Shown here: positions 1 to 55,396 of the stretch, piece after piece
How the letters are laid out: every line of letters begins with the position of its first letter
Position numbering within the stretch: position 1 is the stretch's first letter
NCBI GenBank assembly: GCA_026982315.1
Contig: JALSHI010000043.1
Location: 1 to 55,396 of the forward strand
Reading direction: 5' to 3'
DNA length: 55,396 nucleotides
DNA from: Lysobacterales bacterium
GTDB taxonomy: Bacteria > Pseudomonadota > Gammaproteobacteria > Xanthomonadales > Marinicellaceae
Position numbers and translations under genes: made by a program
Notes under the pieces: generated by a model
What the model saw: the letters and a program-made list of their open reading frames with translations, nothing else
Databases searched by the model: none
Told to the model about the DNA's origin: nothing

Positions 1-1083
1 TTACCACAGGAGCCGGGCACGCGCGCATTATCGGTGCGCATCACTGACGAAGACGAACGCAAGCGACTGCAGGAAATCCTGCACACACTTGGTGCTGACT
101 ACCCCCAATATGGCCTGATAGCCCGGACCAATGCCGAAGGCGTGGATACAGCAGCATTGCAACGGGATTTTGATTTTCTGGTGCGTTTGTGGGAAAAAGC
201 CCGCAGGCGTATTCCGTCCGCCAAGGCGCCTGTACGCATCTACCAGGACTTGTCTTTGCCGTTAAAGGCCATGCGTGACAATCTGACGCATCGCGTCCGC
301 CAGGTGCGGGTGGATTCGCCCGCGATTTTTGATGAAATCCAGAACTTTTTGCAAGAATTCGTGCCCCAATGGGGCGGTCAACTGGTTTTGTACGAGGGCG
401 ACCGGCCCATTTTCGACTTTTACAGCATTGAGGAAGAAATCGCCAAAGCCTTGCGCCGCTTTGTGCCTCTGAAATCCGGCGGCAATCTGGTGATCGACCA
501 GAACGAAGCCATGACCACCATTGATGTGAATACCGGCCGTTTTGTGGGTCACAAGAATCTCGAAGACACCATTTTCCGCACCAATCTGGAAGCGGCTCAC
601 TGCATCGCCCGGCAAATTCGCCTGCGCAATATCGGTGGCATTATCATTCTGGATTTTATTGACATGCATGATGAGACTCACCGGCAACAGGTGCTGGACA
701 CGTTAAACCTGTGTCTTCAGAATGACCCGGTAAAAACCAGTATATCCGGTATTACCGAGCTGGGTCTGGTAGAAATGACGCGCAAGCGCACCACCGAATG
801 TCTGCAAAAAGTATTGTGCGAACCTTGTCCGGAATGTTTGGGTCGGGGCTATGTGAAAACCGTGGAAAGTCTGGCCTTTGAACTGTTCCGGGAGATTACC
901 CGGGCTGTGCGTCAATTCAAAACCGGCAATGTGCGGGTGCTGGCTAACCCGGAGCTGATTGATCATATTCTCGATGAACAACATCAGGGCTTGCATGAGC
1001 TGGAGGATAACCTGGGCAAACGCATTCGGTTCCAGCCGGAGGATGCTTACCAGCGTGAACAGTTTGATGTGGTTTTGATCTGA
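1..1083 (+). CDS. rng: Ribonuclease G, 5' end outside the window
   Basis: Endoribonuclease of the RNase E/G family, which matures 16S rRNA 5' ends and starts mRNA decay in the cytoplasm. The reading frame is open from base 1, so the N-terminal S1 part is missing and about 360 C-terminal residues are seen. The catalytic region has the first metal-binding Asp in TTIDVNTG (near base 523) and the second in LDFIDM (near 655). The zinc-link motif CPEC (about 825-840) makes the family's tetramer interface. No long acidic C-terminal scaffold follows, which favours RNase G over RNase E. The YhdP gene follows 4 nt later, the usual gammaproteobacterial order. Confidence 0.93.
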   Translation, partial: LPQEPGTRALSVRITDEDERKRLQEILHTLGADYPQYGLIARTNAEGVDTAALQRDFDFLVRLWEKARRRIPSAKAPVRIYQDLSLPLKAMRDNLTHRVRQVRVDSPAIFDEIQNFLQEFVPQWGGQLVLYEGDRPIFDFYSIEEEIAKALRRFVPLKSGGNLVIDQNEAMTTIDVNTGRFVGHKNLEDTIFRTNLEAAHCIARQIRLRNIGGIIILDFIDMHDETHRQQVLDTLNLCLQNDPVKTSISGITELGLVEMTRKRTTECLQKVLCEPCPECLGRGYVKTVESLAFELFREITRAVRQFKTGNVRVLANPELIDHILDEQHQGLHELEDNLGKRIRFQPEDAYQREQFDVVLI

Positions 1084-1087
1084 TTAC

Positions 1088-4000
1088 ATGGCACCTAAAA
1101 AAACTCACCGGCTGACTCACTTGTGGCACAGATTACGGACATATCTGGCCATTGGCGTGTTGGTTTTTGGTGTGGTGGTTGGATTGATTACGGTACTGTT
1201 GCCTTTTACCGGCCTGTATCAACGCCCCCTGGAGCAATTCTTATCCCGGCAATGGAACCGGACGGTCAAACTGGGGCAATTGTCCGGTCGCTGGCGTGGA
1301 ACCGGTCCGGAATTTGAAGTCAGCAACCTGGTCATCAGTGGTGATAATACTGTCAGTATTGACAAGGCCCGGCTTAAACTGAATGTTTATAAATACCTCT
1401 GGCCGGGTGGTTCCAATGGTCTGGAGTTGGTGGTGAATAGCGCCGCCATGGAGATGGCCGGCGCCGCAGAAGCTCAAAAAAGCGCCATATCTGGCAAGAA
1501 TCAGAATGGTATTTCGCCACAGCTTGTCGAGCAGTTGATGGCTTCGGGTTCCTTGCTAATCGAAAACCTGGTCTTCAAGCTCAGCCCCCACTGGCAGAAA
1601 AAGTTCAAAGAGGTTGTTCAGCATCCCTTGCAAACCGCCTTGCAGGTACAACAGGACAAGAACCAGCGAGCGATCCAACTCACTATATCAGGACAGAATC
1701 TGATTAAAAAAGGCAGATTGATGGCGGTGACTGAAAAGTATCGGCAGGTACTTAAGGATGCGCGCTGGTATGCCGAGGTGGAGGATTTTCGTCTGACCGC
1801 GCTTGAAAATCTGAATCCGAAGATACATTGGCCCGCCAGTGTGATTGACGGCCGGCTCTGGTTTACCACAGGCCATGGTCGTTTGCTGAATGGCCTGGTA
1901 TTGGCGCAGCTACGCCCGGATAAAACCGCCTCTGGGGCGACCCAGGCACCAGATGCCGGGCATGACAGCTTGTCGGGAGATGTGCGTCTGGAATTTTCCG
2001 GACAGCCCGATGGCAAGCATTGGCAAGCCGCCATCCAGATTCAGAACCTGAAAACCCGAAACCTGGAACAGGATCAGGTGAATCTGCTGATTCGTCGCGA
2101 TAACCAGCGTCTGCAACTGCAAGCCGATGTTCTGGATATTGCCATGCTGCACAATCTGCTGGTGATGTTTGGTTTGCCCGGGCTGCCTGAGAACGGTTGG
2201 CGTGTGGGGGGTGTTTTGCGTGATGTTGCCATTGTGCATGATCTCAAGTGGCGGCGTCCGGTGAGTGCGGCTTTGGCGTTTGAAAAGCTGTCATTGAAAA
2301 CGCCGTTGGCAGAGGCAAACAATTTGGCTGGAGAAGTTCGTTTGCGCGGTGATGAGGTTCGCATACTGGTGGCCAGTGACAACGGCGCTTTGGCTATCCC
2401 CGCATTGTTACGCCGTCCTGTACAGTGGCGGCATCTGATTATGGTGGTGAGCGCTGATTTGCAGGCGGACAATCCGGATGTTCGTATTTCGCATGCGTGG
2501 TGTGATTGCCAGGACCTGGAAATGGAAGCCATGGCCCGGATTATCCAGAAAAACGGCGTGTTCCTTAATCTGGCCAGCCAGTTAAAGGATGTACAGGTCC
2601 GCAAACTTTACAAGTACTGGCCTGCAGGCGTCTGGAAACCTCGGTTGATCAGCTGGCTGGACAATGCCTTTCAAGGCGGCATCATACCGCGTGGCGGACT
2701 GGCCTATCTGGGTGATTCCACTCGTTATCCATTCAGCGATCATTCCGGTCAGTTTCTGGCCCGGGCCGAAACCCGCGACCTGGTTCTGCAATACGACCCG
2801 GACTGGCCCAAGCTACGGGATATCCAGGCGGATGTGGCTTTTTTGAATCGCGGCATGCAGGCACAGGTTACACGGGCAAAAACCACAGGCGCCTTGGTAA
2901 CGCATGGAAAAGCCGAAATCGCGGACTTTAAAGAAGGTATGCTGAAAATTGATGTGCAGGCCCATGGCAGGGACGATTATCTGCTTGATTTTTTGCGTGC
3001 CAGTGAACTGGCACAAAAACTGCCCTTGTTGAAAGAAAATATGCACATGCGCGGGTCAAGTGAGGCGCGGGTGCATCTGGATTTGTCGTTGAAACCCGGG
3101 CGGAAAAAGCCCATCAGGCCTTTTGGTGCCATTCATTTGCAGGATGTGGATTTCAGCCTTAACGAATTTACACTGACACACTTGCAAGGAAAACTGATTT
3201 TGCAGGGGGTTGTGCTGCGTCTGGCCGATATCGCTGGACAATTCCTGCAAAACCCCGTCACGTTATCCGGCACAGTGGCGATGCCACAAAAAAAGCCGCC
3301 AGTGGTGGATTTGCAGATGAACGGCCCGGTGAGTATTGCCAGTCTGGAAAAAGTACTGAAGCACAAGTTGCCACTGGCAGGCCAGTCCCAATGGCGTTTT
3401 TCTCTTTCCAGCGCCACGCCACCCATTCCCGATCAGTCAGAAAACCCCGACAGTGCCACTGAAACGCATCTGGCCGAAAAATCAGGTCGCCGCATACCCG
3501 GTTTGCATTTCAGCGGCCAGAGCGACATGCGCGGAGTTAGAATCAATCTGCCCATGCCCCTTTATAAATCGGCTGACAGCAGCACGCCCTTACATTTTGA
3601 CTGTGACTATCCCTGCCTGTTGAACCCATGGCAGATTGCGTTGGCGACGATTTTCCAGGCGCGCGTGCGCTGGTTGACGGATGTGTCTCAATTGCTCATA
3701 GAGCGCCTGCATTTTGGCCCGACGGCAGAAATGGATACGACCATTGGCGGGAATATCGAGGTTCTCGACCTGGATGGCTGGCTGGCGGTTCTGGCCAATC
3801 GCCGTGAAGACAAATCTCTGTTTCGGCTGCCTGCCGGGGAATATCGTTTTCATATCAAGCGGGGCATTTTTATGTCGCGCGAGTTGAGGGACGTGGACGT
3901 GCGTCTGGTGCGCCAGGATGCGGCCTGGCGCATTTTTCTCCAAGGCGAAGATATCGCCGGTGAGGTATTGGTAGCCGATGATGCGGGCCAACGGGGCATC

Positions 4001-5041
4001 GTTATCCAACTGGAAAAACTTAACTGGCCGGAAATCAGTCAGAAAAAAAGTGACTTTCAGCCACCGGTGGCCACCGGTTTCGAAATGCCTGCGTTGCATG
4101 TCTGGGTCAGGGACTTTGTTTACCAGGGAATTCCGTTGGGAGAAATGCGCCTGGAAACACGCCCGGTGGTCGGGGGTATGAAAGTCGAAAAGTTCGAGTC
4201 CCGCAGCCGCTGGATTACCCTCAATGCCACCGGCGATTGGGTGCGGCACAAGGCCGCCGCGCAAAAGGACACAGACGTTGCGGATGACATACTGGGAGAA
4301 TCCCGCTTTCACATTGTGATGGTGTCGGACAATCTGGGCAAGTTCCTGCAGTCCATTGGTTATGATGCGCCTATCAAGGGCGGTCAGACCGTGATTGAAA
4401 TGAATGTGCGCTGGCCGGGGCCGCCGGCGCAATTTTCTTTTGAGCAGCTAAATGGTGACTTGAGCGTCAGCATTGGACCTGGTGAAGTGACCGAAGCCAA
4501 GCCGGGTATCGGGCGCGTGTTTGGTTTGCTGAATCTGACCAATTTACCTCGACGGCTGATTCTGGATTTTGCCGACGTGCTGAGTCAGGGATTGCGCTTT
4601 GAGGCCATGACAGGGCGCTTTGTCCTGCGCGGCGGACAGGCTTACACAGACGACTTTGAGGTGCTTTACAGTGGGGCCAAAATTCGCGTGAAAGGCAGCA
4701 TGGACTTGGTCCAGCAAACCTACAATCAAACCATGACAGTCATCCCCAAGGTGGGCCAGATTTTACCAACCCTGGGAGCGATTGCCGGCGGCCCGGCCGG
4801 TGCAGCGGCCGGTTTTTTCATGCAGGGAATTTTGCATGATTCCCTGAAAAAAAATGGCAAGTTCATTTACCGCGTGACCGGCTCCTGGGACAAGCCGGTG
4901 ATTGAACTGGTTGATGTGGACAAGGCTCGGCCTGAAGAACTGCCGCTGGATTACAAACAACAGACTTTACAACCGGAAGACACACAGGCTGAACCCCGGA
5001 ACAACCAGAAAAAAGCTTCCAGCCCGGAAAAAGAGAACTAG
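1088..5041 (+). CDS. yhdP: YhdP family AsmA-like envelope protein
   Basis: Very large protein (1317 aa) with one N-terminal membrane anchor (about residues 15-40) and a long periplasmic body of beta-rich repeats. It matches the YhdP/DUF3971 group, which is known in E. coli to help carry phospholipids from the inner to the outer membrane, redundantly with TamB and YdbH. The C-terminal part (IGRVFGLLNLTNLPRRL, then a Gly/Ala-rich segment near residues 1230-1255) is the typical YhdP/AsmA_2 end. The ATG follows the rng stop by 4 nt, so the two are probably co-transcribed. Length and context fit. Function is inferred from the family. Confidence 0.88.
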   Translation: MAPKKTHRLTHLWHRLRTYLAIGVLVFGVVVGLITVLLPFTGLYQRPLEQFLSRQWNRTVKLGQLSGRWRGTGPEFEVSNLVISGDNTVSIDKARLKLNVYKYLWPGGSNGLELVVNSAAMEMAGAAEAQKSAISGKNQNGISPQLVEQLMASGSLLIENLVFKLSPHWQKKFKEVVQHPLQTALQVQQDKNQRAIQLTISGQNLIKKGRLMAVTEKYRQVLKDARWYAEVEDFRLTALENLNPKIHWPASVIDGRLWFTTGHGRLLNGLVLAQLRPDKTASGATQAPDAGHDSLSGDVRLEFSGQPDGKHWQAAIQIQNLKTRNLEQDQVNLLIRRDNQRLQLQADVLDIAMLHNLLVMFGLPGLPENGWRVGGVLRDVAIVHDLKWRRPVSAALAFEKLSLKTPLAEANNLAGEVRLRGDEVRILVASDNGALAIPALLRRPVQWRHLIMVVSADLQADNPDVRISHAWCDCQDLEMEAMARIIQKNGVFLNLASQLKDVQVRKLYKYWPAGVWKPRLISWLDNAFQGGIIPRGGLAYLGDSTRYPFSDHSGQFLARAETRDLVLQYDPDWPKLRDIQADVAFLNRGMQAQVTRAKTTGALVTHGKAEIADFKEGMLKIDVQAHGRDDYLLDFLRASELAQKLPLLKENMHMRGSSEARVHLDLSLKPGRKKPIRPFGAIHLQDVDFSLNEFTLTHLQGKLILQGVVLRLADIAGQFLQNPVTLSGTVAMPQKKPPVVDLQMNGPVSIASLEKVLKHKLPLAGQSQWRFSLSSATPPIPDQSENPDSATETHLAEKSGRRIPGLHFSGQSDMRGVRINLPMPLYKSADSSTPLHFDCDYPCLLNPWQIALATIFQARVRWLTDVSQLLIERLHFGPTAEMDTTIGGNIEVLDLDGWLAVLANRREDKSLFRLPAGEYRFHIKRGIFMSRELRDVDVRLVRQDAAWRIFLQGEDIAGEVLVADDAGQRGIVIQLEKLNWPEISQKKSDFQPPVATGFEMPALHVWVRDFVYQGIPLGEMRLETRPVVGGMKVEKFESRSRWITLNATGDWVRHKAAAQKDTDVADDILGESRFHIVMVSDNLGKFLQSIGYDAPIKGGQTVIEMNVRWPGPPAQFSFEQLNGDLSVSIGPGEVTEAKPGIGRVFGLLNLTNLPRRLILDFADVLSQGLRFEAMTGRFVLRGGQAYTDDFEVLYSGAKIRVKGSMDLVQQTYNQTMTVIPKVGQILPTLGAIAGGPAGAAAGFFMQGILHDSLKKNGKFIYRVTGSWDKPVIELVDVDKARPEELPLDYKQQTLQPEDTQAEPRNNQKKASSPEKEN

Positions 5042-5113
5042 TGTTATGGATTGTGTTGTGTCTGGAACCATGAAACGGGCAATCAAAGCATCGCGGGCCT
5101 GGAGAATGTGGCC

Positions 5114-5995
5114 ATGAAGCCGGCTTTGCGTTGGGTGCTGGCGGGCATTGTGCTGGCCGGTGGTGTCCTGGTGGCCTGGCAGGCCCGGCAGGCGTCCGAA
5201 GCGGCAGCCGGGCAATCGCTGGCCTTGACGCAACAACTGGAAATGATGGACAAAATCAGCCTGAAAGGCAAGCAGATTCTGGAAGCCATTACCTTCAGCT
5301 GGTATGAAGGCTACAGCCAGGCACTGCAGAATGTGTCAGACTTGCAACGTGCCAGCCAGACCAATCAAAAGGCTGCCGCCCGTTATGCCGGTATCTTTTT
5401 TGCCTTGGCATTACTGGTGCTGGTTTTTTACCTGGCCAGCGGCCAACGGTGGTTACTGGGGGTGCTGTTGGGATTGACGTTAACAGCCTTGCTGACGGGT
5501 TTGCTGTTGCCGGTGCTGTCCCTGGTGGCGTACAAGGATTTTCCGGTGTTGGGGAAAACCATTTTTCAGTATGAGTCTCGCAGCATACCAGGCGCCCTGA
5601 GTAAATTGTGGCATCAGGGACAATGGGCGATCGCTGGCGTAATTGTGGTTTTTACCGTGGTCATCCCTTTTGTGAAAACGTTGCTAATGGCCTGGGCGTT
5701 GAGATTTTCTGATCGCTATGGAGAACGATGGTTGCATAAAATGCAGCGAGGGTTGGGCTATCTGGGCAAATGGTCCATGCTGGACGTGTTTGTGGTCGCC
5801 ATTCTGGTGACATGGTTTTCCGTGCGGGAGAATGGTTCAACAGATGCCCAGTTACAAGCCGGAGTATTCTTTTTTCTGATTTACGTGGTGCTTTCCATGG
5901 TTGTGGCATTGTTGCTGGAGCGACTGTCACCTGTTCCAGAGGGTATGGGCGCTGCTTGGCCGCCCAAAAACTTGCCCAGAGAGGGAGGATCATGA
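5114..5995 (+). CDS. PqiA-like (paraquat-inducible protein A family) membrane protein
   Basis: Inner-membrane protein of 293 aa: an N-terminal membrane segment (about 5-25), a roughly 75-residue periplasmic stretch, then several hydrophobic helices. The segment with LLPVLSLVAYKDFP and IPFVKTLLMAWALRF resembles the PqiA fold (conserved Pro after a TM helix, Ser-rich loop, then a P-x-x-K motif). It lacks the Cys-rich zinc ribbons of classical PqiA. The start at 5114 was chosen because GGAG lies about 9 nt upstream; a longer form from 5051 has no support. Its stop overlaps the apaH start (ATGA). PqiA proteins work with MCE proteins in lipid transport; no MCE partner is in view. Family assignment is moderate. 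Confidence 0.68.
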   Translation: MKPALRWVLAGIVLAGGVLVAWQARQASEAAAGQSLALTQQLEMMDKISLKGKQILEAITFSWYEGYSQALQNVSDLQRASQTNQKAAARYAGIFFALALLVLVFYLASGQRWLLGVLLGLTLTALLTGLLLPVLSLVAYKDFPVLGKTIFQYESRSIPGALSKLWHQGQWAIAGVIVVFTVVIPFVKTLLMAWALRFSDRYGERWLHKMQRGLGYLGKWSMLDVFVVAILVTWFSVRENGSTDAQLQAGVFFFLIYVVLSMVVALLLERLSPVPEGMGAAWPPKNLPREGGS

Positions 5996-6858
5996 GCACT
6001 TACGTCATTGGTGATGTGCAGGGCTGTTTTGATGCCCTGATGGCTTTGTTGGACAAGCTGCGCTTTGACGATCGCCGCGATCGGCTGTTTTTTACCGGGG
6101 ATTTGCTCAACCGGGGAGGGCAATCATTGCATGTTTTGCGCTGGGTTGTGGCACACCAGAAGGTCTGCCAGAGCGTGTTGGGTAACCATGACTTGAGCGT
6201 GCTTCACCGTTATCACCAACCAGGCAAGCGGCCACTGAGTGAAGAAATCGCCATATTGTTTGCGGCGCCGGATGTGGAATTACTCTTGGACTGGCTACAA
6301 AATCGTCCGTTACTACACCGTATTGGTGCGACCCTCGGTGGCCCCTGGTGGCTGTGCCATGCGGGCATCTACCCTTTGTGGAGCGCGCAGCAGGCACAAA
6401 CCGAAGCCCGGTTCTCCGAATCCCTTATCAAAAATCACCACCGGGCGTTTTTCGCCAATCTGTTTGGCAACAGACCATGCAAGCCGCTGGCGGCGAGTGC
6501 ATTCAAGGTCTCTACATCGACAGACTGGGATGACGCAACAATGGATAACTCTACCGTGGCACGGATGCGTTTTGCTGTCAATGCGTTTACCCGCATGCGA
6601 TTTTTGGACAATGATGGTTGCCTGGACTTTGAGGCCAAGGGGCCACCGGAAAAACATCCCCATTTGCATCCGTGGTTTCGTTTTCCTCAGCGGGTGGGTG
6701 TGCCGGGCACAATTCTCTATGGGCACTGGTCGGCGCTGGGATTGCATGAGGAAAACCACACCATTTGTCTGGACACCGGCAAGGTCTGGGGCGGTCGACT
6801 GACAGCGGCGCGCTTGCCGGAATCGCAGTGTGAGCAGATTGATTTTATTTCAGTATGA
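5992..6858 (+). CDS. apaH: Bis(5'-nucleosyl)-tetraphosphatase, symmetrical
   Basis: Hydrolyses Ap4A to two ADP and, in E. coli, removes Np4 caps from RNA. The 288-aa metallophosphatase carries GDVQG (residues 7-11), GDLLNRG (36-42), GNHD (64-67) and a later CHAG, which bind the two-metal centre. The start overlaps the stop of the upstream membrane-protein gene (ATGA), with GAGGGAGGA just ahead, so translation is probably coupled. Length fits ApaH (about 280 aa). Confidence 0.94.
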   Translation: MSTYVIGDVQGCFDALMALLDKLRFDDRRDRLFFTGDLLNRGGQSLHVLRWVVAHQKVCQSVLGNHDLSVLHRYHQPGKRPLSEEIAILFAAPDVELLLDWLQNRPLLHRIGATLGGPWWLCHAGIYPLWSAQQAQTEARFSESLIKNHHRAFFANLFGNRPCKPLAASAFKVSTSTDWDDATMDNSTVARMRFAVNAFTRMRFLDNDGCLDFEAKGPPEKHPHLHPWFRFPQRVGVPGTILYGHWSALGLHEENHTICLDTGKVWGGRLTAARLPESQCEQIDFISV

Positions 6859-6867
6859 GGCGCACAG

Positions 6868-7248
6868 ATGGGAATACGCATTGACAAGTGGTTATGGGCC
6901 GCCCGATTTTTCAAAACTCGGTCGCTGGCCCGGCAACACGTGGAAGCCGGCCATATCAAACTGAACGGCCAGCGCATCAAACCCGCCAAAACGGTGCAAG
7001 TGGGTGATATGGTGGAGATACGCAAAGGTGAGCAACAATGGATTGTGGAAGTGACCGGGCTGGCCGAAAAACGTGGCTCGGCCACAGTGGCCGCAACCTT
7101 GTATGCGGAGACCGACGCCAGTCGTCAGGCGCGTGAAGAACAGGCCGCCATGCGCCGGATTTTGCGGGCCAGCCAGGTTGCGCCGGACCACAAGCCGGAC
7201 AAAAAACAGCGGCGGCAGTTATTACGGGTCAAACATCGCGACAATTAA
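6868..7248 (+). CDS. hslR: Heat-shock protein 15, S4-domain ribosome rescue factor
   Basis: Small basic RNA-binding protein (126 aa) with an N-terminal S4 domain (IRIDKWLWAARFFKTRSLA, about residues 3-65) and a Lys/Arg-rich tail. Hsp15 binds stalled 50S subunits that still carry peptidyl-tRNA and returns them to translation. The start follows apaH by 9 nt, so it is the last gene of this plus-strand run. The next genes are convergent. Confidence 0.9.
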   Translation: MGIRIDKWLWAARFFKTRSLARQHVEAGHIKLNGQRIKPAKTVQVGDMVEIRKGEQQWIVEVTGLAEKRGSATVAATLYAETDASRQAREEQAAMRRILRASQVAPDHKPDKKQRRQLLRVKHRDN

Positions 7249-7296
7249 ATATCAGCCTGAGTGGCTTGCGAATCATTAAGCAGGCAGCGGCTATGA

Positions 7297-8511
7297 TTAC
7301 AACGCCTTGCGGGGTGGCACAAACAAATTGCCAGCCAGCAGCCCCACAGCAATGGAGACAGCAATCAGCAATGCCTTGAAGGCTATTTCAATACCTGCCA
7401 ACGTATCGTGCTGCAACATGGCGGAAATGGAGTGAAACCCCACCGATCCGGGCACCAGCAGCATGACCCCGGGAATATGAATCAAGGAAGCGGGCTTACC
7501 CGTGGTGCGCGAATAGATATTGCCGAAAATAGAAATCAGCAACACCACCGCAAAGGCCAGAAAAGGTTGTTGCAACCAGTGCCCCAGCCATTTGGAACCC
7601 AGTATGGCCACTGTCACCGTGGCCAACAGCCAGATACCGTCTCGCAGACGTGCGTTGAACAGCACAGTAAAGGACAAAGTAATCAACAGCAAAGAAAGCA
7701 GCAGAAACCATTCTGGCGTGGGTTGCGTCGGCGGCATGGGGGGTGTGCCCAGCCAGTAATCCCCCAGAACATAGCCCAGCGCGATACCAAAACTGAGTAA
7801 CAGGAAAACGGCAATGGCGCCGGCCATGCGTGCGCTGCCGGACACCAGATGGCCAGTGGACAATTCGCGGATGGCAATGGTAAAGCTCAAGCCCGGTACA
7901 AGAATAATCAGTCCGGCCAGGGAGACAGTCAGATAATTGACTTTTCCGGTTTTGGTGGCGATAACCAGAGATAAAAAGCCCACCACAGCCGCGGCCAGTG
8001 GCGCATGCAGTTGCTTGATATGGTCGTGTCTGGCGGTGGATATCAGAAATCCGCCGGTAATCAGGCCCATCAGCCCGGAAAACAGTACATCGTACCAGTT
8101 GCCGCCAAACAGGCCGGCGACACTGGCCGAGGCCAGCCCGAAGGACAACACCAACAACCAGAAGGGATAGGCCAAGGGGCGCTGAATAATGGCATCGATA
8201 CGCCGCAGGGCCTGGTCAATACTGATGTCATCATTTTCCAAATCCACAATGACCTCACTCAAGTCCACCATGCGCTCCAGGTTGATATCCCCGGGAGTGA
8301 TGCGTTCCATATAAGCCTGCTGCCGATCTTCAGTGCCCAGGGAGGCGATCAGGGCCGTGGGCATGGCAAAAAAACTGCCTTTCAGACCAATTTTGTTCAT
8401 CAATACCTGCATGGATGATTCCAGCCGGTGTGCTGGCGCGCCGGCTTCAGAAATGGCTTTGCCAAGGCGCATCAACAAACGGGCTTTGGCGTGAGTGGAC
8501 TGGTCGGTCAT
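7297..8511 (-). CDS. ThrE-type threonine/serine exporter, single-chain
   Basis: Integral membrane protein of 404 aa combining both halves of the ThrE family: the N-terminal ThrE domain (GKAISEAGAPAHRLESSM, then about five helices, equivalent to YjjP) and the C-terminal ThrE_2 half (from about residue 260, equivalent to YjjB). About ten hydrophobic segments are visible. Known members export threonine, serine or, for YjjPB, succinate; substrate cannot be told here. The gene faces hslR tail to tail and lies downstream of msrPQ on the same strand with a 75-nt gap. Confidence 0.86.
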   Translation of the reverse strand: MTDQSTHAKARLLMRLGKAISEAGAPAHRLESSMQVLMNKIGLKGSFFAMPTALIASLGTEDRQQAYMERITPGDINLERMVDLSEVIVDLENDDISIDQALRRIDAIIQRPLAYPFWLLVLSFGLASASVAGLFGGNWYDVLFSGLMGLITGGFLISTARHDHIKQLHAPLAAAVVGFLSLVIATKTGKVNYLTVSLAGLIILVPGLSFTIAIRELSTGHLVSGSARMAGAIAVFLLLSFGIALGYVLGDYWLGTPPMPPTQPTPEWFLLLSLLLITLSFTVLFNARLRDGIWLLATVTVAILGSKWLGHWLQQPFLAFAVVLLISIFGNIYSRTTGKPASLIHIPGVMLLVPGSVGFHSISAMLQHDTLAGIEIAFKALLIAVSIAVGLLAGNLFVPPRKAL

Positions 8512-8586
8512 AAGGGTAAGGGCCGGCTAAAGGTTTATTTGTGTCATAAGTAGCAGCCGTCCGACAGGCGATGCGATGCCACTACG

Positions 8587-9180
8587 TCATTCAGAATGCT
8601 TGCTGTGTCGGTTGGTTTGGAGCAGCCGATAAAACAGCAATATCAAGGCAATGGCAGTATAAATCAACGGTTCCAGCAAGTCTGCCTTTACCAGCCAGAT
8701 AAAATGTAAACACGCCAGCAACACAATGATATAAATAAGCCGATGTAATTGCTTCCAGCGCCGGCCCAGCGCCTTGACCGCCCGGTTGCTGGATGTCAAG
8801 GCCAGCGGAGTCATCAGCAACCAGGCCAGAAAGCCGACGGTGATATAGGGCCGCTTGATAATATCTTCACCCAAATGGGCCAGGTCAAATTGCAGGTCCA
8901 GCACCAGATAGACGCCAAAATGGAGACTGGCATAAATCCAGGCGGTGACACCAAGAATGCGTCGAAAACGCAGCAATACCGGTAAATTGAATAAACGCCG
9001 CAGTGGTGTTACCGCCAGCGTGATCAATAAAAAACGCAAGGCCCAAATACCCGTGTAGTGCAAAATATATTCCACCGGATCGGCGCTCAGGTCATCGTGC
9101 AGCCCCCGGTAAAAAAGGATGGCCACAGGCATGGCGGCAAGAATAACAAGGGCTGCTTTGACCCAGAACAGTTTTTTCAT
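8587..9180 (-). CDS. msrQ: MsrQ haem-binding membrane subunit of methionine sulfoxide reductase
   Basis: A 197-aa membrane protein of the ferric-reductase-like (YedZ) family with about six helices and conserved His residues for b-haem in ILGVTAWIYASLHFGVYL and in HRLIYIIVLLACLHFIWL. MsrQ passes electrons from the quinone pool or a flavin reductase to periplasmic MsrP. It starts 18 nt after the msrP stop, the usual msrP-msrQ operon order. Confidence 0.93.
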   Translation of the reverse strand: MKKLFWVKAALVILAAMPVAILFYRGLHDDLSADPVEYILHYTGIWALRFLLITLAVTPLRRLFNLPVLLRFRRILGVTAWIYASLHFGVYLVLDLQFDLAHLGEDIIKRPYITVGFLAWLLMTPLALTSSNRAVKALGRRWKQLHRLIYIIVLLACLHFIWLVKADLLEPLIYTAIALILLFYRLLQTNRHSKHSE

Positions 9181-9198
9181 GTGGATACAGCGTCGGGA

Positions 9199-10155
9199 TT
9201 AAAAAAACCGGCGTAAATCCATGCCCTTGTATAAATCCGCCACATATTCTCCATAGCCATTAAACGGCAGCGTTTTGATGCGGGGATTAAACAATGAGGC
9301 TTTGGCGCCAATACGGCGTTCGCTGGCCTGTGACCAGCGGGGATGGTCAACCGCCGGGTTAACGTTTGCGTAAAAGCCATACTCCTGGGGGGCGATTTGA
9401 TGCCAGGAATTGACGGGCTGTTTATCCGTAAAATGGATGGCCACGATGGATTTAATACTCTTGAAGCCATATTTCCAGGGCACCACCAGACGAATGGGTG
9501 CGCCATTCTGATTGGGTAAAGGCTTGCCATACATGCCGGTGGCCATAAACGCCAGTTCGTTCATGGCCTCGTCCATGCGCAGACCCTCGCGGTAAGGCCA
9601 GGGAATAACATGCCGGTGCTGGTTGGGCATGCGGTTTGGGTCATACAGGGTTTCAAAAGCCACATAACGGGCGCTTGACAAGGGCTTCAAGCGGCGAATC
9701 AGGTGATGCAGGGCGAAACCGTTCCACGGAATGACCATGGACCAGGCTTCCACACAGCGAAAGCGGTAAATCCGCTCCTCATTGGGCAAGCCGGCAATGA
9801 GTTTTTCCAGATCATAGGTGCCGGGTTGTTCCACCAGTCCAGCCACCTTGACTTCCCAGGGGTGAGGATTGAAATCTTTGGCCAGGCGCGCCGGGCCATC
9901 CTTGAGCAGGCTGAACTCGTAAAAGTTGTTATAGCTGGTGGCGTACTTTTCCGCTGTGACCTCTTCGCATAGCAGGTTATAGGGCTTGCAGTCCGGCTTT
10001 TGGTTATGCTGGGCCTTTTCTTCTGCACGGGAGTCACAGCCAGGCAGAAAACCGCTTGTGGCCAGAATGCCGGCATTTTTCAGAAATCGCCTGCGATGGC
10101 GGACAATGTCTTCGTCAGTGACTTCATTTGGATGACAATCGGGAATAAATTTCAT
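9199..10155 (-). CDS. msrP: MsrP periplasmic methionine sulfoxide reductase, molybdenum subunit
   Basis: Molybdopterin enzyme (318 aa) that repairs oxidised methionine in periplasmic proteins. A twin-arginine signal is visible (RRRFLK, residues 21-26, followed by a short hydrophobic stretch), as needed for export with cofactor in place. The Mo-ligand Cys sits in RFRCVEAWSMVIPW. Length and sequence match YedY. First gene of the msrPQ operon, divergent from serC. The 166-nt space between them must hold both promoters. Confidence 0.94.
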   Translation of the reverse strand: MKFIPDCHPNEVTDEDIVRHRRRFLKNAGILATSGFLPGCDSRAEEKAQHNQKPDCKPYNLLCEEVTAEKYATSYNNFYEFSLLKDGPARLAKDFNPHPWEVKVAGLVEQPGTYDLEKLIAGLPNEERIYRFRCVEAWSMVIPWNGFALHHLIRRLKPLSSARYVAFETLYDPNRMPNQHRHVIPWPYREGLRMDEAMNELAFMATGMYGKPLPNQNGAPIRLVVPWKYGFKSIKSIVAIHFTDKQPVNSWHQIAPQEYGFYANVNPAVDHPRWSQASERRIGAKASLFNPRIKTLPFNGYGEYVADLYKGMDLRRFF

Positions 10156-10321
10156 GGTAGTATGCTCCCATTTATTAACAGGGAGAAAGAGGACAGTCAG
10201 TCGGCGACTCTTTCATTTTATTGGGCATTGTCTCAAGCTGTGCCGCTGTATTCTACAGGGCGTTCCTGTTTCTGTTAGAACGTCACGAGTCAAAAAATGT
10301 TTCACAAATCGTTGGCCAAAC

Positions 10322-11407
10322 ATGCGTATATATAATTTCAATCCGGGCCCGGCCATGTTGCCGCCAGCAGTCAAACAGCAGATTGCGGAAGACCTACCCA
10401 ACTGGCGGAATACTGGCGTTTCCGTTATGGAAGTGTCCCATCGTGGCGCGGAATTTCGCCAGCTGGTGGATGAAACCGAGGACTTGTTACGGCAGTTGCT
10501 CGGGCTTCCAGCGAATTACCGCATCCTTTTTATGCCTGGCGGCGCGCGCCAGCAGTATTCCATGGTGCCCATGAATTTCGCTCGCCCGGATCAGCAAGCC
10601 GTTTATTTTGTTCAGGGGCACTGGGGTAAAGACGCCATCCGCGAAGCCGGCAAGTTTTGCCGCGCCCGGCCCTTGATGCCATATGTGGCAGACCGGCCAT
10701 ATGCGCAAATACCGGAACACAATTTTGACAGCATCACGCCGGATACGGCCTATTTTCACTATACCCCCAACGAGACACTGGAGGGCATCGAATGGCATCA
10801 TTACCCTGATGTGCCCCATGATGTGCCCGTTGTGGCGGATATGACGTCCAACATGCTTTCCCGACCGTTGGATATGACCCGTTTTGGCGCCATTTACGGC
10901 AGTGCGCAAAAAAATCTGGGCATTGCCGGTATCACCCTTGGGATTGTTCGGGAAGGCTTGCTGGACAGGGCGCCAGAAAACGTGCCCCTGATGCTGGACT
11001 ATCGCACATATGCCAATAGCCAGTCTTTGCACAATACGCCACCGACTTTTCCCTGGTATGTGGCCAACCTGGTGCTGAACTGGCTCAAACGGGAAGGTGG
11101 GTTGGAAGCCATGGCTGCGCGCAATCAGAAAAAATCCGCATTGTTATACGACTTTATTGATGGCAGTGATTTTTATCACAATCCGGTACGGTCTGATCAC
11201 CGCTCACGCATGAATGTGCCTTTTTGGCTGGCGGATGAGTCACTGAATGAGCGGTTCTTGACCGAAAGCCGGGAGGCCGGACTGCTGGGCCTGAAAGGGC
11301 ACCGGTTTGTGGGTGGCATGCGCGCCAGCCTGTATAATGCCATGCCCATGGAAGGCGTGCAGGCATTGGTGGACTTTATGCGTGATTTTGAAAAACGTCA
11401 TGGCTGA
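10322..11407 (+). CDS. serC: Phosphoserine aminotransferase
   Basis: PLP enzyme of 361 aa converting 3-phosphohydroxypyruvate to phosphoserine (serine pathway) and acting in pyridoxal phosphate synthesis. The N-terminus MRIYNFNPGPAMLP, the PLP-lysine site GSAQKNLGIAG and the C-terminal GGMRASLYNAM are hallmarks. The start at 10322 gives the standard length; an upstream in-frame extension has no family match. The stop overlaps the pheA start by 8 nt, so the two are translationally coupled at the head of the aromatic operon. Confidence 0.95.
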   Translation: MRIYNFNPGPAMLPPAVKQQIAEDLPNWRNTGVSVMEVSHRGAEFRQLVDETEDLLRQLLGLPANYRILFMPGGARQQYSMVPMNFARPDQQAVYFVQGHWGKDAIREAGKFCRARPLMPYVADRPYAQIPEHNFDSITPDTAYFHYTPNETLEGIEWHHYPDVPHDVPVVADMTSNMLSRPLDMTRFGAIYGSAQKNLGIAGITLGIVREGLLDRAPENVPLMLDYRTYANSQSLHNTPPTFPWYVANLVLNWLKREGGLEAMAARNQKKSALLYDFIDGSDFYHNPVRSDHRSRMNVPFWLADESLNERFLTESREAGLLGLKGHRFVGGMRASLYNAMPMEGVQALVDFMRDFEKRHG

Positions 11408-12503
11408 GTCGGGCTCTTCTGTGGATACACCTTCGCTGGAGGCGCTCCGCGCGGCCATTGATGCGCTGGATGCGCGTATTCAGGCGCTGATTTCGCAACG
11501 GGCGGAACTGGCGTTGTCAGTGGCTAAAAGAAAACAATCGGATAGTGAACAGTCAGCGGCCTATTATCGGCCCGAGCGGGAGGCACAAGTGTTACGGGCG
11601 GTGAAAGCCCGTAATCAGGGGCCTTTGTCTGACGAGACCCTGGTGCGATTGTTCAGGGAAATCATGTCTGCTTGTCTGGCGCAGCAAAAACCCTTGAGTG
11701 TGGCTTATCTTGGCCCCCACGGCACGTTTTCAGAAATGGCCAGTTACCGGTATTTTGGCCATGCCATTAACGCCTTGCCGGAAAACACTATCGAAGCCGT
11801 TTTTGCCGAAGTGGAAGCCGGTGTGGCGGATTTTGGCGTGGTGCCGGTGGAAAATTCCACCGAAGGCGCGGTGAACAATACCCTGGATATGTTTCTGTCC
11901 AGCCCTTTGAAAATCTGTGGTGAGCTGGATTTGCCCATCCACCACAACCTGATGAGCACAGAAACCAGGCTGGATGCCATCCAGACCGTATTTTCCCACC
12001 GGCAATCTCTGGCGCAATGCCGTGGCTGGTTGCGGGAAAACCTTCCAGAGGCTGAATGTATCCCTGTTGCCAGCAATGCCGAAGCAGCCCGCAGAGCCGG
12101 CCTGACACCCAATAGCGCCGCCATCGCCGGAGACAGCGCCGCGGCGGTGTATCAGCTCAATGTGCTGCACAGAAATATCGAGGACAAGGCCGACAACTCC
12201 ACCCGATTTTTGATGATTGGCAAGGAAATACTGGCCCCCAGCGGCGATGACAGAACCTCCTTGCTGGTGGCGGCCAAGGATCAGCCCGGCGCTTTGTTTC
12301 ATATTTTGCAGCCGCTGGCTGAAAATGGCATTAGCATGACCCGCATCGAATCCCGGCCTTCCCGGCAGGGGAAGTGGGACTACGTGTTCTTTATTGATGT
12401 GGACGGTCATGTGGAAGGCGAAAACATGGCGCGGGGATTACGGCAACTGAGCCGGGTCACCACCTTGTTGAAAGTGTTGGGATCATATCCCAAATCCGTG
12501 TAG
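11400..12503 (+). CDS. pheA: Bifunctional chorismate mutase/prephenate dehydratase (P-protein)
   Basis: Makes phenylpyruvate from chorismate in two steps. Three domains are seen in 367 aa: AroQ chorismate mutase (about 10-95, LRAAIDALDARIQALISQRA), prephenate dehydratase (about 97-275, AYLGPHGTFSEMA and the catalytic TRF in NSTRFLMIG) and a C-terminal ACT domain (about 285-367) with GALF and ESRPS, the phenylalanine-binding motifs for feedback inhibition. The ATG lies inside the end of serC. Same layout as in pseudomonads. Confidence 0.95.
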   Translation: MAESGSSVDTPSLEALRAAIDALDARIQALISQRAELALSVAKRKQSDSEQSAAYYRPEREAQVLRAVKARNQGPLSDETLVRLFREIMSACLAQQKPLSVAYLGPHGTFSEMASYRYFGHAINALPENTIEAVFAEVEAGVADFGVVPVENSTEGAVNNTLDMFLSSPLKICGELDLPIHHNLMSTETRLDAIQTVFSHRQSLAQCRGWLRENLPEAECIPVASNAEAARRAGLTPNSAAIAGDSAAAVYQLNVLHRNIEDKADNSTRFLMIGKEILAPSGDDRTSLLVAAKDQPGALFHILQPLAENGISMTRIESRPSRQGKWDYVFFIDVDGHVEGENMARGLRQLSRVTTLLKVLGSYPKSV

Positions 12504-12533
12504 TCAATTTCGCTAAAACTGGCAGGAACCTTC

Positions 12534-13658
12534 ATGAGTATGTGTGATTATTTCTCCCTGGCCGCCCCTGGCGTGCAACAGCTCAAACCTTATATCCCCG
12601 GTAAACCCATTGAAGAACTGGAGCGGGAACTGGGGATTGAAAACATTATCAAACTGGCTTCCAATGAAAACCCTCTGGGCCCCAGCCCCCACGGGCGACA
12701 GGCGGCGGAAGCGGTTTTGCAGGACATTAACCTGTATCCTGATGGCAGCGGCTTTCAGCTCAAAAAAGCCCTGGCGGAAAAGCACGCGGTTACTTCGGAT
12801 CAGATTACCCTGGGCAATGGTTCCAATGATGTTCTTGTGTTGTTGGCCGAGGGATTTCTGACTCCGGAGTTCAATGCGGTGTATTCACAGTACTGTTTTG
12901 CGGTTTACCCCATTGCCGTTCAGGCGACAGGCGCCCGGCACAAGCAGGTGCCTGCCCAAGGGTGGGGCAGTGCGTCGCCGCTAGGCCATGATCTGAAAGC
13001 CATGCGGGCGGCCATTGACGCGCGCACCCGGCTGGTCTTCATCGCCAATCCCAATAATCCGACTGGAAGCTACCTGAACGCCGACAGTCTGCATGATTTT
13101 ATCGCTTCGGTGCCTGAGCAGGTGATCGTGGTCATTGATGAAGCCTATCTGGAATATGCGCCGCAAGACAAGCGTTGCGACGCCAGTCAGTGGCTATCGG
13201 AGTTTCCCAATCTGGTGGTCACGCGTACTTTTTCCAAGGCTTATGGTTTGGCGGGCTTGCGCGTGGGTTATGCCCTGAGCAACCCGGATATTGCCAATAT
13301 TCTCAACCGCATACGGCAGCCATTTAATGTGAATTCGCCCGCGCTGGCCGCGGCCCAGGCGGCTGTGGGTGATGTGGATTTCTTGCAACGCTCTTATGAA
13401 ACCAACCAACAAGGCATGGCCATGCTGCAGGAGACGTGTCATCGTTTGGGTCTGCGTTATGTGCCATCCACAGCAAATTTTTTGCTGGTGGATTTTGGCC
13501 GTGATGCCATGCCGGTGTTTGATCGCTTGTTGCATGCGGGCATTATTACCCGCCCAGTGGCCAATTATGGTTTGCCGGAGTGTTTGCGTATCACCATCGG
13601 CACACCGCAACACATGCAGCGTCTGGATCATGCGCTGACAGACATCCTGGCAGGCTGA
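12534..13658 (+). CDS. hisC: Histidinol-phosphate aminotransferase
   Basis: Class-II aminotransferase of 374 aa. The PLP lysine is in TRTFSKAYGLAGLRVGYA, the substrate loop is LASNENPLGPSP, and NPNNPTG is the PLP-phosphate region. HisC enzymes placed between pheA and aroA often also transaminate aromatic keto acids (phenylpyruvate, hydroxyphenylpyruvate), so it may serve histidine and Phe/Tyr synthesis alike. Thirty nt separate it from pheA and 23 nt from aroA. No tyrA lies next to it, although many relatives have one here. Confidence 0.93.
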   Translation: MSMCDYFSLAAPGVQQLKPYIPGKPIEELERELGIENIIKLASNENPLGPSPHGRQAAEAVLQDINLYPDGSGFQLKKALAEKHAVTSDQITLGNGSNDVLVLLAEGFLTPEFNAVYSQYCFAVYPIAVQATGARHKQVPAQGWGSASPLGHDLKAMRAAIDARTRLVFIANPNNPTGSYLNADSLHDFIASVPEQVIVVIDEAYLEYAPQDKRCDASQWLSEFPNLVVTRTFSKAYGLAGLRVGYALSNPDIANILNRIRQPFNVNSPALAAAQAAVGDVDFLQRSYETNQQGMAMLQETCHRLGLRYVPSTANFLLVDFGRDAMPVFDRLLHAGIITRPVANYGLPECLRITIGTPQHMQRLDHALTDILAG

Positions 13659-13681
13659 AATCCTTGAAGACAAATCCCCGT

Positions 13682-15730
13682 ATGAATGTGATTGCCGATG
13701 TGTTAGTGGCGCAGCCGGGAAAGCCCGTGCAAGGCCGGTTACAAGTGCCAGGGGATAAATCCATTTCCCACCGGTGCGCGATTTTTGCCGGTTTGGCCGC
13801 TGGCACTTCTCGTATTGAAGGTTTTTTGCGTTCGGATGATTGTCTGGCGACAGTGCGGGCCATGGAGCAATTGGGTGCCAGGGTTGAATGGGGCGACAAT
13901 GGCACCTTGCATATCACAGGCGTGGCAGGAACGGGTTTGCAGGCGCCCAAAACTCCCATTGACTGTGGCAATTCGGGTACAGCCATGCGCTTGCTGGCTG
14001 GTGTGTTGGCAGCACAGCCCTTTTTCAGTGTACTGGTGGGGGATGAATCGCTCACTCGCCGTCCCATGCGCCGGATTATTCGGCCCTTGCAGGCCATGGG
14101 TGCCCGCATTGAAGGAACAAAGAAAGGCACGGCGCCATTGAGTTGCGGTCCTACCCTTGGGCTGCATGGTTTGACTTATGCCAGTCCGGTGGCCAGCGCC
14201 CAGGTAAAATCCTGCTTGTTATTGGCCGGGTTGTTTAACAGGGATGAGCAGCGGGATACAGTGTGTGTCAGTGAGCCGGTGAAATCACGCGATCACACCG
14301 AACGGCTTTTGCCCATCTTCGGCTGCCAGGTTACGGTTAAAGACACCATGGCATGTATTCGAGGTGGACAAGCCCTGCACGCTACGCGCGTCAAGGTGCC
14401 TGGCGATATTTCCTCTGCGGCTTTTTTTATGGTGGCCGCGGCAGCGAAGCCGGGGGCGGAAATATGCTTGACCCGCGTTGGCATTAACCCCACCCGGGCC
14501 GGAGTCATCCGGATTTTACAGGCCATGGGGGCGGATATCACCATTGTGAATCGATGCGTCCAGGGTGATGAACCCATGGCGGATATTCACGTGTATGGCA
14601 AACAACTGCATGGCATTGATATTGACTCGGCGCAAGTGCCTGCGGCCATTGATGAGTTTCCGGTAATTTTTATTGCAGCGGCATTGGCAGAAGGCACTAC
14701 GCGATTGTCCCAGGCGGCGGAACTGCGGGCCAAGGAGAGCGATCGCCTGGCGGTGATGGCTACAGGTTTGCAGCGTTTGGGTATTGCTTGTGAAGAAAAA
14801 CCCGATGGCATCGTTATTCATGGTGGTAAAATCCGGGGTGGACAGGTGGATGCCGCCGGCGATCACCGATGCGCCATGAGCTTTTTGGTGGCCGGGCATT
14901 TGGCGGAAAAGCCGGTGACGGTTACCGGATGCCACAATATCGCCACTTCTTACCCTGAATTTACGTCGCATGCCCAAGCACTGGGCATGCGTATTGACGG
15001 AGTTTCCATGCCAGAAAACCAGAGCCAGAAATCAGCCCGCGAAGACATTTCTGCATCGGTTCCTGTTATTGCCATTGATGGTCCATCGGGTGTGGGCAAA
15101 GGCACTTTGGCGTCGCGGCTGGCGCGCACCTTGGGCTGGCACTTGCTTGACAGTGGCGCCATTTATCGCGCTTTAGCCTATAAGGCCATGGAATCCGGAG
15201 TGCCAAGCACCGATGAGCAGGCGTTGGCCGCTCTGGCCCGGGATCTGGATCTGGAATTTCGCAGTCGTCATGGCGATCTGGCCCAGGTTTTTCTGGATGG
15301 TGAAAATGTTTCTGCCGATATCCGCACAGAAGCCTGTGGCAAGGTGGCGTCCCAGGTGGCCGCCTTGCCCGCTGTTCGCCGCGCCTTGCTCCAGCGGCAG
15401 AAGGATTTTGCGCGCGCGCCGGGTCTGGTGGCCGATGGACGGGACATGGGCACGGTTGTGTTCCCTCATGCGGCCGTCAAAGTGTTTTTGACCGCCAGTC
15501 CCGAGGAGCGCGCCAAAAGGCGCCATAAACAATTGAAAAATCAAGGATTTAATGCTAATATCGCCGCTCTTTTCGATGAGATACGCCAACGCGACGCGCG
15601 CGACACGCGACGGGCGGTATCGCCGCTGGTGCCAGCTGATGACGCCAGGGTGATCGATACCAGCCAGTTGGGTGTTGATGAGGTTTTTGACCAGGTTATG
15701 CAGTTGCTGCGGCAAAAACATCTTGTTTAA
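13682..15730 (+). CDS. aroA-cmk: Fused EPSP synthase-cytidylate kinase (AroA-Cmk)
   Basis: One uninterrupted frame of 682 aa. Residues 1 to about 445 are 5-enolpyruvylshikimate-3-phosphate synthase (PGDKSISHR at 23-31, [12 protein letters not shown] near 97, RAKESDRL near 350), the sixth shikimate step. A polar linker of about 15 residues ([14 protein letters not shown]) leads into cytidylate kinase (about 460-682) with the P-loop GPSGVGKGT, the CMP-site [10 protein letters not shown] and [11 protein letters not shown]. No stop or frameshift is seen at the join. In most gammaproteobacteria these are adjacent separate genes. The start at 13682 is the standard AroA start. rpsA follows as usual after cmk. 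Confidence 0.93.
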
Positions 15731-15797
15731 AAGAAAATCCCAGGTGCAGGTTATCGGCTTCCTGTGAGAAACCGTGGCCTGTTGTTGTGTTTAACGA

Positions 15798-15817
15798 GCA
15801 TGCAAACAATTGCATGC
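15798..15817 (+). promoter_or_regulatory. Perfect hairpin in the rpsA leader
   Basis: GCATGCAA and TTGCATGC pair around the loop ACAA, an 8-bp perfect stem 60 nt upstream of the rpsA start. S1 is known in E. coli to repress its own mRNA through a structured leader without a good Shine-Dalgarno site, so this hairpin is a candidate part of such a leader. It is not followed by a T-run, so it is not a terminator. Confidence 0.45.
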
Positions 15818-15876
15818 GGAAGACTCCAGTCATCACCCAATCGCGGTGGTGCTGTGTTTTAAAACCAATTTATCTT

Positions 15877-17544
15877 ATGAGCGAAAATTTTGAACAGCTG
15901 GTTGAGCAAGATCTCTCCAGCAAGAAACTGACTCCTGGCACCATTGTTCAGGGCACTGTGATTGGTATTGAGAACGACTTTGCCATTGTCGATGCCGGTC
16001 TGAAATCTGAAGGCATTATTCCGCTGGAAGAATTCAAGACAGAAGACGGCGAGCTGGAAATTGAAATCGGCATGCCGGTGGATGTGGCCCTGGAAGAATT
16101 CGAGAACGGCGTGGGCGAAACCATCCTTTCTCGTGAAAAGGCCCGCCGCATGCTGGTGTGGGAAGAGCTGCAAGCAGCACACGACAATGATGAAATTGTC
16201 ACCGGCAAGATCACAGGCAAGGTCCGTGGCGGCTTTACGGTGGACATCAAGGGTATTCGCGCGTTTTTGCCGGGTTCTTTGGTGGATGTGCGTCCGGTGC
16301 GCGATCCGGCTTATCTGGAAGGCAAGGATCTGGAATTCAAGGTCATCAAACTGGATCCGCGCCGCAATAACATTGTCGTATCCCGTCGGGCCGTGGTGGA
16401 GTCAGAATACTCCGAAGAGCGCGAAAAGCTGCTGGAAAGCCTGCACGATGGCGCCATTGTCAAAGGCATTGTCAAGAATCTGACCGATTACGGCGCATTC
16501 CTGGATCTGGGTGGCATCGACGGCTTGTTGCATATCACCGATATGTCCTGGAAGCGTGTCAACCATCCTTCAGAAGTGATTGATATCGGCCAGGAACTGG
16601 AAGTTCGTGTTCTCAAGTTTGACAAGGAAAAACAGCGTGTGTCACTGGGCTTGAAACAACTGGGCGAAGATCCGTGGCAAGATTTGTCACGTCGTCATCC
16701 GGTGGGTTCGCGCGTTTTCGGCAAGGTTACCAACATCACCGACTACGGTTGTTTTGTGGAAATCGAAGACGGCATCGAAGGGCTGGTTCACGTGTCCGAG
16801 ATTGACTGGACCAACAAAAACATCAATCCGGCCAAAGTGGTTCAGCCGGGCGATGAGGTGGAAGTGGCCATTCTCGACATTCAGGAAGACCGTCGCCGTA
16901 TTTCCCTGGGCATGAAGCAATGCAAGCCCAATCCGTGGGAGGCCTTTGCCGCCAGCCATGAAAAAGGCGATATTGTCAAAGGCAAAATCAAGTCCATTAC
17001 GGATTTTGGTATATTCATTGGCCTGGAAGGCGGTATCGACGGTTTGGTTCACCTGTCTGACATTTCCTGGTCCGAGCCAGGCGAAAAGGCCATTCGCAAC
17101 TACAAGAAAGGCGATGAAGTGGAAGCCATGGTGCTGGTGGTTGACCCGGAAAGAGAACGCATTTCCCTGGGAATCAAGCAACTGGAGCAAGACCCGTTTG
17201 GCTCTTTCATTGCTAAGCATCCGAAAGGCAGTATTGTCAAAGGCGTGGTCAAGGAAGTGGACAACCGTGCGGCTCTGATTGAGCTGGAAGACGGTGTGAT
17301 GGGGCAAATCAAGGCCTCTGACGTATCCCGCGATCGTGTCAATGATGTTTCCGAAGTGCTCAAGGTTGGCGATGAAGTGGAAGCCAAGTTCGTGGGCATG
17401 GATCGTCGTAACAAGACCCTGACTTTATCCATCAAGGCCATGGAATACGACGAAATGAACAAAACACTCGATGAGTACAACAAGGCCAGTGAAAGCACTG
17501 CGACCACTCTGGGTGATTTGCTCAAGGAAAAAATGGGTAAATAA
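15877..17544 (+). CDS. rpsA: 30S ribosomal protein S1
   Basis: A 555-aa protein with six S1/OB-fold repeats (for example [40 protein letters not shown] and [20 protein letters not shown]), the full set for proteobacterial S1. S1 recruits mRNA to the 30S subunit. The start at 15877 ([11 protein letters not shown]) matches the family. A longer frame from 15787 has no homology. Upstream of the ATG the leader is AU-rich with no purine-rich Shine-Dalgarno stretch, as in other rpsA genes. It lies 146 nt after the cmk part of the fusion and 67 nt before ihfB. Confidence 0.97.
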
Positions 17545-17552
17545 TGCCTGTT

Positions 17553-17578
17553 ATGAAGCCCCGGCAACGGGGCTTCAT
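17553..17578 (+). terminator. Strong hairpin between rpsA and ihfB
   Basis: ATGAAGCCCC pairs perfectly with GGGGCTTCAT around the loop GGCAAC. The tail is ATTCTCTG, not a pure T-run, so this is either a leaky terminator or an mRNA-stabilising 3' hairpin that separates rpsA from ihfB output. Confidence 0.6.
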
Positions 17579-17611
17579 TCTCTGTGTTAACCAATTCATA
17601 CCGTATCTACT

Positions 17612-17944
17612 ATGGGAACCCTGACGCGCTCTGACATTGTCAACCTGCTGGCGGAGAAATTTGCTGACAAGGATTTGCTCAAGTCCGATATCAGTTTGTC
17701 CGTGCGCGAACTCCTGAATGCCATGAGCACCGGTTTGGCCAAGGGCGAACGCATAGAGATTCGCGGTTTTGGCAGCTTCACCCTGCGCAAGCGCAAACCC
17801 CGAATCGGCCGTAATCCGAAAACCGGCGAGCCGGTGGCCCTGGGGGTCAAATATACGCCGCACTTCAAGGCTGGCAAGGACTTGCGGGAAAAAGTCCAGG
17901 CCGCACTGGATGCTGAACTGGCGGCGGGAAAAACGCTTGACTAA
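17612..17944 (+). CDS. ihfB: Integration host factor subunit beta
   Basis: DNA-bending nucleoid protein of 110 aa from the HU/IHF family. The beta-arm tip sequence IGRNPKTGEPV and the body RGFGSFTLRKRKPR are typical of IHF-beta. It forms a heterodimer with IHF-alpha, whose gene is also in this window at 45.7 kb. Position after rpsA is conserved. The C-terminus is slightly longer than in E. coli (94 aa). Confidence 0.94.
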   Translation: MGTLTRSDIVNLLAEKFADKDLLKSDISLSVRELLNAMSTGLAKGERIEIRGFGSFTLRKRKPRIGRNPKTGEPVALGVKYTPHFKAGKDLREKVQAALDAELAAGKTLD

Positions 17945-17982
17945 ATCAGGATAACCCGGATACCGGACAGTTTATGAGGCAG

Positions 17983-18001
17983 CCGCGCAAGCGGTTTTTT
18001 T
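17983..18001 (+). terminator. Intrinsic terminator after ihfB
   Basis: CCGC-GCAA-GCGG (a stable GNRA-type tetraloop) followed by seven Ts. Ends the serC-to-ihfB run before the glutamate dehydrogenase gene. Confidence 0.82.
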
Positions 18002-18093
18002 ATGCCCGAAAAAAAACTTGTGGGCAATAAAAGTCTGTTCCAGTGCCATGTATCGGCGGTAAAATGGGCGCACTTTGAACCGGGGATTTCATC

Positions 18094-21000
18094 ATGTTCG
18101 GGCCTCCCACAGAACAACATAAAAAAGTTATCAGCCAAGCCAAAAAGCACCTGCGCCAGATGCTCGCCAATCAGGGCGTGCTGGATGAAACCATCAAAAT
18201 GCAAAGCGTATTGCTGGAGTCACTCATAGGCAGTCTGTCGAAGGACGAAGTTTTTGACCACAACGGGCGCTACTGGGCTGAAGTCGCTCATCACTTGTTC
18301 ACTTTTGGGAAAAAACGCAACAAGGGTGAATCCCTGATTCGGGCATTCAACCCCGACGGCCATGAGTTTTCTGAAGAGGCCCGGCGGACACTGGTACAGC
18401 TGATTAACGACAATATGCCGTTTTTGGTGGATTCAGTCAGCATGGCCTGTCATGACTTTGGCGTGGATATCCAGCTGTTGAGCCACCCTGTGCTGGCGGC
18501 GAAACGCGATAATCAGGGTCGGTTGCTCAAACTGCAAAAGAAAGCCCATAAGGATGGTGTGGCTGAGTCATGGATTCACATCGAAACCAGCAAACTGGGT
18601 CAGCCAGACGAATTGCATCAGCTCGAAACCCGCTTGCGGCAAGTGATTGGGCAAGTAAAACTGGCAGTTAAAGACTGGAAACCGATGCTCGCCAAACTGG
18701 ACGAAGCCAGTCAGGCCCTGGGCGACTTGGGCGACAGAGCTACCCGAAAGCAGCAGCAAAAATTTCTGGAATGGCTTAAAGATAACCACTTTACCTTGCT
18801 GGGCTATCGTCACTATCGCATTGAAGACACCGGTGACGATAAGCTGTTGCGTGGCGAGGCCGATAGTGGTCTGGGGATTCTTTCCGGCGAAGCGCTGACT
18901 GAACGTGCGCGCTCGGTTAAATCGCTGGAACTGGGTAAAGTTGACCAGATCAGTCAGTCTGATGCCCTGATTCTGACCAAAACCAACGCACGCTCTGAAA
19001 TTCATCGGGAAGGCCACATGGATTATGTGGGTGTGCTGGAAGTGGACGAAGCCGGCAACATTACCGGAGAGCACCGTTTTATCGGCCTGTATACCTCCTC
19101 GGCTATCAATTCCCGCCCCTGGGATATCCCCTATATCCGGGAAAAGGTCAAAGCCATTATCAAACGCTTTGGTTTTGACAAGGACAGCCATAATGGCAAG
19201 GCCATTGTGCATATCATTGAGACGCTGCCCCGGGATGAGTTGCTTCAGAGCACAGTGGATGAGCTCTATAACATGGTGTTCGAGATTCTCAACTTGCAGG
19301 ATCGCCAGCGAACCCATGTGATGATGCGAGAGGACCGTTTCAAACGGTTTTACTCCTTTTTGGTACACATTCCGCGGGATAAATTCAGCACCGAAGTGCG
19401 CCATCAGATTCAGGACATTCTCAAACAGGCCGTGTGCGGAGACAGCCCGGAGTTTTCAGTTACGCTGGGAGAATCCCCATTGGCGCGCTTGTATGCCGTG
19501 GTTTATGTCAACCATGAACAGGCTTGTGAGCCGGATTTGCGCCTGATTGAGGAAAAAATCGCTGCTGTGGTTCGCTCCTGGGAGGATGAGCTGCAATCCA
19601 TTCTGGTGAAAAAGCATGGTGAAGACCAAGGGCTGGCCTTGGCACGCCGCTTTCGCAAGGCATTTCCTCTGGCCTGGCAGGAAGACGTATCGCCATGGGT
19701 CACGTCTTTTGACGTGGAAAAAGCCGCGCAACTGGCCGAGGGACGCGCCATTGTCACCAGCTTGTATCGACCGCGCAAAAAGCGCCAGGGCTTGTTTCGC
19801 TTCAAAGTCTTTCGTTCCGGCGGTACGTTGCCCTTAAGTTTTGTCCTGCCGATTCTGGAAAACCTGGGTTTGCATGTGGTCAGCGAACGGCCTTACGAGC
19901 TGCGTATGGCCGATGGCGAAAACATCTGGATACAGGACTTTGACTTGACACTGGCCGAAGGGCGGGATCTCGATCTGGAACGAGTTCGCGATCATTTTCA
20001 GGACGCTTTTGACCGGATTGTTAATGGCGAAGCGGAAAATGACAGCCTCAACAAACTGGTGATTATGGCCAGTCTGGATTGGCGGCAGGTGGTGGTTCTG
20101 CGGGCTTTAACCAAATATTTGCGACAGGTTGGCGTGCCATTCAGTCAAGAGTATATGGAAAAAGCACTGAATGCCCAGCCGCGCATCGCCCGGGCCTTGG
20201 TGGAACTGTTTCAGATTCGCCATGATCCCGGCCTGCAGGCCATGTCTCCGGCGCAATACAAACAGCGCATGCAGGCATTGACGCAACGCCTGCAGCCGGA
20301 GCTGGAAAGCCTGACACCGCACCAGCGAGACGCCATAGAGGCTTACCTCAAGACGCACAAGTTCTCGCCCAAAAAACAAACGCGGCTGATAAACGCCGTT
20401 ATCGACAGTTTGCTGGACTCCGTGGCCTCTCAGGATGAAGACCGCATTTTGCGTCAGTTCAGGGAAGCCATTATGGCGGTATTGCGAAGCAACTTTTATC
20501 AGCCAGACGATAACGGCGAAAGCAAAAAATATATCAGCTTCAAATTTGACTCGGCGCGTGTTCCCGGCATGCCGCAACCGGTGCCATTCCGGGAGATTTT
20601 TGTCTATTCGCCACGGGTGGAAGCGGTTCATTTGCGTAAAGGCAAGGTGGCCCGGGGCGGTTTGCGCTGGTCAGACCGTTTCGAAGACTTCCGCACGGAA
20701 GTACTGGGACTAATGAAAGCCCAGAATGTCAAAAACTCCATTATCGTACCTGTGGGCGCCAAAGGCGGATTCGTGGCCAAGCAACTGCCTGATGGCGACC
20801 GTAATGCAGTTATGAACGAAGTCATTGACTGCTACAAAACCTTTATTCGTGGCATGCTGGATATCACCGATAACCTTGTCGATGGACAGGTGGTGCATCC
20901 GCCGGCGGTGATTCGCCATGATGAGGATGACCCCTATCTGGTGGTGGCGGCGGACAAGGGAACCGCCACTTTTTCTGATATCGCCAACGGGATATCGGCC

Positions 21001-23085
21001 GAATACAACTTCTGGCTGGGGGATGCCTTCGCCTCGGGCGGATCGGCCGGTTATGACCACAAGGCCATGGGCATTACGGCCAAAGGCACATGGGAGTCGG
21101 TCAAGCGCCATTTCCGCGAGCTGGGTGTGGACTGCCAAAGCGAGGATTTCGACGTGGTGGGCATTGGCGACATGGGCGGCGACGTATTTGGCAATGGCAT
21201 GTTGTTGTCCAAACATATTCGCCTCAAGGCTGCCTTTAATCACATGCATATTTTTCTGGACCCGAATCCGGATGCGGCCGCCAGCTGGCAAGAGCGCAAA
21301 CGGCTGTTTGAACTGCCACGCTCCAGTTGGGAAGATTATGACAAATCCCTGATTTCCGCCGGAGGCGGGGTGTTTTCCCGCTTCGACAAAACCATTCCAT
21401 TATCGCCGGAAGTCAAACAGTGGCTTGGCCTGAATGTAGACGAATTACCGCCACAGGCGCTGATTCGGGAGTTGCTGAAAGCGCCGGTGGATTTGCTCTG
21501 GAATGGTGGTATTGGCACCTATGTCAAAGGCAGTGATGAAAGCCACAACGAAGTGGGTGATACCGCCAATAATGCGTTGCGGGTCAATGGCAGGGAATTA
21601 CGCTGCCGCGTGGTGGGCGAGGGGGGTAACCTTGGCCTGACCCAGAAAGGCCGCATTGAATACGCCAGAAAGGGCGGAAAAATCAATACAGACTTTATTG
21701 ACAACTCCGCTGGCGTAGACTGCTCCGATCACGAAGTCAATATCAAAATTTTGCTCAAGGCCATGCAGGAGGCCGGCGAGCTGGACATGACGGCGCGCAA
21801 TCGCTTGCTGGAGGCCATGACCGATGAGGTGAGTGCACTGGTATTGCGCAATAACTACACGCAAACCGAGATTCTCAGCATAATGGAAAAGCTCAGTGTG
21901 GAGCGATTGGGCGCCAAGGCACATTTAATCCGAACACTGGAACAACGCGGCCTGCTGGACAGGGAACTGGAATTTTTACCCACAGACAAGGAACTGGAGC
22001 AACGTCAGGCAGAAGGCAGGGGCCTAACCCGGCCGGAACTGGCGGTTCTCTTGTCATACAGCAAAATCGCCCTGTATGAAGATTTGCTGCCCTCGGATGC
22101 GCCGGATGATCCTTATATTTCCGCCCGTCTGCGGGATTACTTCCCGACGCCATTGCGTTCGGTGAAGGCCGATTATCTGAACAACCATCGTTTGCATCGG
22201 GAAATTATCACCACAGTGCTGACTTCCCATATCATTGATCGCATGGGCGCGACCTTCATGCAACGCATGCTGGAAGACACAGGCGCCCCGGCCGGATCCA
22301 TTGCCCGGGCCTTTACCATCACTGAAAATCTGTTCGCCGCCGAAGATCTCTGGCGCAGCATTGAATCCCACGACCTGAAAGTCAAACCCGACCACCAGAT
22401 CGATGCGGCTTTGCTGGTGTGGCGACTGGTGCGCCAGGCCACGCGCTGGATGCTGAACCGGAACGGCCATCAATTGCCAATTGCCGAGTTGATAGAAAAA
22501 TATCGCCCGGGCGTGCAGGATTTTATGGCGTATCACCGGCAATTTATGCCCGCTCGGGACATAAACGCCCTGGACAAAATGATGGCGCGGCTGAAAAAAC
22601 AAGGGTTTGCCGACGAAGCGGCCTCCGCACTGGCGCTGATGCCCTTGATGCATGCGGCGCTGGATGTGGTGGATATCTCCCTGAAAACCGGCAAACCAGT
22701 CTTGGACGTGGCCCAGGTTTATTTTGGTTTGAGCGAACGCATCAACCTGCAGTGGCTGCGCGACCTTATTGAGCAATTGCCGGTGACAGGGCGCTGGCAT
22801 GCCCATGCGCGTGGCGCCTTGCGGGATGACCTGTTTGAGCAACATGGGCAACTGGCCACCTTGTTGTTGGAAAAATACCCCCAGGCCGACGGACACCAAG
22901 TGGTATCGCTGTGGAGCCGGGATCTGGCGCGGGAAGTGAGTGAAACCCGTAAAATGATCAAGCACATGCGGCAAGAGAAGCTGGCCGACTATGCTACAGT
23001 GATGGTGGTGGTACGCACCATTCGCCACTTGTTGGTGGCCACCCGGGCGGACAACTCTGCAACCGCCAGAGTGGCGGCAGGCTGA
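18094..23085 (+). CDS. gdhB: NAD-specific glutamate dehydrogenase, large (about 180 kDa) type
   Basis: Catabolic enzyme converting glutamate to 2-oxoglutarate and ammonia with NAD. At 1663 aa it has the size of the L-180 class (GDH_2/Bac_GDH family) found in Pseudomonas, Psychrobacter and Streptomyces. A long N-terminal regulatory part with ACT-like segments (about 1-700) precedes the catalytic core, which shows KGGFVAK, RGGLRWSDRFEDFR, VGIGDMGGDVFGNGML and LLWNGGIGTYVK. It stands alone between an upstream terminator and glnS. In relatives this class is allosterically activated by aspartate or arginine; that is family knowledge, not read here. Confidence 0.95.
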   Translation: MFGPPTEQHKKVISQAKKHLRQMLANQGVLDETIKMQSVLLESLIGSLSKDEVFDHNGRYWAEVAHHLFTFGKKRNKGESLIRAFNPDGHEFSEEARRTLVQLINDNMPFLVDSVSMACHDFGVDIQLLSHPVLAAKRDNQGRLLKLQKKAHKDGVAESWIHIETSKLGQPDELHQLETRLRQVIGQVKLAVKDWKPMLAKLDEASQALGDLGDRATRKQQQKFLEWLKDNHFTLLGYRHYRIEDTGDDKLLRGEADSGLGILSGEALTERARSVKSLELGKVDQISQSDALILTKTNARSEIHREGHMDYVGVLEVDEAGNITGEHRFIGLYTSSAINSRPWDIPYIREKVKAIIKRFGFDKDSHNGKAIVHIIETLPRDELLQSTVDELYNMVFEILNLQDRQRTHVMMREDRFKRFYSFLVHIPRDKFSTEVRHQIQDILKQAVCGDSPEFSVTLGESPLARLYAVVYVNHEQACEPDLRLIEEKIAAVVRSWEDELQSILVKKHGEDQGLALARRFRKAFPLAWQEDVSPWVTSFDVEKAAQLAEGRAIVTSLYRPRKKRQGLFRFKVFRSGGTLPLSFVLPILENLGLHVVSERPYELRMADGENIWIQDFDLTLAEGRDLDLERVRDHFQDAFDRIVNGEAENDSLNKLVIMASLDWRQVVVLRALTKYLRQVGVPFSQEYMEKALNAQPRIARALVELFQIRHDPGLQAMSPAQYKQRMQALTQRLQPELESLTPHQRDAIEAYLKTHKFSPKKQTRLINAVIDSLLDSVASQDEDRILRQFREAIMAVLRSNFYQPDDNGESKKYISFKFDSARVPGMPQPVPFREIFVYSPRVEAVHLRKGKVARGGLRWSDRFEDFRTEVLGLMKAQNVKNSIIVPVGAKGGFVAKQLPDGDRNAVMNEVIDCYKTFIRGMLDITDNLVDGQVVHPPAVIRHDEDDPYLVVAADKGTATFSDIANGISAEYNFWLGDAFASGGSAGYDHKAMGITAKGTWESVKRHFRELGVDCQSEDFDVVGIGDMGGDVFGNGMLLSKHIRLKAAFNHMHIFLDPNPDAAASWQERKRLFELPRSSWEDYDKSLISAGGGVFSRFDKTIPLSPEVKQWLGLNVDELPPQALIRELLKAPVDLLWNGGIGTYVKGSDESHNEVGDTANNALRVNGRELRCRVVGEGGNLGLTQKGRIEYARKGGKINTDFIDNSAGVDCSDHEVNIKILLKAMQEAGELDMTARNRLLEAMTDEVSALVLRNNYTQTEILSIMEKLSVERLGAKAHLIRTLEQRGLLDRELEFLPTDKELEQRQAEGRGLTRPELAVLLSYSKIALYEDLLPSDAPDDPYISARLRDYFPTPLRSVKADYLNNHRLHREIITTVLTSHIIDRMGATFMQRMLEDTGAPAGSIARAFTITENLFAAEDLWRSIESHDLKVKPDHQIDAALLVWRLVRQATRWMLNRNGHQLPIAELIEKYRPGVQDFMAYHRQFMPARDINALDKMMARLKKQGFADEAASALALMPLMHAALDVVDISLKTGKPVLDVAQVYFGLSERINLQWLRDLIEQLPVTGRWHAHARGALRDDLFEQHGQLATLLLEKYPQADGHQVVSLWSRDLAREVSETRKMIKHMRQEKLADYATVMVVVRTIRHLLVATRADNSATARVAAG

Positions 23086-23170
23086 TATGGTCTTTTGTGT
23101 GGGGCGCCGGTCTTTTCATTTATCGCCAAAGCTGGCAAAATGCCGTGTTTCTTTTTGTTTGTGACAAGCC

Positions 23171-24859
23171 ATGACTGATGACCGCCAAACGCCTGTGAAA
23201 AACGTTAACGAAAATTTTATTACTCGCATTATTGATGCCGATTTGGCCGCAGGCAAGCACCAGCAGGTAATCACCCGCTTTCCCCCTGAGCCCAATGGCT
23301 ATTTACACATTGGCCATGCCAAATCCATTTGCCTGAACTTCGGCATTGCCCAGGATTACAATGGCCGTTGTCATTTGCGTTTTGATGACACCAACCCGGC
23401 CAAGGAAAGTGTGGAATATGCCGAATCCATCAAACGGGATATCCAGTGGCTGGGCTTCGACTGGGGCGAGCACTTGTATCATGCTTCGGATTATTTCGAG
23501 ACCCTCTACAATTATGCCGAGGAGCTGATTGAAAAAGGTCTGGCCTATGTGGATGACCAAAGCCCGGAAGAAATTCGCGCCAATCGCGGCACACTCACCG
23601 AACCTGGCGTCAACAGCCCTTTTCGGAATCGTTCCGTAGAAGAAAATCTGGATCTGTTCCGCCGCATGCGCGCCGGAGAGTTTGCAGGTGGCGCCCGGGT
23701 GTTGCGGGCCAAAATCGACATGGCCTCGCCCAATATCAACCTGCGCGACCCGGTGATTTACCGCATCAAGCGGCAACACCACATTCGCACGGGCGATACC
23801 TGGGTGATTTATCCCATGTATGATTTTACCCATTGTATTTCCGATGCGCTGGAAGGCATCACTCACTCCCTGTGCACCCTGGAGTTTGAAGACCACAGGC
23901 CGTTATACGACTGGTTTCTGGACAATATCAGTATTGACACCCATCCCCAACAGATCGAGTTTGCGCGTCTGGAACTGGCCTATACAGTCACATCCAAGCG
24001 TAAATTGAACCAGTTGGTGGAACAGGGGTTGGTCGATGGCTGGGATGACCCGCGCATGCCCACCTTGTCTGGCATGCGTCGCCGGGGCTATCCGCCAGAA
24101 GCTATCCGGGAGCTGGCTCGAGTCACCCATGTGACCAAAAATAAAACCACCATCCCCCTGAGCGTGCTGGAAGGCTGTGTGCGGGATGAACTCAACAAAA
24201 CGGCGCCCCGCGTGATGGGCGTGCTGGACCCGCTGAAAGTGGTCATTGAAAACTATCCGGAAGACCAGGAAGAGTGGTTAACCGCTAAAAACCATCCCCA
24301 GGATGACGCATTTGGCACCCGAAAAATCCCTTTCAGCCGGGAAATCTACGTGGAACGCAGTGACTTTATGGAAGACGCGCCACGTAAGTTTTTTCGCCTG
24401 AGCCCCGGCCGCGAAGTCCGCTTGCGCTATGCTTATTATGTGACCTGTACGGATGTGATTAAGGATGAAACCGGGCGCGTGGTGGAGCTGCGATGCACTT
24501 ATGACCCCCAAACCCGTGGGGGCAACTCGCCGGATGGCCGCAAGGTCAAAGGCACCATTCATTGGGTGTCTGCGCCGCATGCGGTGGATGCGGAAGTCCG
24601 CCTGTATGACCGTTTGTTCAAAACACCCAACCCGGCGGCCAGTGAAGATTTTATCCAGGACCTGAATCCGGACTCGCTCAGGATTCTTCGAAACTGCAAA
24701 CTGGAACCTTCCGTGTTGGAAGGCGATGACAGTACCCGCTACCAATTCGAGCGCATGGGCTATTTTGTGCGGGACAAGCAACACGAAACAGACCAGCCCG
24801 TGTTTAATCGCATTGAATCTTTGCGCGACTCCTGGCGAAAAATAGAAGAAAGCGCTTAA
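23171..24859 (+). CDS. glnS: Glutaminyl-tRNA synthetase
   Basis: Class I synthetase of 562 aa charging tRNA-Gln directly. The HIGH motif lies in [13 protein letters not shown] (about residues 37-49) and the KMSKS equivalent is VTSKRKL. The C-terminal anticodon-binding beta-barrels are complete. GlnRS, rather than Glu-tRNA amidation, is typical of gamma- and some betaproteobacteria and supports the taxonomic call. Its stop faces the exonuclease III gene tail to tail across 139 nt with no strong terminator. Confidence 0.96.
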
Positions 24860-24998
24860 GCCTGTTTTGCGACGGGTTCCTGTCGCGTGGCTCTCTTGCC
24901 AGGGCTGTGCGCTTTGGACAGGGATGACTTGTTGACAAGCAATATGGCCACTGGGCAGAACAGCGCAGTTGCCATGGTCTGTGTTTCAGTTTCAGTTT

Positions 24999-25766
24999 CT
25001 AAAGGTCGTATTCAATAATCAGCGGGGCATGGTCGGAAAACCGCTCATCCTTGTAAATTCGGGCGGCTTTTATCTTGTCTTTAAGGCAGGCTGAAACCAC
25101 CTGGTAGTCAATGCGCCAGCCGGTGTTATTGGCCCAGGCCTGGCCACGATTTGACCACCAGGTGTATTGATGCTCGCGCGGGTCCACCACACGGAAAGCA
25201 TCCACCAGCCCAATGGGGCCAAATACCTTGTCCATCCAGGCCCGCTCTTCCGGCAGAAAGCCGGAATTTTTCTGGTTGCCGCGCCAGTTTTTGATGTCGA
25301 TCTTTTTATGGGCAATATTCCAGTCACCGGCAATCACAAAAGGCTTGCCACAGGACTTCAGGCGTTCAAACTCATCTTCTAACCGGCGCATGCATTGATA
25401 TTTGAAATCCTGGCGTTCCTCCTTGGATGAACCGGATGGTAAATAAAGGGACGCCACCACCAGTGAACCCAGGTCCACTTCCAGCCAGCGACCTTCATTA
25501 TCAAATACTTCCCAGCCAATACCGGCTTTTACCGAGAGCGGCTTTTGGCGGGTAAAAACCGCCACGCCTGAATAGCCCTTTTTTTCGGCGTCCCGAAAGT
25601 GACAATCGTAGCCTTCAGGATGAAAAACTTCAGGCGGTAACTGGTGAATCTGGGCTTTGGTTTCCTGAATACACACCACATCAGGTCGCTCTTTTTCCAG
25701 CCATTGGTAAAACCCCTTCCGTTGAGCGGCGCGAATGCCGTTGGTATTGACAGTGATAATTTTCAT
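24999..25766 (-). CDS. xthA: Exodeoxyribonuclease III (AP endonuclease)
   Basis: Base-excision-repair nuclease of 255 aa cutting at abasic sites. Catalytic motifs are visible: CIQETKAQ (metal-binding Glu), IAGDWNIAHKKID, RIDYQVVS and the terminal SDHAPLIIE with the catalytic His. The start MKIITVNTNGIRAAQ at 25766 is the family start; an upstream extension to 25928 is unlike any member. Divergent from the sulfotransferase gene, with 66 nt between. Confidence 0.94.
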   Translation of the reverse strand: MKIITVNTNGIRAAQRKGFYQWLEKERPDVVCIQETKAQIHQLPPEVFHPEGYDCHFRDAEKKGYSGVAVFTRQKPLSVKAGIGWEVFDNEGRWLEVDLGSLVVASLYLPSGSSKEERQDFKYQCMRRLEDEFERLKSCGKPFVIAGDWNIAHKKIDIKNWRGNQKNSGFLPEERAWMDKVFGPIGLVDAFRVVDPREHQYTWWSNRGQAWANNTGWRIDYQVVSACLKDKIKAARIYKDERFSDHAPLIIEYDL

Positions 25767-25832
25767 GGGTGGTTTTCCCAAATGCAAAGTCGGCATTATA
25801 CTGGCAGTCGGGAACCACAAGAAACCACCATA

Positions 25833-27446
25833 ATGCAGAAGAGAGCCAAAGGGGAAAAACTCAAAGCCAAAGCCATCCGCCAGTTTCAAAGTGGCCACTG
25901 GGATCAGGCATTGGCCAGTGGCCGGCAAGCGCTTCGGATTTTAGCTGCGGACAGGGAACTGCAGCGCATTATGGCCTTGAGCCACTTTCGTTTGGGCAGA
26001 ACAAAACAGGCCAGAAACCTGTTGCAGCGGCTGGTGGAGAAGAATCCACGGGATGTTCCGGCCATGCTCAATCTGGCCTCCATTGAAAAACAGAACGGAT
26101 GTCCGGAGAAGGCCGGGCACTGGTTACAGCAGGCGCGTCAACTGGAGCCTGGGAACCCGCGCATATACTTTAATGAAGGGAATCTTTATGTGGAGGAGGC
26201 CCGGTTAACAGAAGCCCGGCAGTGTTTTTCGCGTGCGGTTGAATTGGCCCCGGCACATTGGCAGTCCTGGTTGAACCTGGGCCAGGTTTGCAAAAGTTTG
26301 GGCGACATTGAAGCTGCGGCCCGGTGTTACCGTCAGGCACTGGCCCATCGCCCTGACTGTGCCCGGGCCTATTTGGGGCTGGCCAATTTAAAGCGGAGGT
26401 TTCTTGACCAGGATGATGCCACCTATCTGCAATACCTGGCCGAGCATGGCTCCAGTGAAAAAAACCGGATTGAATCGGCTTTTGCGCTGGGAGAATACTT
26501 TCATACTCAAAACGAACCGGAATTGGCTGTACGATACTGGCGACAGGGCAACCAGTGCCAACACACTCATCTGCTATCAAACGGTCTTGAGTGGCGCAAA
26601 GGAAAAACGCCTGCGGAGTTGGGCCTGAATGCCGAAGACATTCGCCAGGCTTATGACAAACGGTTGGCGGCGTGTTCTGATGAAAACCCTGCACCCGTCA
26701 TTTTTGTGACCGGAATTCCGCGCTCGGGAACGACATTGGTGGAGCAGATACTGGCCAGCCATTCGGCCGTGACCGGCGCATCGGAACTGCCGTTTATCCC
26801 GCAACTGCTGCACGCTGCGGCGGATAACCGGTCAATGAAAAGTATTCATCATTTGTGGCAAAAACTTGAGCCTGACGAGTGGGAGACATGGGCGAAAACG
26901 TATCTGGACAAAACCCGGCGGTGGCAAAATCATTCTTTTTTTACCGACAAGCTGCCGGAAAATCTGGAATACATGGGTGAGATTCTCATGTTGTTTCCTC
27001 GAACCAGAATCATTGTTTGCCAACGCACGCCACAGGCCATAATGCTGAGTAACTACCGCCAGCTTTACGCATCTGGCCGATTCTGGGCATATGACATACA
27101 GTCCATAGCCGCTTATATCAATGACCAGCTAGCATGGACGCAATTCTGGAGGCGTATTTTTCCCCACGCCATACATTGTGTTTCTTATGAGGAACTGGTG
27201 AAACAGCCCCAAGGCGCAATTGACGCCATGAATGACTTCCTTGGGTTAACAGGCGAGCCAAGCCAGCTTGAACCGCATAAGCAAAAAAGGCAAATTCGCA
27301 CTGCCAGTGCCGGCCAGGTGACTCAGCCCGTGCATGAGTGTTCCATTAGTCTGTGGAAGACATATGACAAGCTGCTAAATTTATCAGCGCAGGCAATAAA
27401 GCATGGAGTGATTAAAAACGAGAGTCACATCACAAAAAAATCATGA
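25833..27446 (+). CDS. TPR-repeat protein with C-terminal sulfotransferase domain
   Basis: Two-part protein of 537 aa. The N-terminal half (about 10-230) has several tetratricopeptide repeats (for example PRDVPAMLNLASIEKQNG and AHWQSWLNLGQVCKSLGD). The C-terminal half (about 285-500) is a Sulfotransfer_3-type domain: the PAPS 5'-phosphosulfate loop is VTGIPRSGTTLVEQIL and the 3'-phosphate region is PRTRIIVCQRTPQAIMLSNY. It probably transfers sulfate from PAPS to a protein or glycan; the acceptor is unknown. No signal peptide is seen. The start at 25833 avoids overlap with the xthA start. Confidence 0.85.
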   Translation: MQKRAKGEKLKAKAIRQFQSGHWDQALASGRQALRILAADRELQRIMALSHFRLGRTKQARNLLQRLVEKNPRDVPAMLNLASIEKQNGCPEKAGHWLQQARQLEPGNPRIYFNEGNLYVEEARLTEARQCFSRAVELAPAHWQSWLNLGQVCKSLGDIEAAARCYRQALAHRPDCARAYLGLANLKRRFLDQDDATYLQYLAEHGSSEKNRIESAFALGEYFHTQNEPELAVRYWRQGNQCQHTHLLSNGLEWRKGKTPAELGLNAEDIRQAYDKRLAACSDENPAPVIFVTGIPRSGTTLVEQILASHSAVTGASELPFIPQLLHAAADNRSMKSIHHLWQKLEPDEWETWAKTYLDKTRRWQNHSFFTDKLPENLEYMGEILMLFPRTRIIVCQRTPQAIMLSNYRQLYASGRFWAYDIQSIAAYINDQLAWTQFWRRIFPHAIHCVSYEELVKQPQGAIDAMNDFLGLTGEPSQLEPHKQKRQIRTASAGQVTQPVHECSISLWKTYDKLLNLSAQAIKHGVIKNESHITKKS

Positions 27447-27476
27447 CCACATTATTGACTTATGGAAAAAATAGAG

Positions 27477-27505
27477 TTGAAGGACGCAGGGCTTTGCGTT
27501 AGTAT
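27477..27505 (+). promoter_or_regulatory. Sigma-70-like promoter for the IPTL-CTERM protein gene
   Basis: TTGAAG and TAGTAT hexamers are 17 nt apart, about 67 nt upstream of the start at 27573. Each hexamer matches consensus at four of six positions. Confidence 0.5.
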
Positions 27506-27572
27506 CAATAAGCACTGAATTAGGTACGAACAACTTCGGCAACAAAATCAAACAATATAAAAAGAGGCGATT

Positions 27573-28358
27573 ATGAAAAACAAACCCCTTTACCTGGCGT
27601 TGACCACCGTTTTGGCAATATCCACATCCAGCAGCGCCGTGCAACTGGTGACTGAAAACCCGCAAGCCACGCCTTCCGGGCCAAACCTGCCGGCCAATAC
27701 CGCGGCCATTTTGTACGATCAAACCGATAATCCTTTTGGCAATGGTGCACCGGATCAGGACTTCGAAGCCGCATTTGATGCATACGATGCTTTTATTGCG
27801 GATGATTTTGTGGTTCCCAATGGTTACATGTGGTCGATTGACGGGGTGATTACCGTTGGCACGACCGGCGGACCGGCCAACACAGTGAGTGTCTGGTTTT
27901 ACCCGGACAATGGCGGAGTACCGGCGGCGACTGCGGCCTGTACCTATACTGGCCTGACCACATTCACCGAAACAAACGGTTCCTTTACCGTGAATTTACC
28001 CACGCCCTGTGATTTGACTGGCGGCACTTACTGGATGGCATTCCAGACCCAGCAGGACTTTGCCGCTTCCGGCCAGCACTTTTTCTCCAACCGGGCCACG
28101 GTATCGGGAAACGAGGCTGTCTGGCAGAACCCCGGTGGCGGGTTTGGGACATCATGCTCCACCTGGGCCCCGGCAGGAACAGTCTGCGGGGTTGGCGGTG
28201 GCAATGCAACCACGCCTTATGATTTCCTCTTTGCCCTGACCGGGCAATCGGTGGTGCCGCAAATTCCCGCCTTGAACTGGGTGAGCTTGTCGGGCCTGGC
28301 CGGGGGATTGGCGATTTTGTCACTGCTGGCCTTGCGCCGTCGTAAAAAACTCTACTGA
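27573..28358 (+). CDS. Secreted protein with IPTL-CTERM-like sorting signal
   Basis: A 261-aa protein with a signal peptide (residues 1 to about 22, ending STSSSA). The middle is a beta-rich, Gly/Asn/Thr-rich domain with Cys pairs and few charges. The tail is VPQIPALNW followed by a hydrophobic helix and RRRKK. This is the tripartite layout of exosortase-processed proteins, and IPALNW is close to the IPTLxxW motif of IPTL-CTERM proteins. Such proteins are cut and anchored or released by exosortase H, which is not encoded here. It has its own promoter-like site and terminator. Function of the exported domain is unknown. AAGAGGCG is a fair ribosome-binding site. Confidence 0.78.
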   Translation: MKNKPLYLALTTVLAISTSSSAVQLVTENPQATPSGPNLPANTAAILYDQTDNPFGNGAPDQDFEAAFDAYDAFIADDFVVPNGYMWSIDGVITVGTTGGPANTVSVWFYPDNGGVPAATAACTYTGLTTFTETNGSFTVNLPTPCDLTGGTYWMAFQTQQDFAASGQHFFSNRATVSGNEAVWQNPGGGFGTSCSTWAPAGTVCGVGGGNATTPYDFLFALTGQSVVPQIPALNWVSLSGLAGGLAILSLLALRRRKKLY

Positions 28359-28425
28359 TGGTAGTGCGATAGCCATTTCCAGGTAACAAAACGCTTTTGT
28401 TCGTTTTGTAAAAGGCTTATTATGC

Positions 28426-28452
28426 AAACGCCGGGGTATCCGGCGTTTTTTG
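28426..28452 (+). terminator. Intrinsic terminator after the IPTL-CTERM gene
   Basis: AACGCCGG and CCGGCGTT form a perfect 8-bp stem with loop GGTAT, followed by a T-run. Clear rho-independent terminator. Confidence 0.9.
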
Positions 28453-28497
28453 TGCGTGAAAAAATCACTTGAGGAATTATCCGGGGTTATCGTGACA

Positions 28498-29151
28498 ATG
28501 AGCGAATTCATTCAGCAAGCCATACAATGGGGAATGCCACTGGTTTTTGGTATTGTCCTGCATGAAGTGGCGCATGGCTTTGTGGCTTACCGTCTGGGTG
28601 ATGATACCGCCATGCGGGCCGGCCGGTTAACCCTGAACCCCATCAAGCATATTGATCCAGTGGGAACGTTACTTTTGCCGTTATTGCTGATTGTCACCAA
28701 AAGTCCCTTTGTTTTTGGCTGGGCCAAGCCGGTACCGGTTAATTTCAGTCGGCTTCGGCCCCAGCGTAGCGGTATGATGTGGGTGGCACTGGCTGGGCCG
28801 TTGAGCAATCTGGCTCAGGCTTTTCTTTGGGCGGTGATACTGAAGCTGGCATTGCCCATGGCCGAACAACATAATGAGGTGGTGGGGATTCTGATTAAAA
28901 TGGCGCAAATCGGTGTGGGCATTAACATTATGCTGATGATTTTTAACCTGATACCCGTGCCACCGCTGGATGGCGGCCGGGTGATTCAGGCATTGGCACC
29001 TTCGCAGTGGCAACAAGGGCTGATACACATTGAGCGCTATGGCATGTTGATTGTCATTGTGCTGCTGGTTTCGGGAATTTTGAGCAACGTGTTGTCCCCC
29101 TTGATGCGCTGGTTGACGATTGGTCTCTATACATTGGTGGGGATTTTATAA
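28498..29151 (+). CDS. Site-2 protease family (M50) membrane metalloprotease
   Basis: Polytopic protein of 217 aa. The zinc motif HEVAHG lies in the first helix ([18 protein letters not shown], near residue 20-37) and the third ligand motif is [13 protein letters not shown] (about residues 150-162). This is the compact YwhC/Rip-like group without a PDZ domain, often annotated as a site-2 protease of unknown substrate. ATG at 28498 was chosen; GTG at 28492 in the same frame is possible. One base separates its stop from pyrE, so they are co-transcribed. Confidence 0.87.
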
Positions 29152-29152
29152 G

Positions 29153-29800
29153 ATGCAGCAAGTCGCCCAGCAGTTTTTACAATTGGCCGCAGAAAAATCG
29201 GTATTGCGTTTTGGGGAGTTTACGCTGAAATCAGGCCGGGTTAGTCCCTATTTCTTTAACGCCGGGCTGTTTGATGATGGCGATGCTTTATTAAAACTGG
29301 GTGAGTTTTATGCGCGCACGCTGGACGCCAGTGGCCTGACATTCGACATGCTCTACGGGCCGGCTTACAAGGGTATCCCCATTGCCACGGCTGTGGCCAT
29401 TGCCTATGCCCGCTTGTTTGGGCGCAGTGTGCCGGTGTGTTTTAATCGCAAGGAAGCGAAGGATCACGGAGAGGGAGGACAGCTGATTGGTGCGCCTTTG
29501 GCCGGAAAGGTTGTAATTGTGGACGATGTGATTTCGGCCGGGACTTCTGTCCGGGAGTCCTTTGGGATTATCGAAAACCAGGGCGCCCAGGTCGCCGGTG
29601 TGGCCGTGGCTTTGGATCGTCAGGAAAAGGGCCAAAACTCAGATTGTTCGGCCATTGACGAGATCCGCACAGAATATGGCGTTCCAGTGGTCGGCATCGC
29701 CAATCTTGACGACCTGATGCACTGGTTGCAGCAACAGGACTCGCAACATGCCCCGGCGGTGGCCGCCTATCGTCAGCGTTATGGCAGCATCAGATCGTAA
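29153..29800 (+). CDS. pyrE: Orotate phosphoribosyltransferase
   Basis: Pyrimidine-synthesis enzyme of 215 aa joining orotate and PRPP to OMP. The PRPP-binding signature [17 protein letters not shown] and the orotate-loop region [13 protein letters not shown] are present. The start [10 protein letters not shown] at 29153 gives normal PyrE length. The gene sits between an M50 protease and a small unknown protein rather than next to rph or argB. Confidence 0.95.
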
Positions 29801-30266
29801 CAATATGCCCGCTGAGGGCTTTGACAGCGCCGCCGAGGTCGTGGCTGAAGTGATTATGGCCGCTGGTCAACATTTTGATTTGTGTTCACATTTTTTGACC
29901 CCGCAGGTGTTTGATACACCAAAAGTGGTGGAAGCCTTGCGAAAGTTTGCTGCGAAAAGCCCAAAAAATCGTGGCCGTTTGTTGATTATCCAGCCGCGTC
30001 TGGTCACCGCCAGGGCGCACCCGTTTGTGCAGGCGGCGCAAAAATTTCCCGAGACATTTTCCCTGCATGCCATATCAGAGCGGATAACACCGCCTGCGGA
30101 TGACTTTTTGATGAACGATCAGGGTGGCGGTTTGCGGTTTCCCCGCCCGGGTCACAGCCAATGTGTTTTTCTTGATGGTTATGGCCGGGCCTGGCTGCAA
30201 GGCGTTTTTGATGAATTATGGCGCTTGAGTGAACCGGTGCCGGAGTTGCGCCAGTTTGTTTTGTAG
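29781..30266 (+). CDS. DUF7931-like small protein of unknown function
   Basis: A protein of 161 aa (153 if the ATG at 29805 is used) whose start overlaps the end of pyrE by 20 nt, so the frames are linked. No signal peptide or membrane segment. Sequence such as [37 protein letters not shown] and [21 protein letters not shown] resembles the DUF7931 domain often found attached to acetyltransferases in gammaproteobacteria, thought to be phospholipase-D-like without catalytic residues. The domain name is from memory, so treat it as moderate. Neither start has a good ribosome-binding site. Confidence 0.6.
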
Positions 30267-30359
30267 CGCGTGTGTTTGTTTTGATTCACGCTAAAATAGA
30301 TTGGCACTTTTTCTGCGCCGGATGCGCGGTTTTTACTTATCTTTAGTTGGGGACACCAG

Positions 30360-31523
30360 ATGAAACAATTAAATCCACTGGATCTTTACGACATTTCCAG
30401 CGAGCTCAGTGAAGAAGAGCAATTGGTGCGTGACACAGTCGCCCGTTGGGTTGACGAGCGGGTCCTGCCAATTATTGGCGAAGCCTTCGAAAAGGGCACT
30501 TTCCCTTTGGAACTGGTCCCGGAAATGGCGGAAATGGGCCTGTTCGGTTGCACCATTGAAGGCTATGAATGTGCGGGCTTGAACTACACGTCCTACGGGC
30601 TGATCTGCCAAGAGCTGGAGCGAGGCGATAGTGGCCTGCGCAGCTTCGCTTCAGTGCAAAGCAGTCTGTGCATGTACCCCATTGATGCTTTTGGTAGTGA
30701 GGAGCAGAAACAACAGTGGTTGCCGGGCATGGCCAAGGGCAAGATTATCGGCTGTTTTGGGCTCACCGAACCCCATGGCGGTTCTGATCCGGCCAATATG
30801 AAAACCCACGCCAAAAAAGATGGTGGTGACTGGATTCTGAACGGTTCCAAAATGTGGATTACCAATGGCAGTATCGCCGATATCGCCATCGTCTGGGCGC
30901 AGACTGATGACGGGGTTCAGGGCTTTGTGCTGGACAAGGACATGCCCGGTTTTGAAACGCAGTTAGTCAAGCATAAAATGTCATTGCGCGCCTCTGTTAC
31001 CTCCGCGCTGTTTTTTGATAATGTTCGGGTGCCTGATCGTAACCGTTTGCCCGGTGTGGTTGGTTTGCGCGGCCCTTTGAGTTGTCTGAATCAGGCCCGT
31101 TACGGCATCTCCTGGGGGCCGATAGGCAGCGCCACGGCTTGTGTGAATGAGGTATTGCAATATACCGAGGACCGTGTACTTTTTGGCCAGCCGCTGAATG
31201 AAAAACAACACATGCAAGTGCGTCTGGCGGAGTTAAGCCGGCAACTGACTCTGGCCCAGGTGCTGGCTGTGCGTCTGGGGCGGCTGAAGGATGCTGGTCA
31301 GCTCCATCCGGCCCAGGTCAGCCTGGCCAAGTGGAATAATGTACGCATGGCGCTGGATGTGGCGCGGGAATGTCGTGATATTCTCGGCGCCGCGGGCATT
31401 ACTCTGGAGCACCAGGCCATTCGTCATGCGCTTAACATGGAATCCGTGATTACCTACGAAGGCACGGAAACCGTGCATCAGTTGGTGATTGGTAAAACCC
31501 TCACAGGCAAAAGCGCGTTTTAG
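30360..31523 (+). CDS. gcdH: Acyl-CoA dehydrogenase, glutaryl-CoA dehydrogenase type
   Basis: FAD enzyme of 387 aa. LTEPHGGSDPANM is the flavin/substrate loop, RGPLSCLNQARYGISWG is the signature stretch of glutaryl-CoA dehydrogenase, and the catalytic Glu lies in VITYEGTETVHQLVIGK. GCDH oxidatively decarboxylates glutaryl-CoA to crotonyl-CoA in lysine and tryptophan breakdown. Close relatives acting on other acyl-CoAs exist, so substrate is inferred. GGGGA precedes the ATG. Two nt separate it from the E1 gene, so they almost certainly act together. Confidence 0.85.
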   Translation: MKQLNPLDLYDISSELSEEEQLVRDTVARWVDERVLPIIGEAFEKGTFPLELVPEMAEMGLFGCTIEGYECAGLNYTSYGLICQELERGDSGLRSFASVQSSLCMYPIDAFGSEEQKQQWLPGMAKGKIIGCFGLTEPHGGSDPANMKTHAKKDGGDWILNGSKMWITNGSIADIAIVWAQTDDGVQGFVLDKDMPGFETQLVKHKMSLRASVTSALFFDNVRVPDRNRLPGVVGLRGPLSCLNQARYGISWGPIGSATACVNEVLQYTEDRVLFGQPLNEKQHMQVRLAELSRQLTLAQVLAVRLGRLKDAGQLHPAQVSLAKWNNVRMALDVARECRDILGAAGITLEHQAIRHALNMESVITYEGTETVHQLVIGKTLTGKSAF

Positions 31524-31525
31524 CC

Positions 31526-33829
31526 ATGAGTAGCATGAAATCTGGCGGTGCCGCTGGTGGCCATGCGCCCGTGCGACCGGGCGCGCGTCAACTCAATCGG
31601 GCAGAAATTATTGATGCCAATTTTATCCGCCATGTTGAGTCACTAAGCCCTCCTGAGCGGCCATTGGATTTAACCCCTTACGGGTTGGGTGCGGACACCC
31701 TGCGGGACTTGTTTGAATCTCAGCTTATGTCACGTCATCTGGACCTGATGGCGAGAAAACTCCGGCTTGAAAACAAGGTGTTTTACACCATTGGCTCATC
31801 CGGCCATGAGGGCAATGTTTTATTGGGGCGATTGACACGTAATACGGATCCGGCTTTTTTGCATTACCGCAGTGGCGCTTTCATGATGGAGCGTTCACGG
31901 CAGTTGCCGGCGATTGACCCGATTATGGACACCGCCTTGTCTTTTGCCGCCAGCAAGGCCGATCCGGCCTCCGGCGGCCGCCACAAAGTATGGGGCAGCA
32001 AACCCTTGTGGGTGTTGCCGCAAACCAGCACCATCGCCAGTCACCTGCCCAAAGCGGTGGGGACGGCATTGGGCATAGAGTTGGGTAAACGCTCAGCGGC
32101 GGTTCAGTTGCCGGTGCCTGAAGATGCCATTGTGATCTGCAATTTTGGTGATGCCAGCAGTAACCATTCCACCGCCCAAGGAGCTTTTAACGCCGCCGGT
32201 TGGGCAAGTTATCAGGGATTGGATGTGCCGGTGTTGTTTGTGTGCGAAGACAACCACCTGGGCATTTCGGTTAAAACCCCGCCAGGTTGGGTGGAAAACA
32301 ATTTCCGGCATCGGCCGGGCATACGTTATTTTCAGGCTGACGGATTGGACCTGGTGCGTGGTTATGCGCAGGTCAAAGCCGCTGTGGATTATTGTCGATC
32401 CGAGCGCAAGCCGGTTTTTTTGCACCTGGACGTGGTTCGATTAATGGGGCACGCCGGTACGGATTTTGAGGTGGATTATCGTGATGTGAGGGAGCTGGAA
32501 GCCACTGAAGCCCGCGATCCACTGCTAACCAGCGCCAGCCAGGTGGTGGCCGCAGGCGTGATGCAGCCATCAGAGGTGCTGGATTTATATGAAAACATGC
32601 GTCACCGCTGCATGCAGGCAGCCCGGCAGGCGGATACCTTGCCACGTTTGCACAGTGTTGCTGAGATAACCCGTCCGCTGGCGCCATACTCGCCGGAAAA
32701 AGTGGCTGCCGAAGCTGCCCGGGCGCCTGAGGCCCAACAAAGACTGAAGGTTTTTGGCGCGGAAAAAAATCTGCCGGAGAATCAGCCGCCCCGGCACATG
32801 GCCATCCAGATCAACCGGGGTCTCAAAGACTTGATGGTCAAATACCCCAACAGCATCGTATTTGGGGAAGACGTGGCGCAAAAAGGGGGCGTGTATACCG
32901 TCACCAAGGGCTTATATCGAACTTTTTCTCCCAAACGGGTGTTTAACACCCTGCTGGATGAGCAAACCATTCTGGGGTTGGCCCAAGGTTACAGTTACAT
33001 GGGGATGCTACCCATTCCCGAAATCCAGTATCTGGCCTATTTCCATAATGCCTGCGACCAGATTCGGGGAGAAGCCGCCAGCTTGCAGTTTTTTTCCAAC
33101 AATCAGTTTGCCAATCCCATGATGGTGCGTATCGCCGGCTTGGGGTATCAAAAAGGCTTTGGCGGCCACTTCCATAATGACAACAGCATCACAGCCTTGC
33201 GGGACATTCCTGGGCTGGTGGTGGCTTGTCCGGCCCGCGGTGATGATGCCGTGCGCATGATGCGCACCCTGATGGCCTTGGCGTATGTGGATGGACGGGT
33301 CAGTGTGTTTCTGGAACCCATCGCCCTGTATATGCGGAAAGACCTGTATGCGGAAGGCGATGGTTTGTGGAACAGCAATTACCCGCTACCGGGGGAGTTC
33401 ATCCCGCTTGGTGAACCGGGTTTTTATCACCCCGACGCCACGGATGCCTTGATTATTACCTATGGCAATGGGGTGCCCATGAGTTTGCAGGCGGCCCGAT
33501 CGGTTCATGACTCCACCGGCAAGTCTGTGCGGGTTATGGATTTGCGCTGGTTGCAGCCGTTAAACAAAACGGCTATTACCAAAATGGCCCGACAGTTCAG
33601 CCGTATTTTGATTGTGGATGAAGGCCGGGCGTCGGCATCCGTGGGTGAAGGTGTGGTTAGTGCGATCATGGACGACAAGCAGGCTTGCGCGCTCAACCTG
33701 AGAATAGAGCGTTTGACAGGCGCGGACAGTTTTACCCCGTTAGGGGATGCGGCTGCACTGGTTTTGCCTTCGGTGGAGGTCATTGTCCAAAAACTGCGGG
33801 CATTGCTTGAGACGGCCGATTTGTCGTGA
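31526..33829 (+). CDS. 2-oxoacid dehydrogenase E1, alpha and beta subunits fused
   Basis: A 767-aa thiamine-diphosphate enzyme. Residues about 55-380 are the alpha part, with the ThDP motif starting FGDASSNHSTAQGAFN and ending CEDNHLGIS. Residues about 425-760 are the beta part (FGEDVAQKGGVYTVTKGL, LDEQTILGLAQGYS, VVACPARGDDAVRMM). This resembles branched-chain 2-oxoacid E1 in fused form. No E2 or E3 gene is nearby, so it must borrow them from elsewhere or act differently. Pairing with a GCDH-type gene suggests one oxidative route for a 2-oxoacid via its acyl-CoA, possibly 2-oxoadipate to glutaryl-CoA. That substrate is a guess. A second in-frame ATG lies at 31535. Confidence 0.86.
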   Translation: MSSMKSGGAAGGHAPVRPGARQLNRAEIIDANFIRHVESLSPPERPLDLTPYGLGADTLRDLFESQLMSRHLDLMARKLRLENKVFYTIGSSGHEGNVLLGRLTRNTDPAFLHYRSGAFMMERSRQLPAIDPIMDTALSFAASKADPASGGRHKVWGSKPLWVLPQTSTIASHLPKAVGTALGIELGKRSAAVQLPVPEDAIVICNFGDASSNHSTAQGAFNAAGWASYQGLDVPVLFVCEDNHLGISVKTPPGWVENNFRHRPGIRYFQADGLDLVRGYAQVKAAVDYCRSERKPVFLHLDVVRLMGHAGTDFEVDYRDVRELEATEARDPLLTSASQVVAAGVMQPSEVLDLYENMRHRCMQAARQADTLPRLHSVAEITRPLAPYSPEKVAAEAARAPEAQQRLKVFGAEKNLPENQPPRHMAIQINRGLKDLMVKYPNSIVFGEDVAQKGGVYTVTKGLYRTFSPKRVFNTLLDEQTILGLAQGYSYMGMLPIPEIQYLAYFHNACDQIRGEAASLQFFSNNQFANPMMVRIAGLGYQKGFGGHFHNDNSITALRDIPGLVVACPARGDDAVRMMRTLMALAYVDGRVSVFLEPIALYMRKDLYAEGDGLWNSNYPLPGEFIPLGEPGFYHPDATDALIITYGNGVPMSLQAARSVHDSTGKSVRVMDLRWLQPLNKTAITKMARQFSRILIVDEGRASASVGEGVVSAIMDDKQACALNLRIERLTGADSFTPLGDAAALVLPSVEVIVQKLRALLETADLS

Positions 33830-33950
33830 CTGATGCCGACAAGCCAACAGAAAAGAGGTCCTCGGGGCCGCCGCCCTGACTGTGGCATAATGGTTATCCC
33901 CATTGCATACAACCCGGAACGTCTTTTATTGAGCGGAGAAATCACTTTTT

Positions 33951-34868
33951 ATGCCCCGGTTGACCACATTATTTGCTGATATTGCCGATAGCACCGCGTT
34001 GTTTGAGCGGCATGGCAACCAGCGTACCCGGCAGGTTATGCAAAAATTGCTGGCCGAAACAGGCCGGCTGGCAGAGCAGCACCAAGGCCGACTGGTCAAA
34101 ACCATTGGCGATGAGGCGCTGTGTCTGTTCGCCAGCGCCGCACATGCGGTGGATGCTGCCATCGCCATGCAACAAGCGGTGTGTGGGCATTATTTTCTGG
34201 GAGACGATGCGCTGGCCATTCGCGTGGGACTGTTTCAGGGCGAAGTCATCATTGAACCAAACGATGTTTACGGGGATGGCGTGAACGTGGCAGCGCGGTT
34301 GGTGGCTTTGGCCAATGCCGGTCAGATTTTGACTGACAAAACCACCTTTGACAGCACTTCGGCGCAACATGCATCGTCCTGTGTGCCTTCCCGTTTGCTG
34401 GGGCCGGTGACAGTAAAAGGCAAAAAACAGCCTTTGTCGGTGGTGGAATTGCTGTGGAACGGTGGTGACACCCAGTTGACCAGTGTGGCCCAGGTGATCG
34501 ATGTGTCCAGGTTAAACAGTGGCGAGATATTGCATCTTTCACAGGCTAATCGGGAATGGCTGCTGGCCGCAGCAGATACACCGTTCCGCATTGGCCGTGC
34601 GGAAGCCAATCAACTGACCGTGACTTCCTCCACTGTATCTCGCAACCATGGCATGATTGAATACCGGGACGGCCAGTTTGCCTTCACCGACAAAAGCTCC
34701 AATGGCACCTGGCTGCGTTTGGGCGGCGAGCTGGTGCGCGTGCATCGTGGTACTGTGGTCTTGTTTGGTCGGGGGGAAATTCACTGTGGATCTGTATATC
34801 ACACCAACCAACCCGATTCGCAGCGACATGTTATTCATTTTTTTGTGGGAGAAAACCACCATGTCTGA
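33951..34868 (+). CDS. Class III adenylate cyclase with C-terminal FHA domain
   Basis: Soluble signalling protein of 305 aa. The N-terminal cyclase homology domain (about 1-170) has both metal-binding Asp sites (FADIADST and TIGDEALCLF), the adenine-selecting Lys just before TIGDE, Asp in NDVYGDG, and the transition-state pair in NVAARL, so it looks active and ATP-specific. The C-terminal FHA domain (about 200-290: FRIGRAEANQL, SRNHGMIEYRDGQFAF, KSSNGTWLR) binds phosphothreonine. It heads an operon with a microprotein, an XpaC-like protein and TelA. FHA binding to a phosphorylated partner may tether or switch the cyclase. GGAGA lies about 11 nt before the ATG. Confidence 0.9.
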   Translation: MPRLTTLFADIADSTALFERHGNQRTRQVMQKLLAETGRLAEQHQGRLVKTIGDEALCLFASAAHAVDAAIAMQQAVCGHYFLGDDALAIRVGLFQGEVIIEPNDVYGDGVNVAARLVALANAGQILTDKTTFDSTSAQHASSCVPSRLLGPVTVKGKKQPLSVVELLWNGGDTQLTSVAQVIDVSRLNSGEILHLSQANREWLLAAADTPFRIGRAEANQLTVTSSTVSRNHGMIEYRDGQFAFTDKSSNGTWLRLGGELVRVHRGTVVLFGRGEIHCGSVYHTNQPDSQRHVIHFFVGENHHV

Positions 34869-34941
34869 CTTTATCAGAAAACTGGCCGGTTTCAGTTTGC
34901 TAACGGTAGCCGTGCTTTACCTTGGCTTTCGCATGACTTAG
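34861..34941 (+). CDS. 26-residue single-helix membrane microprotein
   Basis: Short frame whose ATG overlaps the last codons of the cyclase gene (ATGTCTGA), preceded by GGGAGA about 9 nt upstream, and which stops 8 nt before the XpaC start. It encodes MSDFIRKLAGFSLLTVAVLY plus LGFRMT: a charged N-terminus, one hydrophobic helix of about 16 residues and a short tail. It fills the whole gap between two coupled genes and has its own ribosome-binding site, so it is probably translated. I do not recognise it. It may assist XpaC or TelA at the membrane, or serve mainly for translational coupling. Confidence 0.6.
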   Translation: MSDFIRKLAGFSLLTVAVLYLGFRMT

Positions 34942-34949
34942 GCGCATTG

Positions 34950-35783
34950 ATGGCTGTTCGTTACCGCACCACTCAACAACGTCCAACGGCTTATCGACAC
35001 AGTGGCCGGGCCTGGTTGATTTACCTTTATTCCTTGCCTTTTTTGTTTGCGGCCTTGTCCTATTTGCTGGCTGGCAATACGGGGCGTTTTGGTTTGACGC
35101 TGGCGATTTTCCTGACCATGCTGCTGGCGGCGCGTCTGATTGGTCAGGGAATCAGAAACCGCCGTGAATTTATGCAGCGCACGTTTGCTGTCAAGAAAAG
35201 CCCGCCATTGATTGCGCTTGGTTCCCTGGTTTTGGCGGTGGCAGTGTTTCTGGCAGCCTGGCTGGTGGCCGGTGACGGTGTGCTGACAGCCATTGGGTTT
35301 TCCGCAGCCGCAGCCATTGGTGTGTGGTTGTGGTATGGGCTGGACCCGGTTCGCCCGCGGGGGGCGGATAATGTTGAACCTGAAGTCCAGAACATTCTGG
35401 CCGCAAGTGAGCGGCGTATTGAAGCCATCGAAAAAGCGCGGGATGCGATTAGACAGGCGGAACTGCGGCAACGCCTGGACAGAATCAGCCGCAAGGCGCG
35501 TGACGTGTTAGCCCTTTTGGCTGAAAATCCCGAGCGCATTCGCCAGTCACGCCGGTTTTTGTCCACCTATCTGGAAGGCACCGAAAATATTGTGCGCAAG
35601 TATGCGCGCACACACAAAAAAATCACCAACCAGGAATTGGAAAGCAATTTCCGGGAAGTTTTGACCAGCATCGAAGACACTTTCAACCGGCAATATGAGA
35701 AACTGCTGTCCAGTGATGTGTTTGATCTGGATGTGGATATTGAAGTGCTGGATACATTAATGAAAAAGCAGGGGTTGGGGTGA
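34950..35783 (+). CDS. XpaC-like (5-bromo-4-chloroindolyl phosphate hydrolysis family) membrane protein
   Basis: A 277-aa protein with two hydrophobic regions, each probably two helices (about 22-68 and 88-130), then a soluble helical domain rich in Arg/Glu (RKARDVLALLAENPERIRQS, TYLEGTENIVRKYA, DTFNRQYEKLLSSDVFDLDVDIEVLDTLM). That C-terminal pattern is typical of XpaC/YceG-type proteins, which regularly sit beside telA. The family's name comes from a Bacillus screen and says little about function. ATG at 34950 was chosen over the overlapping TTG at 34947. Fifty-five nt precede telA. Confidence 0.82.
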   Translation: MAVRYRTTQQRPTAYRHSGRAWLIYLYSLPFLFAALSYLLAGNTGRFGLTLAIFLTMLLAARLIGQGIRNRREFMQRTFAVKKSPPLIALGSLVLAVAVFLAAWLVAGDGVLTAIGFSAAAAIGVWLWYGLDPVRPRGADNVEPEVQNILAASERRIEAIEKARDAIRQAELRQRLDRISRKARDVLALLAENPERIRQSRRFLSTYLEGTENIVRKYARTHKKITNQELESNFREVLTSIEDTFNRQYEKLLSSDVFDLDVDIEVLDTLMKKQGLG

Positions 35784-35838
35784 TTCCCTACTGCATTTAT
35801 GCTTGGCAAATAACCATTGTTTAGCCATCTGCTGATGG

Positions 35839-37071
35839 TTGGCCCAAGGAGAAAACAAGATGACAGATGAAAAGCAACGGCAAAAAAATGCCCAAGACAC
35901 GTCCTCAGCGATGACAGCAGAAGGGAATAGGCCCGTAGCAGACTCGGTTCTGAAAGGAGAAATCGTGCCGGGTGTCACCGAAGAACTGGTGCCTTATCAG
36001 GCTGTGGATGACGACCAGCGGCAACGTATCGACGCCCTGATTGCGGAAATTAACCTGAAAGACAGCAACTCCATTATTTTCTTTGGTGCCAAAGCCCAGG
36101 AAAAGGTCACGGAAATATCCGACAAAATGCTGGAAGGCGTGAAAAACAAGGCGCTGGGGCAATCCGGAGAAGTCCTCAATGAAATGGTGGCCACGATACG
36201 GGGCTTTAATGTGGACGAGCTGGACCCCAATAAAAAACCGGGCTTTTTTGCCCGTTTGTTTGGGCGGGCAAAGCCCCTGGCCAAGTTTTTGCAGAAATAT
36301 GAAGAGGTGAGCGCGCAAATTGAGGCCATCACCAACAAACTGGAAAAGCACAAAACCACATTATTGAAGGACATTACCAGTCTGGATCGGCTATACGTGG
36401 CCAATCTGGATTACTTTCATCGCCTGGAGGACTATATTCTGGCCGGTGAAGAAAAACTGCGGCAACTGGATGAAGAAATTTTACCGGACTTGGCCAAGGC
36501 GGCCGAAGGCAGTGATGACATGCTCAAGGCTCAGGAACTGCGGGACATGAGAGCCGCCAGAGATGAATTGGAGCGGCGTGTGCACGATTTGCGCCTGACC
36601 CGGCAGGTGACCTTGCAAAGCCTGCCCAGTATTCGTCTGGTGCAGGAAAATGACAAGGGGCTGATCAACAAAATCAATTCCACCATCACCAACACCATAC
36701 CGCTATGGCGGCAGCAACTGGCCCAGACGGTGACTATCTGGCGTTCTTCAGCCGCCGCACAAACCATTCAGGACGCCACTGATCTGACCAATGACTTGCT
36801 GGCGGCCAATGCGGAAAACCTGAAACAGGCTAACCAGAAAGTGCGGGAACAGCTGGAGCGGGGCGTGTTTGATATCGAAGTGGTCAAGCAGGCCAATCAA
36901 AAACTCATTGAGACCATTGAGGACAGCCTGCGAATTTCCGAGGCTGGCAAACAGCGCCGGGCTGCCGCCGTGGCGGAATTGGCTCAGGCCGAAAATGAAC
37001 TGAAGCAGGCATTAAAGCGGGCTAAGGCACTGCCCACAAGCTCTTCCGTGGATAAAGACTCGCCGGGATAA
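35839..37071 (+). CDS. telA: Toxic anion resistance protein TelA family
   Basis: Cytoplasmic, almost all-helical protein of 410 aa with coiled-coil segments (about 180-260 and 320-395). The TelA signature is clear: NSIIFFGAKAQEKVTEISDKML, a Gly-Phe motif in TIRGFNVDELDPNKK, and PLWRQQLAQTVTIWR. Some members give tellurite resistance; comparative work places the family in membrane-linked Ter stress systems. AAGGAG precedes the ATG. Last gene of the cyclase-XpaC operon, ended by a strong hairpin. The exact role here is unknown. Confidence 0.9.
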   Translation: MAQGENKMTDEKQRQKNAQDTSSAMTAEGNRPVADSVLKGEIVPGVTEELVPYQAVDDDQRQRIDALIAEINLKDSNSIIFFGAKAQEKVTEISDKMLEGVKNKALGQSGEVLNEMVATIRGFNVDELDPNKKPGFFARLFGRAKPLAKFLQKYEEVSAQIEAITNKLEKHKTTLLKDITSLDRLYVANLDYFHRLEDYILAGEEKLRQLDEEILPDLAKAAEGSDDMLKAQELRDMRAARDELERRVHDLRLTRQVTLQSLPSIRLVQENDKGLINKINSTITNTIPLWRQQLAQTVTIWRSSAAAQTIQDATDLTNDLLAANAENLKQANQKVREQLERGVFDIEVVKQANQKLIETIEDSLRISEAGKQRRAAAVAELAQAENELKQALKRAKALPTSSSVDKDSPG

Positions 37072-37083
37072 ACGTTTTCCCGG

Positions 37084-37121
37084 GCACAAAAAAAGGCGCG
37101 ATCAAGCGCCTTTTTTTGTGC
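37084..37121. terminator. Bidirectional terminator between telA and the cytochrome c gene
   Basis: A 16-bp perfect stem (GCACAAAAAAAGGCGC pairing with its complement around GATCAA) with A-run and T-run on the two arms, so it works on both strands. It lies between the convergent telA and cytochrome genes. Confidence 0.92.
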
Positions 37122-37134
37122 AAAAATGACAAAC

Positions 37135-37446
37135 CTATTTACCGCATGGCAGGCTGGCAAAATAAGCGGCCAGATTTTCAATATCGGCATCGGTTAAACC
37201 TGCAACCATGGGGGACATGCTGGGGTCTTTACGCTGGCCGTCGCGAAAAGCTTTGATTTGTTTGGCCAGGTATGCCTCTTTCTGGCCAGCCAGGTTGGGC
37301 CACATGGGATTGGCGCTGATGCCATTAGGGCCGTGGCAGCCAGCGCAAACAGCCGCTTTGGCCTTGCCTGCGGCGGCGTCTCCGGCCAGAACTGCCGGGC
37401 TGAATCCTGCTGCAATCATGGCGGTAACCAGTAATGTCTTTTTCAT
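37135..37446 (-). CDS. Small periplasmic c-type cytochrome
   Basis: A 103-aa class I cytochrome c with a cleavable signal peptide (1 to about 21, ending AVLA). The haem-binding motif is CAGCHG and the axial Met is probably in [10 protein letters not shown]. The sequence resembles c5/c4-type single-haem electron carriers of gammaproteobacteria. GGGAGA lies about 8 nt before the ATG. The upstream region holds a perfect palindrome, so expression is likely regulated. It could shuttle electrons to a terminal oxidase; the partner is not in view. Confidence 0.9.
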
Positions 37447-37464
37447 GGGCTATCTCCCTATAGA

Positions 37465-37484
37465 ATATTAGATTTTTCTAATAT
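37465..37484. promoter_or_regulatory. Palindromic operator candidate upstream of cytochrome c
   Basis: ATATTAGA-TTTT-TCTAATAT: two perfect 8-bp arms with a 4-bp spacer, centred about 29 bp before the cytochrome start on the minus strand. AT-rich TATATT and TATTCT within it could be -10 hexamers, so a bound repressor would block the promoter. The arm spacing is like FNR/CRP sites but the half-site TTAGA differs from TTGAT; it also resembles AT-rich ArsR-type boxes. Regulator unknown. Confidence 0.55.
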
Positions 37485-37552
37485 AACATGATTCTTGCGA
37501 AACTTCAAGCAGGTATCGATGAGTTCGGATGACCTGTGTGGTGCTGCCAGGC

Positions 37553-38260
37553 TTAAGCGCAAGCCGGCGGCTTATGAGATGAGCGGGGAGGCTGGCAAAA
37601 ATGCCACCCCTGGAAGAAGTGGAACCCCATATCCCGACCCTGGTCAAAATCATCTGTGTTACTGATCCCTTCCAGTACGGTGATAATGTCCATGGCCTTG
37701 GCAAAAGCGTTAATGGCCTGGATAAACCGGGTTTTCTGTTTCTGCGGCATAGACTGCAGCGACTGGGCTGGAATTTTTATCAACTCAATCAGATCATTCT
37801 GCAACAGGCTCCAATGGGCGGACCCGGAGCCAAAATCATCCAGGGCAATCAATGCGCCTTCCTTTTTCAGCTGGGACAGAAAGTCCAGCATTTTGCCGGA
37901 TGATTGCAGGGGGAATTCTTCGGTAATTTCAACGCACAATTGCCGGGCATCGATAATTTTCCGCAGGATGAGCCGCAGTAACTGGTGCTGAAAATATTCG
38001 CTCATCAAACTGTGTGGGGACAAGTTAATGCTGATTTTTTCAATTTGGTTATGATGAGCGTATTTGACCGCCGCCTGAAAAACTTCAAATTCCAGTTGAG
38101 GGAGGCTATCGGCATTGAAGCGGGAAAAAAAATCACTCGGGGAAAAGGCTTTGCTTTCAATGGAAGGGCGTAATAGCAGCTCCGCCCAGCCGGTGGGCTC
38201 TCCCCGCCGGTCACATATGGGCTCTGCAGCAAAGTCCAGAAAATAATTGGGCACCATCAT
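37553..38260 (-). CDS. Stand-alone EAL-domain protein (c-di-GMP phosphodiesterase or sensor)
   Basis: A 235-aa protein consisting almost only of an EAL domain. The name motif is ELLLR in place of EALxR. Other active-site positions appear kept: Asn in INLSPHSL, Glu in VEITEE, the Asp pair in ALDDFGSG, Lys in IKIPAQ, Glu in VLEGIS and Gln in FFQGWHF. Catalysis is therefore possible, although KID has become KIP. The start at 38260 was chosen because AAGGAAG lies at the right distance; a longer form from TTG at 38356 lacks this. No membrane or sensor domain is attached. The cytochrome gene follows on the same strand. Confidence 0.82.
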   Translation of the reverse strand: MMVPNYFLDFAAEPICDRRGEPTGWAELLLRPSIESKAFSPSDFFSRFNADSLPQLEFEVFQAAVKYAHHNQIEKISINLSPHSLMSEYFQHQLLRLILRKIIDARQLCVEITEEFPLQSSGKMLDFLSQLKKEGALIALDDFGSGSAHWSLLQNDLIELIKIPAQSLQSMPQKQKTRFIQAINAFAKAMDIITVLEGISNTDDFDQGRDMGFHFFQGWHFCQPPRSSHKPPACA

Positions 38261-38431
38261 GTGCAGCTTCCTTGTTCGGCCAGCGGGATTCTTTTCTGCC
38301 AGCTTGATAATTTCGGGGAGCGCCTCGATTATGGCATTGGCCCGGGGCGAAGGCAAGCGAGGTTAACAGTGTTTATGATTTGGCAACAAACAGGATTTAA
38401 TCGCTAATATCTACCAGAAGTCAAAAACTGC

Positions 38432-38460
38432 TTGAGTTTTGTCCCGGAGAATGGTATTTT
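38432..38460 (+). promoter_or_regulatory. Promoter of the tRNA-Val gene
   Basis: TTGAGT and TATTTT are separated by 17 nt and end 18 nt before the tRNA. The C-rich stretch after the -10 is like the discriminator of growth-rate-controlled stable RNA promoters. Confidence 0.55.
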
Positions 38461-38478
38461 TTGCCCCCTTCGAAAAGT

Positions 38479-38553
38479 GGGCGCGTAGCTCAGTGGGAGA
38501 GCACTACGTTGACATCGTAGGGGTCGCTGGTTCAATCCCAGCCGCGCCCACCA
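38479..38553 (+). tRNA. tRNA-Val (anticodon GAC)
   Basis: Complete 75-nt cloverleaf with encoded CCA. Acceptor stem GGGCGCG/CGCGCCC, anticodon stem CTACG/CGTAG with loop TTGACAT, T-loop TTCAATC. The anticodon GAC at 38511-38513 reads GUC and GUU valine codons. Single gene with its own promoter, no partner tRNA. Confidence 0.96.
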
Positions 38554-38789
38554 CTTTTAAGTTCCTTATCCGCTGTTATCGTTTCTTCTTTGTATTATCT
38601 TCTCGCCGGTTTGGTTCTAACTGGCTTTCACCATTTAAGCCTTGATGGTGGTAAAATGCCGCAATTTGACTGCATGGCTGACTCCAGCTCAACAGATAGA
38701 CTTGGGCAAGAGTGTCTGCTGGAATGGCGAAGCGGTTGACTGGCGCGATACCTTAGTTAAATGAATTTATCCTTATCGGGTGGAATAAC

Positions 38790-40697
38790 ATGCCAACAAT
38801 GACATTGGCCGATGGCTCCAAAAAACACTTTGAACAGCCGGTAACAGGTTACCAGGTGGCAGAAAGCATTGGCCCCGGGTTGGCCAAGGCGGCATTGGCG
38901 ATCAAGGTGAATGGCCGTTTGCAGGACCTGTCAACGCCCATCACGGAGGATGCGAATATCAGCATTATTACGCCCCGTGATGCTGAAGGACTGGAAGTCA
39001 TCCGGCACTCCACGGCGCATTTAATGGCACAGGCTGTCAAGCGGTTGTATCCAGATGTTCAGGTCACCATTGGTCCGGTGATCGAGGACGGTTTTTACTA
39101 TGACTTTTCCAGCCCGCACCCCTTTACGGACGAAGATTTGAAAAAAATCAGTGACGAAATGAAAAAAATCGTCAAGGAAAAATTGCCGGTAGAACGCATA
39201 GAGATGCCGCGGGAAGAAGCCATCCGGTTTTTCCGGGATCAGGGCGAGGAATACAAGGCCGAAATTATCGAGAGCATCCCGGAAGGTGAAACCCTGTCAC
39301 TTTACAAGCAAGGGGAGTTTGTGGACTTGTGTCGAGGTCCACATGTGCCGGACACAGGCAAGCTCAAAGTCTTCAAACTGATGAATGTCGCCGGCGCCTA
39401 CTGGCGGGGAGACAGCAACAACGAAATGCTGCAACGCATTTATGGTACCGCCTGGGGGGATAAAAAGGATCTGAAGGCCTATCTGCATCGCCTGGAGGAA
39501 GCGGAAAAGCGCGACCACCGCAAACTGGGCAAACGCATGGACTTGTTTCATTTTCAGGAAGAAGCGCCGGGCATGGTGTTCTGGCACCCCAAAGGCTGGA
39601 CCTTGTACCAGAATTTGCGCCAATACATGCGGGCAAAGCAAAAAGCGCATGGATATCAGGAAATCAATACCCCGCAACTGGTGGATTTCACCCTGTGGGA
39701 AAAGTCTGGTCATGCGGACAAGTTTGGCGATGATATGTTTGCCGTGGAATCTGAAGGCCGCAAGTTTGCCATCAAGCCCATGAATTGCCCATGCCATGTT
39801 CAGGTGTATAACCAGGGACTGAAAAGCTACCGGGATTTGCCATTGCGGCTGGCTGAATTTGGTTCTTGTCACCGAAACGAGCCTTCTGGCGCGTTGCACG
39901 GCTTAATGCGTGTGCGCGGCTTTGTGCAGGATGACGCCCACATTTTTTGCACAGAAGACGACATTCAGGCGGAAGTCTCCGCTTTTATTGATTTTTTACA
40001 TGAAGTCTATGCCGATTTCGGTTTTACCGAAATTATTTATCGCCTTTCCACACGGCCGGAAAAACGTGTGGGCAGCGACGCCATTTGGGACAAGGCGGAA
40101 CAGGCCCTGGCACAAGCGCTGGATGCCAAGAACCTGGATTGGCAGGAATTGCCCGGCGAAGGCGCCTTTTACGGACCAAAAATTGAATTTTCCCTGAAAG
40201 ATTGTCTTGGTCGTGTGTGGCAATGCGGCACAATACAGGTGGACTTCTCCATGCCAGAGCGACTGGATGCCAGTTATATTGGCGCCGATGGCAACAAGCA
40301 AACGCCAGTGATGTTGCATCGGGCCATTCTGGGTTCATTCGAGCGTTTCATCGGTATTTTGATTGAGCATCATGCCGGCCAGTTGCCCTTGTGGTTGGCG
40401 CCGGTTCAGGCCGTGGTGATGAATATTACTGATAATCAGGCCGACTATGCGCGCAAATTGGCGCAAACCCTGAAAAATCAGGGGCTTCGGGTGGATTTGG
40501 ACTTGAGAAACGAGAAGATCGGCTATAAAATTCGCGAGCACACTTTGAGCAAGGTTCCCTACTTGCTGGTGGTGGGTGATCAAGAGGTCGCCAACCACCA
40601 GGTGGCCGTGCGTTTGCTGAATGGGGAAAACCTTGGCAGTATGAGCCAGGAGGCGCTGACTCATCGCCTGTTGGCGCAAATTGCTGAAAAACAATAA
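38790..40697 (+). CDS. thrS: Threonyl-tRNA synthetase
   Basis: Class II synthetase of 635 aa: N-terminal TGS domain (1 to about 62), editing domain with [11 protein letters not shown] and [10 protein letters not shown] (removes Ser-tRNA-Thr), catalytic core with the zinc Cys in [12 protein letters not shown], motif 2 in [22 protein letters not shown] and motif 3 in [16 protein letters not shown], then the anticodon-binding domain. First gene of the thrS-infC-rpmI-rplT-pheST-ihfA cluster. The 236-nt upstream region may contain an operator (E. coli ThrRS represses its own mRNA); I did not find a clear tRNA mimic. Confidence 0.97.
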
Positions 40698-40717
40698 TTT
40701 ATTTGGAGGATCGACAG

Positions 40718-41239
40718 ATCGCTAAAGCACAAAAAACACGGCGCAACAAGGAAATTACTGCGCCAGAGGTCCGCTTGATTGACCATAACGGTGAACAGGT
40801 AGGGATCGTCTCTCTTCAGGAAGCACTGGATCGGGCTGCCGGTCAAGGTCTGGATTTGGTGGAGATTTCGCCCAAGGCGGAGCCGCCGGTGTGCAAAATC
40901 ATGGATTTTGGCAAATTCCGGTTTGACCAGCAGAAGAAGCTTCAGGCGTCCAAGAAAAAACAAAAACAGGTACAGCTCAAGGAAGTTAAATTTCGGCCGG
41001 GTACTGAGGAAGCCGACTTTCAGGTCAAACTCCGTAATTTGCGCCGCTTTCTTGATCAGGGAAACAAGGTTAAGGTCACTGTGCAATTCCGCGGACGGGA
41101 ACTGGCGCACCGGGAAATTGGCGCGGCTATTCTGGACAGGCTGGAAGAAGAACTGAAAGATGAAGCTGTGGTAGAACAACGCCCGGCAAAAATGGAAGGC
41201 CGGTTTATGATTATGCTGCTGGGACCTAAGAATAGGTAA
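40718..41239 (+). CDS. infC: Translation initiation factor IF-3, with an ATC start codon
   Basis: IF-3 of 173 aa with the N-terminal domain ([22 protein letters not shown]), the linker and the C-terminal domain ([20 protein letters not shown]). IF-3 rejects wrong start codons and keeps subunits apart. No ATG or GTG exists at the right place. A strong GGAGGA (40705-40710) is followed after 7 nt by ATC at 40718. The in-frame TTG at 40703 overlaps that Shine-Dalgarno and cannot use it. IF-3 genes elsewhere start with AUU, AUC or AUA, which lets IF-3 limit its own synthesis, so ATC is taken as the start. It follows thrS by 20 nt. Confidence 0.92.
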
Positions 41240-41291
41240 AACCCAGCCCAAAATCGCTTGAACCGGGCTTTGTCAGTCATAACGTTTTATC

Positions 41292-41396
41292 CCGTGCATG
41301 GACGCACGGTTGTGGCGCCAGCCACGCGATTCGGCTTCGGGCGTGTACCGAAGCTGACGTCCACGATCAAGCCAGGAGAGCTTGTATCGTGTTTTT
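41292..41396 (+). ncRNA. Structured RNA unit, copy 1 (three hairpins, pseudoknot, terminator)
   Basis: Predicted elements in order: H1 CCGTGC/GCACGG with loop ATGGAC (41292-41309); H2 GTGGC/GCCAC with loop GCCA (41312-41325); H3, ten pairs including one G-U, loop GCGTGTA (41331-41357); linker CGTCCA (41358-41363), which can pair with TGGACG of the H1 loop region (41299-41304); H4 CACGATCAAGC/GCTTG-T-ATCGTG (41362-41391) with T5. The pseudoknot would use two bases of the H4 foot. H4 plus T-run looks like an intrinsic terminator, with one C-A mismatch at its top here. No coding gene explains it. Structure is by eye. Confidence 0.72.
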
Positions 41397-41413
41397 GGAA
41401 AATTATATTTTCA

Positions 41414-41518
41414 CCGTGCATGGACGCACGGTTGTGGCGCCAGCCACGTGAGTCGGCTTCGGGCGTGTACCGAAGCTGACGTCCACGATCAAGCCAGGAG
41501 GGCTTGTATCGTGTTTTT
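41414..41518 (+). ncRNA. Structured RNA unit, copy 2 (three hairpins, pseudoknot, terminator)
   Basis: Direct repeat of the previous unit, offset by 122 nt, with 3 differences in 105 nt: two in the unpaired H2-H3 linker and one at the top of H4, which here restores a C-G pair. H1 41414-41431, H2 41434-41447, H3 41453-41479, H1-linker pseudoknot 41421-41426 with 41480-41485, terminator H4 41484-41513 with T5 at 41514-41518. It ends 83 nt before rpmI, so a readthrough decision here would control rpmI-rplT. Confidence 0.72.
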
Positions 41519-41601
41519 AAATAACGAGCTCAACTAAGTGCGAAAGCAGTAAAGCCGTTTTTGGCTACTTACGCGAGTATAAAAACCAACAGGAGTGTTA
41601 C

Positions 41602-41796
41602 ATGCCCAAGATGAAAACCAAGCGAGGTGCTGCCAAGCGCTTCAAAAAAACCGCCAGTGGTTATAAGCGAGGCCATGCCTTTACCAGCCACATCCTGACC
41701 AAAATGTCTCAAAAGCGTAAGCGCAAGCTGCGCGGGACCACACAGGTCGATAAAGCGGATGTGAAAGCAATCAAGAAAATGATGCCCTATTCATAA
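41602..41796 (+). CDS. rpmI: 50S ribosomal protein L35
   Basis: Basic 64-aa protein with the family start [20 protein letters not shown] and the [20 protein letters not shown] end. AGGAG precedes the ATG by 7 nt. In E. coli the L35-L20 pair is repressed by L20 through structures reaching from infC to rpmI. Here the 362-nt space between infC and rpmI is instead filled largely by the two structured repeats. Confidence 0.97.
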
Positions 41797-41809
41797 GGAG
41801 TAAAGGACA

Positions 41810-42166
41810 ATGGCACGAGTTAAAAGAGGCGTGATTGCACGCCGTCGACACAAGAAAATTCTCAAAGCGGCAAAAGGTTATTACAATGCCCGGCGCAAAG
41901 TCTATCGCGTCGCCAAACAGGCGGTGACCAAGGCCGGGCAGTATGCCTACCGTGACCGCAAGCAAAGAAAACGGCAGTTCCGCAGATTGTGGATTACCCG
42001 CATTAATGCCGCTGCGCGTGAATGTGGTTTATCGTACAGCCGATTTATCAACGGTCTGAAAAAAGCCAACATTTCCCTTGATCGCAAGGTTCTGGCTGAT
42101 ATGGCCGTGCATGACAAAAAAGGCTTTGCAGCGGTTGCCGAGCAAGCAAAGGCAGCGCTGAACTAA
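41810..42166 (+). CDS. rplT: 50S ribosomal protein L20
   Basis: 118-aa rRNA-binding protein essential for early 50S assembly ([40 protein letters not shown]). The N-terminal basic extension and globular C-terminal domain are complete; in E. coli the latter mediates autoregulation. Thirteen nt after rpmI, with AAGGAGT as ribosome-binding site. Confidence 0.97.
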
Positions 42167-42224
42167 ACACGTGCGCGCTTTTCTGGCGCGTGACAGGTTG
42201 GTCTTTCCAACTCGTGTTTTCCAG

Positions 42225-42261
42225 GGGAAATGGGTTCTCAGGGCCTGTTTCCCTTTTTTTT
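42225..42261 (+). terminator. Attenuator-like terminator between rplT and pheS
   Basis: GGGAAATGGG pairs with CCTGTTTCCC (ten pairs, two G-U) around a 9-nt loop and is followed by eight Ts. TTTCC just upstream can instead pair with GGAAA of the left arm, giving a possible antiterminator. E. coli pheST is attenuated at this site through the leader peptide PheM. I do not see a short Phe-rich leader frame here, so mechanism is open. Confidence 0.8.
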
Positions 42262-42301
42262 GTGCATTCAGTCACTCCCGCTATCGGAAACAGGAATTAA
42301 C

Positions 42302-43297
42302 GTGGATAATTTGCAAGAACTTCTTCAACAGGCCAAAGACGAACTGGCAGCCATCGCGACCCTCAAGGATCTGGAAAACTTCCGGGTGAAATACCTGGGT
42401 AAAAAAGGCTTGGTTACAGAACAGCTGAAACAACTGGGGGCCTTGCCCCCGGAGCAGCGCAAGGCAGCCGGTCAGGAAATTAACCAGATTAAACGTTTGC
42501 TGCAAGAAGCCATTGGCGCACGTCGCGAGGCGCTGGCCGAAGCGGCCCTGCAGGCCCGGTTTGAAGATGAAAGGGTTGATGTGAGCTTGCCTGGCCGGGT
42601 GGTGGCGCCAGGCGGTGTTCATCCGATCACACGCACCATGAACCGCATTAGCGATATCTTTGCTCAGCTCGGCTTTCAGGTGGTCACCGGGCCGGAAATC
42701 GAGGATGACCATCACAACTTTGAGGCTTTGAACTTTCCTGCCCACCATCCGGCACGCACCATGCATGACACCTTTTACTTGCCGGATGGCCACTTGCTGA
42801 GGACGCACACATCGCCGGTTCAGATTCGCGCCATGAAGGAGCGCAAGCCTCCCATTCGGATTATTGCGCCAGGCCGTGTTTACCGCAGCGATTCCGATCA
42901 AACTCATACCCCCATGTTCAACCAGGTGGAAGGGCTGGTGGTGGGTAAAGATATCACCTTTGCCAGCCTCAAGGGCGTGTTGGAGCAGTTTGTCAGCACA
43001 TTCTTTGAAAAAGACCTTAGACTGCGTTTGCGCCCTTCCTATTTTCCTTTTACAGAACCTTCGGCCGAAGTCGATGTGGAATGGCAGCAGCCCGATGGCC
43101 GTCAAGGATGGCTGGAAGTGTTGGGATGCGGCATGGTGCACCCGAATGTATTGCGGGCCGGGGGAATTGACCCGGAGAAATACACCGGTTTTGCTTTTGG
43201 CCTGGGCGTGGAGCGTTTTGCCATGCTGCGTTACGGGGTGGACGATTTAAGAAAGTTTTTTGAGAATGACGCCGAGTTCCTGCGGCAGTTTTCCTGA
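42302..43297 (+). CDS. pheS: Phenylalanyl-tRNA synthetase alpha subunit
   Basis: Catalytic subunit of the alpha2-beta2 synthetase, 331 aa: N-terminal coiled coil (about 1-90) then the class II core (motif 2 with [23 protein letters not shown], motif 3 with [14 protein letters not shown]). The start is GTG at 42302, preceded by AGGAA, which aligns MDNLQELL with other PheS proteins. An in-frame ATG at 42230 would run through the terminator and is rejected. pheT begins 26 nt later. Confidence 0.96.
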
Positions 43298-43323
43298 TTT
43301 TGACAACGGATTGAAACGAAAAA

Positions 43324-45711
43324 ATGAGAGTTAACGAAAAATGGTTGCGTGAGTGGGTGAACCCGCCCCTGAAAACAGAAGAACTGGCCGAACAGCTAAC
43401 CCTGGCCGGTCTAGAGGTGGATGGGATTCATCCAGCTGCCGGTGAGTTCAGTCAGGTTGTTGTGGGAGAAATCGTAAACTGCGAAAAACATCCTGATGCA
43501 GACAAGTTGCAGGTGTGCCAGGTGAATGTCGGTAGCGACCAGCCTTTGCAGATTGTCTGTGGAGCGCCCAATGCGCGCACTGGACTGAAAGCGCCCGTGG
43601 CGCTGGTGGGGGCGGTGCTGCCTGGTGGCTTCAAGATCAAAAAATCGCGTCTGCGTGGTGTGGACTCCCACGGCATGTTGTGTTCAGCGGTGGAATTGGG
43701 GCTCAGTGACGATCATTCCGGCTTGCTGGAATTGCCTGCGGATGCGCCGGTGGGTCAGGACTTGCGGGAATATCTGGAACTGGATGACGCCATTATCGAA
43801 GTGGACTTGACACCCAACCGGGCGGACTGTTTCAGTGTGCGAGGCATCGCCCAAGAGGTGGCTGCCCTGAATAACGCGCCATTGACTGCTCCCGATTGCC
43901 AGGCAGTGCCTGCAGCGTCACAGGAAAAAGTACCGGTGACGGTCAGTGCAGCAGAAGACTGTCCCCGGTATTTGAGCCGAGTCATCCAGGGGATTGATGC
44001 GTCGGTAACCACACCAGTCTGGATGAACGAAAAGTTGCGCCGTTGCGGCATGCGCAGCATCCACCCGGTGGTAGATGTCACCAACTACGTGATGCTGGAA
44101 CTGGGACAGCCTCTGCACGCCTTTGACAAGCAGCAACTTCGTGGCGGCATTCAGGTGCGCAGAGCCCGGCAAGGAGAAAATATCACCTTGCTGGACGGCA
44201 AGGAAGTGGCTTTGGATGAGTCCTATTTGCTGATTTGTGATGCAGAGCGTCCTTTGGCCATTGCCGGAGTCATGGGTGGCGCAGACAGTGGAGTCACTGA
44301 AAACACCACTGATATTATTCTGGAATCAGCCTGGTTCAAGCCCGCGACAATTATGGGCAAGTCGCGGAAGCTGGGCATTCACACCGAATCGGCGCACCGT
44401 TTTGAGCGTGGAGTGGATCCGCAGCTACAGCATGCCGCCATGCAGCGAGCCACGGCGCTTTTGCTGGAAATTACCGGCGGTACTGCCGGTCCGGTGAATG
44501 AAGTGGCCGCTCAGGAACTCTTGCCGCAGCCGGTGACTATCCACCTGCCAGCAGAGCGCATCAGCCGCGTTTTGGGCATTGATTTGCCTGCTGAAAAAGT
44601 CCGCAGTGTGCTTGAAAGCCTGGGCATGACGGTCACAGAAATCAGCGGTGGCTGGAAGGTGACGCCTCCCAGCTATCGAATGGATATCCGCATTACCGAG
44701 GACTTGACTGAGGAAATCGCCCGGCTGGTTGGTTATGACCAGTTGCCCAGTGCCAATCTGAGCGGGGAACTGGCGATTGAACCGGTGTCTGAGGCTGTGT
44801 TGAAGGAAAACCGTATCCGCCAGGCATTGGTGGATCGGGCCTATCTGGAGGCCATTAACTATAGCTTTGTGCCGGAAAAATTGTTGCATACTTGCCAGCA
44901 GCCAGGGCCATTTGTTGAGCTGGCGAACCCGCTGAATGAAGATATGGCAGTGATGCGTTCAGTGTTGTTTCCGTCTTTGCTGGTGAATCTGGGTAACAAC
45001 CTGCGCCGCCAGCATCCGGATGTGCGCCTGTTTGAAATGGGCACCGTTTTTGCCACAGAAAAGGGCAGCAACAGCCCCTATGAGGAACAACAGCGTCTGG
45101 CGGCGGTGCGTTGTGGCCTGCGCGATGCTGAATCCTGGGCTTTTGATAAACAGCCAATGGACTTTTTTGATATGAAAGGAGACCTGGAAGCCATTTTAGC
45201 GCTTGGAGGCCGCGCCTTCAGGTTTCAGCCTGTGGCCCATGACTGGCTGCATCCAGGTCGGGCAGCCGGAGTCTGGATTGATGGGCAGGAGGCCGGCTGG
45301 CTGGGACAGGTTCATCCCCAAGTGGCCAAAAAACTGGGTATCAAGAAGGACGTGTATGCTTTTGAGATCCACCTGCCAGCGGTAAGAAAGCGCACTGTGC
45401 CGCAATACGAGCCGATATCTAAATACCCGGCTGTGCGCCGGGATCTGGCGGTGGTGGTGGATCAGGCGGTGAGCTTTGATGCAGTCCGGGAAGTGGTTGA
45501 GTCAGTATCTCAAGGATTGTTGAAACAGCTTATTTTGTTTGATGTTTACACTGGCCCGGGGGTTGAATCCGGGTGTAAAAGCCTGGCTATTGGTTTGATT
45601 TTACAGGAAAAAACCAGAACTTTAGCCGATAAAGAGGTAGACAAAGTGGTGGCTGAGATTGTATCCTCTCTGGAGGACAAATTTCAGGCTCAAATCAGAG
45701 GTAGTCAATGA
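43324..45711 (+). CDS. pheT: Phenylalanyl-tRNA synthetase beta subunit
   Basis: 795-aa subunit with the tRNA-binding EMAP-like domain (about 40-150), B3/B4 editing domain that clears Tyr-tRNA-Phe, B5 domain, catalytic-like core and the C-terminal FDX-ACB domain that grips the anticodon ([21 protein letters not shown]). Full length. The stop overlaps the ihfA start by 4 nt. Confidence 0.97.
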
Positions 45712-46010
45712 CAATCACAAAAACCGATCTGGCTGAGGCTTTATACATGGATGTGGGTTTGAACAAGAGGGAGGCCAGTGAATTGGTTGATGCCTTTTTT
45801 AACTTGATTAAGGACACCCTGGCGGCTGGCCATGGCATCAAGCTTTCGGGCTTTGGTAACTTTGAGTTGCGAGATAAAAAAGCCAGGCCGGGGCGTAATC
45901 CGAAAACCCTGGAAGAAATTCCCATATCGGCGCGCCGGGTGGTGGCGTTCAAGCCGGGTCAAAAGCTGAAAATGACAATTGAAACCTATGCTGGATCAAG
46001 ACAACAATAA
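45708..46010 (+). CDS. ihfA: Integration host factor subunit alpha
   Basis: 100-aa DNA-bending protein, partner of Ihf[11 protein letters not shown]-like N-terminus ([20 protein letters not shown]), core [20 protein letters not shown] and the [17 protein letters not shown] end are typical. The ATG overlaps the pheT stop (ATGA). Conserved location after pheT. Confidence 0.96.
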
Positions 46011-46344
46011 AGCCCTTCCGCCGATTCCAGCAAAGCGCTACTTTACCATTGGTGAAGTCAGTGAACTGTGCCATGTCAAGCCGCATGTATTGCGTTACTG
46101 GGAAAATGAGTTTCCGGACCTGAAGCCGGTCAAGCGGCGAGGCAACCGGCGTTATTATCAGCGCCATGATGTGATTATGATTCGGCAGATTCGTAGCCTG
46201 CTTTACAATCATGGCTACACCATCAGTGGCGCCCGGCAAAAACTTTCGGGTCAGAAAACCGAAAAAGAAGCAAGCAAGTCCTACCAGATTATTCAGCAGA
46301 CTGTCACTGAGCTGGAAGAAATTCTGAATCTGCTCAAGCCCTGA
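45988..46344 (+). CDS. MerR-family transcriptional regulator
   Basis: 118-aa protein with an N-terminal MerR winged helix (about 18-85: [49 protein letters not shown]) and a short coiled-coil end. It has no Cys-rich effector site. This regulator is conserved after ihfA in many gammaproteobacteria, with unknown targets. It overlaps ihfA by 23 nt in another frame, so translation is coupled. Confidence 0.92.
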
Positions 46345-46395
46345 GTGCGTTCAGTTCCTCCTGGTTGGTTTTTTGATTAAAGTCGGCAAAAAGGC

Positions 46396-46423
46396 TTGCC
46401 AATTTTTTTATGCCGATTAAAAT
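46396..46423 (+). promoter_or_regulatory. Promoter of the tRNA-Pro gene
   Basis: TTGCCA and TAAAAT are 16 nt apart, ending 57 nt upstream of the tRNA. The only good sigma-70-like pair in the gap after the MerR gene. Confidence 0.45.
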
Positions 46424-46480
46424 GCAGCAACACGAAAAGATGGCGGGCTAATCACCGCAAGCTGTCTGGACAATGTCAGT

Positions 46481-46557
46481 CGGAGCGTAGCGCAGCCTGG
46501 TAGCGCACCACAATGGGGTTGTGGGGGTCGGAGGTTCGAATCCTCTCGCTCCGACCA
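46481..46557 (+). tRNA. tRNA-Pro (anticodon GGG)
   Basis: Complete 77-nt cloverleaf with encoded CCA. Acceptor CGGAGCG/CGCTCCG, anticodon stem CCACA/TGTGG with loop ATGGGGT, T-loop TTCGAAT. The anticodon GGG at 46515-46517 reads CCC and CCU. No integrated element is seen at its 3' end. Confidence 0.96.
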
Positions 46558-46697
46558 TTTTAATTCGAACAGTTTCTGAACGGAACCTCCCCTTTGGGGA
46601 ACAGGCGTGTGCCTGAATTCCGTGCCAGTTCCGGTTACATTGATTCCGTTTATCGTTTTCTTGTCGATGACTCCCTTAAAACACCGCAGGTAATTCC

Positions 46698-47681
46698 ATG
46701 AAAAAACCCGTACGAGTTGCCATTACCGGCGCGGCCGGCCAAATCGGCTATCAACTTTTATTTCGCATCGCTGCAGGTGACATGCTTGGCCCTGATCAGC
46801 CGGTCATCTTGCAGCTTTTGGAAATTCCGCCAGCCATGGATGCGGTTAAAGGCGTTGTCATGGAACTGGAAGACTGCGCTTTTCCGCTTTTACAGGGCAT
46901 TGTTGCCACCGATCAGGCAGACGTGGCCTTCAAGGATGCCGATTATGCCTTGCTGGTAGGGGCGCGTCCTCGCGGGCCGGGAATGGAGCGAAAGGATTTG
47001 CTGGAAGCCAATGCCGCTATCTTCTCTGTACAGGGAAAGGCCATTAACGACCATGCCAGCCGGGATGTCAAAGTGCTGGTCGTGGGTAACCCTGCCAATA
47101 CCAATGCATTGATTGCGCAGAAAAATGCGCCGGACATTGATCCTGGGCAGTTCACCGCCATGACACGGTTGGACCATAATCGCGCATTGGCGCAACTGGC
47201 AGCCAAGACAGGTACGCACACCACAGATATCCAGCGGATGATTATCTGGGGCAACCATTCATCCACTCAATATCCTGATATCAGCCATGCGCTGGTGGAA
47301 GGCCGGCCGGCTTTTGAACAGGTTGATCGGGACTGGTATGAGAATGAGTTTATTCCAACCGTGCAGCAACGTGGTGCGGCCATTATCAAGGCGCGGGGCG
47401 CTTCCAGTGCAGCGTCAGCGGCGTCAGCGGCCATTGATCACATGCGCAGCTGGAGCCGGGGTACTCCAGAAGGCGACTGGGTCTCCATGGCCGTTCCCAG
47501 TGACGGCAGTTATGGCATTGAGCCGGGCATCATATTCTCCTATCCGGTCACGTGTCAGAATGGCAAATACGCCATTGTTCAGGGGCTGGATATGGATGCG
47601 TTCAGTCGTGAACGCCTGGATGTCACGGAAAAAGAGCTGCGTGAAGAACGCGCTGCTGTTGAGCATTTGTTTCCTGCATAA
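46698..47681 (+). CDS. mdh: Malate dehydrogenase, type 2
   Basis: TCA enzyme of 327 aa oxidising malate to oxaloacetate with NAD. The Rossmann loop is [19 protein letters not shown], substrate Arg residues are in [15 protein letters not shown], and the active His is in [12 protein letters not shown]. This matches the cytosolic-type (type 2) MDH group used by many beta- and some gammaproteobacteria, not the enteric form. It is a single gene after tRNA-Pro, with its own terminator. Confidence 0.95.
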
Positions 47682-47696
47682 AGGGCTCTGGATGAG

Positions 47697-47733
47697 GCAA
47701 ACAAAAAGCGGGCATTGCCCGCTTTTTGTTTGC
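47697..47733. terminator. Bidirectional terminator after mdh
   Basis: A 17-bp perfect stem (GCAAACAAAAAGCGGGC and its complement, loop ATT) with A-run and T-run on opposite arms. It can end both mdh and the convergent rhodanese gene. Confidence 0.92.
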
Positions 47734-47784
47734 TCCGGTATCACTCGTCGTGACAACAGCTAAATCAGGCAGGATCCTCTTTCT

Positions 47785-48510
47785 CTACTCTTTCTCTGGC
47801 AAAATGGTGGTAAAGCCGCCCATTTGCCACATTTGCATACCGCCGCGGTAGTATTTGATTTTTTCTGGTGGGTAGCCCAGTTTCAATAAAGCACGGATGG
47901 CGGTGGGGGACTGGCCGCACCAGGGCCCGTTGCAAAAAAGCACCAGCAGTTTAGCCCGGTCAAAGTCCCAATCCTTGGTGTCGGTACTGCCAAACAAACG
48001 GGCGAAAAATCCCTTGTCTTTTTCCATTTCGGCACTGGTTTTCTTACGCACCCCAAACAGCTCCATGGCTTCTAGTAAGTCCGGATGCAAATCCTGTACA
48101 TTGGCTTCGCTGAAAGTGGTAAATGGCACGTTAATGGCACCGGGAATGGTGCCCTTGTGGTGCCAGGAAGGCACGCGGGAATCGATTAACAGGCCAGAGC
48201 CCCGGGAATACTCATTTTTCAAAAAACGAACCAGTTCCACCTCGCCAATGGTTTCTACGTCATCGGTGATTTTTTCAGGCTGAAAGCAAAAGGGCGGGCA
48301 CGGCCGGGAGGTTTTGGCAAAGCCGCCAGTAATGACGTGGCTTTGGTCCTGGTTACGCATGATTTTGATTTTTTTGCCCTGATAGTCAATCACGATATAG
48401 GGGATTTCCGGAGTGATTTTGACCTTAAGGGGTTCGGATTGGCTCAGAGCCGGCAAAATCAGGCCCAGCATCAAGGTGCTAAGGCAGAACAGACGAACGG
48501 ATGTTTTCAT
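47785..48510 (-). CDS. Exported rhodanese-like protein
   Basis: A 241-aa protein with a signal peptide (1 to about 23) and a C-terminal rhodanese fold (about 95-235). The active-site loop is FCNGPWCGQSP: Cys at the catalytic position plus a second Cys five residues on. Substrate-binding Arg residues follow (AIRALLKLGYP). The N-terminal 70 residues carry a further CPPFC pair. Possible roles are periplasmic sulfur transfer or thiol redox work. No sulfur-oxidation gene is adjacent. The catalytic loop is intact, but the substrate is unknown. Confidence 0.87.
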   Translation of the reverse strand: MKTSVRLFCLSTLMLGLILPALSQSEPLKVKITPEIPYIVIDYQGKKIKIMRNQDQSHVITGGFAKTSRPCPPFCFQPEKITDDVETIGEVELVRFLKNEYSRGSGLLIDSRVPSWHHKGTIPGAINVPFTTFSEANVQDLHPDLLEAMELFGVRKKTSAEMEKDKGFFARLFGSTDTKDWDFDRAKLLVLFCNGPWCGQSPTAIRALLKLGYPPEKIKYYRGGMQMWQMGGFTTILPEKE

Positions 48511-48593
48511 GGAATTCCTCGAAAATAAGCAGTCAAGTTACATACTCTGTTGCAGTTGGTGAACCGGCGGCCAAACACTCGCGTTCCGGGACA

Positions 48594-48971
48594 TTAACGG
48601 TTTTGGAAAATTTCCAGCACCAGAGAACGCACTTGGCCAAAGTCGCCGCTTTTTTGGTAACGCTGAAACACTTTTTGTTTTTGGGCGTTTGACAACTTTG
48701 AGTAAATGAAATAGGTAGCGGCAAACTTGGATTGTAGTATATTCTCAAAGCCCTGGTGTGTTTTTGCCAGTTGGGCCGGCGTTGAATTTGCATTAATTTT
48801 CAGTTGGGGCTGGGTCGGGACGGTCTCAGCCACCGCTCCGCCTTTTTCGGCTTCTGCGCTTAACGCCTCCAGATAGTTGTTGGCATCTTGCTTGGCATAA
48901 GTAACGTGACTAAAGCCAAAGGTCAGGACAATGCCAATGGCTTGGAACAGGGCTTTTGGGTGTGTGTGCAT
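48594..48971 (-). CDS. Exported hypothetical protein
   Basis: A 125-aa protein with an N-terminal signal peptide (about 1-26, ending VTYA) and a mostly helical, charged remainder (YLEALSAEAEKG, KFAATYFIYSKLSNAQKQKVFQRY, RSLVLEIFQNR). ATG at 48971 is chosen because GGAGAGAG lies just upstream; the ATG at 48983 sits inside that site. I do not recognise the family. It lies 83 nt upstream of the rhodanese gene on the same strand and could share its transcript. Confidence 0.7.
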   Translation of the reverse strand: MHTHPKALFQAIGIVLTFGFSHVTYAKQDANNYLEALSAEAEKGGAVAETVPTQPQLKINANSTPAQLAKTHQGFENILQSKFAATYFIYSKLSNAQKQKVFQRYQKSGDFGQVRSLVLEIFQNR

Positions 48972-49189
48972 GACTCTCTCCATTTTGAATTTTATCCCAT
49001 ACCACCATAAATATCCCTTAAATACATGCTAGCACAAACATACAGTCTGTTGGGCTGAAGGTTTTTTGTAATGGTCTTTAGCCGGCGTTTTAAAGGCTTG
49101 CATTGTGCAAATTCCAGAAGGAATACGCTTAATAAAAGGGCTTGATATGGTTGAGCAAATTTTGTCACACTAAACTTGGATAATTTAAC

Positions 49190-49975
49190 ATGGATAAAAG
49201 CAGCAAATACTGGATGTATCAAAATGCAGTGCAGTGCGTCAGTGCGGATATTGATTTTACTGTCAGGGCTTTTGATGAGTGGTTTTGTCGCCATCCAGTG
49301 ACTCTGCGGGAAGACTTCTGTGGTACCGCCCTGGCTTGTTGCGAATGGGTCAGTCGGGCAGAAAACCATCAGGCCTGGGGCGTGGATCTGGACGCTGAAG
49401 TGTTATCCTGGGGTGCTGAAAACAATGTTAAACGGTTAAGTTGCTCCCAGCAACAGCGGTTGCATTTGCTCAATGCGGATGTTCGCTACGCGGATGTGCC
49501 GCCAGTGGACGTGGTGCTGGCGATGAACTTCAGTTATTACCTGTTCAAGACGCGTGAAGCGTTGTGCAATTACTTTGCGGCGGTCCGGCAGTCCCTGAAT
49601 ACAGAGGGCTTGCTGATTCTGGATGCTTTCGGTGGCCATGAGGCTTTTCAGACCCTAAAGGAATCCCGGCCTTGTGATGGTTTTATCTATATTTGGGAGC
49701 AGGCCGAGTTTGACCCCGTTAGCCATGATTTGCTCTGTCATATTCATTTTGAATGCGATGATGGCAGAAAGCTGTCCCCCGCATTTAGCTATCATTGGCG
49801 CTTGTGGACTTTGCCTGAAATTCGCGAGTTGCTGGCCGAGGCCGGATTTTCCCGTACAGCGGTGTATTGGGAAGGTGTGGATGCCAAAACCGGTGAAGGC
49901 AACGGGATTTATTCACGCGTGGAAAAGGGAACGCCAGACCCCGCCTGGATCAGCTATATCGTGGCGAGTGTTTGA
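49190..49975 (+). CDS. Class I SAM-dependent methyltransferase
   Basis: Soluble 261-aa protein with a Rossmann-type methyltransferase fold: motif I is degenerate (REDFCGTALACCEWV), then the acidic loop WGVDLDAEVLSWG, then DVVLAMNFSYYLFKTREAL and GLLILDAFGG. Similar proteins are annotated only as methyltransferases of unknown substrate. It is the only plus-strand gene in this block and faces the PilZ gene across 5 nt. Confidence 0.82.
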   Translation: MDKSSKYWMYQNAVQCVSADIDFTVRAFDEWFCRHPVTLREDFCGTALACCEWVSRAENHQAWGVDLDAEVLSWGAENNVKRLSCSQQQRLHLLNADVRYADVPPVDVVLAMNFSYYLFKTREALCNYFAAVRQSLNTEGLLILDAFGGHEAFQTLKESRPCDGFIYIWEQAEFDPVSHDLLCHIHFECDDGRKLSPAFSYHWRLWTLPEIRELLAEAGFSRTAVYWEGVDAKTGEGNGIYSRVEKGTPDPAWISYIVASV

Positions 49976-49980
49976 GCGAC

Positions 49981-50337
49981 TCAGGCGCTCAGGTTTGTCA
50001 GTTCACGCTCCAGTTGCTCAGGATCAGCGAAGTTCAACTCGAGAAGGCGCTTGAGTTTGGTAAAGCTGATGACATCTATTTTGGTCCATTGGGCGCCAAT
50101 GCAGTCTTCCTTGATATGGGCAATGGTCACGCTCATGGTGATGCCGGAAAAATCTTCCAGATTGATTTTGACCCGGAATATCTCTCCCACTTTGCCTTCC
50201 CAGTTGGGCGGTTTTTTCAGCAGGGCGCCCTTGAGGGAAATATCCAGTATCTGGCTATTCCAGAGACCACTGCCGGAGAACAGTTGAATATCGGCCTGAA
50301 ATGGCAGACGGCGGAATTGGCGGCGTTCTTCAGTCAT
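49981..50337 (-). CDS. PilZ-domain c-di-GMP receptor
   Basis: Single-domain 118-aa protein. The PilZ signature is present: an Arg-rich start (ERRQFRRLPF, the RxxxR part) and DISLKGALL (the D/NxSxxG part). Such proteins bind c-di-GMP and alter motility, pili or exopolysaccharide output through protein contacts. ATG at 50337 places the Arg motif near the N-terminus as usual. A diguanylate cyclase lies three genes upstream on the same strand. Confidence 0.88.
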   Translation of the reverse strand: MTEERRQFRRLPFQADIQLFSGSGLWNSQILDISLKGALLKKPPNWEGKVGEIFRVKINLEDFSGITMSVTIAHIKEDCIGAQWTKIDVISFTKLKRLLELNFADPEQLERELTNLSA

Positions 50338-50436
50338 GGAGAAATCCAGAGCATACACAGGGACATATAAAACCATTGGCCCAGAGCCGTGAAGGGGTGG
50401 ACAGACGGCCGGGGGTATTTTAGCCGATAAAAGGCG

Positions 50437-51282
50437 CTATTTTTGGGATTTTATGCGATTCATTCCCGGTAGCAGGCGATATAAATCGGCATAATCGGAT
50501 TTGCTGGCAGGGACCAGGTTTTGACTGTTAAGCTCAACCAGTGCGCTATAGCCTGCATTGTCTCCACCCATATCCAGCAAGGCTTTGCGGATTTTGTTGG
50601 TGGTGGCCAGGTTAAGTGCGGGCGAGGCCAAAAAGACCCGTCCTGGCAAGGACTGGCTGTGCTTTAATGAAAAGAAATTGGGATAAAGCCGGTAGGTGGA
50701 ATCCGGGATAATGGCAGCTTGGGCTTCACCGTCGAAAATCTGTTCAACCGCATCCCGCCATGACAAGGCGCTGGCGGCTTTAACGGGCTGTTGAAACAGG
50801 TCAGTGAACCAGCGGTCGAAATAAATGGAGGACAAACTGGGGCTGGGGAGGACGATCACTTTCTTGCCCACCATAAATGCATTGAGTTTCTGGTCTTTTG
50901 CCGGTTCTTGCTCGGTAATGAGGTGGTAGGTGATATTTTCCTCCTTGCGCGCCAGTGGCTCGTAGCCTTTTTCCTTGATGCGCCAGGAGGCCACATGTGG
51001 GTCGTCCAGCGTTAAATCTGGCATGGTTCGCTGAGCGTTGCGCCAGTAAAAGTAGTAATTTTTGGGCAGTGACAGGGTGATTTCGTAGCCGGTTTTTTCA
51101 CTCAGCCATTTTCGTAACGGCTCATAGACTCTTTGGGCTTTTTCCGGCGGGTAGGTGGAAACAATTTCCAGTGTGAGTGATTTGCCTGTTGCCGTCACAG
51201 AAAAAGCGCAGGCTAGCAAAAGAGCCACCTGGATCAGAAAGGCGGAGCTAAAAAGTCGAGCAGTTTTGGGTGTGTTGTTCAT
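50437..51282 (-). CDS. PhnD-like periplasmic substrate-binding protein
   Basis: A 281-aa protein with a signal peptide (about 1-33, ending VTATG) and the phosphate/phosphonate-binding (PhnD) fold: STYPPEKAQRVYEPLRKWLS, then LTLDDPHVASWRIKEKGYEP and a second lobe near VIVLPSPSLSSIYFDRWF. ATG at 51282 has GGAGGGAAG upstream. No ABC permease or ATPase is next to it, so it may act as an orphan sensor or with a distant transporter. Confidence 0.83.
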   Translation of the reverse strand: MNNTPKTARLFSSAFLIQVALLLACAFSVTATGKSLTLEIVSTYPPEKAQRVYEPLRKWLSEKTGYEITLSLPKNYYFYWRNAQRTMPDLTLDDPHVASWRIKEKGYEPLARKEENITYHLITEQEPAKDQKLNAFMVGKKVIVLPSPSLSSIYFDRWFTDLFQQPVKAASALSWRDAVEQIFDGEAQAAIIPDSTYRLYPNFFSLKHSQSLPGRVFLASPALNLATTNKIRKALLDMGGDNAGYSALVELNSQNLVPASKSDYADLYRLLPGMNRIKSQK

Positions 51283-51344
51283 GTTTCTTCCCTCCACAGC
51301 CGCTAAACTTACCACGCTTAACGATTTTTAACAATTATTGCAGG

Positions 51345-52187
51345 TTAGCGTTGGGCTGAGACTTCAATTTTTTGCTGGTCGATATCCAGGCACGTGGGTG
51401 GCTGGCTGGCTACCATCTGGCAGTGAATCGTATCCTGCTTGTCAAGAACCGCTGGGCTGGCCTGGATCACCATACCGGTGTGATCACATAATGGCCAGTC
51501 CCGGCCGGTGCTGTTCGACAAAACCTGGAGAAGGCGGGATTTGTCCTGGCTGAAATTCGTGTCAGGGAACCGCACATGGTATAGATGCTTTTTATTTTTG
51601 CCAAGAAAATGCAAGCGGGCGATGATTTCCTGGCCCGGATAACAGCCCTTGTCCACGCTGACAATGCCATGATGCTGTAAATCCAGGTGTTGCGGGATAA
51701 ACAGCCCTTGATTTTGAGGGACAATCCAGGGCAAGTGGTGGTGCATCAGCCACAGCCAGTATTGGCGCCACAATTGGGGGTCGCTCAAAAAGCTTTCCGT
51801 ATTGGTGGCGTCTGTTTCAATGACCGGCTTCGCATGTGCGCTGAGGCTGCCATTGGTTTGTGATTGCAGTTGCAGTCGCCATTCAGGTGCAGTGTCGATC
51901 CGCACTTGACTGCGAAACACGCGCAGGGACAGAAACTGCTTCAATTCATCGGTAAGTCGCGGGTCGGCAAACAACAGAAAATCGTTGTCGCCTTGGCGCA
52001 ACAGCCAGAAGGTGTAAAGCAGTCGTCCCTTGGGGTTGCAAATGCCACTAAAAGGGACGCTGGTCGGCTGACTCAGATCACTGATAACTAGCCGATTGAG
52101 GAAATCTGTTGCATCAGCGCCATGTAGATGGATGGCTGGGAGCGGAGCGGTTACATTTGTCCCTGATGATTGGTTTGTTTCAGACAT
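51345..52187 (-). CDS. ygfZ: YgfZ/GcvT-like folate-binding protein
   Basis: A 280-aa member of the COG0354 group. The signature SVDKGCYPGQEIIARLHFLG, with the conserved Cys, is clear. YgfZ binds tetrahydrofolate and helps build or repair certain Fe-S enzymes, such as MiaB, under oxidative stress. The start at 52187 (MSETNQSSG) was chosen over an upstream in-frame ATG at 52253. Nearby succinate dehydrogenase, an Fe-S enzyme complex, is on the other strand. Confidence 0.9.
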   Translation of the reverse strand: MSETNQSSGTNVTAPLPAIHLHGADATDFLNRLVISDLSQPTSVPFSGICNPKGRLLYTFWLLRQGDNDFLLFADPRLTDELKQFLSLRVFRSQVRIDTAPEWRLQLQSQTNGSLSAHAKPVIETDATNTESFLSDPQLWRQYWLWLMHHHLPWIVPQNQGLFIPQHLDLQHHGIVSVDKGCYPGQEIIARLHFLGKNKKHLYHVRFPDTNFSQDKSRLLQVLSNSTGRDWPLCDHTGMVIQASPAVLDKQDTIHCQMVASQPPTCLDIDQQKIEVSAQR

Positions 52188-52303
52188 GGCTACCGGATTG
52201 TTGCTAAGGAAAGATATTTTATCCTTTTCATTCGGGTTTCGACAGACAAACACGCAATCGAAAACCGTTCTTAGTTTCCGGTGGCGAATAGGAGTGTGTG
52301 GAA

Positions 52304-53350
52304 TTACGGCTGTGCGGTTGACAAGACTTTCCGGTTTTTATGGAGATAGAGTTTTTCGTCAGCCGCATCAAACCATTGCCGCAGTGACTGGAATTTTTTC
52401 GCATGGGCAGCCATGCCAAAGCTGATGGTGCACAGGGGTTGCCGATGATTGTTAACCCGCATAGCAGCAAAACTTCCAAGGATGGATTGAATGAGGCAGA
52501 GGGTATTGTCAGGGTTTAATGGCAATATCATGGCGAACTCGTCTCCGCCCAGCCGCCCTGCAATGCTGTTTTCAGGGAGGGATTCGGTAATTGACTGGGC
52601 GATGGCCTTAAGGACGTCATCACCGGCTGAATGGCCATGGGTATCATTGACGCCTTTGAATTTGTCGACATCCATGAGCACCAGCGTTAAGTTATCGCTT
52701 TTCTCTCGAGGGTTGCGGTTGAATTTTTCCATGGCCAATTTTTGCCACTCTCTCCGGTTCAGCAAGCCGGTGAGAAAATCCGTTTGACTGGCAATGGCCA
52801 GTTTTTTGTTTTGGCGGCTTACTTTGCGCACCAGGCGGGATGTGCCAAGGCTCACCAGCAAGGTATGTAACACCATAATGGGCAAGGTGGCGAGAATAAC
52901 GGTCGAGCTGCTATGGGGCTGAAAGGCAAAGCCGGTCAGGAGGCTACCGATCAGTATCCCCGCTGCGACAAAGGCCAGGGAATAGAGCCACAGCCGTCTG
53001 ATTCCGGTGCTGATCTTGTCCGCTGTGGTGATGGCTACCAGCATGACAGATGGCAGTAAATTAAAATGCAGCAGGGGTACCCACAAGCCGGCAATGAGTG
53101 AATCCAGCGTCAGGTTGCGTCGCTCGGTCAAAAAGGGGTTTGTGCTCTTTCGGGCCCACAGAAGGGCGATCCAGGGCCACAGGTAGCAGGTCAATAGCCA
53201 GGTGAGCCAGTAAAACAGTGATGCGCCGCTTTCCACCAGAACAGCCATAATGGGCAAGCCGCCCAGTCCCATACCAATAAGCCGGTACCGGAATGTGATT
53301 TCCGGTAACCGGTTGTGACCTGCTTGTTGATCTTCTTTTGTTGCTGGCAT
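52304..53350 (-). CDS. Membrane diguanylate cyclase, MASE2-GGDEF
   Basis: A 348-aa protein with an N-terminal membrane sensor of the MASE2 type (about 20-175: RYRLIGMGLGGLPIMAVL, LWPWIALLWARKSTNPFLTERRNL, NLLPSVML) and a C-terminal GGDEF domain (about 185-340). The active motif GRLGGDEF is intact and DFLTGLLNRREW starts the domain. No RxxD inhibitory site is seen five residues before it, so product inhibition may be weak. Makes c-di-GMP in response to an unknown membrane signal. MASE2 cyclases include E. coli DgcC (AdrA). Confidence 0.9.
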   Translation of the reverse strand: MPATKEDQQAGHNRLPEITFRYRLIGMGLGGLPIMAVLVESGASLFYWLTWLLTCYLWPWIALLWARKSTNPFLTERRNLTLDSLIAGLWVPLLHFNLLPSVMLVAITTADKISTGIRRLWLYSLAFVAAGILIGSLLTGFAFQPHSSSTVILATLPIMVLHTLLVSLGTSRLVRKVSRQNKKLAIASQTDFLTGLLNRREWQKLAMEKFNRNPREKSDNLTLVLMDVDKFKGVNDTHGHSAGDDVLKAIAQSITESLPENSIAGRLGGDEFAMILPLNPDNTLCLIQSILGSFAAMRVNNHRQPLCTISFGMAAHAKKFQSLRQWFDAADEKLYLHKNRKVLSTAQP

Positions 53351-53859
53351 AAAGATTGTTGGGTGATCATTGGCTCAGAAGCATTAAATTTCGGGCCTGC
53401 CTTTGACTTAAGGTGTTGGCAAGTGGTGATGGGGTGCGCCTTCAAGCTTTATTTTCTTCAACCATTGTAAGCGGAGAGACGCTTTTGCGTTCTGTAATAT
53501 TGACTAAATCCCAGGTTTTACTTGAAAAAACGGCACATTATTGCCCCGAGGCTGTTTGCTGCGAGAAAAAACATCAATATAGTCAAAAATTGACTACCTT
53601 TTATGGCAAAAAATAGGGTGTGCCCGCTTCACAGAAGATTACCAAATGCGGTAAAAGTTGTGCCCACGAGTATCATTCCCCTGTTATTGACCGGCGCTTA
53701 GCGATAAAATAGCCAGGTTATCCCGGCGAGCAATAACAACAATAACAGATGCCGCTGCTTAAATATATGACTAAAAACAATGGCCATATCGCAGAAACAC
53801 GGGGATTGCACAGTCAGTCTCTGGAGTGTTTCTCCACAAATATAAAGCGTGGATATCAA
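53351..53859. other. Non-coding gap between the diguanylate cyclase and SDHAF4-like genes
   Basis: About 509 nt between divergent genes without a convincing frame. It must contain the promoters for both sides. The clearest element is a perfect palindrome at 53580-53596. A second AT-rich stretch with TAAAAT near 53705-53712 could be a -10 for the sdh side, but I cannot pair it with a good -35. Confidence 0.5.
53580..53596. promoter_or_regulatory. Perfect 17-bp palindrome, operator candidate
   Basis: TAGTCAA-AAA-TTGACTA. Its right arm contains TTGACT, a good -35 hexamer on the plus strand. A bound factor would then cover the promoter. It is 264 nt before the SDHAF4-like start and 230 nt before the diguanylate cyclase start. 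Confidence 0.4.
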
Positions 53860-54036
53860 ATGACTCACAACAAGCCTTTGCCCACGGACTCAACACCGGA
53901 GAAAACACCGGCGCATGAGGCAACCGACTCCGGCGAGAACAAGCAACAATCACGGGAAATCGGTGGGCCACAGGGAAGGCCGGAACCAACGCGTTATGGT
54001 GATTGGGAAAAAAATGGCCGCTGCATTGATTTTTGA
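53860..54036 (+). CDS. Succinate dehydrogenase assembly factor 4-like protein (DUF1674)
   Basis: Tiny protein of 58 aa. The C-terminus REIGGPQGRPEPTRYGDWEK then NGRCIDF is the hallmark of DUF1674/SDHAF4. In eukaryotes this factor binds flavinylated SdhA and protects it before assembly. The N-terminal half is polar and disordered. ATG at 53860 was chosen as giving normal length; a longer frame from 53749 exists. Placement just upstream of sdhC supports the call. A hairpin terminator separates it from sdhC. Confidence 0.85.
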   Translation: MTHNKPLPTDSTPEKTPAHEATDSGENKQQSREIGGPQGRPEPTRYGDWEKNGRCIDF

Positions 54037-54050
54037 CCACATCAAACAAC

Positions 54051-54079
54051 CCAGCCGATTTTCTCAATCGGCTGGTTTT
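54051..54079 (+). terminator. Terminator between the SDHAF4-like gene and sdhC
   Basis: CCAGCCGATT pairs perfectly with AATCGGCTGG around TTCTC and is followed by TTTTG. It should stop or weaken transcription before sdhC. Confidence 0.8.
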
Positions 54080-54150
54080 GTGTCATGCCGGAAGTCAGAC
54101 CCGACAGGCCACCGGTTGCCGGAAAACATTTAATTAAACAGGAGCCACCT

Positions 54151-54531
54151 ATGAGCCAATCTTCACGCCCCTTGTCCCCGCACTTGCAGATTTACAAGCC
54201 GCAAATCACATCGACCCTTTCTATTCTGCACCGGTTAACCGGTTTGTGGCTGGCGGTGGCGGCTGCCATACTGGTTTTGTGGCTTTATGGTTTGGCGCTG
54301 GCGCCTCCTATATTTACTGCCTTGAGCCGGTTTTTTGCCAGCGGGCTTGGCCAGTTGTTGCTGTTTAGCTGGATACTGGCATTTAGCTATCATTTGTGCA
54401 ATGGCATCCGGCATTTATTCTGGGACATTGGCAAAGGGTTTGAGTTGCCACAGGTCTATCGAAGTGGTTATCTGGTGCTGGCTGCGGCTTTCATTCTTGC
54501 CGGCTTGATCTGGTTTCTGGCGAAAGCCTGA
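54151..54531 (+). CDS. sdhC: Succinate dehydrogenase cytochrome b556 subunit
   Basis: 126-aa membrane anchor with three helices. RPLSPHLQIYKPQITSTLSI and LHRLTGL are the family signature and quinone-site region, and the haem-ligand His is in SYHLCNGIRHLFWD. AGGAG precedes the ATG at 54151. First gene of sdhCDA(B). Confidence 0.95.
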   Translation: MSQSSRPLSPHLQIYKPQITSTLSILHRLTGLWLAVAAAILVLWLYGLALAPPIFTALSRFFASGLGQLLLFSWILAFSYHLCNGIRHLFWDIGKGFELPQVYRSGYLVLAAAFILAGLIWFLAKA

Positions 54532-54565
54532 CTGGCATTCTGATACAGATTTTAGGGGAAGTTTT

Positions 54566-54958
54566 ATGAATAAAGAACAAATGACGCCTACGCCGCTGGC
54601 CCGGGCTATTGGCTTGGGTTCGGCCAAGGCAGGTTTTTCTCACTGGTGGTTGCAACGGCTCAGTGCGGTTTTTCTGATTCCATTGGGGCTGTGGTTTGTA
54701 TTTTCGCTGGCGGCCTTGCCGGAGTATTCACTGTCTGTGATCCGCACTTGGGTTGGTGAAGGGCTGAATGCGTTATGGTTGTGGCTTTTTACGATTTGTG
54801 CACTCATCCATGCCCGCTTGGGTCTTGATGTGGTGGTGGAAGACTATATCCATACTCGCTGGTTGGAGGTGTCCATCAAAGTCCTTCTGTCGTTGGCGCT
54901 GGCGTTGTCCGTCGTGCTGGTTTCCTTTGCAATCCTTACTCTTGCCCGGGGCGCATAA
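54566..54958 (+). CDS. sdhD: Succinate dehydrogenase membrane anchor subunit
   Basis: 130-aa anchor with three helices, HWWLQRLSAVFLIPLGLW at the first and HARLGLDVVVEDYIHTRW at the second, with the haem and quinone residues typical of SdhD. It lies between sdhC and sdhA, with AGGGGAAG before the start. Confidence 0.94.
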   Translation: MNKEQMTPTPLARAIGLGSAKAGFSHWWLQRLSAVFLIPLGLWFVFSLAALPEYSLSVIRTWVGEGLNALWLWLFTICALIHARLGLDVVVEDYIHTRWLEVSIKVLLSLALALSVVLVSFAILTLARGA

Positions 54959-54961
54959 ACC

Positions 54962-55396
54962 ATGTCAAAAAAACATACCTTAAAGTTTGGTAACGAAACC
55001 TATGAAGTGGAAGAGCATCGCTTTGATGCTGTGGTTGTGGGTGCCGGAGGCGCCGGTTTGCGCGCCACCATGGGGCTTTCAGCCAAAGGGTTGAGCACCG
55101 CCTGTATCACCAAGGTTTTCCCCACCCGCAGCCACACCGTGGCGGCGCAAGGCGGCATGAGTGCGGCGTTGGCGAACATGGGCGAAGATGACTGGCGCTG
55201 GCATATGTACGATACTGTCAAGGGCTCGGACTGGCTGGGCGATCAGGATGCCATTGAATACATGTGCAGGGAAGCCATTCCTGCCGTTATTGAGCTGGAG
55301 CACCAGGGCGTGCCTTTCTCGCGCACGGAAGACGGTAAAATCTATCAACGACCATTCGGGGGCATGACCACCCACTTTGGTAAGGGCGTGGCGCAA
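54962..55396 (+). CDS. sdhA: Succinate dehydrogenase flavoprotein subunit, 3' end outside the window
   Basis: First 145 residues only. The FAD-binding motif [17 protein letters not shown] and the covalent-FAD His in [16 protein letters not shown] are present, followed by [10 protein letters not shown] and [13 protein letters not shown]. Catalyses succinate to fumarate in the TCA cycle and respiratory complex II. It starts 3 nt after the sdhD stop. sdhB is expected beyond the window. Confidence 0.96.

Follow-up and report, generated by a model that had tools for sequence, protein, structure and literature searches.

A tandemly duplicated four-hairpin RNA with GGA loops between infC and rpmI in a Lysobacterales bacterium, a candidate CsrA/RsmA target

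Locus and gene context

The window analyzed here (the whole stretch of DNA, 55,396 nt) comes from a Lysobacterales bacterium of the Marinicellaceae. Two near-identical RNA units lie between infC, whose stop is near 41239, and rpmI, which starts at 41602, and a separate leader element lies between these units and rpmI. The features of the locus, in coordinates of the window, are:

40718-41239, forward strand: infC (IF-3), upstream gene of the units, start probably ATC
41292-41396, forward strand: unit 1, H1-H2-H3-H4 plus T5 (repeat search, folding)
41292-41309, forward strand: H1 of unit 1, hexaloop AUGGAC with C-G closing pair, GGA at 41300-41302, a Csr/Rsm-type ANGGAN loop (consensus from PMC7652899)
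41312-41325, forward strand: H2 of unit 1, GUGGC GCCA GCCAC, 13 of 14 bases the same in congeners
41330-41358, forward strand: H3 of unit 1 (folding)
41358-41363, forward strand: linker CGTCCA of unit 1, complementary to TGGACG at 41299-41304, a possible pseudoknot that is not conserved
41362-41396, forward strand: H4 of unit 1, GGA loop at 41375-41377, T5, intrinsic-terminator-like
41414-41518, forward strand: unit 2, H1-H2-H3-H4 plus T5 (repeat search, folding)
41414-41431, forward strand: H1 of unit 2, hexaloop AUGGAC, GGA at 41422-41424
41434-41447, forward strand: H2 of unit 2
41452-41480, forward strand: H3 of unit 2 (folding)
41480-41485, forward strand: linker CGTCCA of unit 2, complementary to TGGACG at 41421-41426
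41484-41518, forward strand: H4 of unit 2, GGA loop at 41497-41499, T5, intrinsic-terminator-like
41526-41583, forward strand: family-wide rpmI leader element outside the units, candidate L20 site (covariation, family search)
41602-41796, forward strand: rpmI (L35), downstream gene of the units
41810-42166, forward strand: rplT (L20)

In the start region of infC (40705-40720), a GGAGG motif is followed 8 nt on by an in-frame ATC (40718), which is a likely non-canonical AUC start. Non-canonical starts of this type are usual for infC, and the TTG start listed for the open reading frame is probably wrong. A scan of the interval between the units and rpmI did not find a sigma-70-like promoter, and the genes 3' of the units therefore probably rely on read-through. 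As the genes from rpmI onward are essential, some read-through past the terminators is expected.

Sequence and fold of the two units

A repeat search found exactly two copies of a 105-nt sequence, offset by 122 nt and 97% identical with 3 differences, as the first-pass annotation had described. Each unit folds into four consecutive hairpins (H1 to H4), and in both units a T5 run comes after H4. Folding z-scores were -4.7 for unit 1 and -5.6 for unit 2, with none of 200 shuffles being equally stable. The statement that none of the differences breaks a helix was nearly right; two of the three each cost unit 1 one terminal pair found in unit 2, namely the G-C pair at the base of H3 and the closing C-G pair of the H4 loop.

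A terminator scan detected both units by the criterion for an intrinsic terminator, a G+C-rich hairpin followed by a U-tract. The T5 after both H4 hairpins and the very stable fold are consistent with plain tandem terminators, i.e., two strong hairpins that would end most infC transcripts with no ligand involved, the upstream hairpins merely stabilizing the 3' end.

Distribution and relation to known RNA families

Copy counts rest on blastn and covariance-model searches of the host genome (2.24 Mb, 99% complete). With blastn and with R1, a covariance model built from the two window units, the only matches genome-wide were the two tandem units at infC-rpmI. A dispersed structured repeat, one of the options considered earlier, is excluded for the host genome because these two side-by-side units are the only copies there. 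Among 33 family genomes, R1 found a single further copy each in the congeners G001 (E 2e-7) and G002 (E 8e-6). Both copies are likewise located between infC and rpmI and represent one ortholog per congener. Within the family, the unit is confined to one genus, in which three species carry the ortholog site. The covariance searches proposed in the first-pass annotation were thus positive for the two congeners and negative across the class-wide sample, where no match at E <= 0.001 was found outside the host genome (368 other genomes). A search of a plasmid collection gave no match.

The order (398 genomes) and one of its families (233 genomes) were searched with R2, a four-sequence model. R2 added three matches above chance, L046 (2.6e-8), L066 (3.1e-6) and L047 (9.4e-6), all of which are in other families of the same order and none of which is at a locus related to rpmI; L047 and L071 (Xanthomonadaceae bacterium DHS20C11) are one and the same locus. 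Since R2 was built with the GGA columns, these three distant matches are biased towards GGA. Weak R2 matches with E 0.003-0.05 per genome among the 398 genomes were at the level expected by chance, and three blastn matches (L003, L004 and L006) were judged to be chance similarities on sequence inspection. A sequence-pattern scan of genome contigs yielded 12 loci; two are the match loci of G041 and G443 and the others were weak with R2. Overall, the unit is an RNA of genus level, and its few distant look-alikes may be either homologous or convergent. Just upstream of the look-alike in L047 (1120-1430), several near-identical repeats (GACTCCCGCTGGTCGCGATAATT...) are found beside a tRNA.

The look-alikes at unrelated loci in other families, and the fact that relatives of genus g3 carry other repeats in the same infC-rpmI gap, are compatible with a mobile or dispersed structured repeat that landed here by chance. 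However, the host genome has two adjacent copies only, the position is orthologous in three species, and the class-wide sample yielded no other copy at E <= 0.001; this explanation is already largely refuted and must be considered extremely unlikely. The repeats in the genus g3 gaps (L021, L026, L027, L029, L032, L034, L035 and L036) are structured, several of them tandem (e.g., GTCGCAGTGATTACGGTTTCGCGCAGCGAAGAAGTGGTCATGAAGACAC), and show no apparent sequence relation to the window units.

In a search of Rfam, no family was above threshold for the units. The gyrA RNA (RF01740) matched unit 2 over H3-H4 (41446-41528) with 29.2 bits (E 2.9e-5 for the genome), below the gathering score of 45. As this match is sub-threshold and limited to unit 2, unit 1 and the congener orthologs having none, the unit was not assigned to gyrA RNA; the units are also not adjacent to gyrA. 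A class-wide search for gyrA RNA detected no members, neither in the genomes nor in the controls, and is therefore uninformative on kinship. The match of unit 2 rests partly on CGUGAGUC, which is different in unit 1. The unit is a genuine structured RNA with no known family assignment; it is narrowly distributed and apparently undescribed.

Conservation among the orthologs

Alignment of the two units with the congener orthologs was nearly gap-free across the three species, with 88% of cells paired and a covariation score of 0.364 versus 0.197 in shuffles (0/500). Covariation, the absence of which would have removed the novelty according to the first-pass annotation, is therefore present above every shuffle. 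All four hairpins are kept in the congeners despite diverged stems; in H4, 6 of 11 pairs show changes on both sides (i.e., compensatory changes) and a bulged U is retained. In sequence, the H1 loop and H2 (13/14 identical across the genus) are better conserved than H3 and H4 (only about 45% identity).

The H1 loops in the genus are AUGGAC, ACGGAU and ACGGAC and the H4 loops are CAGGAGR and ACGGAAG, with GGA invariant in both loops across the three species. These are the sole GGAs of the unit in all four genus sequences; they are unpaired with a probability of 0.96-1.0 in both units and both orthologs, and lie 74-75 nt apart. All sequences examined, including the three distant matches, fold as consecutive hairpins, and unpaired GGAs in the distant matches are also found in H1 and H4 (spacing 77-90 nt), except for partly open extras in L047.

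The T-tract after H4 is absent in the congener orthologs (L010 and L011) and in the three look-alikes, and only the host species has a T run. The terminator is therefore not supported as a conserved expression platform. Since the orthologs keep a covarying H4 without a T-tract, termination alone fails to explain the conservation, and the higher conservation of the H1 loop and H2 compared to H3 and H4 also argues against plain terminators, which we consider a rather unlikely explanation.

A possible pseudoknot between the H1 loop and the linker

The exact complement between TGGACG and CGTCCA is present in both units, as is the T5 after each terminator hairpin, and the pseudoknot and the terminator foot share two bases (C and A); these parts of the first-pass annotation were confirmed. 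It had gone on to propose a tandem riboswitch-like attenuator, in which the H1-loop/linker pseudoknot would act as an aptamer that competes with the terminator. Tandem aptamer-plus-terminator layouts exist, the pairing in the window comprises 6 bp with -7.8 kcal/mol in both units, and L010 pairs 6 bp at the same place with one G-U (-5.3 kcal/mol). In L011, however, the pairing is broken at two positions (-0.8 kcal/mol), an equivalent was not seen by inspection in L046 or L047, and the pseudoknot is not maintained by covariation in the three species, all of which speaks against a conserved aptamer. While the two-base overlap is real, the competition would be mild because the terminator stem retains -12.0 of -16.3 kcal/mol when the shared bases are removed. 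With the T-tracts being unconserved as well, an aptamer with an expression platform is possible for the host species, without comparative support, and a riboswitch-like attenuator appears quite unlikely.

A separate rpmI leader element and possible control by L20

The element at 41526-41583 is located directly before the rpmI ribosome-binding site in every readable family genome except the divergent G003. Among 16 sequences of this element, 8 of 13 pairs show compensatory changes (35 cells versus 10.9 in shuffles, 0/500), and AGU...ACUU is invariant. R3, the model of this element, gave one match per genome in 28 family genomes, and every listed family match is located some hundred bases upstream of rplT, at the place of rpmI; in the rest of the order R3 was absent save for one weak match. 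The element has no Rfam match and does not obviously resemble the E. coli region in sequence.

The units themselves had been suggested to represent an L20/L35 leader, and they lie between infC and rpmI, the interval in which E. coli L20 binds a pseudoknot that extends from the 3' end of infC to close to the start of rpmI (PMC6962249). The E. coli L20 translational operator and the Firmicutes L20 leader (RF00558) share this genomic interval and the Firmicutes leader works with a terminator, but the units show no sequence or Rfam match to these leaders and a distinct family-wide leader is also present here. Moreover, the units occur in one family genus and are not conserved before rpmI across relatives, whereas the 41526-41583 element is, and the look-alikes of the units are found at loci unrelated to rpmI. 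It is thus very unlikely that the units are L20 (or L35) binding sites feeding back on rpmI-rplT. Because it is family-wide and covarying, whereas the units are found in one genus only, the leader element appears to be the better candidate for L20 control. The gap holds two separate signals, a genus-level RNA that changes fast and a leader found across the family; with the latter, L20 autoregulation in this lineage can be tested directly.

Possible binding of CsrA/RsmA by the units

A high-affinity Csr/Rsm (RsmE) site consists of a hairpin with an ANGGAN hexaloop, and two sites can be bridged by a CsrA dimer (PMC7652899); because CsrA is a dimer, GGA-loop hairpins usually come in pairs (PMC4333381). 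The H1 loop, with its closing C-G pair, fully matches the ANGGAN hexaloop that is the signature of high-affinity Csr/Rsm sites, while the H4 loop in the window (CAGGAGG/CAGGAGA) is an imperfect ANGGAN. Each of the three species of the genus has a csrA gene that scores above the cut-off. As the H1 loop fits the consensus, the GGA loops come as a pair and csrA is found in all three species, we propose, with a probability of about 40%, that the unit is a CsrA/RsmA-type hairpin pair that was duplicated and given terminators in the host species, and that it may tune how much transcription continues past infC into rpmI-rplT-pheST or what becomes of the infC 3' end.

Specifically, the unit would be a genus-specific four-hairpin module in which the GGA loops of H1 and H4, about 75 nt apart, represent paired sites for a CsrA/RsmA dimer. 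In the host species this module would have been duplicated and H4 would have acquired a U-tract, so that the infC transcript would run into two intrinsic terminators in tandem ahead of rpmI-rplT-pheST. CsrA on the GGA loops would most likely alter the frequency of termination or the stability of the terminated infC 3' end, and the terminated 3' fragments may also hold some CsrA. Transcription of the units, termination at them, CsrA binding and the direction of regulation are what we infer from sequence. A more specific form, a CsrA-responsive tandem attenuator in which CsrA at the H1 GGA loop would exclude the pseudoknot with the linker and thereby tune both terminators before rpmI-rplT-pheST, is improbable; if it held, the supply of ribosomal proteins would be tied directly to the carbon-storage regulator.

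The GGA loops are spaced by 75 nt within a unit and by 47 nt from H4 of unit 1 to H1 of unit 2. The bridging range reported for E. coli CsrA is 10-63 nt between sites, which the linear 75-nt spacing exceeds. GGA is not an unusual motif in GC-rich loops, and the ortholog carriers are three species only; both are counterpoints to the CsrA reading. In its favor, strong AYGGAY hairpins in a 255-kb sample of the host genome were found only at the two units; a genome-wide enrichment of such hairpins was considered and rejected on this basis.

CsrA has been found to promote Rho-dependent termination of pgaA and to prevent Rho-dependent termination in the Legionella gap operon (PMC5338858), and it binds sRNAs that lie between the dual terminators of rRNA operons in E. 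coli (PMC8144298). CsrA control of the infC-rpmI-rplT-pheST operon through tandem terminators was not found described in the literature. If CsrA binds these hairpins, a global carbon and lifestyle regulator would act on this essential operon via tandem terminators.

Comparison with known Csr/Rsm-type RNAs

The closest layouts among known CsrA-related RNAs differ from the unit in several respects. TwoAYGGAY (RF01731), a proposed CsrA-binding RNA, likewise has a pair of hairpins with AYGGAY-type loops, and H1 of the unit is exactly AYGGAY. However, the unit has four hairpins, an H4 loop that is not AYGGAY and a location between infC and rpmI with terminators, and the TwoAYGGAY model gave no match to the units at E <= 10 and none to the orthologs. 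The Csr/Rsm sRNAs (CsrB/C, RsmX/Y/Z) share repeated GGA-loop hairpins and an intrinsic terminator at the end, whereas each unit has just two GGA hairpins, lies in an operon gap rather than behind its own promoter and matches none of the corresponding Rfam models. The E. coli sRNAs RrA/RrB/RrF (PMC8144298), for which interaction with CsrA has been shown, also involve tandem terminators at ribosome-related genes; the likeness is one of layout, and here the unit itself is duplicated with each copy having its own terminator. By analogy, the unit may work like a Csr/Rsm-type RNA joined to intrinsic terminators, its membership in this group being putative.

Adjacent hairpins with CATGGATG or CAGGGATG loops were also observed at L074 (6150-6230; Pseudoxanthomonas sp. 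GM95) and L077 (a Natronospirales MAG), for example CCGTGCATGGATGCACGG followed by GGGACATGGATGTCCC, and these are possibly CsrA-type hairpins in other gammaproteobacteria.
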